Source: Lentimicrobium sp.
Lineage (GTDB): Bacteria; Bacteroidota; Bacteroidia; Bacteroidales; Lentimicrobiaceae
Direction: 5' to 3'
Length of the DNA: 57,693 nucleotides
Assembly: GCA_023957275.1 (NCBI GenBank)
Contig: JAMLHF010000024.1
Span: 1 to 57,693 of the forward strand
The translations under genes were made by a program, and so were the position numbers. Below, in pieces: positions 1-57,693 of the stretch (within the stretch, counting starts at the first letter, position 1; each line of letters opens with the position of its first letter). The notes beneath the pieces were generated by a model. The model saw only the letters and a program-made list of their open reading frames with translations, was not told the origin of the DNA and made no database searches.

Positions 1-753
1 TTTCAGCGTAGTATTGGTGCTGACATTTACCGGCACAGTGTATTCTGTGCTGGTATTGTCAGGGTCGCTGCCATCGGATGTATAGTAGATTGTGGCTTCC
101 GGGGTGGTTGTTGAAATGGAAACGCTTTGTGCTGCGTAATAATTACCTCCGGCAGGTGTAAATAATGGTGTAGCAACCAAAGGAGTCCCTGAGTTGTCCG
201 GGCTCCAGATAAAATCATCAATCATAATCCTCTCGGTACTACCATTCGCTACCAAGCGTATAAGGATATTATTAACTGAACTGTTGATCGTTCCATTGAA
301 GGTTACCCAATCAGAAGAATTATTCAGACTGGTATTGTTAATCACTGCTACAAATGTCCAATCTGTTCCTCCATTAATTGAGTATTCCAAATTGAAATCT
401 GGACTAGGCGAACCGTCCCATCTCCTGATTTTCATTTCAAAGGTAGAAACACCTCCGGTTGCTATTGTGATCCGCCAGTCAACGCTGGTAATGTTTTGCA
501 AACGCCATGAGTATGTCCCCAAAGCACCCGCAAAACCATCCTGAGCAGCAGTGCCATTCCTCAGTGCAGGGCCGCCTGTAGCACTGAAATCTCCATCTGT
601 ATAAACATGATCTACTGCATAAGAACTTAATGCAGCAGAACCTGCAGTCCATTTGGTGTCATCATCAAAGTTAATGGTAGTTTGAGCCCAACTTGTAAAA
701 GGGGTCATCATTGCGAGAATAAAAATCGCCATTAATGTTTTATTTTTCATCAT
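1..753 (-). CDS. Secreted surface protein with chitobiase-type C-terminal domain (partial, C-terminus beyond window)
   Basis: The frame is open from the ATG at 753 to the window edge, giving 251 codons with no stop, so the C-terminus lies outside. Residues 1-24 form a signal peptide (MMKNK, hydrophobic core, SWAQ), so the product is exported. Residues about 25-190 are a beta-rich segment whose pattern (WTFVAVINN, ILIRLV, IDDFIWSPDNS) resembles the jelly-roll or lamin-tail-associated regions of Bacteroidota secreted nucleases and adhesins. Residues about 195-251 match the chitobiase/beta-hexosaminidase C-terminal family (CHB_HEX_C), with the hallmark TIYYTSDGSDPD. It lies 63 bp downstream of the next surface-protein gene on the same strand and may be co-transcribed with it. 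The enzymatic identity cannot be told, because the diagnostic part may be missing. A second ATG directly follows the first; either could be used. Confidence 0.75.
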   Translation of the reverse strand, partial: MMKNKTLMAIFILAMMTPFTSWAQTTINFDDDTKWTAGSAALSSYAVDHVYTDGDFSATGGPALRNGTAAQDGFAGALGTYSWRLQNITSVDWRITIATGGVSTFEMKIRRWDGSPSPDFNLEYSINGGTDWTFVAVINNTSLNNSSDWVTFNGTINSSVNNILIRLVANGSTERIMIDDFIWSPDNSGTPLVATPLFTPAGGNYYAAQSVSISTTTPEATIYYTSDGSDPDNTSTEYTVPVNVSTNTTLK

Positions 754-816
754 TTTACTTGGTTTTAAAGTTTTTAGTCACTCTATTGATTTTCAGTTTT
801 TTTTTGCAATGCTATT

Positions 817-3800
817 TCAAGGTGTAATCTTCCCCACAAACACCGACGCATTGTTGTCCACAATGGTCATGTCTGATGTATCCACTGTTCCATCACCATT
901 TGCATCGCTGCTCAGGTATCCCGAGATGAAATTGGCAGCATCATTGTCCACCGGTGTCATATCACCTGAATCAATAGAACCATCCTGGTTTACATCGCCT
1001 CCAAATATCAGGTACTTGCCCGATGCAGGTTTCAGGTTGTTGCCAAAGGCCTGTGAAGCGCTGCTGCTGAAGTTATAGCTCAGGCTCATCTGATCGAAAG
1101 AAAGGGGAGTGGCATTCCAGGTTTCGATGCTGTTGCGGTGCTTGATAACAATGTAATAGCTTTCGCCCAACGAAGCGGGAAGCGTTACATTGGCAGTTCC
1201 ATCTGTAAGTACTTCAACAATATAGGGGCCGCCAGCCAATGCATAGGGAGGTGAAGCATCGTGAAGCTCAAGGGTGATGTGGTCGGCTACCGCACCAGGG
1301 TACTGATCCCCCGAAATTCCCTTAGCTTTGTTCAAATCAACCCCGTTGAAGAGTCCTTCAAGAAAAAGGGTAAGGGTGAGGTTGCGTTCGGAAGGAAGAA
1401 TATTCACATTGTAATCTTCGGTTTCACCATAACTGTAATTATTGCAAGGGTCAAAATTGCTATTGTTCCAAACTTCACGTACGCGCATCCGGGTGGTTCC
1501 GATCACGGCCGTTTCAGGAATCGAAAATATTATCGTTCCGGTAGCCGGAGTGGAAGGGATGTCTACATTTCCCAATTTCTCAGAAGTTTCAAAAGTGCCG
1601 TTCCTGTTATAGTCAATCCACACTGAAATATTGTTACCGCTGGAATAGGTGCCCGGACTTAAAGTAATGGTATAGGAAGCGCCTTGCAGCAGATCAGTTG
1701 TTAAACTGCTGTAATATGTATAATAAGGACTCGTTGAAGCACCGGTTGCATTGTTGATGCTTCCGAGTTGAACCAGGGAGATATAGTCACCACTGCTGGT
1801 GCCGGAGGTGTATTCCGGGATGCAATAAACAAAACTCTGTACATCAATGTAATTCGCTTTGATTTCCGAATCAGGACCACTGGCATTGGTGGCGGTGAGG
1901 GTTACTGAATATTGACCTGTTGATGTAAACTGAACCTCCGGATTCTGTGAGTTGGCGCTCGTGCCATTAACATAGACAACACTTCCGGGACTAAAACTCC
2001 ATGCCCAGGATGTCGGTGCATTGGTTGACAGATCGGTAAAGTTTACTTTTTCGTTAATTGCAGGCGTTGTTGAAGAAGCTGCAAAGTCTGCAACCGGAGG
2101 AACAGCCGTACTATAACAATTGATGGCAGCCGCCCAGCCTGATGGAGTTAAACTATTATCAGAAGTAAAATTGAATGTTAGTGCGCCTGAACCATTGCCT
2201 GCAGTGAAAGTTCCGGGATTGGTAGTACCTGAGTAGGTTCCGATCAGTGGTGCTGAGGTGTTGATACCATCGTAAATACTGAGAAAATCATATCCCGACT
2301 CGACATTGAAAGCACTGAAATCGGCTCTGATCATTGCTCCCGGTGTTCCGGGGTAGAATGTAAAGGTATAATTTTCATTGTTTGCATAGTTGCCTGAAGG
2401 TCCACCTGAATCATAGAAACTTCCTGCACAAGTTGTTACTGATCCATTGGTTATGTTAAATACAGGGGGGGTAACAGTAATGTAAGCCGTTCTGGTTTTG
2501 GTGTCGGTTGCACCAGGTTTGGATGCAATTAAAGTCACGTCATAATTTCCGGCCGCTGCATAAGTAATAGCGGGAGGGTTCTGACCATTGAAGGAAGCAG
2601 GCGTTCCTCCCGGGAATGACCATTGCCATGTAGTTGGACCACATGACGAAAGATCGGTGAAAATAACGGAATTGCCTTCAATAACTGTTGTAGCGGAGGC
2701 TGCGAAATCGGCAATCAGGTCTATGGCTGTAATATATGCAGTTTTGGTTTCGGTGTCAGTTTCAGTGCCGTTTGAAACAGTCAGCGAAACATCGTAAGTG
2801 CCGGTAATGGCGTAAGTTATCGGTGGTGGATTTTCCAGATCAGAAGAAGACGGTGTTCCACCCGGGAAACTCCAACTCCATGAAGTAGGTTGAGGAATGG
2901 ATTCATCGGTAAAAGTTAATGATGACCCGGCGCAGACCGTAACAGCATCCGCGCTGAATGCTGCAGAGAGTGCAGGCGGTGCAAACTGAAATACGCCAAC
3001 ATAACTTTTCCGTGCGGATCCGGTGAAAACCTCCCCAATAGACCAGAATGTTGCATCGTCATTCGGGTCAATGGTCATTTGGGCATAATCGCCATAGCGT
3101 GAGGCTGGATCACGCTGCGTACCATTGAAAATTACCTGCTCAGCCATAGTCATTATCCCCGGAGGGTCGGTAGCGAGGCGTCCGGTATATCTGAGTGCAG
3201 GGAAGAGGGTTGAGCTTACTGTTGTGTATGCAAGACCAATGTTTCCATTGGCATCCATACACATATTACCACAAAATGCGCTGTGGCCGTCAGGCTGAGC
3301 ATAAGTACCTTCCTGAAATATGCTCCAGGGTGCGCCATCAGCAGTTTGTCTTAACTCGTACCAACGGATACCTGAATAATCATCGTTGCCATCCAAATCA
3401 ACCACGAAGTTGAAAACTACAGAATTGTGCCCCGAAAAGCGCCTGTATTGTGCCATATACATGATGGTTGCCTGCAAAGCATCAATGTCGCTGCCCGAAG
3501 GCTGGGGCAGATTGGAAAAAGAACCTCCGTCGAATAATCCGTCGAAAGCCGCCGTATTTATGATTTGCGGTGCCGAAATGGTGGAACTGGCCGGCGTCGT
3601 CCAGTCCACATTTACATTCCATATTTTCAGGTGGTCTGTCGAAACCCCACTCCATGAATCGTCCTGCATATAAACAATGGGTGCATTGCCCGGTGGTGGA
3701 AGGGTTGGCCCATTACAATTAAATCCCAGCGGACTGTAAAATCCACTGGTTACAATTCCCGTAAGGGGGAACCCAAGCATTTGAGCCGTCAAATCACCGG

Positions 3801-4560
3801 TTAACATTTTATTGCGATCAAGTGCGAAAACGACCTGACTCGTACTTGCTGAAGATTGATCTTTGTTGGCCGTAATATAATATCCATCGCTCCAGACCGA
3901 GAATTTTGGATAATCGGGGAATGTGTTTGTATTGAAGCGATAAACATACCATCCATCATTCACCGGGTCAGGACCCTGACAAATGGCGACATCAAATCCA
4001 TTGCTGAAAAACTCTGTAATCAGAAAACGATCGGCATACCGGTCATAGATCACTATGGGGTCGCCCATCGTTCCCGGAAACAATGTTCCCAGGGAGGCCG
4101 GGCTGGTTAAAGGGTTTCCTGTCTTATCCCATATTCTGAAGGATGAATTCCAGGAGTTGACAAAATGATTAGGCCCTACAGCACCCGTGGGGTCTGTGGG
4201 TGTAGAGCCTGCACTGGCAGCCTCAAAAGTGAGCAGTGGCAACCTGCCTGGGGATTTGGTGCCGGTTGCACGTTGGCTTTCAAACAACGGATCATTGCCT
4301 TTTGGGAGTCCTTTACCAGGTACGGAAGTATTGGTACCCCATCTTTTGGGATTTACCTCTTTTTGTATATCAACGGCTGGGATAAATTCCCCTGATGACA
4401 ACTGATCGGCAATGGATTTCACCAAAATAACAGGCTCTGATGTAGTGATTAATGTAGGGTGCAAACGACCCGATTCACTTTGAATAGTGTAATTCTGTGC
4501 AAAACTTAAAAATGGAATCAGATTCAGCAACAGAAAGAATGAAAGTAAGTTTCTTCGCAT
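817..4560 (-). CDS. Large secreted PKD/CUB/GEVED protein with dockerin-like C-terminal module
   Basis: This is an intact 1247-residue exported protein. It has a signal peptide (MRRNLLSFFLLLN to SFAQ) and then, at about residues 85-530, an N-terminal region rich in DP, W and Y repeats that is probably a beta-propeller-like domain. Two PKD domains follow (about 530-700; WSWSFPGGTP and WQWSFPGGTP), then a CUB domain (about 700-815; CAGSFYDSGG, YDFLSIYDG), a third PKD (about 820-910) and a GEVED domain (about 910-1050; VWIDYNRNGTFE, ETEDYNV). The terminal 190-residue module has two dockerin-like loops (DVNQDGSIDSGD and DANGDGTVDTSD). There is no T9SS type-A ending such as KVxIR. The same terminal module occurs in two neighbouring proteins. 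Domain order suggests an adhesin or extracellular binding protein; no catalytic motif was recognised. Confidence 0.85.
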   Translation of the reverse strand: MRRNLLSFFLLLNLIPFLSFAQNYTIQSESGRLHPTLITTSEPVILVKSIADQLSSGEFIPAVDIQKEVNPKRWGTNTSVPGKGLPKGNDPLFESQRATGTKSPGRLPLLTFEAASAGSTPTDPTGAVGPNHFVNSWNSSFRIWDKTGNPLTSPASLGTLFPGTMGDPIVIYDRYADRFLITEFFSNGFDVAICQGPDPVNDGWYVYRFNTNTFPDYPKFSVWSDGYYITANKDQSSASTSQVVFALDRNKMLTGDLTAQMLGFPLTGIVTSGFYSPLGFNCNGPTLPPPGNAPIVYMQDDSWSGVSTDHLKIWNVNVDWTTPASSTISAPQIINTAAFDGLFDGGSFSNLPQPSGSDIDALQATIMYMAQYRRFSGHNSVVFNFVVDLDGNDDYSGIRWYELRQTADGAPWSIFQEGTYAQPDGHSAFCGNMCMDANGNIGLAYTTVSSTLFPALRYTGRLATDPPGIMTMAEQVIFNGTQRDPASRYGDYAQMTIDPNDDATFWSIGEVFTGSARKSYVGVFQFAPPALSAAFSADAVTVCAGSSLTFTDESIPQPTSWSWSFPGGTPSSSDLENPPPITYAITGTYDVSLTVSNGTETDTETKTAYITAIDLIADFAASATTVIEGNSVIFTDLSSCGPTTWQWSFPGGTPASFNGQNPPAITYAAAGNYDVTLIASKPGATDTKTRTAYITVTPPVFNITNGSVTTCAGSFYDSGGPSGNYANNENYTFTFYPGTPGAMIRADFSAFNVESGYDFLSIYDGINTSAPLIGTYSGTTNPGTFTAGNGSGALTFNFTSDNSLTPSGWAAAINCYSTAVPPVADFAASSTTPAINEKVNFTDLSTNAPTSWAWSFSPGSVVYVNGTSANSQNPEVQFTSTGQYSVTLTATNASGPDSEIKANYIDVQSFVYCIPEYTSGTSSGDYISLVQLGSINNATGASTSPYYTYYSSLTTDLLQGASYTITLSPGTYSSGNNISVWIDYNRNGTFETSEKLGNVDIPSTPATGTIIFSIPETAVIGTTRMRVREVWNNSNFDPCNNYSYGETEDYNVNILPSERNLTLTLFLEGLFNGVDLNKAKGISGDQYPGAVADHITLELHDASPPYALAGGPYIVEVLTDGTANVTLPASLGESYYIVIKHRNSIETWNATPLSFDQMSLSYNFSSSASQAFGNNLKPASGKYLIFGGDVNQDGSIDSGDMTPVDNDAANFISGYLSSDANGDGTVDTSDMTIVDNNASVFVGKITP
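820..1389 (-). other. C-terminal dockerin-like module, copy 1
   Basis: This is the terminal ~190 residues of the PKD/CUB protein. A beta-rich first part carries EGLFNG, ADHITLELHDAS, TANVTLPAS and IVIKHRNSIETW. Two EF-hand-like loops follow, with Asp/Asn at positions 1, 3, 5, 9 and 12 (DVNQDGSIDSGD and DANGDGTVDTSD), each followed by a VDNDA or VDNNA helix start. It aligns by eye with the ends of the proteins at 4650 and 13064. Confidence 0.8.
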
Positions 4561-4579
4561 TTGATTTGACTTGGTTATA

Positions 4580-4610
4580 GCCTTCCTGACAGGTTTTCTG
4601 CCAGGAAGGC
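4580..4610 (-). terminator. Inverted repeat between two surface-protein genes
   Basis: The arms GCCTTCCTG and CAGGAAGGC, extended inward by CAG/CTG around one mismatch, form a strong hairpin. It lies between the stop of the protease gene and the start of the PKD/CUB gene. There is no clear T-run on the minus strand, so it could be a weak terminator, an mRNA-stabilising hairpin or a regulatory site. Confidence 0.45.
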
Positions 4611-4649
4611 TTGTATGTTTATTTTTGGATTTTTTCCATCATTATTATT

Positions 4650-7600
4650 CTATGGCAAAATAGCACCGGCAAACGCACTTGAATTGTTGTCAATTATGGT
4701 CATATCTGCCGTGTCAACGGATCCGTTACCGTCACAATCATTGGTCAGATAGCCGGTGCTGAATGCCGAAGCGTCATTATCCACCGGTGTCATATCACCG
4801 GTATCAATCAAACCGCTCTGATCAACATCTCCGCCATAAATTACATAGTAACCGTCAGAAGTTAAAAGCAGGTTGCTACCGTAAGCTTTAGAGGGATGAT
4901 CGAACAGCCAGGTAACATCGCTCCCGGTGAAACTAACCGGAGCCGACGAGGTTGTTTCCAGAGAATTTCTGTGCTTAACGGTGATGTAGTATGAGCCATT
5001 GACAGAGGCCGGCAGCGTTACATTCACCGTCCCGGATGTACTCAGGTCAATATCGGCGAACGTATGGGAAATGATGCTGTAATCTGATGCATCATGCAAT
5101 TCAATGGTTATTTTATCGGCAACCTCTCCCGGGAACTGATCTCCTGAACCGCCCTGGGCTTTGCGCATACTGTTGCTTCCATTGTAAAGGCCTTCAAGCA
5201 GGAGCGAAAGTGAAAGCGTAGATTCATTCTGAACTCCGGTAAATGAGACATTGTCAACATACCAGTTGTCAAAATTATAATGATCTCCTTCCAGCACCCA
5301 GGCAATGTAAGTTGTCGAGCCCAGATTATAAGTGATGGGTGTTGAAATCACCCCTGATTCATTGCCGTTACCGGACTCATTGACCCATGATTCATCCGTC
5401 CAGCTTAACCCGTCGGAGCTTGACTGAATTTTGTATATAAGCCCGGAGTCCCAGTCATCAAAAAAATGCCTGAACGTTAAAGTAAGTTCACTGATACCCG
5501 TTGGTATTCAGCGGAGGTGCAATCAGTCTGGAGATTCCGGTTCCATCCGTCCAGAGGGCCATCATCTCGTTTGGAGCTCCTCCGGCGTTGGCACTGTTTG
5601 ATACCGTCCACCGGTCGCTGATGGTTGATGTCTGGCTCCAGCACTCCGGGAAAGTTGAATTATTAAAGTTCTCATCAAATGGAAGTGAGACGATTCCGCA
5701 GTTTGTTGAAAATTCAATGTTGTTGCCATAGGCGGTTCCGCTGCCATTGGTTGCGTAAGCCCTGACATAATAGGTTGTTGATGGCGAAAGGTTGATCATC
5801 TGGCTGATAAAGGCGCCGGTACCCTGACCATTGACTGTAAAGTTGTCGGAAAGGGCAGGGTCCGGGTTGGTGCCATAGCATACTCCTCTGGCAGTGACCG
5901 CGGAGGTTCCTTCAAACACCACCTCTCCACCACTGGTTGCGGTAGCATCGGTTATGTCCGTTACCGGGGAGGTTATAACCACAGGTAGGTCCATATTGAC
6001 TGCTTCAGCTGTTATATCATCAATATACCAGTTGTCAATGGCAGAAATGATTCCTTCAACGGTAAAAGCGATGTAAGTGACGGGTGAATTAAGGTTGCTA
6101 TTGACTGTAGTCTGTGTAATAAAAGGTCCCTTATTCGTATTATCTACCGAAATCATCGACCAGGCTTCATTCGTCCAGTTTATGCCGTCGGTACTGCTCT
6201 GCACCCGGAGCGTTGCCCCGGTGCCGTAATCGTCAAGCAGATGACTGAAAGTCAGGTCAATCGAATTTACTCCCAGGGTGTTGATCGGGGGAGTCACAAG
6301 GCGGGTCGCACTGCCTCCTCCCTGCCAGTAACATTTTGCTTCGCCCTGGACAGCTCCGGCTGCCAGGTTCGTCGCAGAAAATGACCAGTGGTCAGTACTG
6401 GCCCCTGGATTCTGCTGGCTCCAGCAGTTTGGAAGGGCAAAACCGCCAAAGGATTCACTGAAAGGTAAATCCAGTATTCCACAGGATGTTGTGGCATTGG
6501 CTTTTCGCGAAACAACTGAATAATAGCCGGTATTCTTCGACCATAAGCATAATAGTATGTGGTTGCAGGTTCAAGGCCGGAATGCTCAAAATCTGTCAGG
6601 GTTCCTTCATAGAGTACGGTACCGCCACCCGGAATAGATTGACCCGGCAGATAATTTCCGGATGGGATACCGAAATTATTGGTTGAATTCCAGGCCAGCA
6701 TTACAATATCATTGGCTGTATTGGGTTGCCAGCTCAGGTTTATCTGATTCTCGTTCTGGGCTTCCGCTGAAAAGTTCTGCGGAGCAGCCGGTAAAAGGGG
6801 TTGATATAGCCCTGTGTCGCCAGCAGTGCCTCATAGGCATTCATGCGGCCGCTGCCAAGCATTCCGTTATAGTCAGGGTTGAGCGCATCTATGTCGTCTG
6901 CCGTCGAGGTGAGAATATCTTTAATATCCTGAGGGTACAACTGACCCGGAGCAAGCGATATGATCAGCGCGGCAACCCCTGAAACATGCGGACAAGCCAT
7001 AGAGGTGCCCTGGTAGAATCCGTAACTGCTGCCCGTGAGGCAGCTCAGCACGCCTCTTTCGATAACGGCGTTGGTTTCTCCCCCCGGTGCCGCAATATCA
7101 ATCCAGGTATCATAATTTGAATACCATGCTTTCAGGTCCTGGTTGGTTGTTGCTGCTACAGAAAACGCCCCGCTGTAATGCCCGGGTACCATTGCCCCGG
7201 AGAACCGCTGTTCCCGGCCGCATAAATGGTTATTCCTCCATTCAGCAGGGATCCGCCTCCGTTTGCATTGAAATAGTCAATGGCATCCAGGACCGCCTGT
7301 TCATAATACCCCGATAAGTGTATCCCCAGCTGTTCTGAGATATCGCTGCGTCATTGTCGGCGCGTAAACAGGGGCATTCTCAAATCCACTGCCTCCTGAA
7401 GAGCCGATAAACACCTGACACGACATCAGCCTGACCCCGTTTCCGCTGCCATCACCTCCGGCAACACCGCTTACTCCGGTTCCGTTGTTCGTATTGGCTG
7501 CCACGGTTCCTGCAACATGGGTTCCATGGTCTCCGGGAACAATTGTTGGCGAATCGTCAACAAAGTTGTATCCGATGCCACTCCACATATTACCGGCAAG

Positions 7601-8323
7601 GTCGGGGTGAGTGTATTGAATACCCTGATCAACGATGGCGACAATCACTTCGGTATCGCCCCGGTTGATGTTCCACGCTTCGGGCAGATCTATATCCGCA
7701 TCCGTGGTTCCTCCCTGCTGTCCTGTATTGTGATAGTGCCATTGAGCATTGTATTGCGGGTCATTGGGGGTGTAATTCAGCCCGGTTTCAGGCGGAAGCT
7801 GAATGGGATTCATAACGTTTCCGATCAGATGTTTCCGGTAAACCGGTTCCGACAGCTCGATTTCACCCGGCAAAGTATAGGCGGAAACCATGGCGCGCAG
7901 GTCGGTACTCTCAGATACAATCAGGTCGTACCACAGATGAAAGCCCCAAGCCCGGTGCCGGTCGGCAAACCTGGTATTCTGCATCGCGGCAGCAAAGGTT
8001 TTTCTCACTTCAGTTACGCCGAACTGCCGGTTTAGCTGGTCTGTGCCGGGCAACCCAAACTGAACGATGCCCCGGGGGTCTGTTGATGGCAGATGATTGT
8101 CAAGCAGGGCCTCTGCTGACCGGCTGAATTTTATCCTGATGATGCCCTGTTCCATGGCGTCATCGGGAACGGACATGATGTCGATCGGAGGGCGTTCACC
8201 CCTGATTACATTTTGTGATGATGCTGACTGAGGCTGTGTTACCAGGAGCATTGCTCCCAGTTTTATAATGAGCAATACATTCCGGAAAAGTATGCTGTAC
8301 CTTGTAAGGTTATTTGTTTTCAT
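4650..8323 (-). pseudogene. Frame-disrupted secreted subtilisin-like (S8) protease with dockerin-like C-terminal module
   Basis: Read across frames this is one gene of about 1220 codons. The first fragment (8323-7301) has a signal peptide, a prodomain and the catalytic Asp232 (VDQGIQYTHPDL) and His266 (DHGTHVAGT). The fragment at 7192-6740 has the catalytic Ser motif GTSMACPHVSG. FN3-like and cleaved-adhesin-like domains follow (6701-5488; PNCWSQ, PECWSQ), then the dockerin-like tail (5351-4650). Single-base shifts are needed near 7360, 7310, 7184, 6797, 6540 and 5497. Most fall in or next to short homopolymers, and once corrected the protein reads without gaps, for example AISQNSWGYTYRG and TIYAAGNSG. 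The catalytic triad is complete. It is therefore either a recently broken gene or, more likely, a functional protease affected by sequencing indels. The role would be extracellular proteolysis. Confidence 0.8.
4653..5228 (-). other. C-terminal dockerin-like module, copy 2 (protease tail)
   Basis: These 192 residues are parallel to copy 1: EGLYNG, ADKITIELHDAS, VNVTLPAS, ITVKHRNSLETT, then loops DVDQSGLIDTGD and DCDGNGSVDTAD, ending AGAILP. The Asp/Asn ligand spacing of the calcium loops is kept. It sits at the end of the disrupted subtilisin-like gene. Confidence 0.8.
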
Positions 8324-8497
8324 GGCTGAAATATTTAGGGGTTTGAAAATACGGGATGGTTGATCCGGTTGTAAGGCATTTTGCCTTTACTGAATCAGTA
8401 TGCAAGTCCAAAACATCTCTGAACGTTTCTTAAAAGAAGAAAATTCAGATATGAATAATCAATTATCTGTTGATTGGGTAAAGATATAAGCGCAGTA

Positions 8498-8527
8498 GAA
8501 AAAGCCCGGACATAAGTCCGGGCTTTT
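8498..8527. terminator. Rho-independent terminator
   Basis: A strong stem AAAAGCCCGGAC / GTCCGGGCTTTT encloses a 4-nt loop. It lies about 20 nt after the corrected stop of the small secreted protein on the minus strand and is followed there by a T-run, so it probably ends that transcript before the protease gene. The A and T flanks would let it act in both directions. Confidence 0.75.
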
Positions 8528-8546
8528 CTGAATTCGGGTGTTGTGG

Positions 8547-8770
8547 TTATTCGAATTTGTTCCTGGCATCGAACGCCTTCTTGATGCCATAGCCTGCGGC
8601 CATGGTGACCAGAAGGACGATTCCGCCGCCGATGGGAGCGGTGCACCTCCGCCGATGGGAGGGCCGCCTACCGGGTCACCTCCGGAGTTTGAGCCCGGAC
8701 TGGGCTGGGCAAGCACACTGGCAGAGAAACTCAGAACCATCAACACGGTGAAAGCGGCTAAGTATTTCAT
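8547..8770 (-). pseudogene. Small secreted Gly/Pro-rich protein with C-terminal hydrophobic segment (one frameshift)
   Basis: The start is clear: an N-terminal signal peptide (MKYLAAFTVLMVLSFSAS to VLAQ) and then a Gly/Pro stretch (PVGGPPIGGGAP). The frame then breaks near 8640 (GCACCGCTCC). Allowing one added base, it continues PIGGGIVLLVTMAAGYGIKKAFDARNKFE and stops at 8547, giving about 75 residues. The corrected product has a signal peptide, a short linker and a second hydrophobic segment with a positive tail. This is a common layout for short cell-envelope proteins located next to large Bacteroidota surface proteins. Function is unknown. Uncorrected, the frame would run on into meaningless Arg/His-rich sequence past the terminator, which supports the correction. 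Confidence 0.6.
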
Positions 8771-8810
8771 GAATTTTCATTTTCTGTAGTTTTTAGTGGT
8801 TAATAATTGC

Positions 8811-8829
8811 TCCCCGGCCAGGCCGGGGA
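8811..8829 (-). terminator. GC-rich palindrome after the T9SS surface-protein gene
   Basis: Nine-base arms TCCCCGGCC and GGCCGGGGA flank a single base, 17 nt past the corrected stop at 8846. On the minus strand it is followed by AT-rich sequence but not by a clean T-run. It is a probable transcription end or mRNA 3' hairpin. Confidence 0.45.
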
Positions 8830-8845
8830 ACTTATTAAAATTGGT

Positions 8846-11800
8846 TAGCGGATAAACACTTTATGGTTGACGTTCACCTTTTTCGGTAATCACCTTCACG
8901 ATATAAGAGTGCCGATAACAGCCTGCACAGGAATGCGAATTGGTCATCCGGCTTTCCATGTTGGTGTTGATAAGTTCGCGTCCGGCCAGGTCATAAATGC
9001 GAACATCTCCTGAAAGGCCGGTGGTGTTGGTAATAACCACTGTATGGTTATAGCTGTACGGAAATTCCGCCCAATGAAGGATCGTTGATGCCGGTAGAAG
9101 CTTTGAAGTGCACCCTGAAGCGGTTTCATTGTCACTGGTATTGTAAGTGAAATTGTAAGCCGGGTTCTGGCGCAGATGTCTGGATGGTATTGCAGTTTCA
9201 GGTCTTCGAGCATAACGGGGGTGCTGGCGCTGAAACTTTCCATGCCGGAAGCGGTAATGCTGTACGTTCCGCCAACGCCGCACTTAAATCCCAGGTTGAC
9301 CACCTCATTGCCTTCGAAGGGCAGTTCGTTGATGCTCAACACATCGCCGGGAACAATGCTGTAAAGTTGAGGCGCGTTGCTGAGCCCCCACAGTTTATAA
9401 GCGTCGTGCCGACCATCGAACAAGGGGGTAGCAGCGCTGTTGAAGCGGATAAAGGTTTCGTCTTTATAGCCATTACCATTTGCACGCAGCGACAGCAGAT
9501 TAGCCGGGCTTGCCTTGTAGAATTCAATGTTGCTGTGAACCCGCGCGTAAAGCGGAATGGTAAGTGACAATCCGTCACCAATTGCCTTGACAAAGAAACC
9601 GTTCTGAGGCGGAATAATACCATCTGTAAGGCTTCCGGCGTAACCATTGTAAGAAACATACTGTGCGCCATCCCATACATAAACTGCTGCATCCACAACA
9701 GGTGTGGAGCCTGGCCCGTTCAGGACGATATCCCAGTCTATTGCGCTCTGGAATGGGTTGCCAAGCAGGTTCCATCCTACACGGTCAGGATCGCCACTGG
9801 TATTGGCATAAGATAAGTTGTGGGTAACATCATCTGTATTAAAGATGCCGGGGAATAAAGCCATTTGTGGTTCATCCATTTCAATGGAGTAGCCAATACC
9901 TGGTTCCATAAAATCATTGATGAACAGGTTTATCCAGTCACCTGAGGGTTCATCGTATTGACGGGCCCATACCGCATTCTGGTTCAGTGGAAATACAGTG
10001 CCGAAATTAATACTTGTAACTGGTGAGGACAGCAAATGGAACGCGGCATTGTCAATACTACGTTGTACTTCTGCCTGAGCTACAGTGAGATGTTCCGCAC
10101 CAATAAAGGAACCTCCGTCCTGAATAACAATGCTTGCGCACGCTGCATCAAAAAACAGTGTTGGAAAATTAGGCACTCCCCCAGGGATGGTTACAGCTGT
10201 TATTGCTGTAGGAAGGCACGGATTCCAGTTGGCCGGGTTAAACCAGTTTCTGTCTTCTGCGCCGGTCCATGTTGTAGCTGCACAGCCTGTTCCAGCCTGA
10301 TCAACGACGATATCAAAGAATGACCCGGCGCCCGTTCCGCAGCTGTTTAATCCATAAACAGATAATACTCCGCTGCTTGCCCCGATGGCAAAGTCGAGGG
10401 TAACCATGTTGCCGGTTCCGTTGATGGTAACTCCGGTTCCTGAGTATGCCCAGACATAGGAAGCAGCATTGGCTATGACGCCGACATTATAGGCTACACC
10501 CATATCTCCTTCGGTAACCGTGGCCGGGCCATCAATAAGTCCGGCAGCGGCAGGTATGTCAAGAACGGTAATTGTAAAGGTGCAGAAATCGGAGCATCCG
10601 GTTTCCATATCTTCATAGGTATAAGTTATGGTATGTGCTCCAACACCTGCAACCGCGGGATAGAAAATACCGTCAGTTACACCTGTGCCTGAGTACACAC
10701 CGCCTGTGGGGTTGCCGCCGGCAAGCGTCTGACCGCCTGCATTGATACAAACATCCATATCGGCGGGACAGGTAACATCCGGGTGTGCATTTTCGATCAC
10801 AATGGCGCTTCCGGTCATATCTGTAGTCCCTCCCGCATTGGTTCCGCTGGCGGTATAAACGCCTTCGAGTCTGAGCCCAAAGTCAAGGGCAGCGCCTGTC
10901 CCGGGTGTCGAAGACACTTCTACATCATCCTGATAGAGGGTGTAAGTTACCCCGATTTCAGAACCCGATAGTCCGACCGCAACGCCATCCTCTCCTTCGC
11001 AGTATGAACCGCCACCGGTCATTTCAAAGGCAACAGGAGGCAGTATCACGTCTTCTACCACCATGGTGATAATATCAGAAACGGCAGTAGCTGTGGTGAC
11101 GCATGCTTCAGTGCTGGTCATTATAACATATACCTCATCGCCATTTAGCGGAATGTAAGCATAGGGATTTCCTGTGGCTACAGAGCTTCCGTTAACAAAC
11201 CATTCATAGGTGGGTACACCTCCGTTTACAGGAGTAGCTGTAAATGTTACGGTTGTTCCTGTTGTAACGGCGCCGGCGGGATCAGCTACAATGCTTACTG
11301 ATGGTGTCAGCAGCGGATTGACAGTTATTGCTATGGTATTAGAAGTGGCGGGGTTACCGGTAGTGCATTCAAGGCTTGAGTTCATCACTACGTAAACCTG
11401 GTCTCCGTTTTCCGGAGTAACGCTATAAATGGCGCTGTTGTTGCCGACCGTGTTACCATTCAGGTACCACTGGTAGTCAGGGGTTCCCCCGTTCACCGGT
11501 GTGGCGGTGAAAGTGACGCTGGTGCCAGCGCACACTTCGGTGTCATCGGCTTCAATACTTACGCTGACCGGAAGCGGTTCTTCGACCACCATATCGATGG
11601 TATTCGAAGTGGCATTTCCTGCCGAGCACAGAATATCTGGGGTCATTACAACATAAACGGCATCTCCGTCAACAGGGGTGTAAGAGAATGTGCCTGTAAA
11701 GTTGACGATTTGAGTAGCGCCATTGACAAACCATTCATAGGCCGGCTGGTCGCCGCCGTTTACCGGGGTTGCGGTAAAGGTTACCTCAGTTCCGGCACAT

Positions 11801-12963
11801 ACCGGATTGGCACTGGCTGTAATAGATACTGTTGAAGTTTCAAGTGGCACAATGGTAATCGCCATTGTATAAGTGCTTGCGCACTGACCAGGATCAGGCG
11901 TAAACACATAATCGGAGGTGCCGGGCGTTCCGGTATTTATTGTAGCCGGATTCCAGGTGCCGGTGATTCCGTTATTTGAGGTAAGCGGAAGAGCAGGTGG
12001 TATGCTATTTTGACACATCGGCTCAATCTGTGCGAACAGAGGAGCGGTAGGCTCTGTCATGGTAATCACTGCAGAGCCAGTCATCATAGTGCCTTCAGGA
12101 CATTCTGGCGTGGTTCCCAGCACTGTGTATGTACCGGCAGTCTGATTACCAAATGAAATGGCCTCTCCGTCTCCTTCAACGGTAGGTACCTGAGCTACGC
12201 CGTCTTTGAAAAGGGTATAGGTGACCCCCTCTTCTGAATCTTCCAGTCCGACTGGTAAGCCGGCCTCTCCCTGGCAATAGGCGCCACCACCGGTAACATT
12301 AAAGGCGGTGGGGCAGGCAGCTGCCGGGTTGAGAATCGGGTTGCCGTAAACAATGGCGTTAACACCAGGTGTGACAGTTAGCTGAACATTAGTGCCATCT
12401 ATATACTCTGCAACACGAGAAGGATATAATGGATTGGGGGCAGTATTGGAATTAAACACTAAGTCCATTGTACTGTTGGGAGCGAAAGGAACGGTACTTG
12501 TAATGACAAATGTTGTCAACAATGTGCCCGGAGATACAGTGCTTATTATAGTTCCGTTTCCAGTTCCAGGAGGCGATTTCCCGACACTTCTCATCAATGT
12601 CTGGCCGGGGTATGCTGCCATGGCAAAATTGAAAGATATATTTCCACCAAATTGCTGAAACACATTTAATCCTGTACCAGTATTGTCGTAAATGGCAGAA
12701 AGCGTACCACCGGCAAAAAAGCCTGAATTCATTAGAAATCCGAATTGCAGGGATGCCAGTTCAAAAGGCTGTGTTGGATCTGTATCAAGCAGATATACCT
12801 GAAACTGAAGTACATTGTCAGCAACCTGAACGATGTTTCGAACTGAAAGTTCATAATCTTCAGTTGCCAGCGGAGCGTACAATGCTTGTGCGTTCGCTTT
12901 GGGAATTGCCATTGCGAGAAGAAGCATTGCTACAGCAAAAAGTGTAACGAATGGTTTTTTCAT
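8846..12963 (-). CDS. T9SS-exported Ig-repeat surface protein with type-A C-terminal sorting domain (3' end frame-disrupted)
   Basis: The signal peptide (MKKPFVTLFAVAM to ANAQ) is followed by a ~180-residue beta-domain of possible cohesin-like type (VLQFQVYLLDTDPTQPF, SLQFGFLM, LLTTFVITSTVPF). Next come two 'TGGG.YC.GE' repeats and at least three ~85-residue Ig-like repeats (VTFTATPVNGG, then YEWFVNG, then YVVM). After these are a segment typical of Bacteroidota surface proteins (TWTGAEDRNWFNPANWNPC) and a long beta-region (WNLLGNPFQSAIDW). The sense frame is intact to about 9180; the last ~110 codons need about six single-base corrections (near 9180, 9123, 9052, 8942, 8903 and 8880). Corrected, they give a type-A T9SS sorting domain (GDVRIYDLAGREL, IVKVITEK, NHKVFIR) ending at 8846. 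It is probably anchored at the cell surface by T9SS; porQ at 41092 fits this. Uncorrected, the open frame stops at 8944. Confidence 0.8.
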
Positions 12964-13063
12964 ATTGGTTTGATTTATTGGTGATTAATTAATTGTTTGT
13001 AATGTTAAAGATTAATTTTATGTTGGTTTAAGCACATCAACCTGATTTAGGGGTTTTAAGGCA

Positions 13064-16000
13064 TTAAGGTAAAATTGCCCCGACAAACAGTGCGCTGTTG
13101 TTGTCAACGATTGTCATATCTGCAGTATCAGTTAATCCGGATCCATCAACATCTGTTATGAGGTATCCTGTTGCAAAAATTGCAGCGTTATTGTCAATTT
13201 CTGACATGTCACCGGTGTCAACAATTCCATCCTTAAAAATATCGCCGGAATAGATTGCATAAACCCCGTCAACAAAATATTGCAGATTTCCTCCATAAAT
13301 ATTGGCCGGTAAGCCGAAACTCTGAGTGATGACATCACCAGAGAAGGATATTGGAGAAGCCGATGTAGTTTCAATTGAATTACGGTGTTTAACGGTGATA
13401 TAATAACTTCCGTTAAGTCCGGATGGGATGTCGTCAACAGTTGCTGTTCCGGAAATGCTCAATTGAACGGTTAAGCTGAATTCAATAGTACTGTAGCTGG
13501 TAGCACTATGCAACTCAACAGTGATCTCATCTGCAATACCAGCACCAAACTCAGGTAGCCCGTTTTCATCGAGGGCTTCATGCATCAATCCACTTCCGCT
13601 GTATAATCCTTCGATAATAACATCGGTCAAATTCAGGGTTTTTGTGGGAGGCGTCTGTAATGAGACACTTACATCGTCAATAAGCCAGCTGTGAGCAAAG
13701 GTTCCTTCATAACGGAAGGCAATATAAATGGTTTCACCAGCGTATGCATTCAGGTCAATCACAGTTTCAACCCATGTTGCTGATACACTTTCCGGCGACC
13801 AGATTTCGGTGTATTGTTCATCTGACGGGTCAGGGGAGCCGGTTGAAATCAGCACACTATTCTTAAAATAATCACCCGGATAAATATTATATGACCAGAA
13901 CTTCAATTCGGTATTCCCGGTTTCCGGGATGATCAATGCCGGACTGATCAGCCACCCATCCTCAGCATAATCAAAGTCACCATACGGATGCCCAAATGCC
14001 AACTCACCATCGGGCGTATGGTTTAGCCCGTTATACCAACTCCATTGCTCACCACCTCCATCGGCGTCATATCGTGACCAACATAGTAACGTGGCTGAAC
14101 TTTCTTCAAAGTCTTCAGCGAATGGAAGATTCAGTGCAAAGCAGGAGGTGGCAAACTCCACTCCACCTGTCCAATTGCTGTAATTATCATTTCCGCATAC
14201 CGAACGTACATAAACCATATAGATGGTTCCGTCTTCCAGCCCGGTGATATTTGCGGTGGTCACCCCGGCAGCCGTAGTTCCCGAAGCTGCAAGTCCGGTT
14301 GCCCCGCTGCCCGGGTCTCCGTCGGTTCTGACTTCATATTCATAGCCATTGGCAGGCGCCGGATCAGGTGCAGTCCATTCAATGGTAGCCGAAGTCTGAT
14401 CAAATTCGGTTACCTGGACATTGGTAGGAACATTGCATGTGATAATTTCAACAGTTACAGGGCCTGCAGGTTCTGATTCACCTTCGCTGTAAACAGCCGT
14501 AACAGTGTAGCTGTATGTACCGGCCGGGAGGTTAAGGTCATCATACTCTGTTAATGTGGTAAAAGCAAGAAATGCTTCATCTTTATAGACATTGTAACCG
14601 GTCATTTCCCTGTTTGATCTGACTCCAACATTATTGTTAAAGACCAGGAGTTTTTCCTCAATCTGTTCAGGAGTTAAACCTGCTGTTTTGAAAGGATATG
14701 CATTCGATGTCCGGTTTGATATAATCGGAGTGTTCATTGATCTTGTTGCCGTATTGGTTACAACAACATCATCAAGTTTCATCCAAAACATATCGGTTAC
14801 ATCAGTATGCTGCCAGGCAATATATACCGTCTGACCAGCATAAGCTGAAAGGCTGACAGTAACAAGAGCCCAATCCCCAGGTGTGACGCCACTCCAAAGA
14901 GTTGTTGTAAAATCCGTTAGCGCTGTTCCTGTTGTTGAAATTTTAACATAGTACTGTTCGTCAGGATAATCAGCATCCTGAGCATCATGCCACCAAGAAA
15001 GATCGGATGTCGCAGTAACAGATATGGCGGGAGTAATAAGCCAGTTGTCAGGAGTTAAAGCGCCTGCAGTATTATCATAGGATGCACTGGTCATTGCACC
15101 ACTACCAGCATGAGCATCGAAGCCGAAAGCTTGCTCTATTGTATTTATCCAGTTAAAAGCATCGCCATCATTATCAATGGCTAACCAGCCTGTGGGTAAA
15201 GTTCCTGCTTCGAAATCCTCAACAAATGCGTTTTCGAGAGCATCCGGAGCAAGCCATGTCAAATGCACATCCTGATTTTCAACACTGGCCTGGAGGTCCA
15301 GCGGCGGGTCAACATAAATATTCAGGCAGAGATCCTGGGTGGTTGTTGCACCTTCTGTTACAACTACACCGGTAATGGTTTTGCTGAAGTAACCCGACAG
15401 ACTGGCTGACAGATCATAAGTTCCTATATTAACTTCAGGAAACTCGTAATAGCCATTCACATCAGTCGTTGTTGTTAAACCAGCAATTGATACGGAAACA
15501 CCTTCCAGGAAAGCGCCTGTATAACAATCAGTTACTTCACCCCTGACCATTTCGGTCGGCAAAGCTTCAAGAACATTTACCGTATAGTCTTCATATGAAC
15601 CATAGCTTCCTGTATAACAAGGTGTTGGTGGGCCCGCGTCAACACCGCCGATACGCATCCTGTGATTTCCGAGCGGTGCATCTGAAGGCACAATGAAAGA
15701 AGCTGCAAGTGTGGTAGGATTTGTTGCTAATGAAGTGCCGGAATATACTTCTTCACCTGCATCGCTGAAATCAAGGTCATCATTCCAGTCAATCCATATT
15801 TTGGTATCATAGGTGTAACCGGTCTGGAATGTAATGGCAACAGGAACTGTAGCATCGCGGTTAACATCTCCGATCTGTGCGGAATAATCACCATAGTTGC
15901 CTGTTTCAGCGCCGGTAGTATTGTTAACAGTGCTAAAAGTTACATTGGTAATTCCTTGTCCATCAACCGAAGTTGGCGCAGGAATACAATAGCCTGTATA

Positions 16001-19000
16001 GAAGGGAACCGGAGATGTCCATGCGCTGTAATCGTTCACAGCGCAAACCGACCTTACCACGGCGGTATAGGAGGTATTTGCAGCCAATCCTGTTGCATTT
16101 GCTGTAGTAACACCTGCAGCAGTTGCTCCAGAGGCAACAACAGCCAGGCTGGCATCCAGAACTTGCCATTCATAACCATTTGCCGGTGCTGGAATTGCGG
16201 CTGTCCATGTGATGGTAGCCGAATTCAGTGTGTAAGTGGGAACATTCACTGAAAGAGGCATTTCACAGGTAGGAGGTTCCTGAACGATTACGTTGTCAAC
16301 ATATACATTATTGTCTGCATTAGAAATTGTTGATTCTCCATAGAATCCAATTTTTATAACCCCACTATATGCTGACAGATCTAAAATAATTGTTTCACCC
16401 GTGTTTGATATGTTGTTATAAACATAAGGAGAACCAGCATTATCCCATAAACGCAGGGTGTTGGCTGAGCTCCAGGTTTGTCCATTGTCAGTTGAAATGA
16501 CCACGGCAAATTTATCATCCACACCTGTTGTATTAGCTGGGCCGGTTGAATTCCAAAAAGTTAGTGCCAGGTCAAATCTCAACTCATAATCAGTTGAACC
16601 ATCGCCAAGGTCGATAGGAGGAGTAATCATCCAGGCGTATAAGCCGGTACTCCAGATTTCAAGCCTGGCTGAACCGGTGGTCCCGACATTTGCAAAGCCG
16701 TCAACTGTCCAGGCACTTGAAGTTCCCGTCAGAACAGATGGATCGGCTAACAAGCCTGATGTTTCTGTCCAGTTAAGCGGGGGATAAGTGTCAAAAGTTT
16801 GTGTAAATGGTGGGGTTAAAGTTGGGTCAGCCAATGTTGTAAATGACCTGACCACACTTGCCTCTCCATCACCCGTAGCATTGGTTGCTACAACTTTCCA
16901 ATAGTAGGTTGTTAAATAGTCTAATGGGGTTGCAACCACATAAGGTGAGGCAGTTACAGTTGTAAGTAGGGTTGTTGGATTAGGATTCTCATCGAGATAG
17001 ATTTTATATCCTGTTGGAACACCCCCGGTAGCGGCAGGAGTCCAGCTCAGGCTGGGGGTTATACTCACATTGGTTGCCGCATCAGCCGGCGCAACAAGCG
17101 TAACGGCATCAGGTACCACCGATGCTGTTACAGGGCCTGTAATATAGTCAATGTATACACTGCCGCCAGATCCGCCTGTCGCATAATAAGTGCTGAAGGC
17201 AAGATAATAATCGTCGGCAGGAATGGAAGAAAGATCAATTGTGTATAAAGCAAATGCACCAGCACTGGGTAGTTCAATTTCAGATCCAATATTTGTCCAG
17301 GTAGTTCCATCATCTGAATATTGAACCTGTATTCTTTGATAAATACTCGTAGTACTTGTCCTGGCATAGAAAGTCAGGGCGCTGCTGCTGTTAATTGAAA
17401 CAAGAGGAGTTCTTAATAAACTTGCTGTTGCAGTAGTATATTTATAGGCAGAAGCGACGCCTTCATAAGAATAAGAGGTAGATCTTGACCAGGTACCGGG
17501 GTTGGCCCAGCCAGCAGGAGGGAAGGTGGTTGCTTCAAAGCTTTCGAATAATGTGCCTTCCGGCAATGCAGTTCCGCTTAAGGCAACTACAGATGGTGAT
17601 CCTGTGGCATTGTGTGTAAAATTCAGATTCGCTGTTTTGAAGCCGCTTGTAGTTGGGGTGAAGACTACACCAACTGTTGCAGATTGTCCGGCAGTCAGAT
17701 TCAGTGGATACAAGTTACCATCAGACAAAACAAATTGATTGGCATCAGTACCGATTATGGAAGTGGCTGGATTCAAGGTGAGAGTGCCTCCTCCTGTATT
17801 ACTAATAGTAAAGGTTTGGGAAGCTGAAGAATTACCTATAACAACAGATGCAAAGTCTTTTGAAGCAGGACTTACCATAAATGTAGGTGTAGCGGGAATA
17901 TCCCTGATCAACACATCATCCAGATATAAATACCAACCGTCTGCAGGGGAATCTTTTCTGGTAAATGATAAATACACAGTTCCTGAATAGGCACTCAGAT
18001 CAACCGAATATTCAACGTAAGAGGTTGAATTTACAGCCACGGATGATATCGATGACCTGTGGTAAAAGCTTCTGGGAGTTGGGGGTTGTAGATGATAAAG
18101 AATCAAACTTCGTCTGGCTCTGAAGCTGAATGAGCCCTGGCCCAGAATTTCAATTCCTGGTTACCTGTTAAAGCGACAGGTGGTGTTACCAGGTAATCAT
18201 CGTTTACTGTATTAAAATCTGTCAATATTCTGGCACATTGTAATCCTGTTCTTGGATTTGATGTTGATAATATCCACTTATTATCTGCATTATTATCAAT
18301 TACCGTCCATCCATAAGGCGGAAATGCCGCGCCTTCAAATCCTTCGGTAAATGGAAATACAGTGACTGTCGGGTCGGGGCCTGTGGTAAATGACCATGTG
18401 GCACAATCGGTTGCGTCACCATTATCATTGTAAGGCACCACTTTCCAGTAATAAGTAGTGGAGTAATCCATATTTCCCGCAGGATCGTAAGTGGTTACTA
18501 GACCTAGGTCAATAGGTGTGGCGGGCAGTTCATCGGCTCCAAAGTAAAGATTGTACCCTGTTGGCGCACCCCCCCCGGAAGCCCAGTTAAGGGTGGCTGA
18601 GGGAAGAACATTGGTGGCTGCATCGGCCGGGGAGACCAGTGGCTGGTAGTTAGGAGGGGTGACTATTGCCGGTGGGGTCCATGTGAATGTCAGACCGCTT
18701 GCGGGAAAGATAGAGCTGGTTAATGTGCAGGTTGCAGAATTGGATGCTCCTGCTGTAGTCGCCGCCCAATCTGTAGTCGTCGTCCTGTTGTTGAACACAG
18801 AACTGGAGGATCCTCTTAAACCTACCTGCTTTGTTCTGGCTGTGGAGTTCTTAACTATGGTTCCATAACCGATTTCAACAACGTTGGTAGTCCGGTAGAG
18901 TTTTACCTGAAAGTTGTAGCCGGATGCAGCAGCATAATGCCCGAAGTCTCTTCCATTGAATGGTCAGCACCTGGTTTGGAGTGGGCTCCGAAAGCTCATA

Positions 19001-19350
19001 GCGCAGGGTTGCTCCGGCATTTCCCTGTAGGTCTGCGTTAAATGCGGCAATAATATTGTTGGAGGACCCGGTGCTTAATGCCGTATAACTGCTGGAGACA
19101 CTTGCACCAAAAGCAAGAAATCCGTTGGCATTTACACTGAACTGTGTGAAATTAGTTTCATTAAAGTTAAATAACCAATGCTGTTGGCATTATAGTTGTT
19201 GTCATCCATAGTTGTATCTGAACCTAGTTAGCTCCTCCGGTAATTTCAGTATAAGTGCCAGATGAACTCACGAATGAGTAGGCATTTATCGCCCCCACGA
19301 GCTTCCGGCCCATAGGAACAGCAGAATTAGCAATGTAAAAAGTTTTTCAT
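13064..19350 (-). CDS. Giant cleaved-adhesin/FN3/GEVED surface protein with dockerin-like C-terminal module (5' end frame-disrupted)
   Basis: The intact part (from 18106 or just upstream) is 1680 residues. Upstream sequence supplies the true N-terminus once about six one-base shifts are allowed (near 19338, 19300, 19228, 19175, 18950 and 18100): signal peptide LLILLFLWAGSSWG, then NAYSFVSSSGTYTEITGGA and NANGFLAFGA, an N-terminal domain common in Bacteroidota surface proteins. The ordered domains are an FN3 domain with a cleaved-adhesin segment (FPPYGWTVIDNNADNKW), an ASPM/Hydin-type domain (NTGGGTLTLNP), further cleaved-adhesin-like domains (PTGWLAIDNDGDAFNW, LDDVVV) alternating with FN3 domains, a GEVED domain (IWIDWNDDLDF), a carboxypeptidase-regulatory-like domain (GEVTDCYTGAFLEGV) and the dockerin-like tail. 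Corrected length is about 2095 residues. Cleaved-adhesin domains are known from gingipain and haemagglutinin proteins, so adhesion or substrate binding is likely. Confidence 0.8.
13067..13645 (-). other. C-terminal dockerin-like module, copy 3
   Basis: These are 193 residues parallel to the other two copies: EGLYSG, ADEITVELHSAT, TATVDDIPS, ITVKHRNSIETT, then loops DIFKDGIVDTGD and DVDGSGLTDTAD and the ending VGAILP. The first loop has Phe-Lys where the other copies have Asn/Asp, so its calcium ligand set is weaker. Confidence 0.8.
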
Positions 19351-20307
19351 AACACGGTTTTTTGGTTAATAAATTATGTTTGTTGGCATTATCCTGCTGA
19401 AAATCAATTAATTAATCTGAATTCATCAAAAATCTGCGAGGATAGGAGAAAAACCGGCCGTGATTAAAAATGATAGGGAAATGATAATAATGCTGTATTT
19501 CAAGATGTTACGAGAGATCGCGGACGGCACGGTGATCGTTTTTATAGCAGAACCAAAGTACAGCGCGGGAAAGCGGCATGCAAACGGGATTGGTTCAGAT
19601 TTATAAATCCGGCCATAGAGTTGCGGATTTATGATTTCAAACCCATGCTGCAGTTTTCGGGATGGGAGTTTGAAAATCCCCGTAACTTTCCGGTAGTTTT
19701 TTTAGGAACCATAACCGGTTTTCACCGCTAAAATTTTTTTGAGCCATGAGGAAGACCTTCTGGTTCCCGGGTACCAGTATTATTATAATCTTCTTAACAT
19801 GCAGATATACTGTGCTATACGTATGATTTCAAAAAAATGCAACTTCCTGTTAATTCCGGAAATCAGGATGATAGCATGGCCTGAATAAATAAAAAATAGA
19901 GGTTATTCAGGATATTTTAGCTCTGGGAAGCAACATTTTAAAACTTCTTAAAAAAAATTGGTTATGCATTCAGATATTTCTGCAGACCTGAATTCCCGGA
20001 AGATTATTTTTTTACACTGATTCAGCTGCGGAATCTCCGGGACAAGACGGAAGCAGATATATCATATTTTAAATATCATTAAATCAACGGCATGCGAATC
20101 TGCTATTAATACTTTCTTTTCCCGTCTGCTCAAAACTCAGGTTGGTAATATATTTTTATAATTGTAAAAATATTTTACTCTGTTTCGGGATAAATGATGA
20201 AGAGATGGGTTATAAATTTGTATATCAGGATGTTATAAACTTACAAATAAATTAGTCCTTAATATTGAATTTTTTCTATTTAAAGTTTGAATTTATAAAT
20301 CCGTACC

Positions 20308-20338
20308 TTGATTTTCGATTTATTATTTCGTACCTTTG
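20308..20338 (+). promoter_or_regulatory. Bacteroidota-type promoter (TTG-N20-TACCTTTG)
   Basis: The -33-like TTG (20308-20310) and -7 box TACCTTTG (20331-20338) have a 20-nt spacer, a very good match to the Bacteroidota primary sigma factor consensus. Transcription would start about 430 nt before the regulator gene, giving a long leader or a separate small RNA. Confidence 0.55.
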
Positions 20339-20757
20339 TTTTCATATCGCTGGTATTTCAGCCTTTACAAGCAGGACTTTACCGTTGATAAAATGTTAAA
20401 ATCCGAATATTTAAAGGCTTGGTTCAGCAGTCAATCAATTGCATTCTTTATAACTGAATCCTGACTCACTCGCATCACTCTGCCCGCACGCCATACTGAA
20501 CTGAATATCCGGGCGCGTTTTCCAAAGAATACCAGGCAATCTGCTGATTTGCAGATATGAAAAGATATCCTTGACCGGACAGTTTCCGGTGAACCGCATG
20601 GTTTGCTGCCTGCTTCAGGAGGTTAGATTTTAGCGGTTTGCTTATATGCGGCCGGTGCGGCTTATGGTTGTGGGGATGCGGATTGCTTCAATTATCAAAC
20701 AAAAGTTACAATATCAGGTTTTTAGCTATTAATAATTTAAAGTATTGAAGCAGTGAA

Positions 20758-20777
20758 TGATCATGGCCTGGTGATCA
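20758..20777 (+). promoter_or_regulatory. TGATCA-N8-TGATCA repeat abutting the regulator start codon
   Basis: Two perfect TGATCA palindromes are separated by eight bases (TGGCCTGG) and end exactly at the ATG of the AraC-type gene. In DNA this could be a binding site; in RNA it could pair around the start codon. The function is inferred from position only. Confidence 0.35.
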
Positions 20778-22028
20778 ATGACAGGCAATGATTTTTTATC
20801 AGCGACAGAGAATCTACTACCTATGAACGGATTTATCAATGCTTTTCTGATTGTCGGAACCAGCGCATTGCTTTTACTGGCATTGCTCGCGTTTGAAAAG
20901 GCGATGCGTCAGGGCGACAAAGCCCGGTTGTACCTGGTTGTCTTTTTGTTGGTTTCGGCCCTCTATTTTACTTCTTACGGATTATATTGCTGCGCACCTG
21001 CGCCTTACAAAGAAATCGGAGGAGCGTTTAAAATACCGCTGGTTCTCGCATTTATTCCCCTGTTTTTCCTGTTTCTGCGCGACCTGATTACCGGAACCAC
21101 ACAGCATTTTTCAATGGTTGTCAAGCACCTGATTCTGCCGGTATTGTTTATTGCCTCCGCGCCCCTGCTTATTATTTTCCCCGAATCGGATGTTGCCATC
21201 GGCCATAATCAATATGGCTATTCCCTGCGATTTCTGCTGGGCCATGTGGTGCTGCTTTTGCAAACAGTTTTTTATACGTTGCGCATGTTCAGGCGTTATG
21301 CGCGTTACTCAGGTAAGTTGCGGAAATATTATCAGGAGTCAGACAGACATCCGGTGAAAATCAGAAACCTGTTGCTTTCATTTGTTATTTTCCTGCTGGT
21401 GCTCGATAACTGGTTAATGACATTTCTGATTCCCCAGGAAGTGTTTCCGATGATTTATCCTGTTCTGCTGTTTTCTGCGGCATTTGTCACCGGTTGGCTG
21501 GGTCTTGCTGCCCCGGCCTGTTCCTCCCCGGTTTCGGCACAAGCTTTACCGGATCAGAAAGCCGGCCAACCCCTGAAGGAAGTTGTGGTTGCCAAAGTTC
21601 CGGTTCCGGTGAATGAAGATACGGAGGAGGTCTCCGCACAGGTGAATGGCCGCAAGCCTTTCGGCGACAGTAAAAAGAAGGCCCTCTATGACCGCTTGTT
21701 AAGTTATCTGAAGGAAAGTGAGGTCTATACCAATCCCAAGCTTACCCTGAAGCAACTGGCCTCGGACCTGGATACCAATACCCGTTACCTTTCGATGGTG
21801 ATCAATGAATTTGAAGGATGCAATTTTAATCAGATGCTCAACAGGTACAGGGTGAACAAGGTTATTCAGCTGCTGGTGGATAATCAGGCGGAATCATATT
21901 CTTACCTCGGGCTTGCGCAAAAGGCCGGATTTCACAGTAAATCTGTATTTATTTCAGCATTTAAGGCGCAGACCGGTTCCACCCCCACGGAATTCGCCGG
22001 GTCAATGAAGAAACTGATTCAGAATTAA
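20778..22028 (+). CDS. Membrane-embedded AraC-family transcriptional regulator
   Basis: This 416-residue protein has two parts. Residues about 20-260 contain roughly seven hydrophobic segments (for example INAFLIVGTSALLLLALLAF, FIPLFFLFLRDL and VFPMIYPVLLFSAAFVTGWL), so the N-terminal half is a membrane domain. A charged linker follows (about 260-310). The C-terminal ~100 residues are an AraC/HTH_18 DNA-binding domain with two helix-turn-helix units (LTLKQLASDLDTNTRYLSMVINE, and LGLAQKAGFHSKSVFISAFKAQTGSTPTEF, which is the family signature end). Such membrane-bound AraC proteins are frequent in Bacteroidota and are thought to sense an envelope or small-molecule signal. An alternative start is the ATG at 20823. 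It is transcribed away from the surface-protein island, so it may regulate that island, but nothing in the sequence proves this. Confidence 0.88.
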   Translation: MTGNDFLSATENLLPMNGFINAFLIVGTSALLLLALLAFEKAMRQGDKARLYLVVFLLVSALYFTSYGLYCCAPAPYKEIGGAFKIPLVLAFIPLFFLFLRDLITGTTQHFSMVVKHLILPVLFIASAPLLIIFPESDVAIGHNQYGYSLRFLLGHVVLLLQTVFYTLRMFRRYARYSGKLRKYYQESDRHPVKIRNLLLSFVIFLLVLDNWLMTFLIPQEVFPMIYPVLLFSAAFVTGWLGLAAPACSSPVSAQALPDQKAGQPLKEVVVAKVPVPVNEDTEEVSAQVNGRKPFGDSKKKALYDRLLSYLKESEVYTNPKLTLKQLASDLDTNTRYLSMVINEFEGCNFNQMLNRYRVNKVIQLLVDNQAESYSYLGLAQKAGFHSKSVFISAFKAQTGSTPTEFAGSMKKLIQN

Positions 22029-22066
22029 AGTTTATTTCAGATCAGGAGCCAATTCCCGGCAAGGGC

Positions 22067-22537
22067 TTAAAACCTGAACCATGGTCTTTCAGGCCCCAAT
22101 ATGCCAACCGGTATCATAAGCAAAATAATAAGCAGGGCAATACCCGACCATATCAGCGTTTTCCGGTGTTTAACCCGGGAGTCGGCGGTTCTCTTAATGA
22201 GAATGCTGCCTGCCTGGGCGATTATGACTGCGATGATGTTTAACAGGGAATGCTCCACGGCCCAGTAGCGAAGGGTGCTGTCCTTCATGGCGGCGCCGAA
22301 GTTGTCCATGGCCTGCAGGGTGAATGGACTCAGAATGAAATAAAGCAAAAGACCCAGCAGGAGTTGAAGATGCAGGCTGCTGATAAACAGCAGGGAAAGA
22401 TTTCTGTTGGTGCCCGAATAAGCGGTCCTTTCGCGCAATCCTTTTATAGCCAATGCAATTGAAAGTAATCCGGCAATCAGGATGATCCAGCGGTTCCATG
22501 AATGCAGGTAAAGCGAGAAGGTATAGAGTGAGCCCAT
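22067..22537 (-). CDS. Small four-helix integral membrane protein, unknown function
   Basis: This is a 156-residue protein with four predicted membrane helices: WNRWIILIAGLLSIALAI, LLFISSLHLQLLLGLLLYFIL, a third around HSLLNIIAVIIAQAGSILI, and LIWSGIALLIILLMIPVGIL. Histidines lie in or next to helices (LHSWNRW, SSLHLQ, VEHSLLN), an arrangement seen in haem-binding cytochrome b561-like bundles; haem binding is only a suggestion. It is convergent with the AraC-type gene, with 38 bp between the stops, and lies downstream of the LolA-like gene on the same strand but beyond that gene's terminator, so it probably has its own promoter. An overlapping frame (22194-22586) is Pro/Ser-rich without hydrophobic periodicity and was judged a shadow. 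Confidence 0.75.
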   Translation of the reverse strand: MGSLYTFSLYLHSWNRWIILIAGLLSIALAIKGLRERTAYSGTNRNLSLLFISSLHLQLLLGLLLYFILSPFTLQAMDNFGAAMKDSTLRYWAVEHSLLNIIAVIIAQAGSILIKRTADSRVKHRKTLIWSGIALLIILLMIPVGILGPERPWFRF

Positions 22538-22724
22538 CTTTACAGTTATTTTGGCAGTTAAACACTCCGGCCGGCAACATGTTCAATAAAAGGTCAGTAC
22601 AACTGCTTTTTATTGTCTTAACAGGCTGAAACCGGAGTCAGCCGTAAAACTCCGAGAAGATGCCGTTCAATATCCTCCAATGCTTAGCCGGTGGTATGTT
22701 TCTGATTAATAGACCTTTCACTAT

Positions 22725-22760
22725 AAAAAAGCAAACCCGGGAAAGAATATCCCGGGTTTA
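22725..22760 (-). terminator. Rho-independent terminator after the LolA-like gene
   Basis: On the minus strand the stem AAACCCGGG / CCCGGGTTT (9-nt loop) is followed by GC and then six T. It lies about 45 nt downstream of the LolA-like stop, where the ftsK-lolA transcript would end. Confidence 0.8.
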
Positions 22761-22802
22761 ACCTGTATTGTTCGGAACAAGGGGATCAGGCGATCTTTCA
22801 AA

Positions 22803-23429
22803 TCAGCGCATATCAATTTCATCCACACCGGGATGGTCTTCAGGTTTGAATACAAACATGCCGTCGGTAAAAGGCAGGTTAGTTTCAAACTTATTGACCG
22901 TATAGGTATAAGTGCTGCCGTTCTTGTCATAAATGGTGATGCTGCTCACCATTTTCCGCGCCCGTTCAATGGTGACCCTGACTTTGTTGAAGTTTTTCTT
23001 CTGTATGGGAACCAGTTCTATGACCTGTTGTTTGCTGGTTTCTTCCAGCAGTCTGGCCTTGAAGTTCTCGTTGTATGAACTGAGCAGGTTATTCGGGGTA
23101 AAACTGTCGTCTTCCTTACTTGCATTGTTGATCTGCACTTCATTGGCATCTTTCAGATAAGTCCATACGGTTTTGCCGTTGCTGAAAATTTCCTGTCCGG
23201 AAAAACTCAGTTTATAACTATCGCCTTTGGAAATCAGCACCCCTTTAAAGCTGTCATCGATATTCTGGGCTTTATTTTCCATCTTGTAGGTGAATTCAAT
23301 GCGGACGGTTTTATAAGCCTTGGTTTTGGCTGATACTTCATCGAGAATGGTGCGGGCTTTTTTGTCAGTCTGCGCGTATGCCGGCAAAAAAAATAACAGG
23401 CTGAGCAAGGCTAAGAAAACATTTTTCAT
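22803..23429 (-). CDS. LolA-like outer-membrane lipoprotein carrier protein
   Basis: This 208-residue protein has a signal peptide (MKNVFLALLSLLFFLPAYAQ) and the layout of the LolA/LolB-like fold: VRIEFTYKMEN, then FKGVLISKGDSYKLSFSGQEIFSNGKTVWTYL, then the VSSITIYDKNGSTYTYTVNKFE strand pair. In this family the half-barrel binds the acyl chains of lipoproteins in the periplasm and delivers them to the outer membrane. The gene starts 14 bp after the ftsK stop, an arrangement often seen in Bacteroidota (ftsK followed by a LolA-family gene), so the two are probably co-transcribed. A strong terminator follows. Length and domain fit the family; the assignment to lipoprotein transport is by homology only. 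Confidence 0.85.
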   Translation of the reverse strand: MKNVFLALLSLLFFLPAYAQTDKKARTILDEVSAKTKAYKTVRIEFTYKMENKAQNIDDSFKGVLISKGDSYKLSFSGQEIFSNGKTVWTYLKDANEVQINNASKEDDSFTPNNLLSSYNENFKARLLEETSKQQVIELVPIQKKNFNKVRVTIERARKMVSSITIYDKNGSTYTYTVNKFETNLPFTDGMFVFKPEDHPGVDEIDMR

Positions 23430-23443
23430 TTTTACTTTATTTA

Positions 23444-25957
23444 TTAATCGTTTGGATTGGCTTCTGGTCTGAGGTCCTTCAAATATTGTTCCAAAGCCAT
23501 TTCATTGGCAACTTTAACTTCGCGGGCCTTGCTTCCTTCAAAAGGACCGACAATCCCGGCGGCCTCGAGCTGATCGATAATCCTTCCGGCGCGGTTGTAG
23601 CCTAGTTTCAATTTACGCTGTAAAAGCGATGTGCTTCCCTGCTGGGTTTGCACGATAATCCTGGCGGCATCTTCGAAAAGTTCGTCCCGTTGGGCCGGAT
23701 CAAATTCAACCTCTTTCTCATCCTGCTCATCGGCATATTCGGGCAGGTGATAGGCGTCGGGATATGCCCGCTGTGAGCCGATGAATTCGGTAATGCGTTC
23801 AACTTCGGGGGTATCCACAAAGGCGCATTGCAAGCGGATAAGGTCACTGCCTGTGGAGAGGAGCATGTCGCCCCGGCCAACCAGCTGATCTGCGCCTCCG
23901 GTGTCGAGGATGGTGCGTGAATCAATTTTTGAAATCACCCTGAAGGCTATACGGGCCGGGAAGTTGGCTTTGATGGTGCCGGTGATGATATTTACCGATG
24001 GCCGCTGAGTGGCGATCACCAGGTGAATACCGATGGCGCGGGCGAGCTGGGCAAGCCGGGTGAGCGGGGTCTCAATTTCCTTGCCGGCAGTCATGATCAG
24101 GTCGGCAAATTCATCGATCACCACAATGATGTAAGGCAGGAAGCGGTGACCGTGCAATGGATTTAACCGGCGGTCGACAAATTTTACATTGTATTCTTTG
24201 ATGTTACGAACCTGTGCATCTTTCAGCAGGTCGTAACGGTTGTCCATTTCAATATTGAGCGAGTTGAGTGTCCTGACCACCTTGCGCGTATCGGTGATAA
24301 TGGCCTCTTCCGAGTCGGGGAGTTTAGCCAGAAAATGCCGTTCAATTTTCGAGAACAGCGTCAACTCCACCTTCTTGGGGTCAATCATCACAAATTTTAC
24401 CTGGGCTGGATGCTTCTTGTAGAGTATAGAAGCAATAATCGCGTTCAGTCCCACAGACTTACCCTGCCCGGTAGCCCCCGCCATCAATATATGCGGCATG
24501 CGCGTGAGATCGGCAATGTAAGGCTCATTCTGTATGGTTTTGCCCATGCCGAAAGGAAGCTCGAATTTGGAATTCTGGAAACGCTCATTTCCCATGATGG
24601 ATTTCATCGAGACAATTTCCGGTTTAAGGTTCGGCACTTCAATACCAATGGTACCTTTTCCCGGAATCGGCGCGATAATGCGGATACCCATGGCCGCGAG
24701 GCTCAGCGCGATGTCGTCCTCCAGGTTCTTGATCTTCGAAATCCTGACTCCCGGCGCAGGGATGATCTCATACAGGGTAACGGTAGGGCCGATGGTGGCT
24801 TTTATTTTGTCGATCTGTATGCTGTAGTTTGCCAACGTTTCAACAATGCGGTTTTTGTTGGCTTCAAGTTCTTCCTTCTGAACGGAAATACTGGCTGTGC
24901 TCCCGTAATCGTCCAGCAGTTCAAGGGTTGGAAACTGATAATGCGGCAACTCCAGGGTCGGATCAAATTCAGTATCGATGCTAAACCGTTCCGGGGTTTC
25001 CCTGATCTCCTGATTTTCATTCAGGGTGTCAATATTTTCGATGGTAAGTTCTATCTCGGGACTTGGTTTGGGCTCAGCAGGCCTCGGTTCAACCTGTTCA
25101 AAACCGTTATCTTCCGGCATTGCTGCAGGCGTATCGTTTTTTATCTCCGGAAGGGGATTTTCATCCTTTACGGCGAATTCTACCGTATTGTATTTGTCTT
25201 CAGGCAACACCGTTGAATTGAAGCGGTTCTGATTGGTTTTTTGATTCATCGGTAAATCATCTCCCGACCCGTCAGATTCTTCCGCTTCATCTTTACCGGA
25301 AGGCTTTTTAGGCAATTCAAGCGGCATATTAAAGGCAAACACGAGAATGGCTATGAGCGAAAACAAGAGAAAGATCGCGGTTCCGGGTTTGCCGAGCAGG
25401 CCTTCGAGCCATCTGGCGCTCTGGTAACCGGTAATCCCTCCCAGTATGGCATAAGCCGATTGCTGCAGCAGGAAGCCAAGTGCAACCGGCAGCCACAATA
25501 ACCCCAGCAAGGAGTTGCGGAAGGTTTTACCGACAGGCAGTATGGCTGCCCCCACCGCCATGCGCAATCCGGCAACAAACAACATCAGGATGATCAGGTA
25601 GGCCGCCACACCAAAACCTTTCTTTATCAGCAGCAGCGAAAGGGCGGCACCCAGCCTCCCTGCCCAGTTTCCGGCCTCGATTCCGGTGTCGAAAAGTACC
25701 CTGCGGAAAGAGTAAGTGGTAAACAGATCGTCAGATCCCCAGTTGAAATAAAGAAAGAGGTATGACGAAAATGCAAAAAGCAGGTAAAGGGCAAGCAGAA
25801 TGAAGAAAACGCCCGATATCTTTACTGCACGCCCGTCGGTAAGCCAGGATGGAAATACCGGTCTTTTTCCGGATTTCTTCCCGCTTTTTGGCCGGGCCTC
25901 GTCAAATTCGTCCTTCCGGAGGGCGCTCTTCTTCAGGGTATTTCCCTTTCTTGCCAT
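23444..25957 (-). CDS. ftsK: DNA translocase FtsK/SpoIIIE
   Basis: This 837-residue motor couples chromosome segregation to division. The basic N-terminus is followed by about four membrane helices (residues about 50-215). An acidic Pro/Glu linker follows (about 220-330), short compared with E. coli FtsK, as usual in this phylum. The C-terminal motor has Walker A GATGQGKSVG, Walker B IIVVIDEFADLI, and a TRPSVNIITGTIKANFPARIAF stretch typical of FtsK. A gamma winged-helix (about 765-825; LLQRKLKLGYNRAGRIIDQLE) would recognise orienting sequences. The nearest upstream promoter box is TAAATTTG on the minus strand 28 nt before the ATG. It is followed by the LolA-like gene. Confidence 0.97.
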   Translation of the reverse strand: MARKGNTLKKSALRKDEFDEARPKSGKKSGKRPVFPSWLTDGRAVKISGVFFILLALYLLFAFSSYLFLYFNWGSDDLFTTYSFRRVLFDTGIEAGNWAGRLGAALSLLLIKKGFGVAAYLIILMLFVAGLRMAVGAAILPVGKTFRNSLLGLLWLPVALGFLLQQSAYAILGGITGYQSARWLEGLLGKPGTAIFLLFSLIAILVFAFNMPLELPKKPSGKDEAEESDGSGDDLPMNQKTNQNRFNSTVLPEDKYNTVEFAVKDENPLPEIKNDTPAAMPEDNGFEQVEPRPAEPKPSPEIELTIENIDTLNENQEIRETPERFSIDTEFDPTLELPHYQFPTLELLDDYGSTASISVQKEELEANKNRIVETLANYSIQIDKIKATIGPTVTLYEIIPAPGVRISKIKNLEDDIALSLAAMGIRIIAPIPGKGTIGIEVPNLKPEIVSMKSIMGNERFQNSKFELPFGMGKTIQNEPYIADLTRMPHILMAGATGQGKSVGLNAIIASILYKKHPAQVKFVMIDPKKVELTLFSKIERHFLAKLPDSEEAIITDTRKVVRTLNSLNIEMDNRYDLLKDAQVRNIKEYNVKFVDRRLNPLHGHRFLPYIIVVIDEFADLIMTAGKEIETPLTRLAQLARAIGIHLVIATQRPSVNIITGTIKANFPARIAFRVISKIDSRTILDTGGADQLVGRGDMLLSTGSDLIRLQCAFVDTPEVERITEFIGSQRAYPDAYHLPEYADEQDEKEVEFDPAQRDELFEDAARIIVQTQQGSTSLLQRKLKLGYNRAGRIIDQLEAAGIVGPFEGSKAREVKVANEMALEQYLKDLRPEANPND

Positions 25958-25985
25958 TTAGGATACTTTGGTTTGGTGCAGACGG

Positions 25986-25993
25986 CAAATTTA
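25986..25993 (-). promoter_or_regulatory. -7 promoter box (TAAATTTG) of ftsK
   Basis: On the minus strand the box TAAATTTG matches TAnnTTTG and lies 28 nt upstream of the ftsK ATG. No clear -33 TTG was found at the usual spacing. Confidence 0.5.
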
Positions 25994-26109
25994 CAAAAAC
26001 CGGAAGACCTGATGAAGCGGAATACCTGATTCGTATGGTACTCTCAGGGTATTCCGCTGTTACAGCCGGGTCGGCCGGTTCACACTATTGCGATATCAAT
26101 GCCTGGTTC

Positions 26110-26787
26110 TCAGTTGCCTCCGAACGACTGCCTGAGTTGTTCGGGAGTCATCTCTTTGTAGTCAGAGGGAACCTCAAATTCTTTGGCGGAAACTTTCCCC
26201 TTTTCTACACTTACCGCGGTCATATACATGTTCATTCCCTGCATTTTGTAAAAGAACTCCATCGGAATGCCTGGCAAGGTGCGGTATTCATTGTCATAGA
26301 AAAGTTTGTTGTTGCCGATGTCCTCTGTAAAGTAAACGATCATCGGACTTGCTTTGCTTTTTTCATCGCCGAAATGAATCTCGGCTTTCTTACAGGCGAA
26401 ACCTGCAATTTCCTTTGTTTCAGAGGTTACCGTAACAACAGGCTCTTTTCCTGAGGGCTTGTCGGCGCCCTTGTTGGGTTTCATGGCAATCTTCTGACCC
26501 ATCATATCGACCAGAAACACCGTTGATTGCTGATCTGCATCCATAATGATCACCTGGTTGATGCCTGACATCGACATTTCGATGCGGGCTTTATTCCCGT
26601 TCATCCTGACCTTGATGGTCTGCGGCAGCATGGCCAGCTGCGTTGCTTCCATTTTTGAATCGGGATAGGTAATTTTATAATTGATTGTGCCCTTGAAAGG
26701 ACTGCCGGGTCTTTGGGCAAAAACAGCAGAAAGGCCGGTCGAAAGGACAAATGATATGGTAAGGAATAGTGAAATCTTATTTTTCAT
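26110..26787 (-). CDS. Secreted DUF4412-domain protein
   Basis: This 225-residue protein has a signal peptide (MKNKISLFLTISFVLSTGLSAVFAQ). The rest is beta-rich: FKGTINYKITYPDSKMEATQLAMLPQTIKVRMNG, IIMDADQQSTVFLVDMMGQ, then KEIAGFACKKAEIHF and YNNEYRTLPGIPMEF-like segments. This matches DUF4412 and its MorN/LolA-like neighbours in Bacteroidota, found in periplasmic or surface proteins of unknown function. Two parts of the sequence support the family: KIEMSMSGINQ-type strands and a GFACKKAEI strand. It is on the same strand as ftsK with 152 bp between, and directly follows the cyclophilin gene (51-bp gap), so it may be the distal gene of the parA-to-cyclophilin operon. A lipid-binding role is possible but unproven. 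Confidence 0.75.
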   Translation of the reverse strand: MKNKISLFLTISFVLSTGLSAVFAQRPGSPFKGTINYKITYPDSKMEATQLAMLPQTIKVRMNGNKARIEMSMSGINQVIIMDADQQSTVFLVDMMGQKIAMKPNKGADKPSGKEPVVTVTSETKEIAGFACKKAEIHFGDEKSKASPMIVYFTEDIGNNKLFYDNEYRTLPGIPMEFFYKMQGMNMYMTAVSVEKGKVSAKEFEVPSDYKEMTPEQLRQSFGGN

Positions 26788-26838
26788 GCTTCAATTTTTT
26801 AAAAAGTTAAGATTTGGGCTGAAAACCCCGGAAAATTG

Positions 26839-27276
26839 CTATTCTTCCAGGATGACAATTTTATTGATTTTGTCACCGGCCCTGATCAGGTCAATCACTT
26901 CAAGACCTTCGAAGACTTTGCCGAAACAGGTATGGTTACGGTCGAGGTGGCGGGTGTTTTCGCGGTTATGACAGATAAAGAACTGTGATCCGCCGGTATT
27001 CCTGCCGGCATGCGCCATCGATAGAACGCCGCGGTCATGGTATTGGTTTTCTCCATCCAGTTCACAGTTTATGGTGTAACCGGGTCCGCCCGATCCCGTG
27101 CCGTTGGGGCATCCGCCCTGGATCACAAAATCCGGTATCACCCTGTGAAAAGTCAGTCCATTGTAAAATCCGCTTTTCGAAAGTTTTACAAAGTTTGCAA
27201 CGGTATTCGGGGCGTCTTCTTCGAAGAATTTAACCTTCATCAGGCCTTTGGCGGTGTGAATTTCTGCTGTGATCAT
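26839..27276 (-). CDS. Peptidyl-prolyl cis-trans isomerase (cyclophilin type)
   Basis: This 145-residue cyclophilin catalyses proline cis-trans isomerisation during protein folding. The family signature is present: [25 protein letters not shown], with the catalytic Arg in FHRVIPDF, and then [19 protein letters not shown], in which Gln and Phe line the active site. The start chosen is the ATG at 27276 ([18 protein letters not shown]). A longer reading frame up to 27414 would run into lepB and has unrelated residues, so it was not used. There is no signal peptide, so the product is likely cytoplasmic. It follows lepB by 19 bp and is probably in the same operon. Confidence 0.93.
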
Positions 27277-27295
27277 TAGTCTCAGGTTTATTTTA

Positions 27296-28804
27296 CTAAT
27301 TAATGGTTCTGAAAAGTTTATTAACCCTGATCTTTCCACCGAACAGGGGTTTCCTGTTGTCGAGCGAAAGCCATACAAATACCGCTTTCCCGACAATGTG
27401 GTCCTGAGGTACAAAGCCCCAGAACCGGGAGTCGGCGGAGTTGTGGCGGTTGTCGCCCATCATCCAGTAGTAATCCATCTTAAAGGTGTAGGATGTGGCC
27501 GGCTTGCCGTTGATCAGTATGGTATTGCCCTGTATTTCAAGGTCGTTAAGTTCATAGTTCTTGATGATCCGCTCGTACAATACGATGTTTCTGTGGTTGA
27601 TTTCAACAGTCGTGCCTGCTTTCGGGATTACCAGCGGGCCAAAGTTGTCTACATTCCAGGGATAGGCTGAGTCGAACGGGAAAATGTAAGGCTGCCAGAA
27701 CCCCGCGGGCTGGATAATCTTTTTAACCTCCCTGACATTGATGAAGCCTTTGAGTTTTTCGGCTGCCTCATTGGTCAGGGTTATTACATATTCCTCAGGG
27801 CCTGCCATGCCGATTTCTTCGGTAATGTCAAGTTTGTCAAGCGCCATGGGGTTGATGCGGGTGCCGTCGGTACGTACAATATATTTAAACTGCGCGAGTT
27901 CGGGCACATCCGCAGGTTTGCCGTTGATGTGTACAACCTGGTCAATGATCTGCAGGGTATCTCCGGGAATCGCCAGGCAACGCTTGATGTAATTTTCCCG
28001 CTTGTCCACCGGGCGGGCTACAATTTCTCCAAAATTAACCTTGTCGTTCCATACCCTGTTGCGTGTGTAATCCCTTACCAGCGCGTAATAGCTCTGGTTC
28101 TGAACTTTCAGGGCTACCGTGTCGCCGTCGGGATAATTGAAAACCACCACATCGTTGTTTTTGACTTTTGAAGGACCGGGGAACCGGTAGTAGGGCAGTT
28201 TGATCCATTCAACATAGGATTTCGTGTTCTCCGTAAGCGGCAGGGTATGGTGCACAAACGGGAAGGCGATGGGGGTGTTGGGTACTTTGGGGCCGTAACT
28301 CAGCTTGCTGACGAAAAGGAAATCTCCGACCAGCAGGGATTTTTCCATAGAAGAAGTTGGTATCGTATAGGCTTCAATCATGAATATACGGATGATGGAG
28401 GCCGCGATCACCGCGAAGATGATGGCATCCACCCATTCCCGCAGGGCGGTCTTCTTAATCCTGACCCGGTTTGCCGGAATGGTATAGTCCTTTTCCTTTT
28501 TAAGACCCAGCCAGGGCAGGTAAACTACCGGAAACAGAACGGCCAGTGCCTGCTGCCCGAGGCTGTGAATTTTGTAACATTTCAGGGTTTCAACCACCAT
28601 CAGCATAACCATAAAGGCGTTGATAAACGGCATAACCAGGAAAATAAACCACCACAGTGGCTTATCGATAATCTGAAGCCAGATATAATAATTGTAAACG
28701 GGAACGGCGGATTTCCATCCCGGATGACCGGCGTGCCCGAATGTTTTCCACAAAAGTGCCGGAAAGAAAATGATCAGTAAGATCAGGATAAGTGTTGGTG
28801 ACAT
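27296..28804 (-). CDS. lepB: Signal peptidase I
   Basis: This 502-residue protein cleaves signal peptides of exported proteins. It has N-terminal membrane helices ([30 protein letters not shown]) and a third near residues 130-150. The catalytic Ser lies in [24 protein letters not shown] and the Lys in [16 protein letters not shown]. The C-terminal box is [29 protein letters not shown]. At ~500 residues it is much longer than the E. coli enzyme, as is usual in Bacteroidota, where insertions separate the boxes. It is in the parA-parB-DUF5683-dapB-lepB cluster; it starts 66 bp after dapB and is followed by the cyclophilin. Its activity serves the many secreted proteins coded nearby. Confidence 0.95.
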
Positions 28805-28870
28805 AGATTTCTTCTTGATGATCTGCCATGACGGGCAGTGCGTGGTGCAATATTAAGGTTTTTTATTGAG

Positions 28871-29593
28871 TTAAGGTTTATTCCCAAGCAAATCTGCCAT
28901 GCCGAAAACCCCTTTACGTCCCTGCAACCATTCGGCAGCCAGCACGGCACCCAGGGCAAAACCCTCCCTGTTGTGGGCGGTATGCTTTAGCTCAATGTCG
29001 TCGGTGAGCGAAGACCAATTTACAATATGCGTGCCGGGAACCTCGCCGGTCCGCTCGCTGATTACTTCCAGCTCACCGGGATTTGCGCCGTAGCCGCTGA
29101 TCCACCGGTGGTAAGCCTGATTCGCTTCAAGGATGGCGTCAGCCAATGCAATGGCTGTGCCACTCGGTGCGTCTTTTTTATGAATATGATGAATTTCGTG
29201 AATGGCAGCGCGATAAGTGCTGTATGGATTCATCAGACGGGCCAGCTGCCTGTTGATTTCAAAAAATATGTTAACCCCTATGCTGAAATTCGGTGCATGG
29301 AAAAAGGAATGATTGCCAGACCGGCAACGCTGAATAGCCTCTCTGAGGCCATCGGCCCAGCCGGTGGTTCCCGAAACTACCGGAATGCCAAGGTCGAAGC
29401 ACCGGTTAACAGCCATGGCCGCAGCGGCCGGAGTGCTGAAGTCAATTACGGCCTCGCATGACTTCAGCATTTTTTCAGCAGACATCCAGCCATCAGGTGT
29501 GTCGATGGCAATCAGGATCTCATGGCCTCTTTCAACCGCAGCTTTTTCAACTTCATGGCCCATTTTGCCATATCCTGATAATGCAATCTTCAA
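28871..29593 (-). CDS. dapB: 4-hydroxy-tetrahydrodipicolinate reductase
   Basis: This 240-residue enzyme reduces the tetrahydrodipicolinate precursor with NAD(P)H, on the way to lysine and meso-diaminopimelate for the cell wall. The N-terminal Rossmann motif is IALSGYGKMGHEVEKAA. GIPVVSGTTGW follows. The signature EIHHIHKKDAPSGTAIALA has the catalytic His pair and the Lys. Length and motifs fit DapB. It starts 17 bp after DUF5683 in the parA operon, an association known in Bacteroidota. Confidence 0.95.
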   Translation of the reverse strand: MKIALSGYGKMGHEVEKAAVERGHEILIAIDTPDGWMSAEKMLKSCEAVIDFSTPAAAAMAVNRCFDLGIPVVSGTTGWADGLREAIQRCRSGNHSFFHAPNFSIGVNIFFEINRQLARLMNPYSTYRAAIHEIHHIHKKDAPSGTAIALADAILEANQAYHRWISGYGANPGELEVISERTGEVPGTHIVNWSSLTDDIELKHTAHNREGFALGAVLAAEWLQGRKGVFGMADLLGNKP

Positions 29594-29610
29594 TTTTGTC
29601 AGATTTTAGT

Positions 29611-30240
29611 TCAGAAATTCATACTGAGTCTCACACCCGTAGTCCCGGGCAAACCCGGACCGTAGGGATTGATAATTGCCGGTTCAACCCTGAGCGAAAG
29701 GTTGTCGGAAACGTCATAGTCGAAAAAATGCGCATCCACCGCGGCATCAATCACATTGAGGATGTATAAGGCCGCACTGTAAATGATATTTAATTCTACC
29801 CGCCTTCTGTAAAAGTCCCGTCCCCGGAGCAGATCGCTGGTGTTAGGATACCTGGTGACATATTCGTTGTCTGTTGGATAAGTATCGCCGTTTGACACAT
29901 AACTGTAGGCTTCAGTGAATTTTTTCACCTCGTCATTGTTGATTTTAATCGAATACCCGAGATAGCCAAAGCCGGCATAAATAATCGGGATTTTCCAGTA
30001 TTTTTTGTTGTATGCCTGGCCAAGGCCGGGCAGGGCGAGAGAGTAAATGGTTGCTTTATGCGGGGAGTGCAGGGCCCTGACCATCGTGTCGCTGTCCATT
30101 GTTTTCTTCGGCGGGAAGTACATGGCATCTTCCTGCGCAAAGGCCGGGCAGCCGGCGGCTGCCATAAAAATGAAGAAAACCGCAGCCAGTGCGGTTGGTT
30201 TTATATTGCGGAAGTTAACTTTATGGAACGGTTTATTCAT
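29611..30240 (-). CDS. DUF5683-family membrane protein of the parAB operon
   Basis: This ~209-residue protein starts at MNKPFHKVNF (30240), giving a signal peptide-like N-terminus (LAAVFFIFMAAAGCPAFAQ) and only a short gap after parB. A longer frame to 30285 would overlap parB. The DUF5683 pattern is present: ATIYSLALPGLGQAYNKKYWKIPIIYAGFGYLGYSI, with two membrane segments, FYRRRVELNIIY, and a second hydrophobic region (AALYILNVIDAAVDAHFFDYD). It is usually found between parB and dapB in Bacteroidota. Function is not known; an outer-membrane or inner-membrane partner role is suggested only by the segments. Confidence 0.85.
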   Translation of the reverse strand: MNKPFHKVNFRNIKPTALAAVFFIFMAAAGCPAFAQEDAMYFPPKKTMDSDTMVRALHSPHKATIYSLALPGLGQAYNKKYWKIPIIYAGFGYLGYSIKINNDEVKKFTEAYSYVSNGDTYPTDNEYVTRYPNTSDLLRGRDFYRRRVELNIIYSAALYILNVIDAAVDAHFFDYDVSDNLSLRVEPAIINPYGPGLPGTTGVRLSMNF

Positions 30241-30262
30241 ACCCGGCCTGCCTGGTGCATTA

Positions 30263-31153
30263 TTAACGTGAAAGCAGCTCTGCAAGTATTCGTTCGAGTT
30301 GTTTTTGTGAATTGAAACTGATCACGATATTTCCTTTGCCCTTCTGGTTCAGGGAAACATTAACTTTTGTGTCAAGTTTTCCGGCAATATTCTCACGGAT
30401 GGCTTCAATTTCACGGGGCAATTCCCTTGCCGGAGCCTCCTTGCGTGATGCAGGCTGTTTGTTCAGGTTACGGACGATCTCTTCAACTTCCCTTACGGAA
30501 AGATCTTTGGTGATGATATTCTTCAGGATCGCTACCTGCGTTTGTTCGTCATCAATGTTTATTAAAGCCCGGGCATGACCCATCGAAATTTTATTATCCC
30601 GGATAGCCACCTGCAGTTCAGCCGGCAGTTTGAGCAACCGGATATAGTTGGTCACTGTTGTCCGGTTCTTGCCGACACGCTGGCTTAGTTCTTCCTGGGT
30701 AAGTTCGCACTCTTCGATCAGGCGCTGATAACTGATGGCGATTTCGAGGGCGTTGAGGCTTTCGCGCTGTATGTTCTCCACCAGGGCCATCTCGAGCATC
30801 TGCTGGTCGTTGGCAATGCGGATATAACAGGGGATTTCGTCCAGTCCTGCCAGTCTGGAAGCTTTCAGCCGTCTTTCTCCGGAAATCAGCTGATACTTGT
30901 CGTATCCCATTTTTCTGACGGTGATGGGCTGAATAATGCCCTGTTCCTTGATGGAGGCTGCCAGTTCGCTCAGGGCTTCCTGGTCAAAATCTTCACGCGG
31001 TTGAAAGGGATTGGCTTCAATCTGGCTGAGTGGGAGGGAGGCGATGGCCCCCGCGACAAAATTGCCCGAAATATCACTCGAGGTGATGTCGGTTTCCGGG
31101 CTTTCAAGTATGGCACTCAGGCCCCGGCCAAGGGCTTTCTTTTTAGGATTCAT
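30263..31153 (-). CDS. parB: Chromosome-partitioning protein ParB
   Basis: This ~296-residue ParB is a CTP-dependent clamp that binds parS and loads onto DNA. The start chosen is MNPKKKALGRGLSAIL, the usual ParB N-terminus; the alternative ATG at 31165 adds four residues. It overlaps the end of parA by 11 bp. The N-terminal domain has IEANPFQPREDFD and the CTP-binding motif GERRLKASRLAG, then ALVENIQRESLNALEIA. The helix-turn-helix is QEELSQRVGKNRTTVTNYIRLLKLP. The C-terminal dimer domain is at about 240-296. No good parS match was seen in the window. Confidence 0.95.
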   Translation of the reverse strand: MNPKKKALGRGLSAILESPETDITSSDISGNFVAGAIASLPLSQIEANPFQPREDFDQEALSELAASIKEQGIIQPITVRKMGYDKYQLISGERRLKASRLAGLDEIPCYIRIANDQQMLEMALVENIQRESLNALEIAISYQRLIEECELTQEELSQRVGKNRTTVTNYIRLLKLPAELQVAIRDNKISMGHARALINIDDEQTQVAILKNIITKDLSVREVEEIVRNLNKQPASRKEAPARELPREIEAIRENIAGKLDTKVNVSLNQKGKGNIVISFNSQKQLERILAELLSR

Positions 31154-31958
31154 TTTCAGGTTCAATTTGTTTTTCAGATGTTTTGATCCGGGTCAGTTCG
31201 TTTTTCTGGAGTATTTCACGCGCCAGGTTCAGGTAATTGACCGCCCCGCTGCTGTTGATATCGTGCATAATGATCGTCTCTCCGAAACTCGGGGCTTCTC
31301 CAAGCTTTGTATTACGGTTGATCAATGTTTCAAACACCATATCCTGGAAGTGGGCTTTCACTTCATCAACCACCTGGTTCGAAAGCCGGAGCCTTGAATC
31401 ATACATAGTCAGCAGTATCCCCTCAATATCAAGCCCCTTGTTGAGACGCTGCTGAACAATCTTAATGGTATTCAGCAATTTACCGAGTCCTTCAAGTGCA
31501 AAATATTCGCATTGAACCGGAATAATTACCGAATCCGCAGCAACAAGCGAATTGACCGTAATAAGTCCGAGTGAAGGGGAGCAGTCGATCACGATGAAAT
31601 CATATTCTTCTCTGACCTTCTGGAGCACCTTGCGCATCAAAAACTCGCGGTTGGGCTGGTTGATCATTTCAATCTCGGCGCCAACCAGGTCGATATGCGC
31701 CGGGAGCAGGTCGAGATTGGGTGTGCTGGTCGAAAGGATAATGTTCAAAGGTTCAACCTCATCCATGAGGCATTCATAAATGCTGGTCTTGATATTTTTA
31801 GGGTCAAATCCCACTCCGGAGGTGGAGTTGGCCTGCGGATCAGCATCGATGATCAGTGTGCGGTATTCAAGCACGGCAAATGCTGCACCCAGGTTAATGG
31901 CAGTGGTTGTTTTCCCGACTCCTCCCTTTTGATTGGCAACGGCGATTATCTTTCCCAT
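31143..31958 (-). CDS. parA: Chromosome-partitioning ATPase ParA (Soj)
   Basis: This 271-residue ParA/MinD-type ATPase forms a DNA-bound gradient that positions ParB-parS complexes. The deviant Walker A is MGKIIAVANQKGGVGKTTTAINLG, and Walker B-like segments are TLIIDADPQANSTSG and YDFIVIDCSPSLG. SVIIPVQCEYFALEGLGKL is typical of Soj. The gene starts the parA-parB-DUF5683-dapB-lepB-cyclophilin operon. A TACCTTTG promoter box lies 63 nt upstream. It overlaps parB slightly, a sign of translational coupling. Confidence 0.96.
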   Translation of the reverse strand: MGKIIAVANQKGGVGKTTTAINLGAAFAVLEYRTLIIDADPQANSTSGVGFDPKNIKTSIYECLMDEVEPLNIILSTSTPNLDLLPAHIDLVGAEIEMINQPNREFLMRKVLQKVREEYDFIVIDCSPSLGLITVNSLVAADSVIIPVQCEYFALEGLGKLLNTIKIVQQRLNKGLDIEGILLTMYDSRLRLSNQVVDEVKAHFQDMVFETLINRNTKLGEAPSFGETIIMHDINSSGAVNYLNLAREILQKNELTRIKTSEKQIEPENES

Positions 31959-32313
31959 TATAGTCAGTTCTCTTGAAATCAGGTATTTATTTGAAATTCA
32001 TGCCTTTGATGAAAGCCCCACAAAGGTACAATTTTTTATTCCATTTATCTGAAGTGTTCAGGCTGGTGTTGATAAATATAGTGGCCCGATCCGCAATTCC
32101 TTAACAGTTGCCTGATTGCCAGCAAATGAGCCGCCCGGCACAATGCAGCAGTTTACAGAAAGAAATTACATGTGCTTGTCTGGGAAATCTTTGTTTCTGA
32201 TTTTCTCGGCAGTATAATGCCGGCCATTCATCAATCCTCAATGAAAAATGATAAAACCGCCCACTTGCGCAAAATTCAGGAATCTGGCTTTCCTCCTGAT
32301 CAATGGGTGATTT
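31959..32313. other. Intergenic region between parA and the DUF3276 gene
   Basis: This 355-bp spacer contains the parA promoter box. The rest has no gene with a recognisable product; short open frames here have no start context or family features. Confidence 0.5.
32021..32028 (-). promoter_or_regulatory. -7 promoter box (TACCTTTG) of the parA operon
   Basis: The minus-strand sequence TACCTTTG is a perfect TAnnTTTG match, 63 nt before the parA ATG. It is the likely start of the parA-parB-DUF5683-dapB-lepB transcript. Confidence 0.55.
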
Positions 32314-32649
32314 CTAAAGGCCAAAATCTTCAGCGCTCAGGTCTGACGGATTATTCGCTTCAGCCTCGGAGAGTTCAGCGTCAATGCCTTTACCGTCGGC
32401 ATCAATAAACGCAACAGCACCCGTAAGCCCCGATATGAAATTTTCGAAATCTTCCCTGTACAGAAAGATTTTATGCTTCTCATAGATAAATTTGTCCAGC
32501 TCCTCGTCAAACCGACGCTTACTCTCAGTGATGGTAAGGTATTTTTCACCTGATTTAGTCAGCTTCACATCAAAAAAATAAGTCCTTTTTCCGGCTTTGA
32601 TGATATTGGTATAGATATCAACGTTATTTCTGTTGCTGGATTCTTCCAT
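32314..32649 (-). CDS. PUR-family DNA/RNA-binding protein (DUF3276)
   Basis: This 111-residue protein starts at MEESSNRNNVDIYTNI. A start 21 codons earlier would cover the promoter box TATTTTTG (32682-32689), so the shorter form is preferred. The PUR-like fold is seen in IIKAGKRTYFFDVKLTKSGEKYLTITESKRRF followed by IFLYREDFENFISGL. The C-terminus is acidic (ELSEAEANNPSDLSAEDFGL). DUF3276 proteins of Bacteroidota resemble Pur-alpha and bind single-stranded nucleic acid. It is a single gene between the parA cluster and the nusB cluster. The specific role is unknown. Confidence 0.88.
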   Translation of the reverse strand: MEESSNRNNVDIYTNIIKAGKRTYFFDVKLTKSGEKYLTITESKRRFDEELDKFIYEKHKIFLYREDFENFISGLTGAVAFIDADGKGIDAELSEAEANNPSDLSAEDFGL

Positions 32650-32681
32650 GGCAGTGTTCTGAGATTTTGAGGATGTTAACG

Positions 32682-32689
32682 CAAAAATA
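32682..32689 (-). promoter_or_regulatory. -7 promoter box (TATTTTTG) of the DUF3276 gene
   Basis: The minus-strand sequence TATTTTTG matches TAnnTTTG and lies 33 nt upstream of the preferred ATG of the DUF3276 gene, which argues for that start. Confidence 0.45.
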
Positions 32690-33321
32690 TTAAAATAATT
32701 GTAATAATTCATGGGTGAAGGGCATAAAAAAAATTGACATTCTTCTCAATTCACTTATAATTAGCCTTTAATGTTTTTATTTATACTGATAATCAGGATA
32801 TTAATAATGGCTCAATGTGAAAATTTCCCTACCTGTTTGCTTGCCGATCTTTTTGTTTTCCGATAATCCCTTTTTTTTTCTGAATAATTCAATCGGGTTG
32901 TTTGTGGATAATATATACCGCCGGCGCCAGGGAAATTATCGGAGTAGCAGAAACTGTGCACCGGGCGCGAAAAAAAACCGGCTTTTCCGGCAGACTTTTT
33001 CATGCCGGGGTGTACCACATGCATGCTGGTTGTTTGCAGACTGAATTTAAGGTATTTAGCATATTGGAATTGATTATGACAGTTTGACCGTTATGACAAT
33101 CCTGCTGCCCAAGGCATTTTCTGAGCAAGGGTTTGAGCAGACCTTTGGTTTTTTATCGCCGTAAGCTGACCGGTTGACGGTCGGAAGGGCTGATGTTTTT
33201 CAGATATCCCTGCTGCCTGATTATCCTGTTGCCGCGAATTTTTGTCCGGTGTAATCTGTAAACCGGCAGGGCTTATCTCCCGGGTCATAAATCAGTCGAT
33301 TAACCTTATGAATAAAAATTG

Positions 33322-33329
33322 TAATTTTG
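33322..33329 (+). promoter_or_regulatory. -7 promoter box (TAATTTTG) of nusB
   Basis: TAATTTTG matches TAnnTTTG and lies about 78 nt upstream of the nusB ATG. No strong -33 element was seen at the expected spacing. Confidence 0.45.
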
Positions 33330-33406
33330 CCGGCTGTTATCCGGGAATAGAAAAGAAGTTCTTTTTCCGGGTCAGGAAACGATAAGTTCATTTACATAAA
33401 GATTTC

Positions 33407-34369
33407 ATGCTAAGCAGAAGGCATTTAAGGATTAAGGTTTTACAATCGCTGTACGCTCATTTTCAGACGCAGGACGGCCAGATAAACCAGACAGAGAAGG
33501 GGCTGCTTTCGAGTATTGAGAGCATTTACGATTTATACATTTACCTGTTGTCCTCGATACTGGAAGTCAGGGATTTTGCCAGGAACCGCCAGGAAGATGC
33601 ACGGCAGAAATTTCTGCCAACCGCCGAGGAACTGAACCCGAATACCCGTTTTGTCGACAACCGGTTTCTTGAGCAAATCGGGAATAACCGTGACCTGCAG
33701 CGCAATATTGCACGATTGAAAATATCCTGGGCCGATCACCAGGAAACGTTCAGAAAGATATTCCAGAATTTCAAAGCTTCTGAACTCTACGAAGCGTATA
33801 TGAATGCCCCTGCCGCTTCCTATCATGAAGATAAAGAGCTGGTGCTGCAGATGTTTGGTGAGTTTATGCTCACCAATGAGGTTTATACCAGCATTTTTGA
33901 GGAACGCAATATTCATTGGGCCGATGATATTGACACTGCAGCATCGCTGGTTGCCAAGACCATACGGAAATGGTCTCCTGCTATGGATGAGTTTAAGTCA
34001 CTGCCTCCGTTGATGATTAATCCTGATGAAGAAGGAGATGACCTGATCAGGGATTTTGTGCTTAAGTTATTCAGAAAGACGATTGTTAAAAGTGAAGAAT
34101 CCGGTAAACTGATTGCCGAAAGGGCCCAGAACTGGGACCTGGAGCGCATCGCGGTGCTGGATGTTATTATTCTGAAGATGGCTATCTGTGAATTTACAGA
34201 GTTTCCTTCCATCCCGGTTAAGGTAACCATCAACGAGTATATTGAAATATCAAAGGAATACAGCACTCCCCGAAGCCGGCAGTTTGTTAACGGGATGATG
34301 GATAAACTGGTGGCTGACATGAAAGCCTCGGGTGAGATCAGAAAATCGGGCAGGGGGCTTGTGGAATGA
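33407..34369 (+). CDS. nusB: Transcription antitermination factor NusB
   Basis: This is a 320-residue NusB, about twice the E. coli length. The N-terminus is MLSRRHLRIKVLQSLYAHFQ, typical of NusB helix 1. A long insertion of about 150 residues follows, characteristic of Bacteroidota NusB. The C-terminal NusB core (about 205-310) has NWDLERIAVLDVIILKMAICEF, SIPVKVTINEYIEISKEYSTPRSRQFVNGMMDKL. NusB pairs with NusE (S10) to bind boxA RNA in rRNA antitermination. The next gene overlaps its stop (ATGA), so it is translationally coupled. Confidence 0.93.
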   Translation: MLSRRHLRIKVLQSLYAHFQTQDGQINQTEKGLLSSIESIYDLYIYLLSSILEVRDFARNRQEDARQKFLPTAEELNPNTRFVDNRFLEQIGNNRDLQRNIARLKISWADHQETFRKIFQNFKASELYEAYMNAPAASYHEDKELVLQMFGEFMLTNEVYTSIFEERNIHWADDIDTAASLVAKTIRKWSPAMDEFKSLPPLMINPDEEGDDLIRDFVLKLFRKTIVKSEESGKLIAERAQNWDLERIAVLDVIILKMAICEFTEFPSIPVKVTINEYIEISKEYSTPRSRQFVNGMMDKLVADMKASGEIRKSGRGLVE

Positions 34370-34815
34370 TTGCTGAAAAGCAGCTGCCGGAGGGATTCAG
34401 CATCAGGAATTATGAAGCGGCTGATTATGCCGCGGTGGAAAAGTTCTGGAACGATAACGGGCTTGGCGGCGCCCACAGGGGCGATAATGCCGCTGTTGTT
34501 GAACAAACCCTGAAAGCCGGCGGGCATCTTTTGCTGTTGGTTTCCAATGAAGGAAAGTTGGCGGGGACTTCATGGATGACCAATGACAAACGAAGAACTT
34601 ACCTTCATCATTTCGGTATTGCTGAACCTTTTCGCCGCCTGGGCCTTGCTACCTGTTTGTTGAATGCCTCCCTTGAAATAGCCCGGACTGATGGTTTTCA
34701 GCTTAAAATTGAGGTTCACCGGGATAATCTGCCCGCTCAGCTGCTCTATAAAAAAGCTGGTTTTACTTTTCTAGGGGATTATGATGTGCTGATTATCAGA
34801 AATATCCATGAATAG
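34366..34815 (+). CDS. GNAT-family N-acetyltransferase
   Basis: This 149-residue protein has the GNAT core: NYEAADYAAVEKFW at the N-terminus, LLLVSNEGKLAGTSWM, then the acetyl-CoA binding motif A FGIAEPFRRLGLATCLLNASLEIA (equivalent to R/QxxGxG/A), and motif B IEVHRDNLPAQLLYKKAGFTFLG with the YKKAGF ending seen in GNAT proteins. It overlaps the nusB stop by 4 bp and so is in the same operon. The substrate cannot be told. It is not clearly RimI-like. Confidence 0.9.
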   Translation: MIAEKQLPEGFSIRNYEAADYAAVEKFWNDNGLGGAHRGDNAAVVEQTLKAGGHLLLLVSNEGKLAGTSWMTNDKRRTYLHHFGIAEPFRRLGLATCLLNASLEIARTDGFQLKIEVHRDNLPAQLLYKKAGFTFLGDYDVLIIRNIHE

Positions 34816-34874
34816 AGCTCCGGGCCGGCACAGACTTCCCCGTTGTTTAGTTTCATTCATAACTTCTCCGGACA

Positions 34875-35063
34875 TTAATTCGGCAGGAAATTCACAATGT
34901 TGCCCCGAAAGTGTTGCAATACTGTTTCAACCGGTAAGTCTTTTATCCGGATAGTAAAAACGTTATCTGCAAGTGAATAACCGGGCTGAACAAGCAATAA
35001 ACCGGGATTGCCTTCTGAAACCAATTGTTCTGCCCTTTCGGGTTTTCCATTAATTAGCCGGGG
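34875..35063 (-). pseudogene. Possible gene remnant (62 codons, no start codon)
   Basis: Between two in-frame stops the minus strand reads 62 residues with protein-like character, for example ERAEQLVSEGNPGLLLVQP, YSLADNVFTIRIKDLP and VETVLQHFRGNIVNF. There is no ATG in frame, and upstream of the open stretch is a TAG. It was not matched to any family. It could be the 3' end of a decayed gene, or chance. Confidence 0.3.
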
Positions 35064-35105
35064 CTAAATAATTCAGCAATCCCCGCCTGATCTGATGTTT
35101 TTAAC

Positions 35106-35113
35106 TAACTTTG
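35106..35113 (+). promoter_or_regulatory. -7 promoter box (TAACTTTG) of the DUF1573-yajC group
   Basis: TAACTTTG matches TAnnTTTG, 153 nt upstream of the preferred DUF1573 start (35267), leaving a leader of about 150 nt. A start codon at 35123 lies 9 nt from the box but gives a product without a signal peptide. Confidence 0.45.
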
Positions 35114-35266
35114 CAAAGGTGAATGAACGCTCAACCTGCTGTATACACCTGGTACAGCGTTGGCGGCTTTCCTGCTGATCAGACCGGAAATATTTATAAT
35201 TCAGTCTGTTTGAGCGGAAGTGAATGTGATTTTTTTGGGCCATACAATGGCAAAAAACAGTTAAGT

Positions 35267-35746
35267 ATGAAAATTAATGCGCTTTTATTGATTACTGCTT
35301 TCGCTTTCGCAGGATTGTTGCAGACTTCCTGTGGCAGCAAAAATGCCGCAGAGGGGCTTTATCCTGCTGATATTGTGAAGAATCCAAACACTGCAAGTGG
35401 TAAATCCGATGCCGGGAATATGCCTGTATTGGAGTTTGAAAAGGATTTTCATGATTTTGGAAGAATCATTCAGGGTGAAAAGGTTTCGTATAGTTTTAAA
35501 TTTACCAATGCCGGGGAATCTGATCTCATCATATCAAAAGTCAGTACTTCATGTGGATGTACAGTGCCTGAATTCCCCAAAACACCTATCAGACCGGGAG
35601 AATCCAATAAGATTACGGTGAAATTCGACAGTGAAAACCGCCGCGGATTTCAGAACAAGAGCATTACCGTTGTCAGTAACACCCAGCCGAACTCCGTTGT
35701 GCTGAGGATAAAGGCCCAGGTAGTGCTTCCTGAAGAAATGAACTGA
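35267..35746 (+). CDS. DUF1573-domain lipoprotein
   Basis: This 159-residue protein is taken from the ATG at 35267, giving a lipoprotein-like signal (MKINALLLITAFAFAGLLQTSC). The DUF1573 domain is an Ig-like/HYDIN-type fold: LEFEKDFHDFGRIIQGEKVSYSFKFTNAG, LIISKVSTSCGCTVPEFPKTPIRPGESNKITV and TVVSNTQPNSVVLRIKA. The CGC motif is typical. It leads a Bacteroidota cluster with yajC, a ybbR-like gene and coaE. It probably sits in the outer or inner membrane facing the periplasm; the function is unknown. The lipobox (QTSC) deviates at the -3 position from the usual Leu. Confidence 0.88.
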   Translation: MKINALLLITAFAFAGLLQTSCGSKNAAEGLYPADIVKNPNTASGKSDAGNMPVLEFEKDFHDFGRIIQGEKVSYSFKFTNAGESDLIISKVSTSCGCTVPEFPKTPIRPGESNKITVKFDSENRRGFQNKSITVVSNTQPNSVVLRIKAQVVLPEEMN

Positions 35747-35787
35747 GTATTCTGAATTTTTTAATAACCAAATAAACCAGCAAACAA

Positions 35788-36111
35788 ATGTTTACATCTG
35801 CATTATTAATGGCTCCGGCCGAAGGTGGCGGCAGTGGCTACAGCTCACTGATCTTTTTGGTGCTTATCATGGTGGTTTTCTACTTCTTCTTTATCAGGCC
35901 CCAGGCTAAAAAAGCCAAGGATCTCAGGAAGTACCGTGAAGCCCTGAAAAAGGGAGACAAAATCGTTACCATTGGAGGAATTCATGGTAAAATCGTTGAA
36001 GTCCAGGAAACAACTTTTACCATAGAGGTGGAAGATGGCACACGGCTGAGAATTGAAAAATCTGCGGTAGCCGGAGATGCCAGTGACCAACTGGCCAATC
36101 AGCAGAAATAG
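35788..36111 (+). CDS. yajC: Preprotein translocase subunit YajC
   Basis: This 107-residue protein has one membrane helix (YSSLIFLVLIMVVFYFFFI) directly followed by the family signature RPQAKKAKDLRKYREALKKGDKIVTIGGIHGKIVEV. The C-terminal part is a small beta-domain. YajC binds SecDF near the SecYEG translocon. It lies 41 bp after the DUF1573 gene and 38 bp before the YbbR gene, probably one transcript. Confidence 0.95.
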   Translation: MFTSALLMAPAEGGGSGYSSLIFLVLIMVVFYFFFIRPQAKKAKDLRKYREALKKGDKIVTIGGIHGKIVEVQETTFTIEVEDGTRLRIEKSAVAGDASDQLANQQK

Positions 36112-36149
36112 AGGAAATTAACTGTTACCGCTCGCAAAATTCCCTGCAG

Positions 36150-37151
36150 GTGAAAGAGATTTTACATGCTATTATTGCACGCGTCAGAAAACCAATGGAC
36201 GGAAAGCTGAGAAATCGGCTTTCTGTTTTTTTGATCTGTACAATTATTTCAGTCATCATGTGGGGAATGATAAAGTTAAGCCGGGAGTATCAGATCCCGG
36301 TCAGGTTCAGTGTTGTTCCTGAAAATCTGCCCGGGGGAAAAGTGATGACTGCGAACCCTGACTCGGTCATCAGTATTACGTTGAAAGCTAAAGGTCTGGA
36401 ATTGTATTCGCGTATTTTTTCAACCAGGAGCAACACGGTGACTCTTAGTCTGGATAACATCAGGCTGAAGAGGGAAGGTGATCAGTATACCGGATTTCTG
36501 CGAACATCAGGAATGCTGAAGGCCATAGAAGAGCAACTCCCTGGCGGATTTGAAATTACGGCCGTGGAGCCGGATACGTTACATTTTGTTTTTGAAAGAA
36601 GTGTCCGTAAAAGGGTTGGGGTCACGACCAGGCTTTCGCTTGATTTCAGTCGTCAGTATCAGCTGTATGATTCCGTACAGACTGATCCGGACTCAATTTA
36701 TATATCTGGCAGAAAAGAAATAATTGATACCATCCGGAGTGTAACAACCGAATGGAAGACCTTTGATGATCTGAAGGAAGATATTTCTGCCAGACTGGCG
36801 CTGATAGCTCCCCGGGTCTGGCCTCCGGTTTATTTATCTGAAGATAGCGTTACAGTGCGGTTGAATGTAGAGAAATTTACTGAAGCCAGTATAGAAGTGC
36901 CGGTCAATATCAGGTCAGGGCATGGCCATGTAAACTATCGTACATTTCCTGAAAAGGTAACCCTTACCTGCAGGGTAGCCTTGCGCGACTATAACCGGGT
37001 GGATCCCTCGCTTGTGACAGTTGTGGCTGATCTGGATAAAACTGTTGTTTCGGACAGCGAAAGAGTGCTGGTTGAAGTGAGCCGGGTTCCTGCATTTATG
37101 AAGGTTATCCGCATTGAACCGCAAAAGGTTGAATATCTCATTCTGAAATAG
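36150..37151 (+). CDS. YbbR-like domain protein
   Basis: This 333-residue protein starts with GTG (36150) after a 38-bp gap. One N-terminal membrane helix (LSVFLICTIISVIMWGMI) is followed by YbbR repeats: YQIPVRFSVVPENLPGGKVM, VISITLKAKGLEL, LHFVFERSVRKRVGVTTRLSLDF, YISGRKEIIDTI, and VRLNVEKFTEASIEVPVNI. YbbR/CdaR proteins act at the membrane, in some bacteria controlling c-di-AMP synthesis; in Bacteroidota the role is not established. The neighbourhood with yajC and coaE matches the usual cluster. Being tightly spaced after yajC, it is likely translated from the same message. Confidence 0.88.
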   Translation: MKEILHAIIARVRKPMDGKLRNRLSVFLICTIISVIMWGMIKLSREYQIPVRFSVVPENLPGGKVMTANPDSVISITLKAKGLELYSRIFSTRSNTVTLSLDNIRLKREGDQYTGFLRTSGMLKAIEEQLPGGFEITAVEPDTLHFVFERSVRKRVGVTTRLSLDFSRQYQLYDSVQTDPDSIYISGRKEIIDTIRSVTTEWKTFDDLKEDISARLALIAPRVWPPVYLSEDSVTVRLNVEKFTEASIEVPVNIRSGHGHVNYRTFPEKVTLTCRVALRDYNRVDPSLVTVVADLDKTVVSDSERVLVEVSRVPAFMKVIRIEPQKVEYLILK

Positions 37152-37246
37152 TTAGAGGAGCGGCTGTTTCCGGAGTTTGCCCTGCCCGTGGGTTAAAATG
37201 CAGGAATCATCCCTGTCACGGATTTTTCAGTTTCCCTGAAAAGCAT

Positions 37247-37254
37247 TATGTTTG
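37247..37254 (+). promoter_or_regulatory. -7 box (TATGTTTG) 4 nt before the coaE start codon
   Basis: TATGTTTG matches TAnnTTTG and ends four bases before the ATG at 37259, so transcription would start at or near the start codon. It lacks a clear TTG at -33. Confidence 0.35.
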
Positions 37255-37258
37255 TATA

Positions 37259-37879
37259 ATGAACATGAAGCGGATGCTGAAAATCGGACTCACCGGGAGT
37301 ATAGGAAGCGGAAAATCGACCATTGCCGGATTGTTTCGCGTTTTTGGCATTCCTGTTTATATTGCCGATGTTGAGGCGAAAAAGTTTCTGGGAGACCCGG
37401 AGGTTATCCGGATGATTGTGGAGATGGCCGGTGCCGGTGTGCTCAGTCCTGACGGATCCATAGACCGGAGGATGCTGGCATCCTTGGTTTTCAATGAACC
37501 TGCGCGGCTTACAACCCTCAATAATATCATTCATCCAAGAGTGAGGGGGCATTTCTTTAACTGGATCGAAGGGCAGTCAGGGGTGCCTTATATCATTCAG
37601 GAGGCTGCCATAATTTTCGAATCAGGCTTTTATAAAATGTTTGATAAAATAATTACCGTTGCTGCTCCCATTGAGGAACGGATCGGAAGGGTTATGCTTC
37701 GTGACGGATTGAAGCGGGAAGACGTAATGGCGCGTATAGAAAACCAATGGCCGGAGGAGTCCAAAATCGCGATGTCGGATTTTGTTATTTACAACAGCGA
37801 TACGGACCTGGCCATACCCCAGGTGCTTGAAATTCACAAAACGCTGATGGGGATTTCTGAAGCAGTTATTAATCAGTAA
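37259..37879 (+). CDS. coaE: Dephospho-CoA kinase
   Basis: This 206-residue kinase phosphorylates dephospho-CoA in the last step of coenzyme A synthesis. The P-loop is GLTGSIGSGKST (about residues 10-21). YIADVEAKKFL and LTTLNNIIHPRVRGHFFNWIEGQ are family segments, with IIQEAAIIFESGFYKMFDKIITVAAPIEERIGRVMLRDGL carrying the lid. The start follows a TATGTTTG box by four bases, or it may be carried on the upstream message. The next gene follows 8 bp later. Confidence 0.95.
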   Translation: MNMKRMLKIGLTGSIGSGKSTIAGLFRVFGIPVYIADVEAKKFLGDPEVIRMIVEMAGAGVLSPDGSIDRRMLASLVFNEPARLTTLNNIIHPRVRGHFFNWIEGQSGVPYIIQEAAIIFESGFYKMFDKIITVAAPIEERIGRVMLRDGLKREDVMARIENQWPEESKIAMSDFVIYNSDTDLAIPQVLEIHKTLMGISEAVINQ

Positions 37880-37887
37880 AAAGCTAT

Positions 37888-38421
37888 ATGGAAGACTTAA
37901 TTTTGGGCATTGGCTCCCGCGTGGAGCATCCCCAGTTCGGAAAAGGAGTAATCATTCAGGTTCGCTCCGATGCATGGGAAATCACATTTATCGAAAACGG
38001 TACCCGGATAATACAGCGTGACTTCACGGGTATGAGGGTGCTTGAAGCTGTTGAAACGCCTTCTGACATCGCTACCTATGAAAAAATGGAGAAGAGTCTG
38101 ATCAGGGTATTGCGCCGTTTTACGGATATTCAGGAAACAGTACCGCTGGGGCAGCGGTGGACAGGAGGACGTATGGTATTGTATCCGGGCGATCCGACCC
38201 TGAAAGAGAAAGAAGTTCCGATTGATGCATTTTTTCATAAAATTGTAATGGTGCGCGACCGTTTGCGCGTGCTGGAGCAAAGGGTTAATTCAAGCGCGCT
38301 GAGCGATGAGGATAAAGTAAATATTCAGCAGTATATTACACGTATTTACGGCAGCCTGACCACCTTTAATGTGTTGTTTAAAAACAAGGATGATTATTTT
38401 ACAGGTGATAAAGGCACCTGA
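37888..38421 (+). CDS. Conserved protein with UvrD/Tudor-like N-terminal strand pattern, unknown function
   Basis: This 177-residue protein starts 8 bp after coaE and is likely co-transcribed with it. Residues about 8-55 (GSRVEHPQFGKGVIIQV, ITFIENGTRIIQRDF) resemble the small beta-barrel at the C-terminus of UvrD/PcrA helicases, where the phrase 'RVxHPxFGxG' is common. The rest is helical (ATYEKMEKSLIRVLRRF, and FFHKIVMVRDRLRVLEQRVNS). It could bind nucleic acid or RNA polymerase by analogy with that barrel, but no experimental family is known to me. No signal peptide or membrane segment is present. Confidence 0.7.
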   Translation: MEDLILGIGSRVEHPQFGKGVIIQVRSDAWEITFIENGTRIIQRDFTGMRVLEAVETPSDIATYEKMEKSLIRVLRRFTDIQETVPLGQRWTGGRMVLYPGDPTLKEKEVPIDAFFHKIVMVRDRLRVLEQRVNSSALSDEDKVNIQQYITRIYGSLTTFNVLFKNKDDYFTGDKGT

Positions 38422-38481
38422 AAAGGATGGTGTGTAGCCTGCCGATGCGTAAACAAAACCAGGATTCGGCTGTTATTGCTG

Positions 38482-38509
38482 TTGATTCTAACAGCGTCTG
38501 ATACTTTTG
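38482..38509 (+). promoter_or_regulatory. Promoter of the aconitase gene (TTG-N17-TACTTTTG)
   Basis: TTG at 38482-38484 and TACTTTTG at 38502-38509 have a 17-nt spacer. The box lies about 90 nt upstream of the aconitase ATG. Confidence 0.5.
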
Positions 38510-38598
38510 TCAAATCCCGTAATCCGGTATATTCAGTCACTTGCCAGAACAAGGAACTGCCAATGGTTTATTTTTAACAAGCCTGATCTTTAATTCTT

Positions 38599-40866
38599 AT
38601 GCTTTTCGATCTTGACCTGATTCAACGTGTTTATGCAGCGATGCCCCAAAGGGTAAAAAATGCCAGAGCCCTGCTTGGCAGACCGCTGACACTGAGTGAA
38701 AAAATCCTCTATTCCCATCTGTTTGAAGGAGAGGAGTTTAAGCCCTACTCAAGGGGTGATGATTATGTAAACTTTGCGCCCGACAGGGTTGCCATGCAGG
38801 ATGCCACGGCCCAGATGGCGCTGTTGCAGTTTATGAATGCAGGTCGAAGCAGGACCGCTGTTCCTTCCACGGTGCATTGTGATCATCTGATTCAGGCACA
38901 TTCCGGAGCACAGGCCGATCTTGATGCCGCCCTGGATCAGAACAGGGAAGTTTTTGATTTTTTGCAATCCGTATCCAACAAATACGGCATCGGTTTCTGG
39001 AAGCCCGGTGCAGGAATAATTCATCAGGTGGTACTGGAGAATTACGCATTTCCCGGAGGAATGATGATTGGTACCGATTCGCATACCGTGAACGCCGGTG
39101 GATTGGGGATGATCGCCATAGGTGTCGGGGGTGCTGACGCTGTGGATGTAATGTCCGGAATGGCATGGGAACTTAAAATGCCCAGGCTGATAGGTGTAAA
39201 ACTCACCGGCAGGCTTAACGGATGGACATCTGCCAAAGATGTAATCCTGAAAGTGGCCGGGATACTTACCGTAAAAGGAGGTACCGGTGCCATTGTTGAA
39301 TATTTTGGCGAAGGGGCGGATGCCATTTCTGCAACAGGAAAGGGTACCATTTGCAATATGGGTGCAGAAATCGGAGCGACAACTTCCATCTTTGGTTATG
39401 ATGAAAAAATGAGTGTCTATCTCCGCGAAACCGGCAGGGCTGTTGTAGCTGATCTGGCCGATCAGATTACAGCCGACCTTCGTTCGGATGAGGAAGTGTA
39501 TCAGAATCCTGAAAAATACTATGATCAGTTGATTGAAATCAACCTATCGGAACTGGAACCTCATATCAATGGCCCGTTTACACCTGACGCGGCATACGGT
39601 ATTTCTGAGTTCGTGAAAATTGTGAAAGAGAAGAACTATCCGCTGACGCTTGAAGTCGGGCTTATCGGATCGTGTACCAATTCATCCTACGAAGACCTTA
39701 CCCGTGCGGCTTCTGTTGCCCGTCAGGCAAAACAGAAAAAACTCAAAGTGAAGAGTGAGTTCATCATTACGCCCGGTTCAGAGCAGATCCGCTACACTAC
39801 CGAACGCGATGGATTACTCGATGTTTTCGAAGATATCGGCGGCGTGGTGATGGCCAATGCCTGCGGCCCCTGTATCGGCCAATGGAAACGCCATACCAAT
39901 GACCCTGAACGAAAAAATTCAATTATTACCTCATTTAACAGAAACTTCGCCAAAAGAAACGATGGTAACCCGAATACCCATGGTTTTGTGGCTTCGCCTG
40001 AAATAGTCACAGCAATGACCATCGCAGGTTCCCTGACTTTTAATCCACTGACCGACAAACTGCAGAATGAAAACGGAGAGTGGGTTTCGCTGGATATGCC
40101 CGAAGGGCTCGAACTTCCACCGGATGGTTTTGAGGTGAGAGATGCCGGTTATGTAGCGCCTATGGAAGATGGAAGCGACGTCAGGGTGGTTGTAAAACCT
40201 GATTCTTCGCGACTGCAGTTACTTCAGCCTTTTCCTGCCTGGGACGGAAACGACATGATGGGATTGCGGCTGCTGATTAAAGCCAAAGGTAAATGCACAA
40301 CAGATCATATCTCAATGGCTGGTCCATGGTTGAGATTTCGCGGCCACCTGGATAATATTTCGGACAACCTCCTGATCGGAGCAGTCAATTATTATAACGG
40401 AAAAACCAATTTTGTAAAGAACGGCCTTACAGGCGGTTATGATGCTGTTCCTGCGGTTGCCAGGGCATACAAGGCTGCTGGCGTCGGGTCAATCGTTGTA
40501 GGTGATGAAAACTATGGTGAAGGGTCTTCGCGTGAACACGCTGCCATGGAACCCCGTCACCTGGGCGTTAAGGTGGTACTTGTAAAATCCTTTGCAAGGA
40601 TTCATGAAACAAACCTGAAAAAGCAGGGAATGCTGGCCCTCACTTTCGCAGATAAAGCAGATTATGATAAAGTGCGCGAGGATGACATTGTTTCTGTAAG
40701 CGGATTGAAAGATTTTGCACCCGGCAGGCCATTTTTACTTACACTTGATCATGCAGACGGAACCACTGAAAGCCTGGTTGTAAACCATACCTATAATCAG
40801 TCTCAGATTGAATGGTTTATGGCAGGCAGTGCCCTGAACCTGATACGGAGGCAGATCGGGGAATAA
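38599..40866 (+). CDS. Aconitate hydratase
   Basis: This 755-residue enzyme interconverts citrate and isocitrate in the TCA cycle. It matches the mitochondrial-type aconitase: [51 protein letters not shown] (first cluster Cys) and [13 protein letters not shown] (CxxC of the [4Fe-4S] cluster). The C-terminal swivel domain has [49 protein letters not shown]. Length fits the family. It is a single-gene unit with its own promoter and a terminator (40885-40916). Confidence 0.97.
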
Positions 40867-40884
40867 ACGGACTACAGGATTTAA

Positions 40885-40916
40885 ACGCCGGAATGACAGC
40901 AATCTTCCGGCGTTTT
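40885..40916 (+). terminator. Rho-independent terminator after aconitase
   Basis: The stem ACGCCGGAA / TTCCGGCGT (11-nt loop) is followed by TTTT, 18 nt past the stop. Confidence 0.85.
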
Positions 40917-41060
40917 CATTCATAGCCCTGATTAACAAAAACCGTTGAGCAGAGATCTGTTTTATTTTTTCAGGCAGGGGGATTTTTTGGACAATTTTAC
41001 TTTAATGCCGCAATATTCGAATCCTGATGCCGTTTGTTACCAGATTAACTGCTGTTCTCT

Positions 41061-41068
41061 TACATTTG
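41061..41068 (+). promoter_or_regulatory. -7 promoter box (TACATTTG) of porQ
   Basis: TACATTTG matches TAnnTTTG and lies 23 nt upstream of the GTG start of the porQ gene. Confidence 0.5.
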
Positions 41069-41091
41069 CACACTGATATAAAAGCTATACT

Positions 41092-42177
41092 GTGATCCGA
41101 AAATTGTCTTTTCAACTAACTATTATCCTTAGTTTTATCGTCTGTGCCGGTGTTCAGGCACAGATCGGGGGTACAAGCACTTACCGTTTCCTGAATCTGC
41201 CCAACTCTCCGCGTGTGGCAGCTATGGGTGGCAATTTCGTGGCCATTTCAGATAATGATTTATCAGTCGGACTGAACAATCCATCACTGATCACCAGGGA
41301 AATGCACAATGCCGTTTCTTTAAACTTTGTGGACTATTTTTCAGATATTAATTACGGGTTTGCCAGTTATTCCAGAACTTACGAGAAGGCCGGCAGTTTT
41401 GCTGCCAGCATGCAATATATCAATTACGGCCGCTTTACGTATACTGATGAAACAGGCATTCTTGCCGAAGATGCCGGTGAATTTTCAGCCGGTGAATTTG
41501 CCCTGGTACTGGGCTGGGGGCGTCGCCTTGATTCCCTGTTCAGTATCGGAGCCAATCTGAAGACCATTTATTCGACATTTGAAACCTACAATTCATTCGG
41601 GCTTGGCGTGGATGTTGCCGGAACATACCATGCACCTTCCGGATTTACCGCTTCTTTGATCGCCCGGAATATTGGAAGACAGCTTAAAACCTATACCGCG
41701 GGGAATAATGAACCACTTCCTTTTGAAATTCAGCTGGGTATCTCAAAAAGACTGCAGCATTTGCCTTTCCGGTATTCGGTGCTGCTCACCAACCTCCAGA
41801 AGTGGGACCTTACATACGATGATCCCGCTGCAGATGAAATTGATCCCTTTACAGGTGAAGTAAAAACGAAAAGCAAGGCGGGTGAATTTGCCGACAAAGC
41901 AATGCGGCATGTCGTAATCGGAGGGGAGTTTATTCCTTCGAAGAATTTCAGTCTCCGCTTGGGCTACAACTACCAGCGCCGCCAGGAAATGAAAGTTGAC
42001 AGTAAGCGTTCTACCGTTGGTTTTTCATGGGGGATAGGCCTGAGGGTATCGAAGTTTAATTTTTCTTACGCCCGTTCAGCCTACCATCTGGCCGGGTCTC
42101 CAAACTTCCTGAGTGTCGCTTTTAACCTGTCTGATTTCGGCGAAAACAGAAAAACCGCGGATGGCGGTCTGCAGTAG
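41092..42177 (+). CDS. porQ: Type IX secretion system protein PorQ
   Basis: This 361-residue outer-membrane beta-barrel starts with GTG, followed by a signal peptide (LSFQLTIILSFIVCAGVQAQ). The family segments are YRFLNLPNSPRVAAMGGNFVAISDNDLSVGLNNPSLI, YSTFETYNSFGLGVDVAGTYH and LRLGYNYQRRQEMKVDSKRSTVGFSWGIGLRVSKFNFSYARSAYH. PorQ is needed for T9SS export and with PorZ/PorU handles cargo at the cell surface in the family. It supports the view that the type-A sorting domain protein at 8846-12963 is exported by T9SS. It is a monocistronic gene with its own promoter box. Confidence 0.88.
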   Translation: MIRKLSFQLTIILSFIVCAGVQAQIGGTSTYRFLNLPNSPRVAAMGGNFVAISDNDLSVGLNNPSLITREMHNAVSLNFVDYFSDINYGFASYSRTYEKAGSFAASMQYINYGRFTYTDETGILAEDAGEFSAGEFALVLGWGRRLDSLFSIGANLKTIYSTFETYNSFGLGVDVAGTYHAPSGFTASLIARNIGRQLKTYTAGNNEPLPFEIQLGISKRLQHLPFRYSVLLTNLQKWDLTYDDPAADEIDPFTGEVKTKSKAGEFADKAMRHVVIGGEFIPSKNFSLRLGYNYQRRQEMKVDSKRSTVGFSWGIGLRVSKFNFSYARSAYHLAGSPNFLSVAFNLSDFGENRKTADGGLQ

Positions 42178-42218
42178 TTTTTGCTTCAACGGCCTGTAAA
42201 AGTACCGCATTCATTGCT

Positions 42219-42226
42219 TACTTTTG
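42219..42226 (+). promoter_or_regulatory. -7 box (TACTTTTG) 4 nt before the ispH start codon
   Basis: TACTTTTG ends four bases before the ATG at 42231, the same layout as at 37247 and 53591. Transcription would start at or next to the ATG. Confidence 0.4.
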
Positions 42227-42230
42227 CAGC

Positions 42231-43127
42231 ATGAATCCTGCAATTCCCGTAATTGAGATTGATCATTCCTCCGGATTTTGTTCGGGCGTAAACCGTGCCA
42301 TAAAGATTGCGGAAGACAGGCTTCTGCGTGGGGATTCCATTTACTGTCTGGGTAACCTGGTCCACAATGAAAAAGAGCTGGAGCGCCTGAACAGGTTAGG
42401 GATGCATTTTATACGGCACGGAGAGATAAAAAGTGACATGAAAACCGTCTTTATCCGCGCTCACGGAGAACCTCCGGAAACCTACAGGATTCTTAAAAAT
42501 AATAATACTTCGGTAGTTGATGCCACATGTCCGGTTGTGCTGAGGCTGCAGCATAAAGTAAAGGAAAGCAGCAGGCAGTTCCGGGAGAAGGGCAGCGGGA
42601 TGGTTATTATTTCCGGCAAACCGGGTCATCCCGAAATTACCGGTCTTCTGGGTCATACAGAGGGCAATGCCATGCTCATCAGTAAAATTGAAGAGACCGG
42701 TTTGATCGATTATAACCAGCCATTGCATGTTTATGCCCAGACAACGGCCGGAGAGGAGGAGTATGATGCTATTTGCCGTCGTATTCTGGAAAATTCTTTG
42801 CAGCAGACCGGCAGGGATGACCTGGTAACCATCCACAACAGCATCTGTCGTCAGATGAGTCAAAGAGCTCCCCGCTTGAGGGAGTTTGCAAAGAAACATG
42901 ATGTGATTATCTTTGTAACAGGGTCGGAAAGTTCAAATGGACGCTATCTGTCAGGCATCGCCCGCGAAATCAACTCAAAAACCTATGTCGTTGGAAGCCC
43001 GTCTGAGCTTGATAACTGGTTTGCCGGCGCCCGCAGTATCGGTATTTCAGGGGCGACCTCCACACCGCGCTGGCTGATGGAAGAAGTGGCAGACAGAATC
43101 AAAGCCATTGTTCAAAATAACCTTTGA
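42231..43127 (+). CDS. ispH: 4-hydroxy-3-methylbut-2-enyl diphosphate reductase
   Basis: This 298-residue iron-sulfur enzyme makes IPP and DMAPP in the last step of the MEP isoprenoid pathway. The three conserved Cys that hold the [4Fe-4S] cluster are Cys17 (SSGFCSGV), Cys100 (VVDATCPVV) and Cys206 (HNSICRQMSQR). The active-site segment KPGHPEITGL (Glu135) is present, as is RAHGEPPET and the SESSNGRYLSGIA serine-asparagine motif. recF begins three bp after the stop, so the two are cotranscribed. The ATG lies right after a promoter box. Confidence 0.95.
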   Translation: MNPAIPVIEIDHSSGFCSGVNRAIKIAEDRLLRGDSIYCLGNLVHNEKELERLNRLGMHFIRHGEIKSDMKTVFIRAHGEPPETYRILKNNNTSVVDATCPVVLRLQHKVKESSRQFREKGSGMVIISGKPGHPEITGLLGHTEGNAMLISKIEETGLIDYNQPLHVYAQTTAGEEEYDAICRRILENSLQQTGRDDLVTIHNSICRQMSQRAPRLREFAKKHDVIIFVTGSESSNGRYLSGIAREINSKTYVVGSPSELDNWFAGARSIGISGATSTPRWLMEEVADRIKAIVQNNL

Positions 43128-43130
43128 TGC

Positions 43131-44249
43131 ATGTACCTCAGGAAACTTACATTATACAATTTTAAAAATTACAGTGAGGCGTCGCTGGGGTTTTCTGAAA
43201 AAATTAACTGTTTCACAGGCCGGAACGGTGCCGGTAAAACCAATCTGCTGGATGCCATCTATTACCTGTCGTTTACCAAAAGCTATTTTAACCTGATCGA
43301 CAGTCAGAATATCCGGCACGGAGAGGACTATTTTGCCATTCATGGTCAGTTTGTCCGGAATGGTAACGGCAATGATGAAGTCAGTTGTATTCAGCGCCGG
43401 AACCAGAAAAAACAGTTCCGGATCAATACCAAGGATTATGACCGCATGGCTGATCATATAGGAGCTTTCCCATTGGTGATGGTGTCACCCTACGATCGCG
43501 ATATGATCAACGAAGGCAGCGAACTCCGGCGGAAATATATGGATTCGGTAATATCCCAGTTCGACCGGATGTACCTCGACGACCTGATTACCTATAACAA
43601 GGCGCTTTCGCAAAGGAATGCACTCTTAAAGGATTTTGCCGAGAAAAGATATTTTGATAAAACATCACTGGAAATCTGGGATGAACAAATGGCCGGCCCT
43701 GCCGCCCGGATTTTTGCTCGCAGAAATGTATTTATTGATGGATTCCTGCCGGTTTTCAGGAAATATTTTGAATTTATCAGCAACGGAAGGGATCTGGTAG
43801 ATATAGTCTATGCATCTGATATGCGTGATTCCTCACTCGGTAAACTGCTGCAATCGGGGCTTCAGCGCGACCTCGCCTCCCGGTTTACCACTGCGGGCGT
43901 TCATAAAGATGACCTGGAATTTACCATCGGTGGCTATCCTGTAAAGAAGTTTGGCTCACAGGGGCAGCAAAAATCATTTGTGCTTGCAATTAAACTGGCG
44001 CAATTTGATTATACCCAGGGAATTAAAGGCTACAAGCCCATTCTGTTGCTTGACGATATCTTCGATAAACTTGACAATGAACGCGTTTCCCAGCTTATAC
44101 ACCTGGTTGGCGACAATTCTTTCGGACAGGTATTTATCACGGATACCCAGCCTGAAAGAGTCAATAAAATATTTGAATCAGCAAGTATTGATCATAAGCT
44201 GTTCACCGTTAATCAGGGCCTGGTAAACGAAGGAGCCGGTGCTGTATGA
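43131..44249 (+). CDS. recF: DNA replication and repair protein RecF
   Basis: This 372-residue SMC-like ATPase loads RecA on gapped DNA. Walker A is NCFTGRNGAGKTNLLDAIYYL (P-loop residues 30-37); the signature is FGSQGQQKSFVLAIKLAQF; Walker B is PILLLDDIFDKLDNERVSQL. Length fits RecF. It follows ispH by three bp. Confidence 0.95.
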   Translation: MYLRKLTLYNFKNYSEASLGFSEKINCFTGRNGAGKTNLLDAIYYLSFTKSYFNLIDSQNIRHGEDYFAIHGQFVRNGNGNDEVSCIQRRNQKKQFRINTKDYDRMADHIGAFPLVMVSPYDRDMINEGSELRRKYMDSVISQFDRMYLDDLITYNKALSQRNALLKDFAEKRYFDKTSLEIWDEQMAGPAARIFARRNVFIDGFLPVFRKYFEFISNGRDLVDIVYASDMRDSSLGKLLQSGLQRDLASRFTTAGVHKDDLEFTIGGYPVKKFGSQGQQKSFVLAIKLAQFDYTQGIKGYKPILLLDDIFDKLDNERVSQLIHLVGDNSFGQVFITDTQPERVNKIFESASIDHKLFTVNQGLVNEGAGAV

Positions 44250-44350
44250 TCGGAATGTTTTAAAGAAGGATCGCATATCATTGGCCGGTAAATTGTTTTC
44301 CGTCAGAGATCATTTGCCGGCGGATTGTCTGAAACTTAAATCATCGCATC

Positions 44351-44962
44351 ATGAAGATTATCTGTATTGGTCGCAATTATTCAGAGCATGCAAAGGAGCT
44401 GAACAACCCGGTTCCGGCTGAGCCTGTTTTTTTTATGAAGCCCGAGTCTGCCCAGTTGCGCAATAATCAGCCCTTTTTCTATCCATCATTCTCAAGCGAC
44501 ATCCATTATGAAGTTGAACTTGTTCTACACATCAACAAGGTAGGAAAGAATATACAGGAAAAATTTGCGCACACCTATTACGATGGAATAGGGGTAGGCA
44601 TTGATTTTACTGCCCGCGATCTGCAAAAAAAGGCTAAAGAAAAAGGCCTCCCCTGGGAAATGGCGAAAGCTTTTGATTTCTCCGCGCCGGTCAGCGAATT
44701 TATAACGGTTTCCGCTTTTCATGATCTGAATAACATCGCTTTCGGCCTTTATAAAAACGGTGAAGTCGTGCAGCAGGGAAATTCACAGGATATGATCTTC
44801 TCCTTTGATGCAATAATCGCCTATGTATCGCGATTTGTAACCCTGAAGCAGGGCGATTACATCTTTACAGGGACTCCGGCAGGCGTAGGTCCGGTAGTTA
44901 TCGGCGACAGACTTGAAGCATTTATCGGAAATGAGAAAATGCTGCTCTGTAATATCAGGTAA
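44351..44962 (+). CDS. FAH-family (fumarylacetoacetate hydrolase-like) protein
   Basis: This 203-residue protein belongs to the FAH superfamily (fumarylpyruvate hydrolase or 5-oxopent-3-ene-1,2,5-tricarboxylate decarboxylase type). It starts IICIGRNYSEHAKEL, then PVFFMKPESAQL. The metal-binding site EVELVLHIN is present, with DFTARDLQKKAKEKGLPWEMAKAFDFSAPVSEF. A loop GDYIFTGTPAGVGPV closes the family domain. The metal ligands are E, E and D. It is likely cytoplasmic. The substrate is not known. Confidence 0.9.
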   Translation: MKIICIGRNYSEHAKELNNPVPAEPVFFMKPESAQLRNNQPFFYPSFSSDIHYEVELVLHINKVGKNIQEKFAHTYYDGIGVGIDFTARDLQKKAKEKGLPWEMAKAFDFSAPVSEFITVSAFHDLNNIAFGLYKNGEVVQQGNSQDMIFSFDAIIAYVSRFVTLKQGDYIFTGTPAGVGPVVIGDRLEAFIGNEKMLLCNIR

Positions 44963-45032
44963 ATCCCTGGTGACAGGCAAACGAATTTAATGATGTCATA
45001 TCGGCCATGGCAATAACAGATCTGTCCGGGGA

Positions 45033-46823
45033 ATGAGAAAATCTGAAAACGGGATTATTCGGTGGCTGTATGGCGCTGGCGTGTTTCTGATAATATATTT
45101 ATCACTGGTCAAAGTTGCCGGGGAATTGAATGATTATCCTGCAGGAGACTGGAGGTCAGAGATATATGCTGATAAATCCGGGTATTATATTTATCTGCCG
45201 GCTGCATTTATATACGGATTTTACGAGTCTTCTTATCCCGACAGTATTGATGTCAGGATAGGTGACGGTTTCAGTTTTTACAGGGGCAAGCTGGTTACCA
45301 AATACACCTGTGGCGTAGCATTATTAACCAGTCCGTTTTTTATAATCACGCACCTGATTCAGCTGGCATCCGGTGAAACGGCGGATGGTTTTTCGCCCGC
45401 TTACCTGAATTATACATACATGGCTGCGATTTTTTACCTCCTGGCCGGTGTGATTGCCCTGTGGCTTTTCCTGCGGAAGCGGTTTTCGTCAGTAGTGTCA
45501 GCGCTGACTGTTTTGCTGATCGTTGGTGCCACCAATTTGTTCTACTATACCTTCAGGGATTCCCTGATGTCGCACGTCTACTCTTTTGCCCTCTTTGGTT
45601 TTCTGTTGCTGGTCACCGGCAATCTCAAAACAAAATCCGGTACCGGTCGCATTTTTTTGATAAGCCTGCTGGCATCTCTCATTGTAATTGTAAGGCCAAG
45701 CAATGTGATTTTTCTTCCTGTAATTCTGCTGCTGGATGTAAAATCAATTGCTGAACTGAAAGCCCGCCTGCGAGTTCTTTTCAGGCCACTAAATCTTTTA
45801 ATTATTCTGTGTACTGCAACATTGGTGTTCTTGCCCCAGCTGCTCTACTGGAATTTTATTTCCGGAAATTTGTTTTACTACTCTTATGGGAACGAGGGCT
45901 TTATATTCTGGAATAGTCCAGAAATTACTAAAGTGATGTTTTCGCCGGATAACGGGCTGTTGGTATACGTCCCGCTTTTTGGTTTTATGGTTATTGGGCT
46001 GCTCTTCATGGTTTTTACCCGGAAAAGCAATGGATGGCTGATATTTACCATCCTTGCGCTGCATATTTACCTGGTTTCATCCTGGCATATGCCCGGTTTT
46101 GGCTGTGGTTTCGGGCACCGGACATTCATTGAATATTATGCATTGCTCTCTGTACCTCTTGCATGGCTGATACATCTGATTATTAGCGGGCGAAAATTCC
46201 TGATGATGCTTTTCGGGGGATTCATCGCCGTTTTTCTGATATGGTTTAACATGAAATTTTCGCTGGCCTACCGTAAATGTTACGAAGGGGGCAGCAGTTT
46301 TGATGTTTACAATCAGTATCTGGTGAGGGAACGGCTGCTGCCGTTCGTTTCCGGAAAGTACAGCCTTTATACAGGCTATGAAGAGGGCAATGACTACCTT
46401 ATGCCCGGTACCCGGATTCATCTGACAGATATGGCTGCCGAAGGAAGAAAAGTGAACCGGATTACCCCTGAACTTACCTATTCCGACGCAATTGTGCTTC
46501 CCCTGGAACAATTGATTTCAGGGCGATTATTCAATCTTGAAGCAACCTTTCAGTTGGCTGCGCGGGATTATGCCGGTGATATACAGTTTGTATGCGCTGT
46601 GGCCAAAAACGACAGTCTGGTTTTCTATCATGCTGAACCGGTCGTCATTCAGCCCCGAAGTGTTGATTTTGCCTGGGAGAAAGTTGATCTAAAAATAGAG
46701 TTTCCGTTTTTACCTGCCGAAGGTGAGATGAAACTTTTTTTCTGGAATCGCGGAACAACTGAAATATTGGTAGATGATCTGAATATTGAACTGAAGTCAT
46801 ACATCAGAATCGGATTGTGGTGA
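45033..46823 (+). CDS. Multispanning membrane protein, glycosyltransferase-like (GT-C type)
   Basis: This 596-residue protein has about ten or more membrane helices over residues 12-400, then a soluble C-terminal domain of about 190 residues (beta-rich; TRIHLTDMAA, FQLAARDYAGDIQFVC, LFFWNRGTTEILVDDL). Residues about 45-55 (KSGYYIYLPAAFIYGFYES) with an Asp before them and the later VPLFGFMVIGLLF and SSWHMPGFGCGFGHRTFIEYYALLSVPLAWLI segments resemble dolichol-phosphate sugar-transferases of Bacteroidota. It probably acts in surface glycan or lipid modification, but no specific substrate is visible. It is convergent with the DciA-like gene. Confidence 0.75.
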   Translation: MRKSENGIIRWLYGAGVFLIIYLSLVKVAGELNDYPAGDWRSEIYADKSGYYIYLPAAFIYGFYESSYPDSIDVRIGDGFSFYRGKLVTKYTCGVALLTSPFFIITHLIQLASGETADGFSPAYLNYTYMAAIFYLLAGVIALWLFLRKRFSSVVSALTVLLIVGATNLFYYTFRDSLMSHVYSFALFGFLLLVTGNLKTKSGTGRIFLISLLASLIVIVRPSNVIFLPVILLLDVKSIAELKARLRVLFRPLNLLIILCTATLVFLPQLLYWNFISGNLFYYSYGNEGFIFWNSPEITKVMFSPDNGLLVYVPLFGFMVIGLLFMVFTRKSNGWLIFTILALHIYLVSSWHMPGFGCGFGHRTFIEYYALLSVPLAWLIHLIISGRKFLMMLFGGFIAVFLIWFNMKFSLAYRKCYEGGSSFDVYNQYLVRERLLPFVSGKYSLYTGYEEGNDYLMPGTRIHLTDMAAEGRKVNRITPELTYSDAIVLPLEQLISGRLFNLEATFQLAARDYAGDIQFVCAVAKNDSLVFYHAEPVVIQPRSVDFAWEKVDLKIEFPFLPAEGEMKLFFWNRGTTEILVDDLNIELKSYIRIGLW

Positions 46824-46875
46824 TTTGAAACATCAGCCTTAACCTCCCCCGATAAAGTTAAAGATGCATGTATTA

Positions 46876-47172
46876 CTATATAAAAGCTATATCCTCAATC
46901 ACTTCAGCGCCTGCAGCCTTATTCAACGATTTGATCAGTTTGCTTTTTGCATAGCCCAATTCTTCCCTGAGCGCCGGTGAGTTGAGTTTCACATAGAGGG
47001 TTTTGTTTTTGATATACAGATGTGTCGTATCACGGGCAATCATTTTTCCAACTATATTGTCCCATAAACTGATCACCCTGGCCTGGTTCAGTTTGTCGCT
47101 GAGGCGGTAGGCATCGATCAGTTCCTCAATGACCTGCCTCAGTGATTGGTTGTTGGTGGTTCGTTTTGCCAT
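46876..47172 (-). CDS. DciA-like protein (DUF721)
   Basis: This 98-residue protein has the DUF721 pattern: LRQVIEELIDAYRLSDKLNQARVISLWDNIVGKMIARDTTHLYIKNKTLYVKLNSPALREELGYAKSKLIKSLN. DUF721 proteins include DciA, which in other bacteria helps load the replicative helicase. In Bacteroidota, DUF721 genes are often close to recF, and here recF lies about 3 kb away. It is a short cytoplasmic protein without membrane segments. Confidence 0.88.
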   Translation of the reverse strand: MAKRTTNNQSLRQVIEELIDAYRLSDKLNQARVISLWDNIVGKMIARDTTHLYIKNKTLYVKLNSPALREELGYAKSKLIKSLNKAAGAEVIEDIAFI

Positions 47173-47260
47173 AGAAAAAATCCCGCTGACAATTGAAGGT
47201 TTCCCGGATATCTTTTTTTGTGAAAATCAATATTGAGTCCTGCTTGTTTTTTCGGTTTTT

Positions 47261-48082
47261 CTAAATCTTCACTGAACTTTTGTTAAACCCCCTTAATTTG
47301 ATACCTGTGATGATTTTTTTGGTGTATAGCGGGAAGTCAGCTTTCATCATCCAGTCATAATAGGAAGGTTCATTACTGAATATTTCTGCGACAGATCTGC
47401 CTTTGTATTTTCCGAAATTGAAGACTTCCTGATTTTTATCGTTGTAGATAATGTGTCCTACAAGATCCGCATTCCTGTTCTGGAATGAAAATTCATGCAA
47501 AGCCTTGATGTCATTGACTACCGGGGTGGAGATTTTACCATCCCTGTCAGTATATTCTGCCCCCTGATACCTTTCGATCTGTGAAAGCAATACCTCGTAG
47601 GTGGCCCGGGTGTCAGCTTCGGCCGAGTGGGCATTGACGATTTCCTTATTGCAGTAAAATTTATAGGCAGCCTTAAGGGTGCGGGGTTCCATCTTGTGGA
47701 AAATGTTCTGAACATCTACAAACCTCCTTCCCTTAATGTCAAAATCTACTTCAGCCCTCAGGAATTCTTCAACAAGCAAGGGAATGTCAAATTTATTCGA
47801 GTTGTATCCGCCAAGGTCGCAGTTTGCCAGAAACTGATTGAGCAACGGAGCCAGCATGGCAAAGGTGGGTTCGTCTTTAACATCTTCATCAGAGATCCCA
47901 TGAATGGCTGTTACCTCCCTGGGAATCGGAATTCCCGGATTTACCCGCCGGGTAAGGGTTTCTTCTCTTCCGTCGGGATGAATCTTGATGATTGAGATTT
48001 CTACAATTCTGTCGGTTCCAACATTGGTGCCGGTAGTTTCAAGGTCAAAAACCGCCAGGGGCTTGGTAAGATTAAGTTTCAT
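47261..48082 (-). CDS. DEDDh-type 3'-5' exonuclease (DNA polymerase III epsilon-like)
   Basis: This ~273-residue exonuclease starts at MKLNLTKPLAVFDLETTGTN; an earlier start at 48109 would lie inside the terminator hairpin of the upstream gene. The ExoI motif is VFDLETTGT (Asp-x-Glu) and the ExoIII motif is HSAEADTRATYEVL (His and Asp of DEDDh). IFHKMEPRTLKAAYKFYC lies between. The C-terminal segment (FNFGKYKGRSVAEIF, YDWMMKADF) is a short domain found with epsilon-like exonucleases of Bacteroidota. Its use in proofreading or repair is not known. Confidence 0.9.
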   Translation of the reverse strand: MKLNLTKPLAVFDLETTGTNVGTDRIVEISIIKIHPDGREETLTRRVNPGIPIPREVTAIHGISDEDVKDEPTFAMLAPLLNQFLANCDLGGYNSNKFDIPLLVEEFLRAEVDFDIKGRRFVDVQNIFHKMEPRTLKAAYKFYCNKEIVNAHSAEADTRATYEVLLSQIERYQGAEYTDRDGKISTPVVNDIKALHEFSFQNRNADLVGHIIYNDKNQEVFNFGKYKGRSVAEIFSNEPSYYDWMMKADFPLYTKKIITGIKLRGFNKSSVKI

Positions 48083-48096
48083 AGGCTCGATAAAAT

Positions 48097-48131
48097 AAAA
48101 AAGCACCACAGCAATGAGCGTGTGGTGCTGC
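48097..48131 (-). terminator. Rho-independent terminator after the E2 gene
   Basis: On the minus strand the stem AGCACCACA / TGTGGTGCT (10-nt loop) is followed by six T, about 20 nt past the E2 stop and before the exonuclease start. Confidence 0.85.
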
Positions 48132-48151
48132 GAATTTAGTTTATTTTAAAC

Positions 48152-49474
48152 TCAGATTACCCTGTTTTGATCGAAACTTTCGAGCAGTTGCTGTAACCGT
48201 TGCAGGTACATACCTCCCAGGGCGCCGTCAACCACACGATGATCATACGAAAGAGAAAGAATCATCATGTGACGGATTGCTATTACGTCCCCGTCTGCTG
48301 TTTCGAGTACCACGGGTTTTTTCTTGATCACACCGATACCGAGTATGGCTACCTGCGGCTGGTTGATGATGGGTGAGCCGGTAATGCTTCCAAATGTTCC
48401 CAGGTTGGTAATGGTAAATGTTCCTCCTGCAATATCATCCGGTTCGAGTTTGTTTGACCGTGCTTTGTTGGCCAGGCTGTTTACATCTTTGGCAAGTCCC
48501 AGCAGGTTTTTCTGGTCAGCATTGCGGATCACGGGAACGATCAGATTGCCATTGGGCAGCGCTGCTGCCATCCCGATGTTGATGTGTTTTCTCAGGATCA
48601 CTTTATAGCCGTCAACCGATGCATTTACGCCCGGAAAATCTTTAAGTGCCTGAGCGGCTGCTTCGATAAAGATCGGTGTAAAGGTGATTTTCTCTTTTTC
48701 ACGCTTCTGGAAATCATCTTTCACCTTATCGCGCCACTTAACAATGTTGGTTACGTCAACTTCGATGAAAGATGTTACATGCGGCGACACCTGTTTCGAC
48801 ATTACCATGTGGTCGGCAATCAGCTTTCTCATACGGTCCATCTCAACAATCTCATCGCCGGCGGCTGATACAACCGGAGGGGCTGAAACTCTGGGCGCGG
48901 CCGGAGTTGCCGCAACAGGGGTGCCTGCGGCAGGAGCGGACACTGTTGGGGATGGTTGTGCAGGAGAGGCTGTCCTGCTTTTCAGGTAGGCCATCAGATC
49001 ATCTTTGGTAAGCCTGCCGTCTTTTCCGGTGCCTGGGATGGCATCGAGCTCCGACTGGCTGATCCCTTCAGTTTTAGCGATATTTTTAACCAATGGCGAA
49101 TAGAACCTGTCCGGGGAACTCTCAACAACGCCGGCACTTAGCAATTTGTCGGCAGTTTCACTCTGCACGGGTGCTGACTGCGCTGGTTTTCCGGCGGTTG
49201 AAACTTCTTCAACAACTTCGGTCGCAGCGCCGGCATCGGTTTCGATGATGGCAATCACTTTGCCAACGGCAACCACGTCGCCTTCATTGAAAAGGACCTG
49301 TACGAGTTTACCTTCAACGGGAGAAGGTATCTCTGAATCAACTTTGTCTGTAGCAATTTCTACAATTGGATCATCTTCTTCAATGGTATCGCCCGGATTT
49401 TTAAGCCACTTCGTGATGGTTGCCTCAATAATGCTTTCGCCCAGTTTGGGCATAATCACTTCAAATTTTGCCAT
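48152..49474 (-). CDS. 2-oxoacid dehydrogenase complex E2 component (dihydrolipoamide acyltransferase)
   Basis: This 440-residue protein transfers the acyl group from lipoamide to CoA. The N-terminal lipoyl domain has EIATDKVDSEIPSPVEGKL with the lipoylated Lys44. A Pro/Ala/Val linker follows, then the E3/E1-binding domain (about 120-165; FYSPLVKNIAKTEG, GTGKDGRLTKDDLMAYL). After a second Ala/Pro linker the catalytic domain starts at EMDRMRKLIADHMV and ends LSYDHRVVDGALGGMYLQRL with the active-site His-Asp. It has one lipoyl domain. Sequence alone does not show whether it serves pyruvate, 2-oxoglutarate or branched-chain acids; no E1 gene is next to it. It has a terminator and is likely monocistronic. 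Confidence 0.93.
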   Translation of the reverse strand: MAKFEVIMPKLGESIIEATITKWLKNPGDTIEEDDPIVEIATDKVDSEIPSPVEGKLVQVLFNEGDVVAVGKVIAIIETDAGAATEVVEEVSTAGKPAQSAPVQSETADKLLSAGVVESSPDRFYSPLVKNIAKTEGISQSELDAIPGTGKDGRLTKDDLMAYLKSRTASPAQPSPTVSAPAAGTPVAATPAAPRVSAPPVVSAAGDEIVEMDRMRKLIADHMVMSKQVSPHVTSFIEVDVTNIVKWRDKVKDDFQKREKEKITFTPIFIEAAAQALKDFPGVNASVDGYKVILRKHINIGMAAALPNGNLIVPVIRNADQKNLLGLAKDVNSLANKARSNKLEPDDIAGGTFTITNLGTFGSITGSPIINQPQVAILGIGVIKKKPVVLETADGDVIAIRHMMILSLSYDHRVVDGALGGMYLQRLQQLLESFDQNRVI

Positions 49475-49576
49475 TTTATGTGTATTTGATCCGCAATCCT
49501 CTGGCGGGGAGCGGCTGATTTCTGTTTGTTTGCTGGCCTATTTAACAATTTTCGCCTGAAAAGGTTTACCCGCTTT

Positions 49577-51544
49577 TCAGGCTTTACGGCCCAGGTGACG
49601 AAATGAACGCAGGAAAATATTTAAATCGTTTGATAAACGGTAATCTCTTGCGTATAACATATTCAGTCTCAGAATGGTTTCCTGGTCCAGATTACTGATT
49701 CTGAGCATATCGGTCGGATTCAAAATGCCTTTCCTGACCGGGGGGAGCGTGGTCGCTCCCTGTTCAAAGGAACTGTAACCAACCCAACTTCTGAATCCGG
49801 ATAAAACCTTCAGCACATTAAGCGGAAAATTCAATGGATTTTTCATCATCCACATCAGGACTGGGGAAAGAGGCAATAATAAAAGCGCAGTGCCGAAATC
49901 CAGCAGTCGTTTATTCCTGAGGTTGTTGACTTTAGTTATGGAATTGATGTCAACAATGTAAACATCTCCCATAGTGCTGATAGAATTGGAGCCGATGATG
50001 GACAAACTCTCCGGTGGCGCAATTTTGAATTCAATTTCCATGTCGCGCAACTGTGCCATGGTATCAATGATCCGGTTGGCCGGGATGTCGCGGGCGCAAA
50101 AGATGACTTCATCAATTTTATAAATATTGATGATATCGCTGATATTTGCAATAGAACCGATATAACCTTCATTCCTTTCGGGATGGTTTCCTGTTGATAC
50201 GAGTCCGATAAATCCGGGATTTCTCAGGCTATTGCGCAACAGATCAGCTACCCTGCCGGTTTCATCCCCGCTGCCGACAATGGCAAAGCGCAGGTTTTCG
50301 TTATACCCCAGTCTGTAATTCCTGAACCCTGCTAAATGCAGCGTGAGTCTGATTCCGGTCATGGAAATCAGCCCCCATAGCCCGGTAAGTATAATGATGG
50401 CGCGCGAAAACCTGAACCCGGCCGGCAATAGCGCGTAGAAAACCAGGATTACAACCGTGCCGGCAAACAGACCGGTGTAGACTTTTCTGAGACTGAGCGG
50501 CTTGTCGTAACCTCCGGCGATCAGCACGGAAAAAAGCCAGATCAGGATATAAGCGGGGAGCAGTCCATAAAGGAACAGGGGAGGGTAGTGCCCGCCGAAA
50601 GTGTAGGTAACGGCAGATTCCCAGTAATTTACGATCAACAGTGAGCCCGAATATATTACAGCAGCATCTGCCAGGGGAAGCATAACCCGCTTCAGCAACC
50701 GGTGAATAATGGATACACCGGCCCTCAGGTAAATGGCAATATGTATCAGAAATGAAAACAGCTGCGCATTCTTCTGCGAAAAGTGTTTCCTGGCGAAAAT
50801 CACCATGGCATTGTAGAAAACAAACACGTAATTGATGCTTGATTTCTTGGTGCTTTCGCCTTTATAATGAATGATGCGTGCCCCCGGATAGTAGTAGTTT
50901 TTATAGCCTGCTTTTGTGATGCGGTAACTCAGGTCTATGTCTTCGCCATACATAAAGAATGTTTCATCGAGTAACCCTGTTTTTTCAAGTGTTTCACGCC
51001 TCAACATCATGTATGCGCCGGCCAGTACATCCACAACATGGGTTTGATCCCTGTCGAGGTATCCCAGATGATACTGCCCGAATATCTTTGATTTCGGGAA
51101 TAGTGCAGATAAACCGAATATCTTGTAAAAAGCAACCGCGGGTGTCGGGAGGCCCCGTTTTGATTCCGGCAGGTACTTTCCGCTGCCGTCAACCATCTTA
51201 ATGCCTAGTCCTCCGGCATCAGGATGTGCATCCATAAACTCCACCGAGCGGGTAAAAGTATCCAGCTCGACTACCGTGTCGGGATTCAGCAGCAGAACAT
51301 ATTCACCTGAAGATTCACGGATTGCCTGATTATTGGCTACCGAAAATCCGGTGTTAACCGTATTGGCAATAAGTCTGATCCGGGGAAATTTTTCCCTGAC
51401 CATTTCCACCGAACCATCAACGGAATTATTGTCTACCACGAAGACTTCCGCATCCAGGTCACGGATCGCGGCTTCAACGGAATGAAGGCATTGCTCAAGG
51501 AAGTATTTTACGTTGTAGTTGACAATTACAACCGAAAGTTTCAT
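49577..51544 (-). CDS. GT2 glycosyltransferase fused to a degenerate sugar-transferase-like (CoA-binding_3) half
   Basis: This 655-residue protein has an N-terminal GT2 domain (residues 1-260): VVIVNYNVKYFLEQCLHSVE, VFVVDNNSVDGSVEMV, YVLLLNPDTVV, and ETFFMYGEDIDLSYRI. A membrane region of several helices follows (about 280-430). The C-terminal half resembles a polyprenyl-phosphate sugar transferase without the usual basic catalytic core: a Rossmann-like NAD/CoA-binding part (LRFAIVGSGDETGRVADLL), the membrane-start NKRLLDFGTALLLLPLSPVL, and LPPVRKGILNP with Y-R-L-D-I-like pattern (YARDYRLSNDLNIFLRSF). The fusion could link a nucleotide-sugar step to a lipid carrier. The catalytic residues of the second half look incomplete, so it may act as a scaffold. 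It is likely part of surface glycan synthesis. Confidence 0.82.
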   Translation of the reverse strand: MKLSVVIVNYNVKYFLEQCLHSVEAAIRDLDAEVFVVDNNSVDGSVEMVREKFPRIRLIANTVNTGFSVANNQAIRESSGEYVLLLNPDTVVELDTFTRSVEFMDAHPDAGGLGIKMVDGSGKYLPESKRGLPTPAVAFYKIFGLSALFPKSKIFGQYHLGYLDRDQTHVVDVLAGAYMMLRRETLEKTGLLDETFFMYGEDIDLSYRITKAGYKNYYYPGARIIHYKGESTKKSSINYVFVFYNAMVIFARKHFSQKNAQLFSFLIHIAIYLRAGVSIIHRLLKRVMLPLADAAVIYSGSLLIVNYWESAVTYTFGGHYPPLFLYGLLPAYILIWLFSVLIAGGYDKPLSLRKVYTGLFAGTVVILVFYALLPAGFRFSRAIIILTGLWGLISMTGIRLTLHLAGFRNYRLGYNENLRFAIVGSGDETGRVADLLRNSLRNPGFIGLVSTGNHPERNEGYIGSIANISDIINIYKIDEVIFCARDIPANRIIDTMAQLRDMEIEFKIAPPESLSIIGSNSISTMGDVYIVDINSITKVNNLRNKRLLDFGTALLLLPLSPVLMWMMKNPLNFPLNVLKVLSGFRSWVGYSSFEQGATTLPPVRKGILNPTDMLRISNLDQETILRLNMLYARDYRLSNDLNIFLRSFRHLGRKA

Positions 51545-51676
51545 GCGGTATTCGTTATTTACAGTCCGTAAAGATATGGAATAATGGAGAAATGTGATCC
51601 TGTATTCACCGGAAAGCTTTGTGAATGGTAATTTTCAGAAACGACATTATTACTTTGCCCTCATAATGTTATGGCT

Positions 51677-51684
51677 TAGCTTTG
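51677..51684 (+). promoter_or_regulatory. -7 promoter box (TAGCTTTG) of the pseudouridine synthase gene
   Basis: TAGCTTTG matches TAnnTTTG and ends 14 nt before the preferred ATG at 51699, which supports the short form of the protein. Confidence 0.5.
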
Positions 51685-51698
51685 CAAAGAAATTTATC

Positions 51699-52259
51699 AT
51701 GACAATACACCGGCATTTTATTCTGCATAAACCCTACGGGTATCTCAGCCAGTTCCGGTGTGAACACAACTGGAAGAAGATGCTTGGCGAAATATATGAT
51801 TTTCCGGAGGGCACCATGCCGGTCGGAAGATTGGACGAGGACAGCGAAGGCTTGCTGCTGTTGACTACGGATGGCAAACTTTGCGACCTGATGAGGGCGA
51901 AAGATAAGGAGAAGGAGTATTATGTCCAGCTGGATGGATTGATCGGCGAAGCGGGATTGAATAAATTGAGGAATGGGGTTGAAATCGGAATTCGCGGTAA
52001 AAAATACCTGACGCTGCCCTGCAGGGCGGAGCTTATTCCTGATCCCGGCTTTCCCCCGAGGGCTAAGAAAATCCGTGATGACAGGCACGGGCCGACTTCA
52101 TGGGTTTCGATTACGATTACAGAGGGCAAAAACAGGCAGATCAGGAAGATGACCGCGGCAGCGGGTTTTCCGACATTGAGACTGGTCAGGGTTCGCGTTG
52201 ACCGGGTTGTGCTTGGAGATCTCCCTGCAGGAGAGGTAAGAGAAGTCGGCAGGTTCTGA
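51699..52259 (+). CDS. Pseudouridine synthase (RluE/RluF-like)
   Basis: This 186-residue RsuA-family protein modifies uridines in rRNA. The start at MTIHRHFILHKPYGYLSQF is preferred; upstream codons (from 51594) lie before the promoter box and have no family similarity. The catalytic Asp46 is in MPVGRLDEDSEGLLLLTTDG. KEYYVQLDG and VSITITEGKNRQIRKMTAAAGFPTLRLVRVRV are further family segments. It has no N-terminal S4 domain, as in RluE. Confidence 0.92.
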   Translation: MTIHRHFILHKPYGYLSQFRCEHNWKKMLGEIYDFPEGTMPVGRLDEDSEGLLLLTTDGKLCDLMRAKDKEKEYYVQLDGLIGEAGLNKLRNGVEIGIRGKKYLTLPCRAELIPDPGFPPRAKKIRDDRHGPTSWVSITITEGKNRQIRKMTAAAGFPTLRLVRVRVDRVVLGDLPAGEVREVGRF

Positions 52260-52293
52260 TCAGAAGCAATCCGGGGCGTATTTCAGGCGGATC

Positions 52294-53355
52294 TCATTCA
52301 GCGCATGCCGTATCCAGGAATACAGCGGCCATGGTTTTCCGGTGCTCCTCTGGAACACTGCTCAGAAATTCTACCCCGTTGCAGACTGAATTGATCAGAT
52401 CGTAGTTTTTATTGAAATCCAAAGGGGCAAAGGTTTCCGTTGCATTGTCCTGCTGGTCAATGTCTATAAACAAGTGTTTATCACTGCATGCGTACCGGAA
52501 TGTATTAAAATCTATGCTTCTGGTTTCAGTGTTTTGATGGGTCCGGTAATGAATTTTCCTTTCGGTCAGGTCATAGACGATGCTCCACTGGGTGGCAGGG
52601 CCCTGGGCAACGGCGCTCAGAATGCTGAATCCATAATCAATAAGATCGGTGCCCCGGGAAAGGTCCCCGGAAATCATCCGGGATGCAGTCAAAAATCGTC
52701 CGGAAGAATTTTCTTCCATAGGAGAATATGTGACGTCAGCACCTTTTTCTTTCTGTTTCATAAAATCGAGCGATGTATGGTAACATGAATTTGCAAGCAC
52801 CGGATAGGGCAGGGAATCTCCGGTTTTTACCGACATTCTGCCGTTTAAATACTCAATTACCGCCGAATTCCCGTTTGCATCAGCCACCAGAAAATGCAAT
52901 GTTGCGGTAGAGGTTTTCGAAATTCTTAAATATAGGTCACTGGCGATAACCTCCTCAACACTACCGGCGTTATCCAGTTGGTATTGTATCCATTGCAGTT
53001 CAGTGAGCGCATTTCTTTCGTCAATTTCAGGGTACATGGTTTCCTGAAGCCACATCTGCTCAATTACCAGACCGGCCTCATTCATTCCGCCATAGGGGAA
53101 TTCCCGTCCGATCTGATTGAAAGAGATGCTGCCGTATTTAGAAATCCATTGAAATTCACGTTCAGGAGGTGCTGCCAGAGCCGATTTTATCACTCCACGC
53201 TGGTTGATCTGGATATGCCCCTGTCCTGCCGGAAAATCGAAGTTTCTTCCGAAAATCATTTTACTGTCATTGTTTTTCAGAAAAAAGGTTGTACAGGCGC
53301 TTCCGAGCAACGCAAATATTAACACAGGCAATAGTGTTAGAATGACCTTTTTCAT
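52294..53355 (-). CDS. Secreted Ntn-type linear amide C-N hydrolase (choloylglycine-hydrolase family)
   Basis: This 353-residue protein has a signal peptide (MKKVILTLLPVLIFALLGSA) directly followed by Cys21-Thr-Thr. In this family (penicillin V acylase, bile salt hydrolase) the mature N-terminal Cys is the nucleophile, so signal-peptide cleavage would itself create the active enzyme. Supporting residues are IFGRNFDFP (Arg37, Asp40), the GGMNEAGL Asn and the PVLANSCY Asn. The sequence LLGSAC could also be a lipobox, in which case the Cys would be acylated. Substrate may be a bile acid, N-acyl homoserine lactone or other amide; not determined. It is divergent from the His-rich gene. Confidence 0.85.
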   Translation of the reverse strand: MKKVILTLLPVLIFALLGSACTTFFLKNNDSKMIFGRNFDFPAGQGHIQINQRGVIKSALAAPPEREFQWISKYGSISFNQIGREFPYGGMNEAGLVIEQMWLQETMYPEIDERNALTELQWIQYQLDNAGSVEEVIASDLYLRISKTSTATLHFLVADANGNSAVIEYLNGRMSVKTGDSLPYPVLANSCYHTSLDFMKQKEKGADVTYSPMEENSSGRFLTASRMISGDLSRGTDLIDYGFSILSAVAQGPATQWSIVYDLTERKIHYRTHQNTETRSIDFNTFRYACSDKHLFIDIDQQDNATETFAPLDFNKNYDLINSVCNGVEFLSSVPEEHRKTMAAVFLDTACAE

Positions 53356-53567
53356 AATTGTATTTTTTTAAACTAATATAAAAAATGTGCCATTCTTTTT
53401 AAGATACAGATATTCAGTCATTAAGTAGTTGTATTTATTGTTGCTTCAACTAAAAAATGTTCACATCCGGACAGGGAATGGCATTTGTTTGATGGATGTC
53501 AGGCAAGAGAACTCTAAATTGTTATGAAACTATGTTCATAATAGACGAAAATACCCACTTCTGGCTA

Positions 53568-53598
53568 TTGTGTACTCCACCGAACCGGTCTACTTTTG
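53568..53598 (+). promoter_or_regulatory. Promoter of the His-rich protein gene (TTG-N20-TACTTTTG)
   Basis: TTG (53568-53570) and TACTTTTG (53591-53598) have a 20-nt spacer. The ATG lies four bases after the box, so the transcript may have no leader. Confidence 0.55.
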
Positions 53599-53602
53599 CG
53601 CC

Positions 53603-53977
53603 ATGAACAGAATCAGACCTGCGGCAGCAATCATAAAAGTCTTCATCAGTTTCCTGATGATTCTGCTGTTAGGTTTCTACTTTTCGGTCAATTTTAACTA
53701 CCGGCACAGGCATATCGTCGACGGAATGGTAATGGTCCATTCGCATCCTTTCTCTGACGATAATCCCGATGCTCCGTTCAAACAGCATCAGCATCAGCCA
53801 GGCTCGCTTTTTCTGGTTGCTAATGATAATGTTTTAGCCTCACCCCCTGTTTATTTTCAATCTCAGCCTGTTGTCTTTTTGCCCCTTGACTCTAAACCTG
53901 TATTGAAAGACATTTCTTTACATAGCCAGGTTTTGCTCATTGGCAATGGTTTGCGCGCTCCTCCCGCTGGAAATTAA
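53603..53977 (+). CDS. His-rich membrane-anchored small protein preceding the TonB receptor
   Basis: This ~124-residue protein is taken from the ATG at 53603, right after the promoter box; a GTG at 53570 would start inside the promoter. One hydrophobic segment (IIKVFISFLMILLLGFYF) is followed by a His-rich part (NYRHRHIVDG, MVMVHSHPF, FKQHQHQPG). There are about nine His in the first 65 residues. Such small His-rich proteins occur next to TonB-dependent receptors for metals in Bacteroidota. The TonB receptor gene starts about 90 bp downstream, so the two probably form one unit. A metal-binding role is inferred. Confidence 0.72.
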   Translation: MNRIRPAAAIIKVFISFLMILLLGFYFSVNFNYRHRHIVDGMVMVHSHPFSDDNPDAPFKQHQHQPGSLFLVANDNVLASPPVYFQSQPVVFLPLDSKPVLKDISLHSQVLLIGNGLRAPPAGN

Positions 53978-54066
53978 TTGATTGACTCCGCTGCACGGAA
54001 CCGGATATTCTGAATATCCCGGGTGATATGTGCAGATTACTATCCCTAACTGACATTAATAAACTT

Positions 54067-56364
54067 ATGAAAAAACTCAACCTCTATCTGATATCAATTC
54101 TTTTCCCGCTGCTTTCACTTTCTCAGGCCCCGCCTTCAGGATACAGTTTCTCGGGGAAAATACTGAATAAAAATGCCGGCAATCCGTTGCCATATATCAC
54201 CATCTCTTTAAAAGGCACCACGATCGGTACCGTTTCCGGGATCAATGGTAATTTTACCCTGAACGGGATGCCTGCCGGCAAATCGGTCATCAGGGTGCAG
54301 GGTGTGGGGTATACGCCCCGTGATCTTGATGTTGATATTAAGCCGGGTACTGATAACCAGCTGACAATTGAACTGGAGGAAGACATTATTCAGCTGAATG
54401 AACTGGTGGTCAGCGCAAACCGCAATGAATCCAACCGGCGCGAAACGCCTGCCATTGTCAACGTAATCGGACAAAAAATGCTGGAGAATACCAATGCAGT
54501 ATGTCTCTCCCAAAGTCTTGGTTTTCAGCCCGGATTAAGGGTGGAGAACAACTGTCAGAACTGTGGTTTTCAGCAGGTTCGTATCAATGGTCTTGAAGGT
54601 CAGTATTCGCAGATACTCATCGACAGCAGGCCTGTGTTCAGTGCGCTTGGCAGCGTCTATGGCATTGAACAGATTCCGGTATCCATGATCGAGCGGGTGG
54701 AGATACTGCGCGGCGGCGGATCGGCGCTCTACGGTTCAAATGCCATTGCCGGAACGGTAAATATTATTACCCGTGAGCCTGTAGTCAATACCTTCAGCAT
54801 AGGCCATAATTATACCTCTATCGGCGGAAAAACTCCGGACCATACAACCAATCTGAATGGGGCACTGGTGAGCGAGGACCATAAATCCGGTATATTTCTG
54901 CATTCATCATACAGAAACCGGGGGCATTACGATGCCAACGGTGACGGCTACTCCGAAATAGGCCTGGTCAGGGCCAATAGTCTCGGATTCAGGGCTTATC
55001 AGCGGTTGACCGATCAGAGCAAGCTTACGATGGAATACCATAACCTCAGGGAATTCCGGCGGGGCGGAAACAAATTCGATCTGCAACCGCACGAAACAGA
55101 TATCACTGAGCAGACGGAGCATCAATTCAACGGGGGAAGTCTTGCATACCTGTTGTTCTCGAAAGACCGCAACCGCAAATTTGAAATTTACGGCGCTGTC
55201 CAGCATATTGCCCGCGAAAGTTACTATGGTGCTGGTATGGATCCCAATGCATATGGTACAACCGATGACCTTTCGGCCAATGCAGGAATGCAGGTAAGTC
55301 AGGAGATAGCCGAAGCGCTGTTCATGCCCTCACAGTTCACCGCGGGGATGGAGTTTAACCATAACCGGCTGCATGATATGATGCCCGGATATGACCGGGA
55401 TCTGTTGCAGGAAACCAACGTAGGCGGTGTTTTTGTTCAGAATGAATGGAAGAACCATAAAATCAGCCTTTTGCTCGGGGCCAGACTGGATAAGCATAAC
55501 CTTATCGAGAATCCTGTATTCAGTCCCCGCGCAAATTTCCGCTATGCGTTTAATGAAAACCTTTACGGACGTGTTTCATATAGCACAGGCTTCAGGGCGC
55601 CTCAGGCGTTTGACGAGGATCTCCACATTCTCGCGGTAGGGGGCGAAGTGATGCTGATACAGTTGGCGGAGGACCTTAAAACAGAAAAGTCTCAAAGCGT
55701 AAGCGGCTCCTTCGATTATTACTTCAGTATTGGCGAAGTCAGGGTGAATGCGCTGGCTGAGGCATTTTACACCTATCTTGATGATGTGTTCTTTGTTGCG
55801 GAAATCGGCCTGGATGCTTACGGCAATAAATTGCTGGAACGCCGCAACGGCTCAGGTGCCGTGGTCAGAGGGCTGAATCTCGAAATGAGATCTGCTTTTT
55901 CATCCAGAACGCAACTGCAGGTTGGATTTACTTTCCAGAAGAGTGAATATGCGGAACCACAGGAATGGTCTGACGACCCTGAAGCCGGAACCGTTGAAGG
56001 CCTCCTGCGTTCACCCGATCATTATGGTTATTTTACCTTTACGGCAAGTCCCTTAAAAAGGGTCGGACTTTCTGTTACCGGAAGCTATACCGGCAGCATG
56101 ATCATGCCGCATTATGCCGGGTACATCGAAAATGACCTGCTGAAAGAAACAGATCCTTTCTTTGATCTCTCGCTTAAACTGAGTTATACAACCAGACTGT
56201 CGGGAGATACCCGTATCCAGGGTTATGCCGGGATGCAAAACCTGTTTAATTCATTTCAGAAAGACTTCGATCAGGGCGAATTCAGGGATGCAGGATATAT
56301 TTACGGCCCGTCTTATCCGAGAAGTTTTTCGATCGGTATTAAAATCGGCAATCTGCTGAATTGA
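54067..56364 (+). CDS. TonB-dependent receptor with carboxypeptidase-regulatory-like N-terminus
   Basis: This 765-residue outer-membrane receptor starts at MKKLNLYLISILF (54067), giving a signal peptide; the frame upstream lacks one. Order: CarboxypepD_reg-like domain (about 25-110; YSFSGKILNKNAGNPLPYITISLKG), the TonB-box/plug region (ELVVSANRNESNRRETPA, RINGLEGQYSQILIDSRPV, VEILRGGGSALYGSNAIAGTVNII), then the beta-barrel ending FSIGIKIGNLLN. The plug has Cys163-x-x-Cys166 (NCQNCGF), unusual for siderophore receptors and compatible with copper or another thiophilic metal. The His-rich neighbour fits this. The substrate is inferred only. Confidence 0.92.
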   Translation: MKKLNLYLISILFPLLSLSQAPPSGYSFSGKILNKNAGNPLPYITISLKGTTIGTVSGINGNFTLNGMPAGKSVIRVQGVGYTPRDLDVDIKPGTDNQLTIELEEDIIQLNELVVSANRNESNRRETPAIVNVIGQKMLENTNAVCLSQSLGFQPGLRVENNCQNCGFQQVRINGLEGQYSQILIDSRPVFSALGSVYGIEQIPVSMIERVEILRGGGSALYGSNAIAGTVNIITREPVVNTFSIGHNYTSIGGKTPDHTTNLNGALVSEDHKSGIFLHSSYRNRGHYDANGDGYSEIGLVRANSLGFRAYQRLTDQSKLTMEYHNLREFRRGGNKFDLQPHETDITEQTEHQFNGGSLAYLLFSKDRNRKFEIYGAVQHIARESYYGAGMDPNAYGTTDDLSANAGMQVSQEIAEALFMPSQFTAGMEFNHNRLHDMMPGYDRDLLQETNVGGVFVQNEWKNHKISLLLGARLDKHNLIENPVFSPRANFRYAFNENLYGRVSYSTGFRAPQAFDEDLHILAVGGEVMLIQLAEDLKTEKSQSVSGSFDYYFSIGEVRVNALAEAFYTYLDDVFFVAEIGLDAYGNKLLERRNGSGAVVRGLNLEMRSAFSSRTQLQVGFTFQKSEYAEPQEWSDDPEAGTVEGLLRSPDHYGYFTFTASPLKRVGLSVTGSYTGSMIMPHYAGYIENDLLKETDPFFDLSLKLSYTTRLSGDTRIQGYAGMQNLFNSFQKDFDQGEFRDAGYIYGPSYPRSFSIGIKIGNLLN

Positions 56365-56453
56365 TTTCCCGCGCAGGCAGAAAGCATGTTACGGATTTTG
56401 ATGGCTGTAATGTGCTTCTGTTTATGAAGATTTGTGTGTGTTAATTTTCCGAC

Positions 56454-56487
56454 AACCGTCTCCTGATCCCATGGGAGGCGGTTTTTT
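56454..56487 (+). terminator. Rho-independent terminator of the TonB receptor gene
   Basis: The stem AACCGTCTCC / GGAGGCGGTT (one G-T pair) is followed by a run of T, about 90 nt after the receptor stop. Confidence 0.8.
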
Positions 56488-56636
56488 ACATTGCGCTGGT
56501 TCATTTTCCCCGGGTACTTATAAACTGCAGCATTCCAGAGGAAGGAGATTCCCGGTTTCATTCAATCCGATTGGATATTGAATGTATTCGAGCCATATCC
56601 CGCCGTGGCGGGGCCAAACCAGGTGCTATCCATCAT

Positions 56637-56675
56637 AAAAAAAAGAAGCTGCCTTTATCAGACAACTTCCTTTTT
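56637..56675 (-). terminator. Terminator of the tRNA-Ser/tRNA-Pro transcript
   Basis: On the minus strand the stem GAAGTTGTC / GGCAGCTTC (with G-T pairs, 7-nt loop) is followed by eight T, directly after tRNA-Pro. Confidence 0.75.
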
Positions 56676-56678
56676 GCG

Positions 56679-56753
56679 TCGGGGTGAATGGATTCGAACC
56701 ATCGACCCCCTGGTCCCAAACCAGGTGCGCTAACCGGACTGCGCTACACCCCG
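56679..56753 (-). tRNA. tRNA-Pro (anticodon TGG)
   Basis: This 75-nt tRNA has the acceptor stem CGGGGTG / CACCCCG, D-arm TAGCGCAGTCCGGTTAGCGC, anticodon loop TTTGGGA (anticodon TGG) and T-loop GGTTCGAATCC. No encoded CCA follows. It is downstream of tRNA-Ser on the same strand. Confidence 0.95.
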
Positions 56754-56790
56754 CTGAATTCAAAAAAAATGAGGATTCTCATCCTCTTTG

Positions 56791-56877
56791 CGGTGAAGGG
56801 GGGATTCGAACCCCCGGTACCGTTTCCAGTACGACAGTTTAGCAAACTGTTGGTTTAAGCCACTCACCCACCTCACC
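56791..56877 (-). tRNA. tRNA-Ser (anticodon GCT)
   Basis: This 87-nt class II tRNA has a long variable arm (CGTACTGGAAACGGTACC), anticodon loop TTGCTAA (anticodon GCT) and T-loop GGTTCGAATCC. The acceptor stem is GGTGAGG / CTTCACC with one G-T pair. No encoded CCA. Confidence 0.95.
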
Positions 56878-56993
56878 AAACGGAGTGCAAAAGTACAAAA
56901 GGATTTCTTATTCACAAAGAATATTTTTTATTCATCATAATTTTCTTGCTTAATTTATTTGCATTTGCCTGTGCACTTTTCACTAAGTTGACG

Positions 56994-57001
56994 TATATTT
57001 G
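56994..57001 (+). promoter_or_regulatory. -7 promoter box (TATATTTG) of the DUF6340-like gene
   Basis: TATATTTG matches TAnnTTTG and lies about 50 nt upstream of the ATG at 57052. Confidence 0.4.
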
Positions 57002-57051
57002 GTATAGTAGTTGGTAAGCGTTATATTCAATCAATATATAAATTAATAATT

Positions 57052-57693
57052 ATGAAAATTATGAGGACAATCTATCCCACTATCCTTTTACTGGCAGTAG
57101 TTGCCGCTTCATGCCGGACAGCATCGCATCAGATGCAGATTCTTAAACCGGCAGATATAAACCTATCCTCAGATATCAGGCAGGTTGGAATTATTAACCG
57201 GTCGTTGCCCGGCAAGGGGCAGGGATTTAAAAATGTTCTTGAAGGATTTGTAACCGGAGAGTCAATCGGTGCCGACCGGGAAGGGTCTCAGGAAACACTG
57301 AAAGGATTGGCTTCAGGGCTGAACAATGGACCGCGCTTCACTGCCGTTGTCATTGAAGGCGTTGAACTCCCCGGAACCGGTACCCGTGAATGGCCCCCTT
57401 ACCTCGACTGGAATCAGGTGGATGAACTCTGCGAAAGATTCCGGCTGGATGCGCTGATTGCCCTGGAATCATTTGACTCCGATACCGACATTCGCAAAAG
57501 GTCAGCGGATGTGGAAAGGGTGGTAGATAAGAAAAAAGTTATTGTTAAAGAGTATTATGCCGACCTCAGAATGAATGTAAGATCTGGCTGGACAATTTAT
57601 AAACCCGCAGATCATCAGATTGTTGACAGAAATGCTTTCAATGATGAAATGCGCTGGAGTGAACATGGGGATACCCCTGAACAGGTGATGGCT
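57052..57693 (+). CDS. DUF6340-like lipoprotein (partial, 3' end beyond window)
   Basis: The frame is open from the ATG at 57052 to the window edge (214 codons). The N-terminus is a lipoprotein signal (MKIMRTIYPTILLLAVVAASC), with Cys following Ala-Ala-Ser. Then comes MQILKPADINLSSDIRQVGIINRSLP, ENVLEGFVTGE-like and FTAVVIEGVELPGTGTREWPPYLDW segments and CERFRLDALIALESFDSDTD, the pattern of DUF6340 proteins of Bacteroidota. No function is known for the family. The protein continues outside the window. Confidence 0.75.
   Translation, partial: MKIMRTIYPTILLLAVVAASCRTASHQMQILKPADINLSSDIRQVGIINRSLPGKGQGFKNVLEGFVTGESIGADREGSQETLKGLASGLNNGPRFTAVVIEGVELPGTGTREWPPYLDWNQVDELCERFRLDALIALESFDSDTDIRKRSADVERVVDKKKVIVKEYYADLRMNVRSGWTIYKPADHQIVDRNAFNDEMRWSEHGDTPEQVMA

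Follow-up and report, generated by a model that had tools for sequence, protein, structure and literature searches.

A predicted X-module-dockerin tail and a candidate cohesin-fold partner in Lentimicrobium

Introduction

In the cellulosome, the type II dockerin mediates attachment to the cell surface, with the X module regarded as stabilising it, as set out in the available text of PMC5141474. Related complexes have been put forward elsewhere. In Candidatus Stygibacter (Cloacimonadota), an inferred dockerin/cohesin complex comprises dockerin-tailed S8 and C25 peptidases and a scaffoldin-like cohesin protein with a C-terminal attachment domain (available text of PMC8542988). In freshwater Planctomycetes, a cohesin/dockerin complex that is not a cellulosome, the planctosome, has been proposed to degrade peptides, and is described with anchors, adaptors and an M14 peptidase (PMC6461901, in the parts available). 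Dockerins of the PF00404 family occur in Bacteroidota genomes with no known partner, as far as the available portions of PMC10266427 and PMC7480376 go; the PF00963 genome named in the former belongs to Christensenellales, and according to the latter, what dockerins do in Bacteroidetes PULs has yet to be defined.

Here we describe a C-terminal module of Lentimicrobium sp. that by predicted fold looks like a type II X-module-dockerin dyad, together with a candidate socket for it, the C2 domain. The whole looks like it works as a cohesin-dockerin system, a kind already known; no description of the module or of C2 was found in the open-licence PMC literature searched.

Results

Three neighbouring genes end in a common module

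The window, meaning the whole stretch of 57,693 nucleotides that was analysed, is contig C63 of a 4.4 Mb genome assembled in 145 contigs. A preliminary description had reported three neighbouring proteins in it that share a C-terminal module of about 190 residues, and had given no strand. This was confirmed: the three tails (190–192 residues) all lie on the minus strand, each ends at a stop codon, and their alignment takes them in from end to end in 195 columns, with tails 2 and 3 being 55% and 43% identical to tail 1, respectively (Table 1). The motifs EGL, AD.IT.ELH and KHRNS.ET occupy the first two thirds of the tails and two 12-residue loops the last third. As for the carrier proteins that had been listed, the first is indeed intact, but the second and third each consist of several frames broken by stops; frameshifts in this assembly disrupt these two of the three carrier genes as well as the C2 gene that lies between carriers. 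The latter gene had been omitted when the region 817..13645 was described as a cluster of three carriers, and it proved relevant.

Table 1. Features of the module-bearing region, in coordinates of the window.
Feature	Position	Strand	Basis
Carrier 1, intact, 1247 aa; PKD, CUB and GEVED domains	817..4560	-	Pfam
Module 1 (predicted X-module-dockerin), C-terminus of carrier 1	820..1389	-	alignment; Pfam Dockerin_1 above cut-off; predicted model and PDB matches
Module 1, calcium-loop motif 2, D162-D173 of tail	871..906	-	sequence; D162 and D173 invariant in 79 modules
Module 1, calcium-loop motif 1, D132-D143 of tail	961..996	-	sequence; no variation at D132 or D143 across 79 modules
Carrier 2, S8 (subtilisin-like) peptidase, several broken frames	4650..8323	-	Peptidase_S8 and Peptidase_S8_N on piece 7304-8323
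Module 2, C-terminus of carrier 2	4653..5225	-	alignment
Frame with remnant of the T9SS sorting domain of the C2 gene	8864..9283	-	TIGR04183 at 17.9 bits (cut-off 23); resembles intact end of L072_1459_5379
C2 gene: signal-peptide-like start, C2 domain, Ig/PKD-like domains; frameshifted end	8944..12963	-	sequence
C2 domain, predicted cohesin fold, proposed socket for the module	12373..12861	-	predicted model, profile; no Pfam match
Carrier 3, cleaved-adhesin / choice-of-anchor J protein	13064..19350 (end about)	-	Pfam, NCBIfam; frame intact up to 18160, with frameshifts upstream of that
Module 3, C-terminus of carrier 3, lying 100 bases upstream of the start of the C2 gene	13067..13642	-	alignment

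The module is predicted to fold as X module plus dockerin

When 79 modules were aligned, we found that the Asp opening and the Asp closing each loop (positions 1 and 12; D132, D143, D162 and D173 in tail 1 numbering) were invariant and that positions 5 and 9 of loop 1 (D136 and D140) and position 5 of loop 2 (D166) were conserved in at least 90%. The sequence has a pair of F-hand calcium loops whose positions 1, 3, 5, 9 and 12 are Asp or Asn, as in type II X-module-dockerins. The Pfam model Dockerin_1 (PF00404) scored 27.8 bits on tail 1 versus a cut-off of 22.9, with tails 2 and 3 not above the cut-off; it exceeded the cut-off at nine places in the source genome and matched 61 of the 79 modules at E≤0.001. 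In comparisons with PDB structures, the predicted model of the module corresponded over its full length to an X module and a dockerin in one two-domain fold, the best chains being 13–18% identical to it in sequence. The Dockerin_1 matches and the predicted fold support the earlier view of the loops as dockerin type I or EF-hand units, although tails 2 and 3 did not reach the cut-off. That the module had no name holds insofar as no Pfam or NCBIfam model spans its full length in the 79 modules, and no longer holds insofar as the whole has, by prediction, a type II X-module-dockerin fold.

T9SS models, including TIGR04183 / Por_Secre_tail, had no match in the three tails, and none of the 79 modules matched any NCBIfam model at E≤0.001, in agreement with the earlier remark that the usual T9SS ending is lacking. 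T9SS domain folds were also absent from the structure matches listed for the module model, which carries no evidential weight. Structure prediction, proposed beforehand as a check on the EF-hand pair, returned an X-module-dockerin, and profile and model searches did not reveal the tail to be a characterised sorting domain.

The invariant residues are those of the calcium loops, which would also suit a module whose loops are structural calcium sites and which serves its passenger, with no partner, as a stabilising cap or a calcium switch. Such a role has no need of the two-domain arrangement, nor of the linkage and co-occurrence with C2 described below, and we regard it as highly improbable; the calcium switch that had been listed among the possible functions is not needed to account for the data.

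The module closes its proteins and does not share a frame with a T9SS domain

The source genome, searched with a profile built from the three tails, contained the module at 20 places at E≤0.01, far beyond chance, 17 of them outside the window; 18 were full length, one was cut by a contig end and one was partial. A stop codon followed within 16 residues in all 19 places where the stop was visible, with nothing after the module in 14 of them, 11–16 further residues in four and two residues in the partial one. Among the fetched loci, 134 of 136 matches that reached the profile end sat no more than 24 residues from the end of the frame and two were internal, in a count where some loci overlap and some copies are therefore counted twice. 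Home-made T9SS profiles identified no frame with both module and T9SS domain in two partly overlapping sets of module frames (0/139 and 0/75). Por_Secre_tail has at least 150 matches in the same genome (150 of 207 candidates scored). A crude hydrophobicity rule, applied as a sanity check only, gave signal-peptide-like starts for 35 of 40 complete module frames, 55 of 58 C2 frames and 26 of 45 other frames of at least 300 aa.

The C-terminal position and the mutual exclusion with T9SS domains are what one would see if the module were an alternative T9SS sorting signal, which the translocon would read instead of the usual C-terminal domain to export the protein, no docking partner being involved. 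Each of the 17 strong-module genomes of the order had SprA, the T9SS pore protein, but so did 370 of all 393, so that judging T9SS dependence by its presence was uninformative. The X-module-dockerin fold of the model, the calcium loops as the most conserved part and the two internal matches speak against this reading, which does not predict the linkage and co-occurrence with C2. Because it leaves a linked cohesin-fold partner unexplained, the sorting signal, an option raised from the beginning, has become less likely, and we consider it decidedly so.

C2 appears to be a cohesin-fold family unseen by Pfam

The predicted model of C2 has a cohesin fold, with CBM3 carbohydrate-binding modules, whose fold is related, scoring just below. 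No Pfam model names C2, and PF00963 was found in none of 18 C2 domains at E≤0.1. Attempts to prove the assignment by sequence failed: hhalign comparison with cohesins of the lineage was not significant (probability 0.9%), and a PDB sequence search with the C2 profile returned no cohesin chain, its three weak matches (E 0.08–0.12, all to one unrelated kind of chain) being set aside as chance. Since PF00963 did not recognise the sequence, we call C2 cohesin-like and do not file it under that family; judged by its model, it appears to be a new cohesin-fold family.

We collected 71 C2 frames from 62 fetched stretches and the window. The module was present in 28 and a T9SS domain, called by a home-made profile, in 27; eight ran off the stretch, eight had neither, and no frame bore both. 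TIGR04183 was above its cut-off at the C-terminus in all six of the 27 C2-T9SS proteins that were given to NCBIfam. The eight frames with neither were seven short proteins of 207–223 residues and the gene of the window, in which what is left of the sorting domain sits in a different frame and scores below the cut-off. The C2 domain occurs once in the window's gene, twice in a frame of genome G056 and three times in one 3829-aa frame of G124.

C2 and the module are linked and co-occur

Within the genus, 30 of 32 C2 domains had a same-strand module no more than 400 bases away, against an expectation of 0.36 within 1 kb; the other two were 6.1 and 69 kb from one. For 38 of the 71 C2 frames, the 2.5 kb upstream contained a module-bearing frame of the same strand, which for 36 of them was no more than 500 bases away.

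Presence and absence followed the same pattern. Among 41 genomes, the module (E≤1e-8) was found in ten, all within a genus of 19, and C2 (E≤1e-5) in nine of these ten and none of the 31 others. Across 393 genomes of the order, 17 had a strong module (E<1e-40, a cut set after the list was seen), and C2 (E≤1e-8) was found in 15 of the 17 and none of the remaining 376 (Fisher 2.8e-25, uncorrected for kinship; the 15 genomes stand under ten family labels). At most 8–9 candidates per genome were scored in these searches, so that per-genome counts are to be read as 'at least' and a weak C2 could escape. Eighteen further genomes of the order had weak or partial module matches only and no C2 match, and C2 was not matched in three genomes that bear the module: G002, which is 79% complete, and G212 and G280, each with a single strong module. 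Because the loci behind the C2 profile were retrieved via the module, a divergent C2 elsewhere may be missed. As a control, a profile of PF00963-type cohesins, likewise made from module-bearing genomes, matched eight of nine module-free genomes of the genus, indicating that this route of profile building does not by itself force co-occurrence. When 395 genomes of the phylum were searched, the module (E≤1e-25) was found in seven including its own, the other six lying outside the class and mostly matching from position 21–67.

Furthermore, the distance matrices of 34 neighbouring C2/module pairs from 18 genomes correlated with r=0.52. Swapping each module for another from the fetched stretches of the same genome gave r=0.31 (s.d. 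0.07), and 0.52 was reached in 14 of 2000 draws. Co-variation within genomes alone gave no signal (719 of 2000 draws; 25 comparisons).

A second cohesin family in the same genome

PF00963 scored above its cut-off in the source genome on contigs C101 and C68, in pairs. Of 139 module frames, 10 join the module directly to a cohesin of this type, with a fusion on C101, and proteins of cohesin-cohesin-T9SS arrangement share a contig with module proteins. This second family may therefore be the true receptor or a second one. In the former case the module would plug into the cohesins of C101 and C68, and C2, whose fold is also that of CBM3, would be a sugar-binding fellow traveller. However, PF00963 was detected at E≤0.001 in six of ten module-positive and two of nine module-negative genomes of the genus, and the lineage profile in eight of the nine negative ones; its distribution therefore does not follow that of the module in the way C2's does. 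We rejected it as the sole receptor and find this account unlikely. A PF00963-type receptor need not rule out C2: these cohesins lie on C101 and C68 and those on C101 are also fused to the module, so two plug-socket specificities may coexist in one genome.

Peptidases and adhesins carry the module

Pfam was run on 18 of the 20 module proteins of the source genome, as frames or pieces. S8 peptidases were found in carrier 2 of the window and on contigs C9 and C87 (the last also with an alpha/beta hydrolase and a sortilin-like match), a C25 gingipain-like peptidase with CUB and PKD domains on C112, and an M14 carboxypeptidase on C108. Other cargo carried PKD, CUB, GEVED, fn3, SprB or GLUG domains, and for four of the 18 no Pfam family scored at E≤1e-6. 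None of the 18 proved to be a cellulase or any other plant-wall enzyme, which sets this cargo apart from that of cellulosomes. Among the routes across the outer membrane that were looked for, none other was found for the cargo.

Discussion

Drawing on two predicted folds and on counts of C-terminal placement, linkage, co-occurrence, the two kinds of C2 protein and the cargo families, we favour a cellulosome-like display, in which an X-module-dockerin plug, a C2 socket and a T9SS anchor would bring peptidases and adhesins onto surface scaffolds; we put its probability at roughly 0.68. Several results weigh against it: C2 shows no significant sequence similarity to cohesins, CBM3 comes close behind in the fold comparison, co-variation within genomes gave no signal, C2 was not matched in three genomes with the module, and the PF00963-type cohesins offer another candidate receptor. 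The last 60 or so residues of the plug would be the dockerin with its two calcium loops, and the part before it an Ig-like X module. The plug would fit C2, with calcium probably bound and required, and C2 would be borne by scaffold proteins of which those with a terminal T9SS sorting domain may act as anchors on the outer surface and those with the module as adaptors, like the adaptor scaffoldins of cellulosomes. Peptidases and adhesins with no T9SS signal of their own would thus be hung onto T9SS-exported scaffolds, the sorting domain of the socket protein fixing the putative complex on the surface. Among the functions proposed for the module beforehand, the evidence favours that of an attachment tag.

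How cargo would arrive at the surface may be answered by a hitch-hiking export, which we hold possible but rather doubtful. Cargo whose sole signal is an N-terminal signal peptide would dock, by its X-module-dockerin, onto a C2-T9SS scaffold already present in the periplasm, and the two would cross together through the SprA translocon, so that a single T9SS signal exports several proteins. C2 would be the receptor in this case and, as a new cohesin family, would explain orphan Bacteroidota dockerins. The exclusion between module and T9SS domain, the adjacency of cargo and scaffold genes, and a cargo with no other route found among those looked for all fit with it.

If the cellulosome-like display is correct, the logic of cellulosomes would reach into a lineage with two membranes and there serve to display proteases; it would also supply new plug-socket pairs. 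C2 would then be a possible kind of missing partner for the dockerins of Bacteroidota, and the surface arrival of dockerin-tailed proteins that lack an outer-membrane signal becomes a testable question.

The closest published idea that we found is that of Ca. Stygibacter, which likewise pairs dockerin-tailed S8 and C25 peptidases with a scaffoldin-like cohesin protein whose C-terminal domain is for surface attachment (PMC8542988, available text). It differs in belonging to another phylum, in having cohesins recognised by InterProScan and in including the glycosidases GH18 and GH57, and the available text of that account makes no mention of an X module or of a cohesin-fold family beyond known models. 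The planctosome shares the non-cellulosomal logic, the anchors and adaptors and the M14 peptidase, whereas its proposed anchor is a lamin-tail and not T9SS, and its adaptor dockerin lies near the N-terminal side (available text of PMC6461901). Type II X-module-dockerin dyads of Clostridium thermocellum ScaA/CipA and CipB and of A. cellulolyticus ScaA (PDB 2b59, 5k39, 5g5d and 4wi0) share with the module the two-domain fold predicted for it over its full length, the two calcium loops and the C-terminal place. Unlike these cellulosome dyads, the module has only the low sequence identity to them given above, occurs in Bacteroidales with T9SS, is borne mostly by peptidases and adhesins and not by scaffoldins, and has C2 as its proposed socket. 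What appears to be new is an X-module-dockerin dyad in T9SS-bearing Bacteroidales, with a cohesin fold hidden from Pfam and with the genes of both paired in several families of the order.

Short C2 proteins and module variants

Outside the large proteins we found seven short ones of 207–223 residues, secreted-looking and barely more than a single C2 domain, the predicted cohesin fold proposed as socket for the C-terminal module (predicted X-module-dockerin fold). A module gene lay directly ahead in six of the seven cases. They may act as free sockets or as competitors.

A second sort of module was also observed, in which the dockerin is followed by a basic, NTPPNPAKRPG-like extension of 11–16 residues. 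In genome G056 the calcium-loop pattern drifts in some modules adjoining C2 (for example FDGNGWVDSDDFNLFEPRL), and the drifted loops possibly reflect changed specificity. Elsewhere in the order, genomes G127, G188, G226, G280 and others gave up to 161 first-look candidates, along with numerous module matches that were weak and partial; perhaps these genomes have another dockerin repertoire, one that is very large and lacks C2.

Locations of the features described
Feature	Stretch and positions	Source
Short C2 proteins (n=7)	L073 4452-5120; L156 2774-3433; L164 1246-1914; L170 2217-2867; three others	
Module with extra tail	L072 759-1418; L073 3688-4317; L074 4766-5395; L075 30103-region	L075: contig C85
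Modules with drifting calcium loops	L187, L188, L189, L194, L195	G056
Further protein, start only, truncated by contig end	1-753 (minus)	Window
Three adjoining frameshift-split genes	4650-8323; 8861-12984; 13064-19350	Window
PF00963-type cohesins	L067 3-8117; L069 2501-5809	Own genome, contigs C101 (L067) and C68 (L069)

Window genes and a second cohesin family

In the window, carrier 1 (the first module-bearing protein) is intact, whereas three neighbours carry frameshifts, which may be assembly error or decay. The protein at the window edge is secreted-looking and has a chitobiase C-terminal-like domain; its visible part is the start, the rest lying beyond the contig end, and a module, if it has one, would be in that missing part.

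The same genome encodes a second cohesin family, of PF00963 type, arranged as tandem pairs. At these loci one cohesin-bearing protein ends in a T9SS-like domain, and a 355-aa protein consists of a signal peptide, a PF00963-type cohesin and the module, with nothing else.
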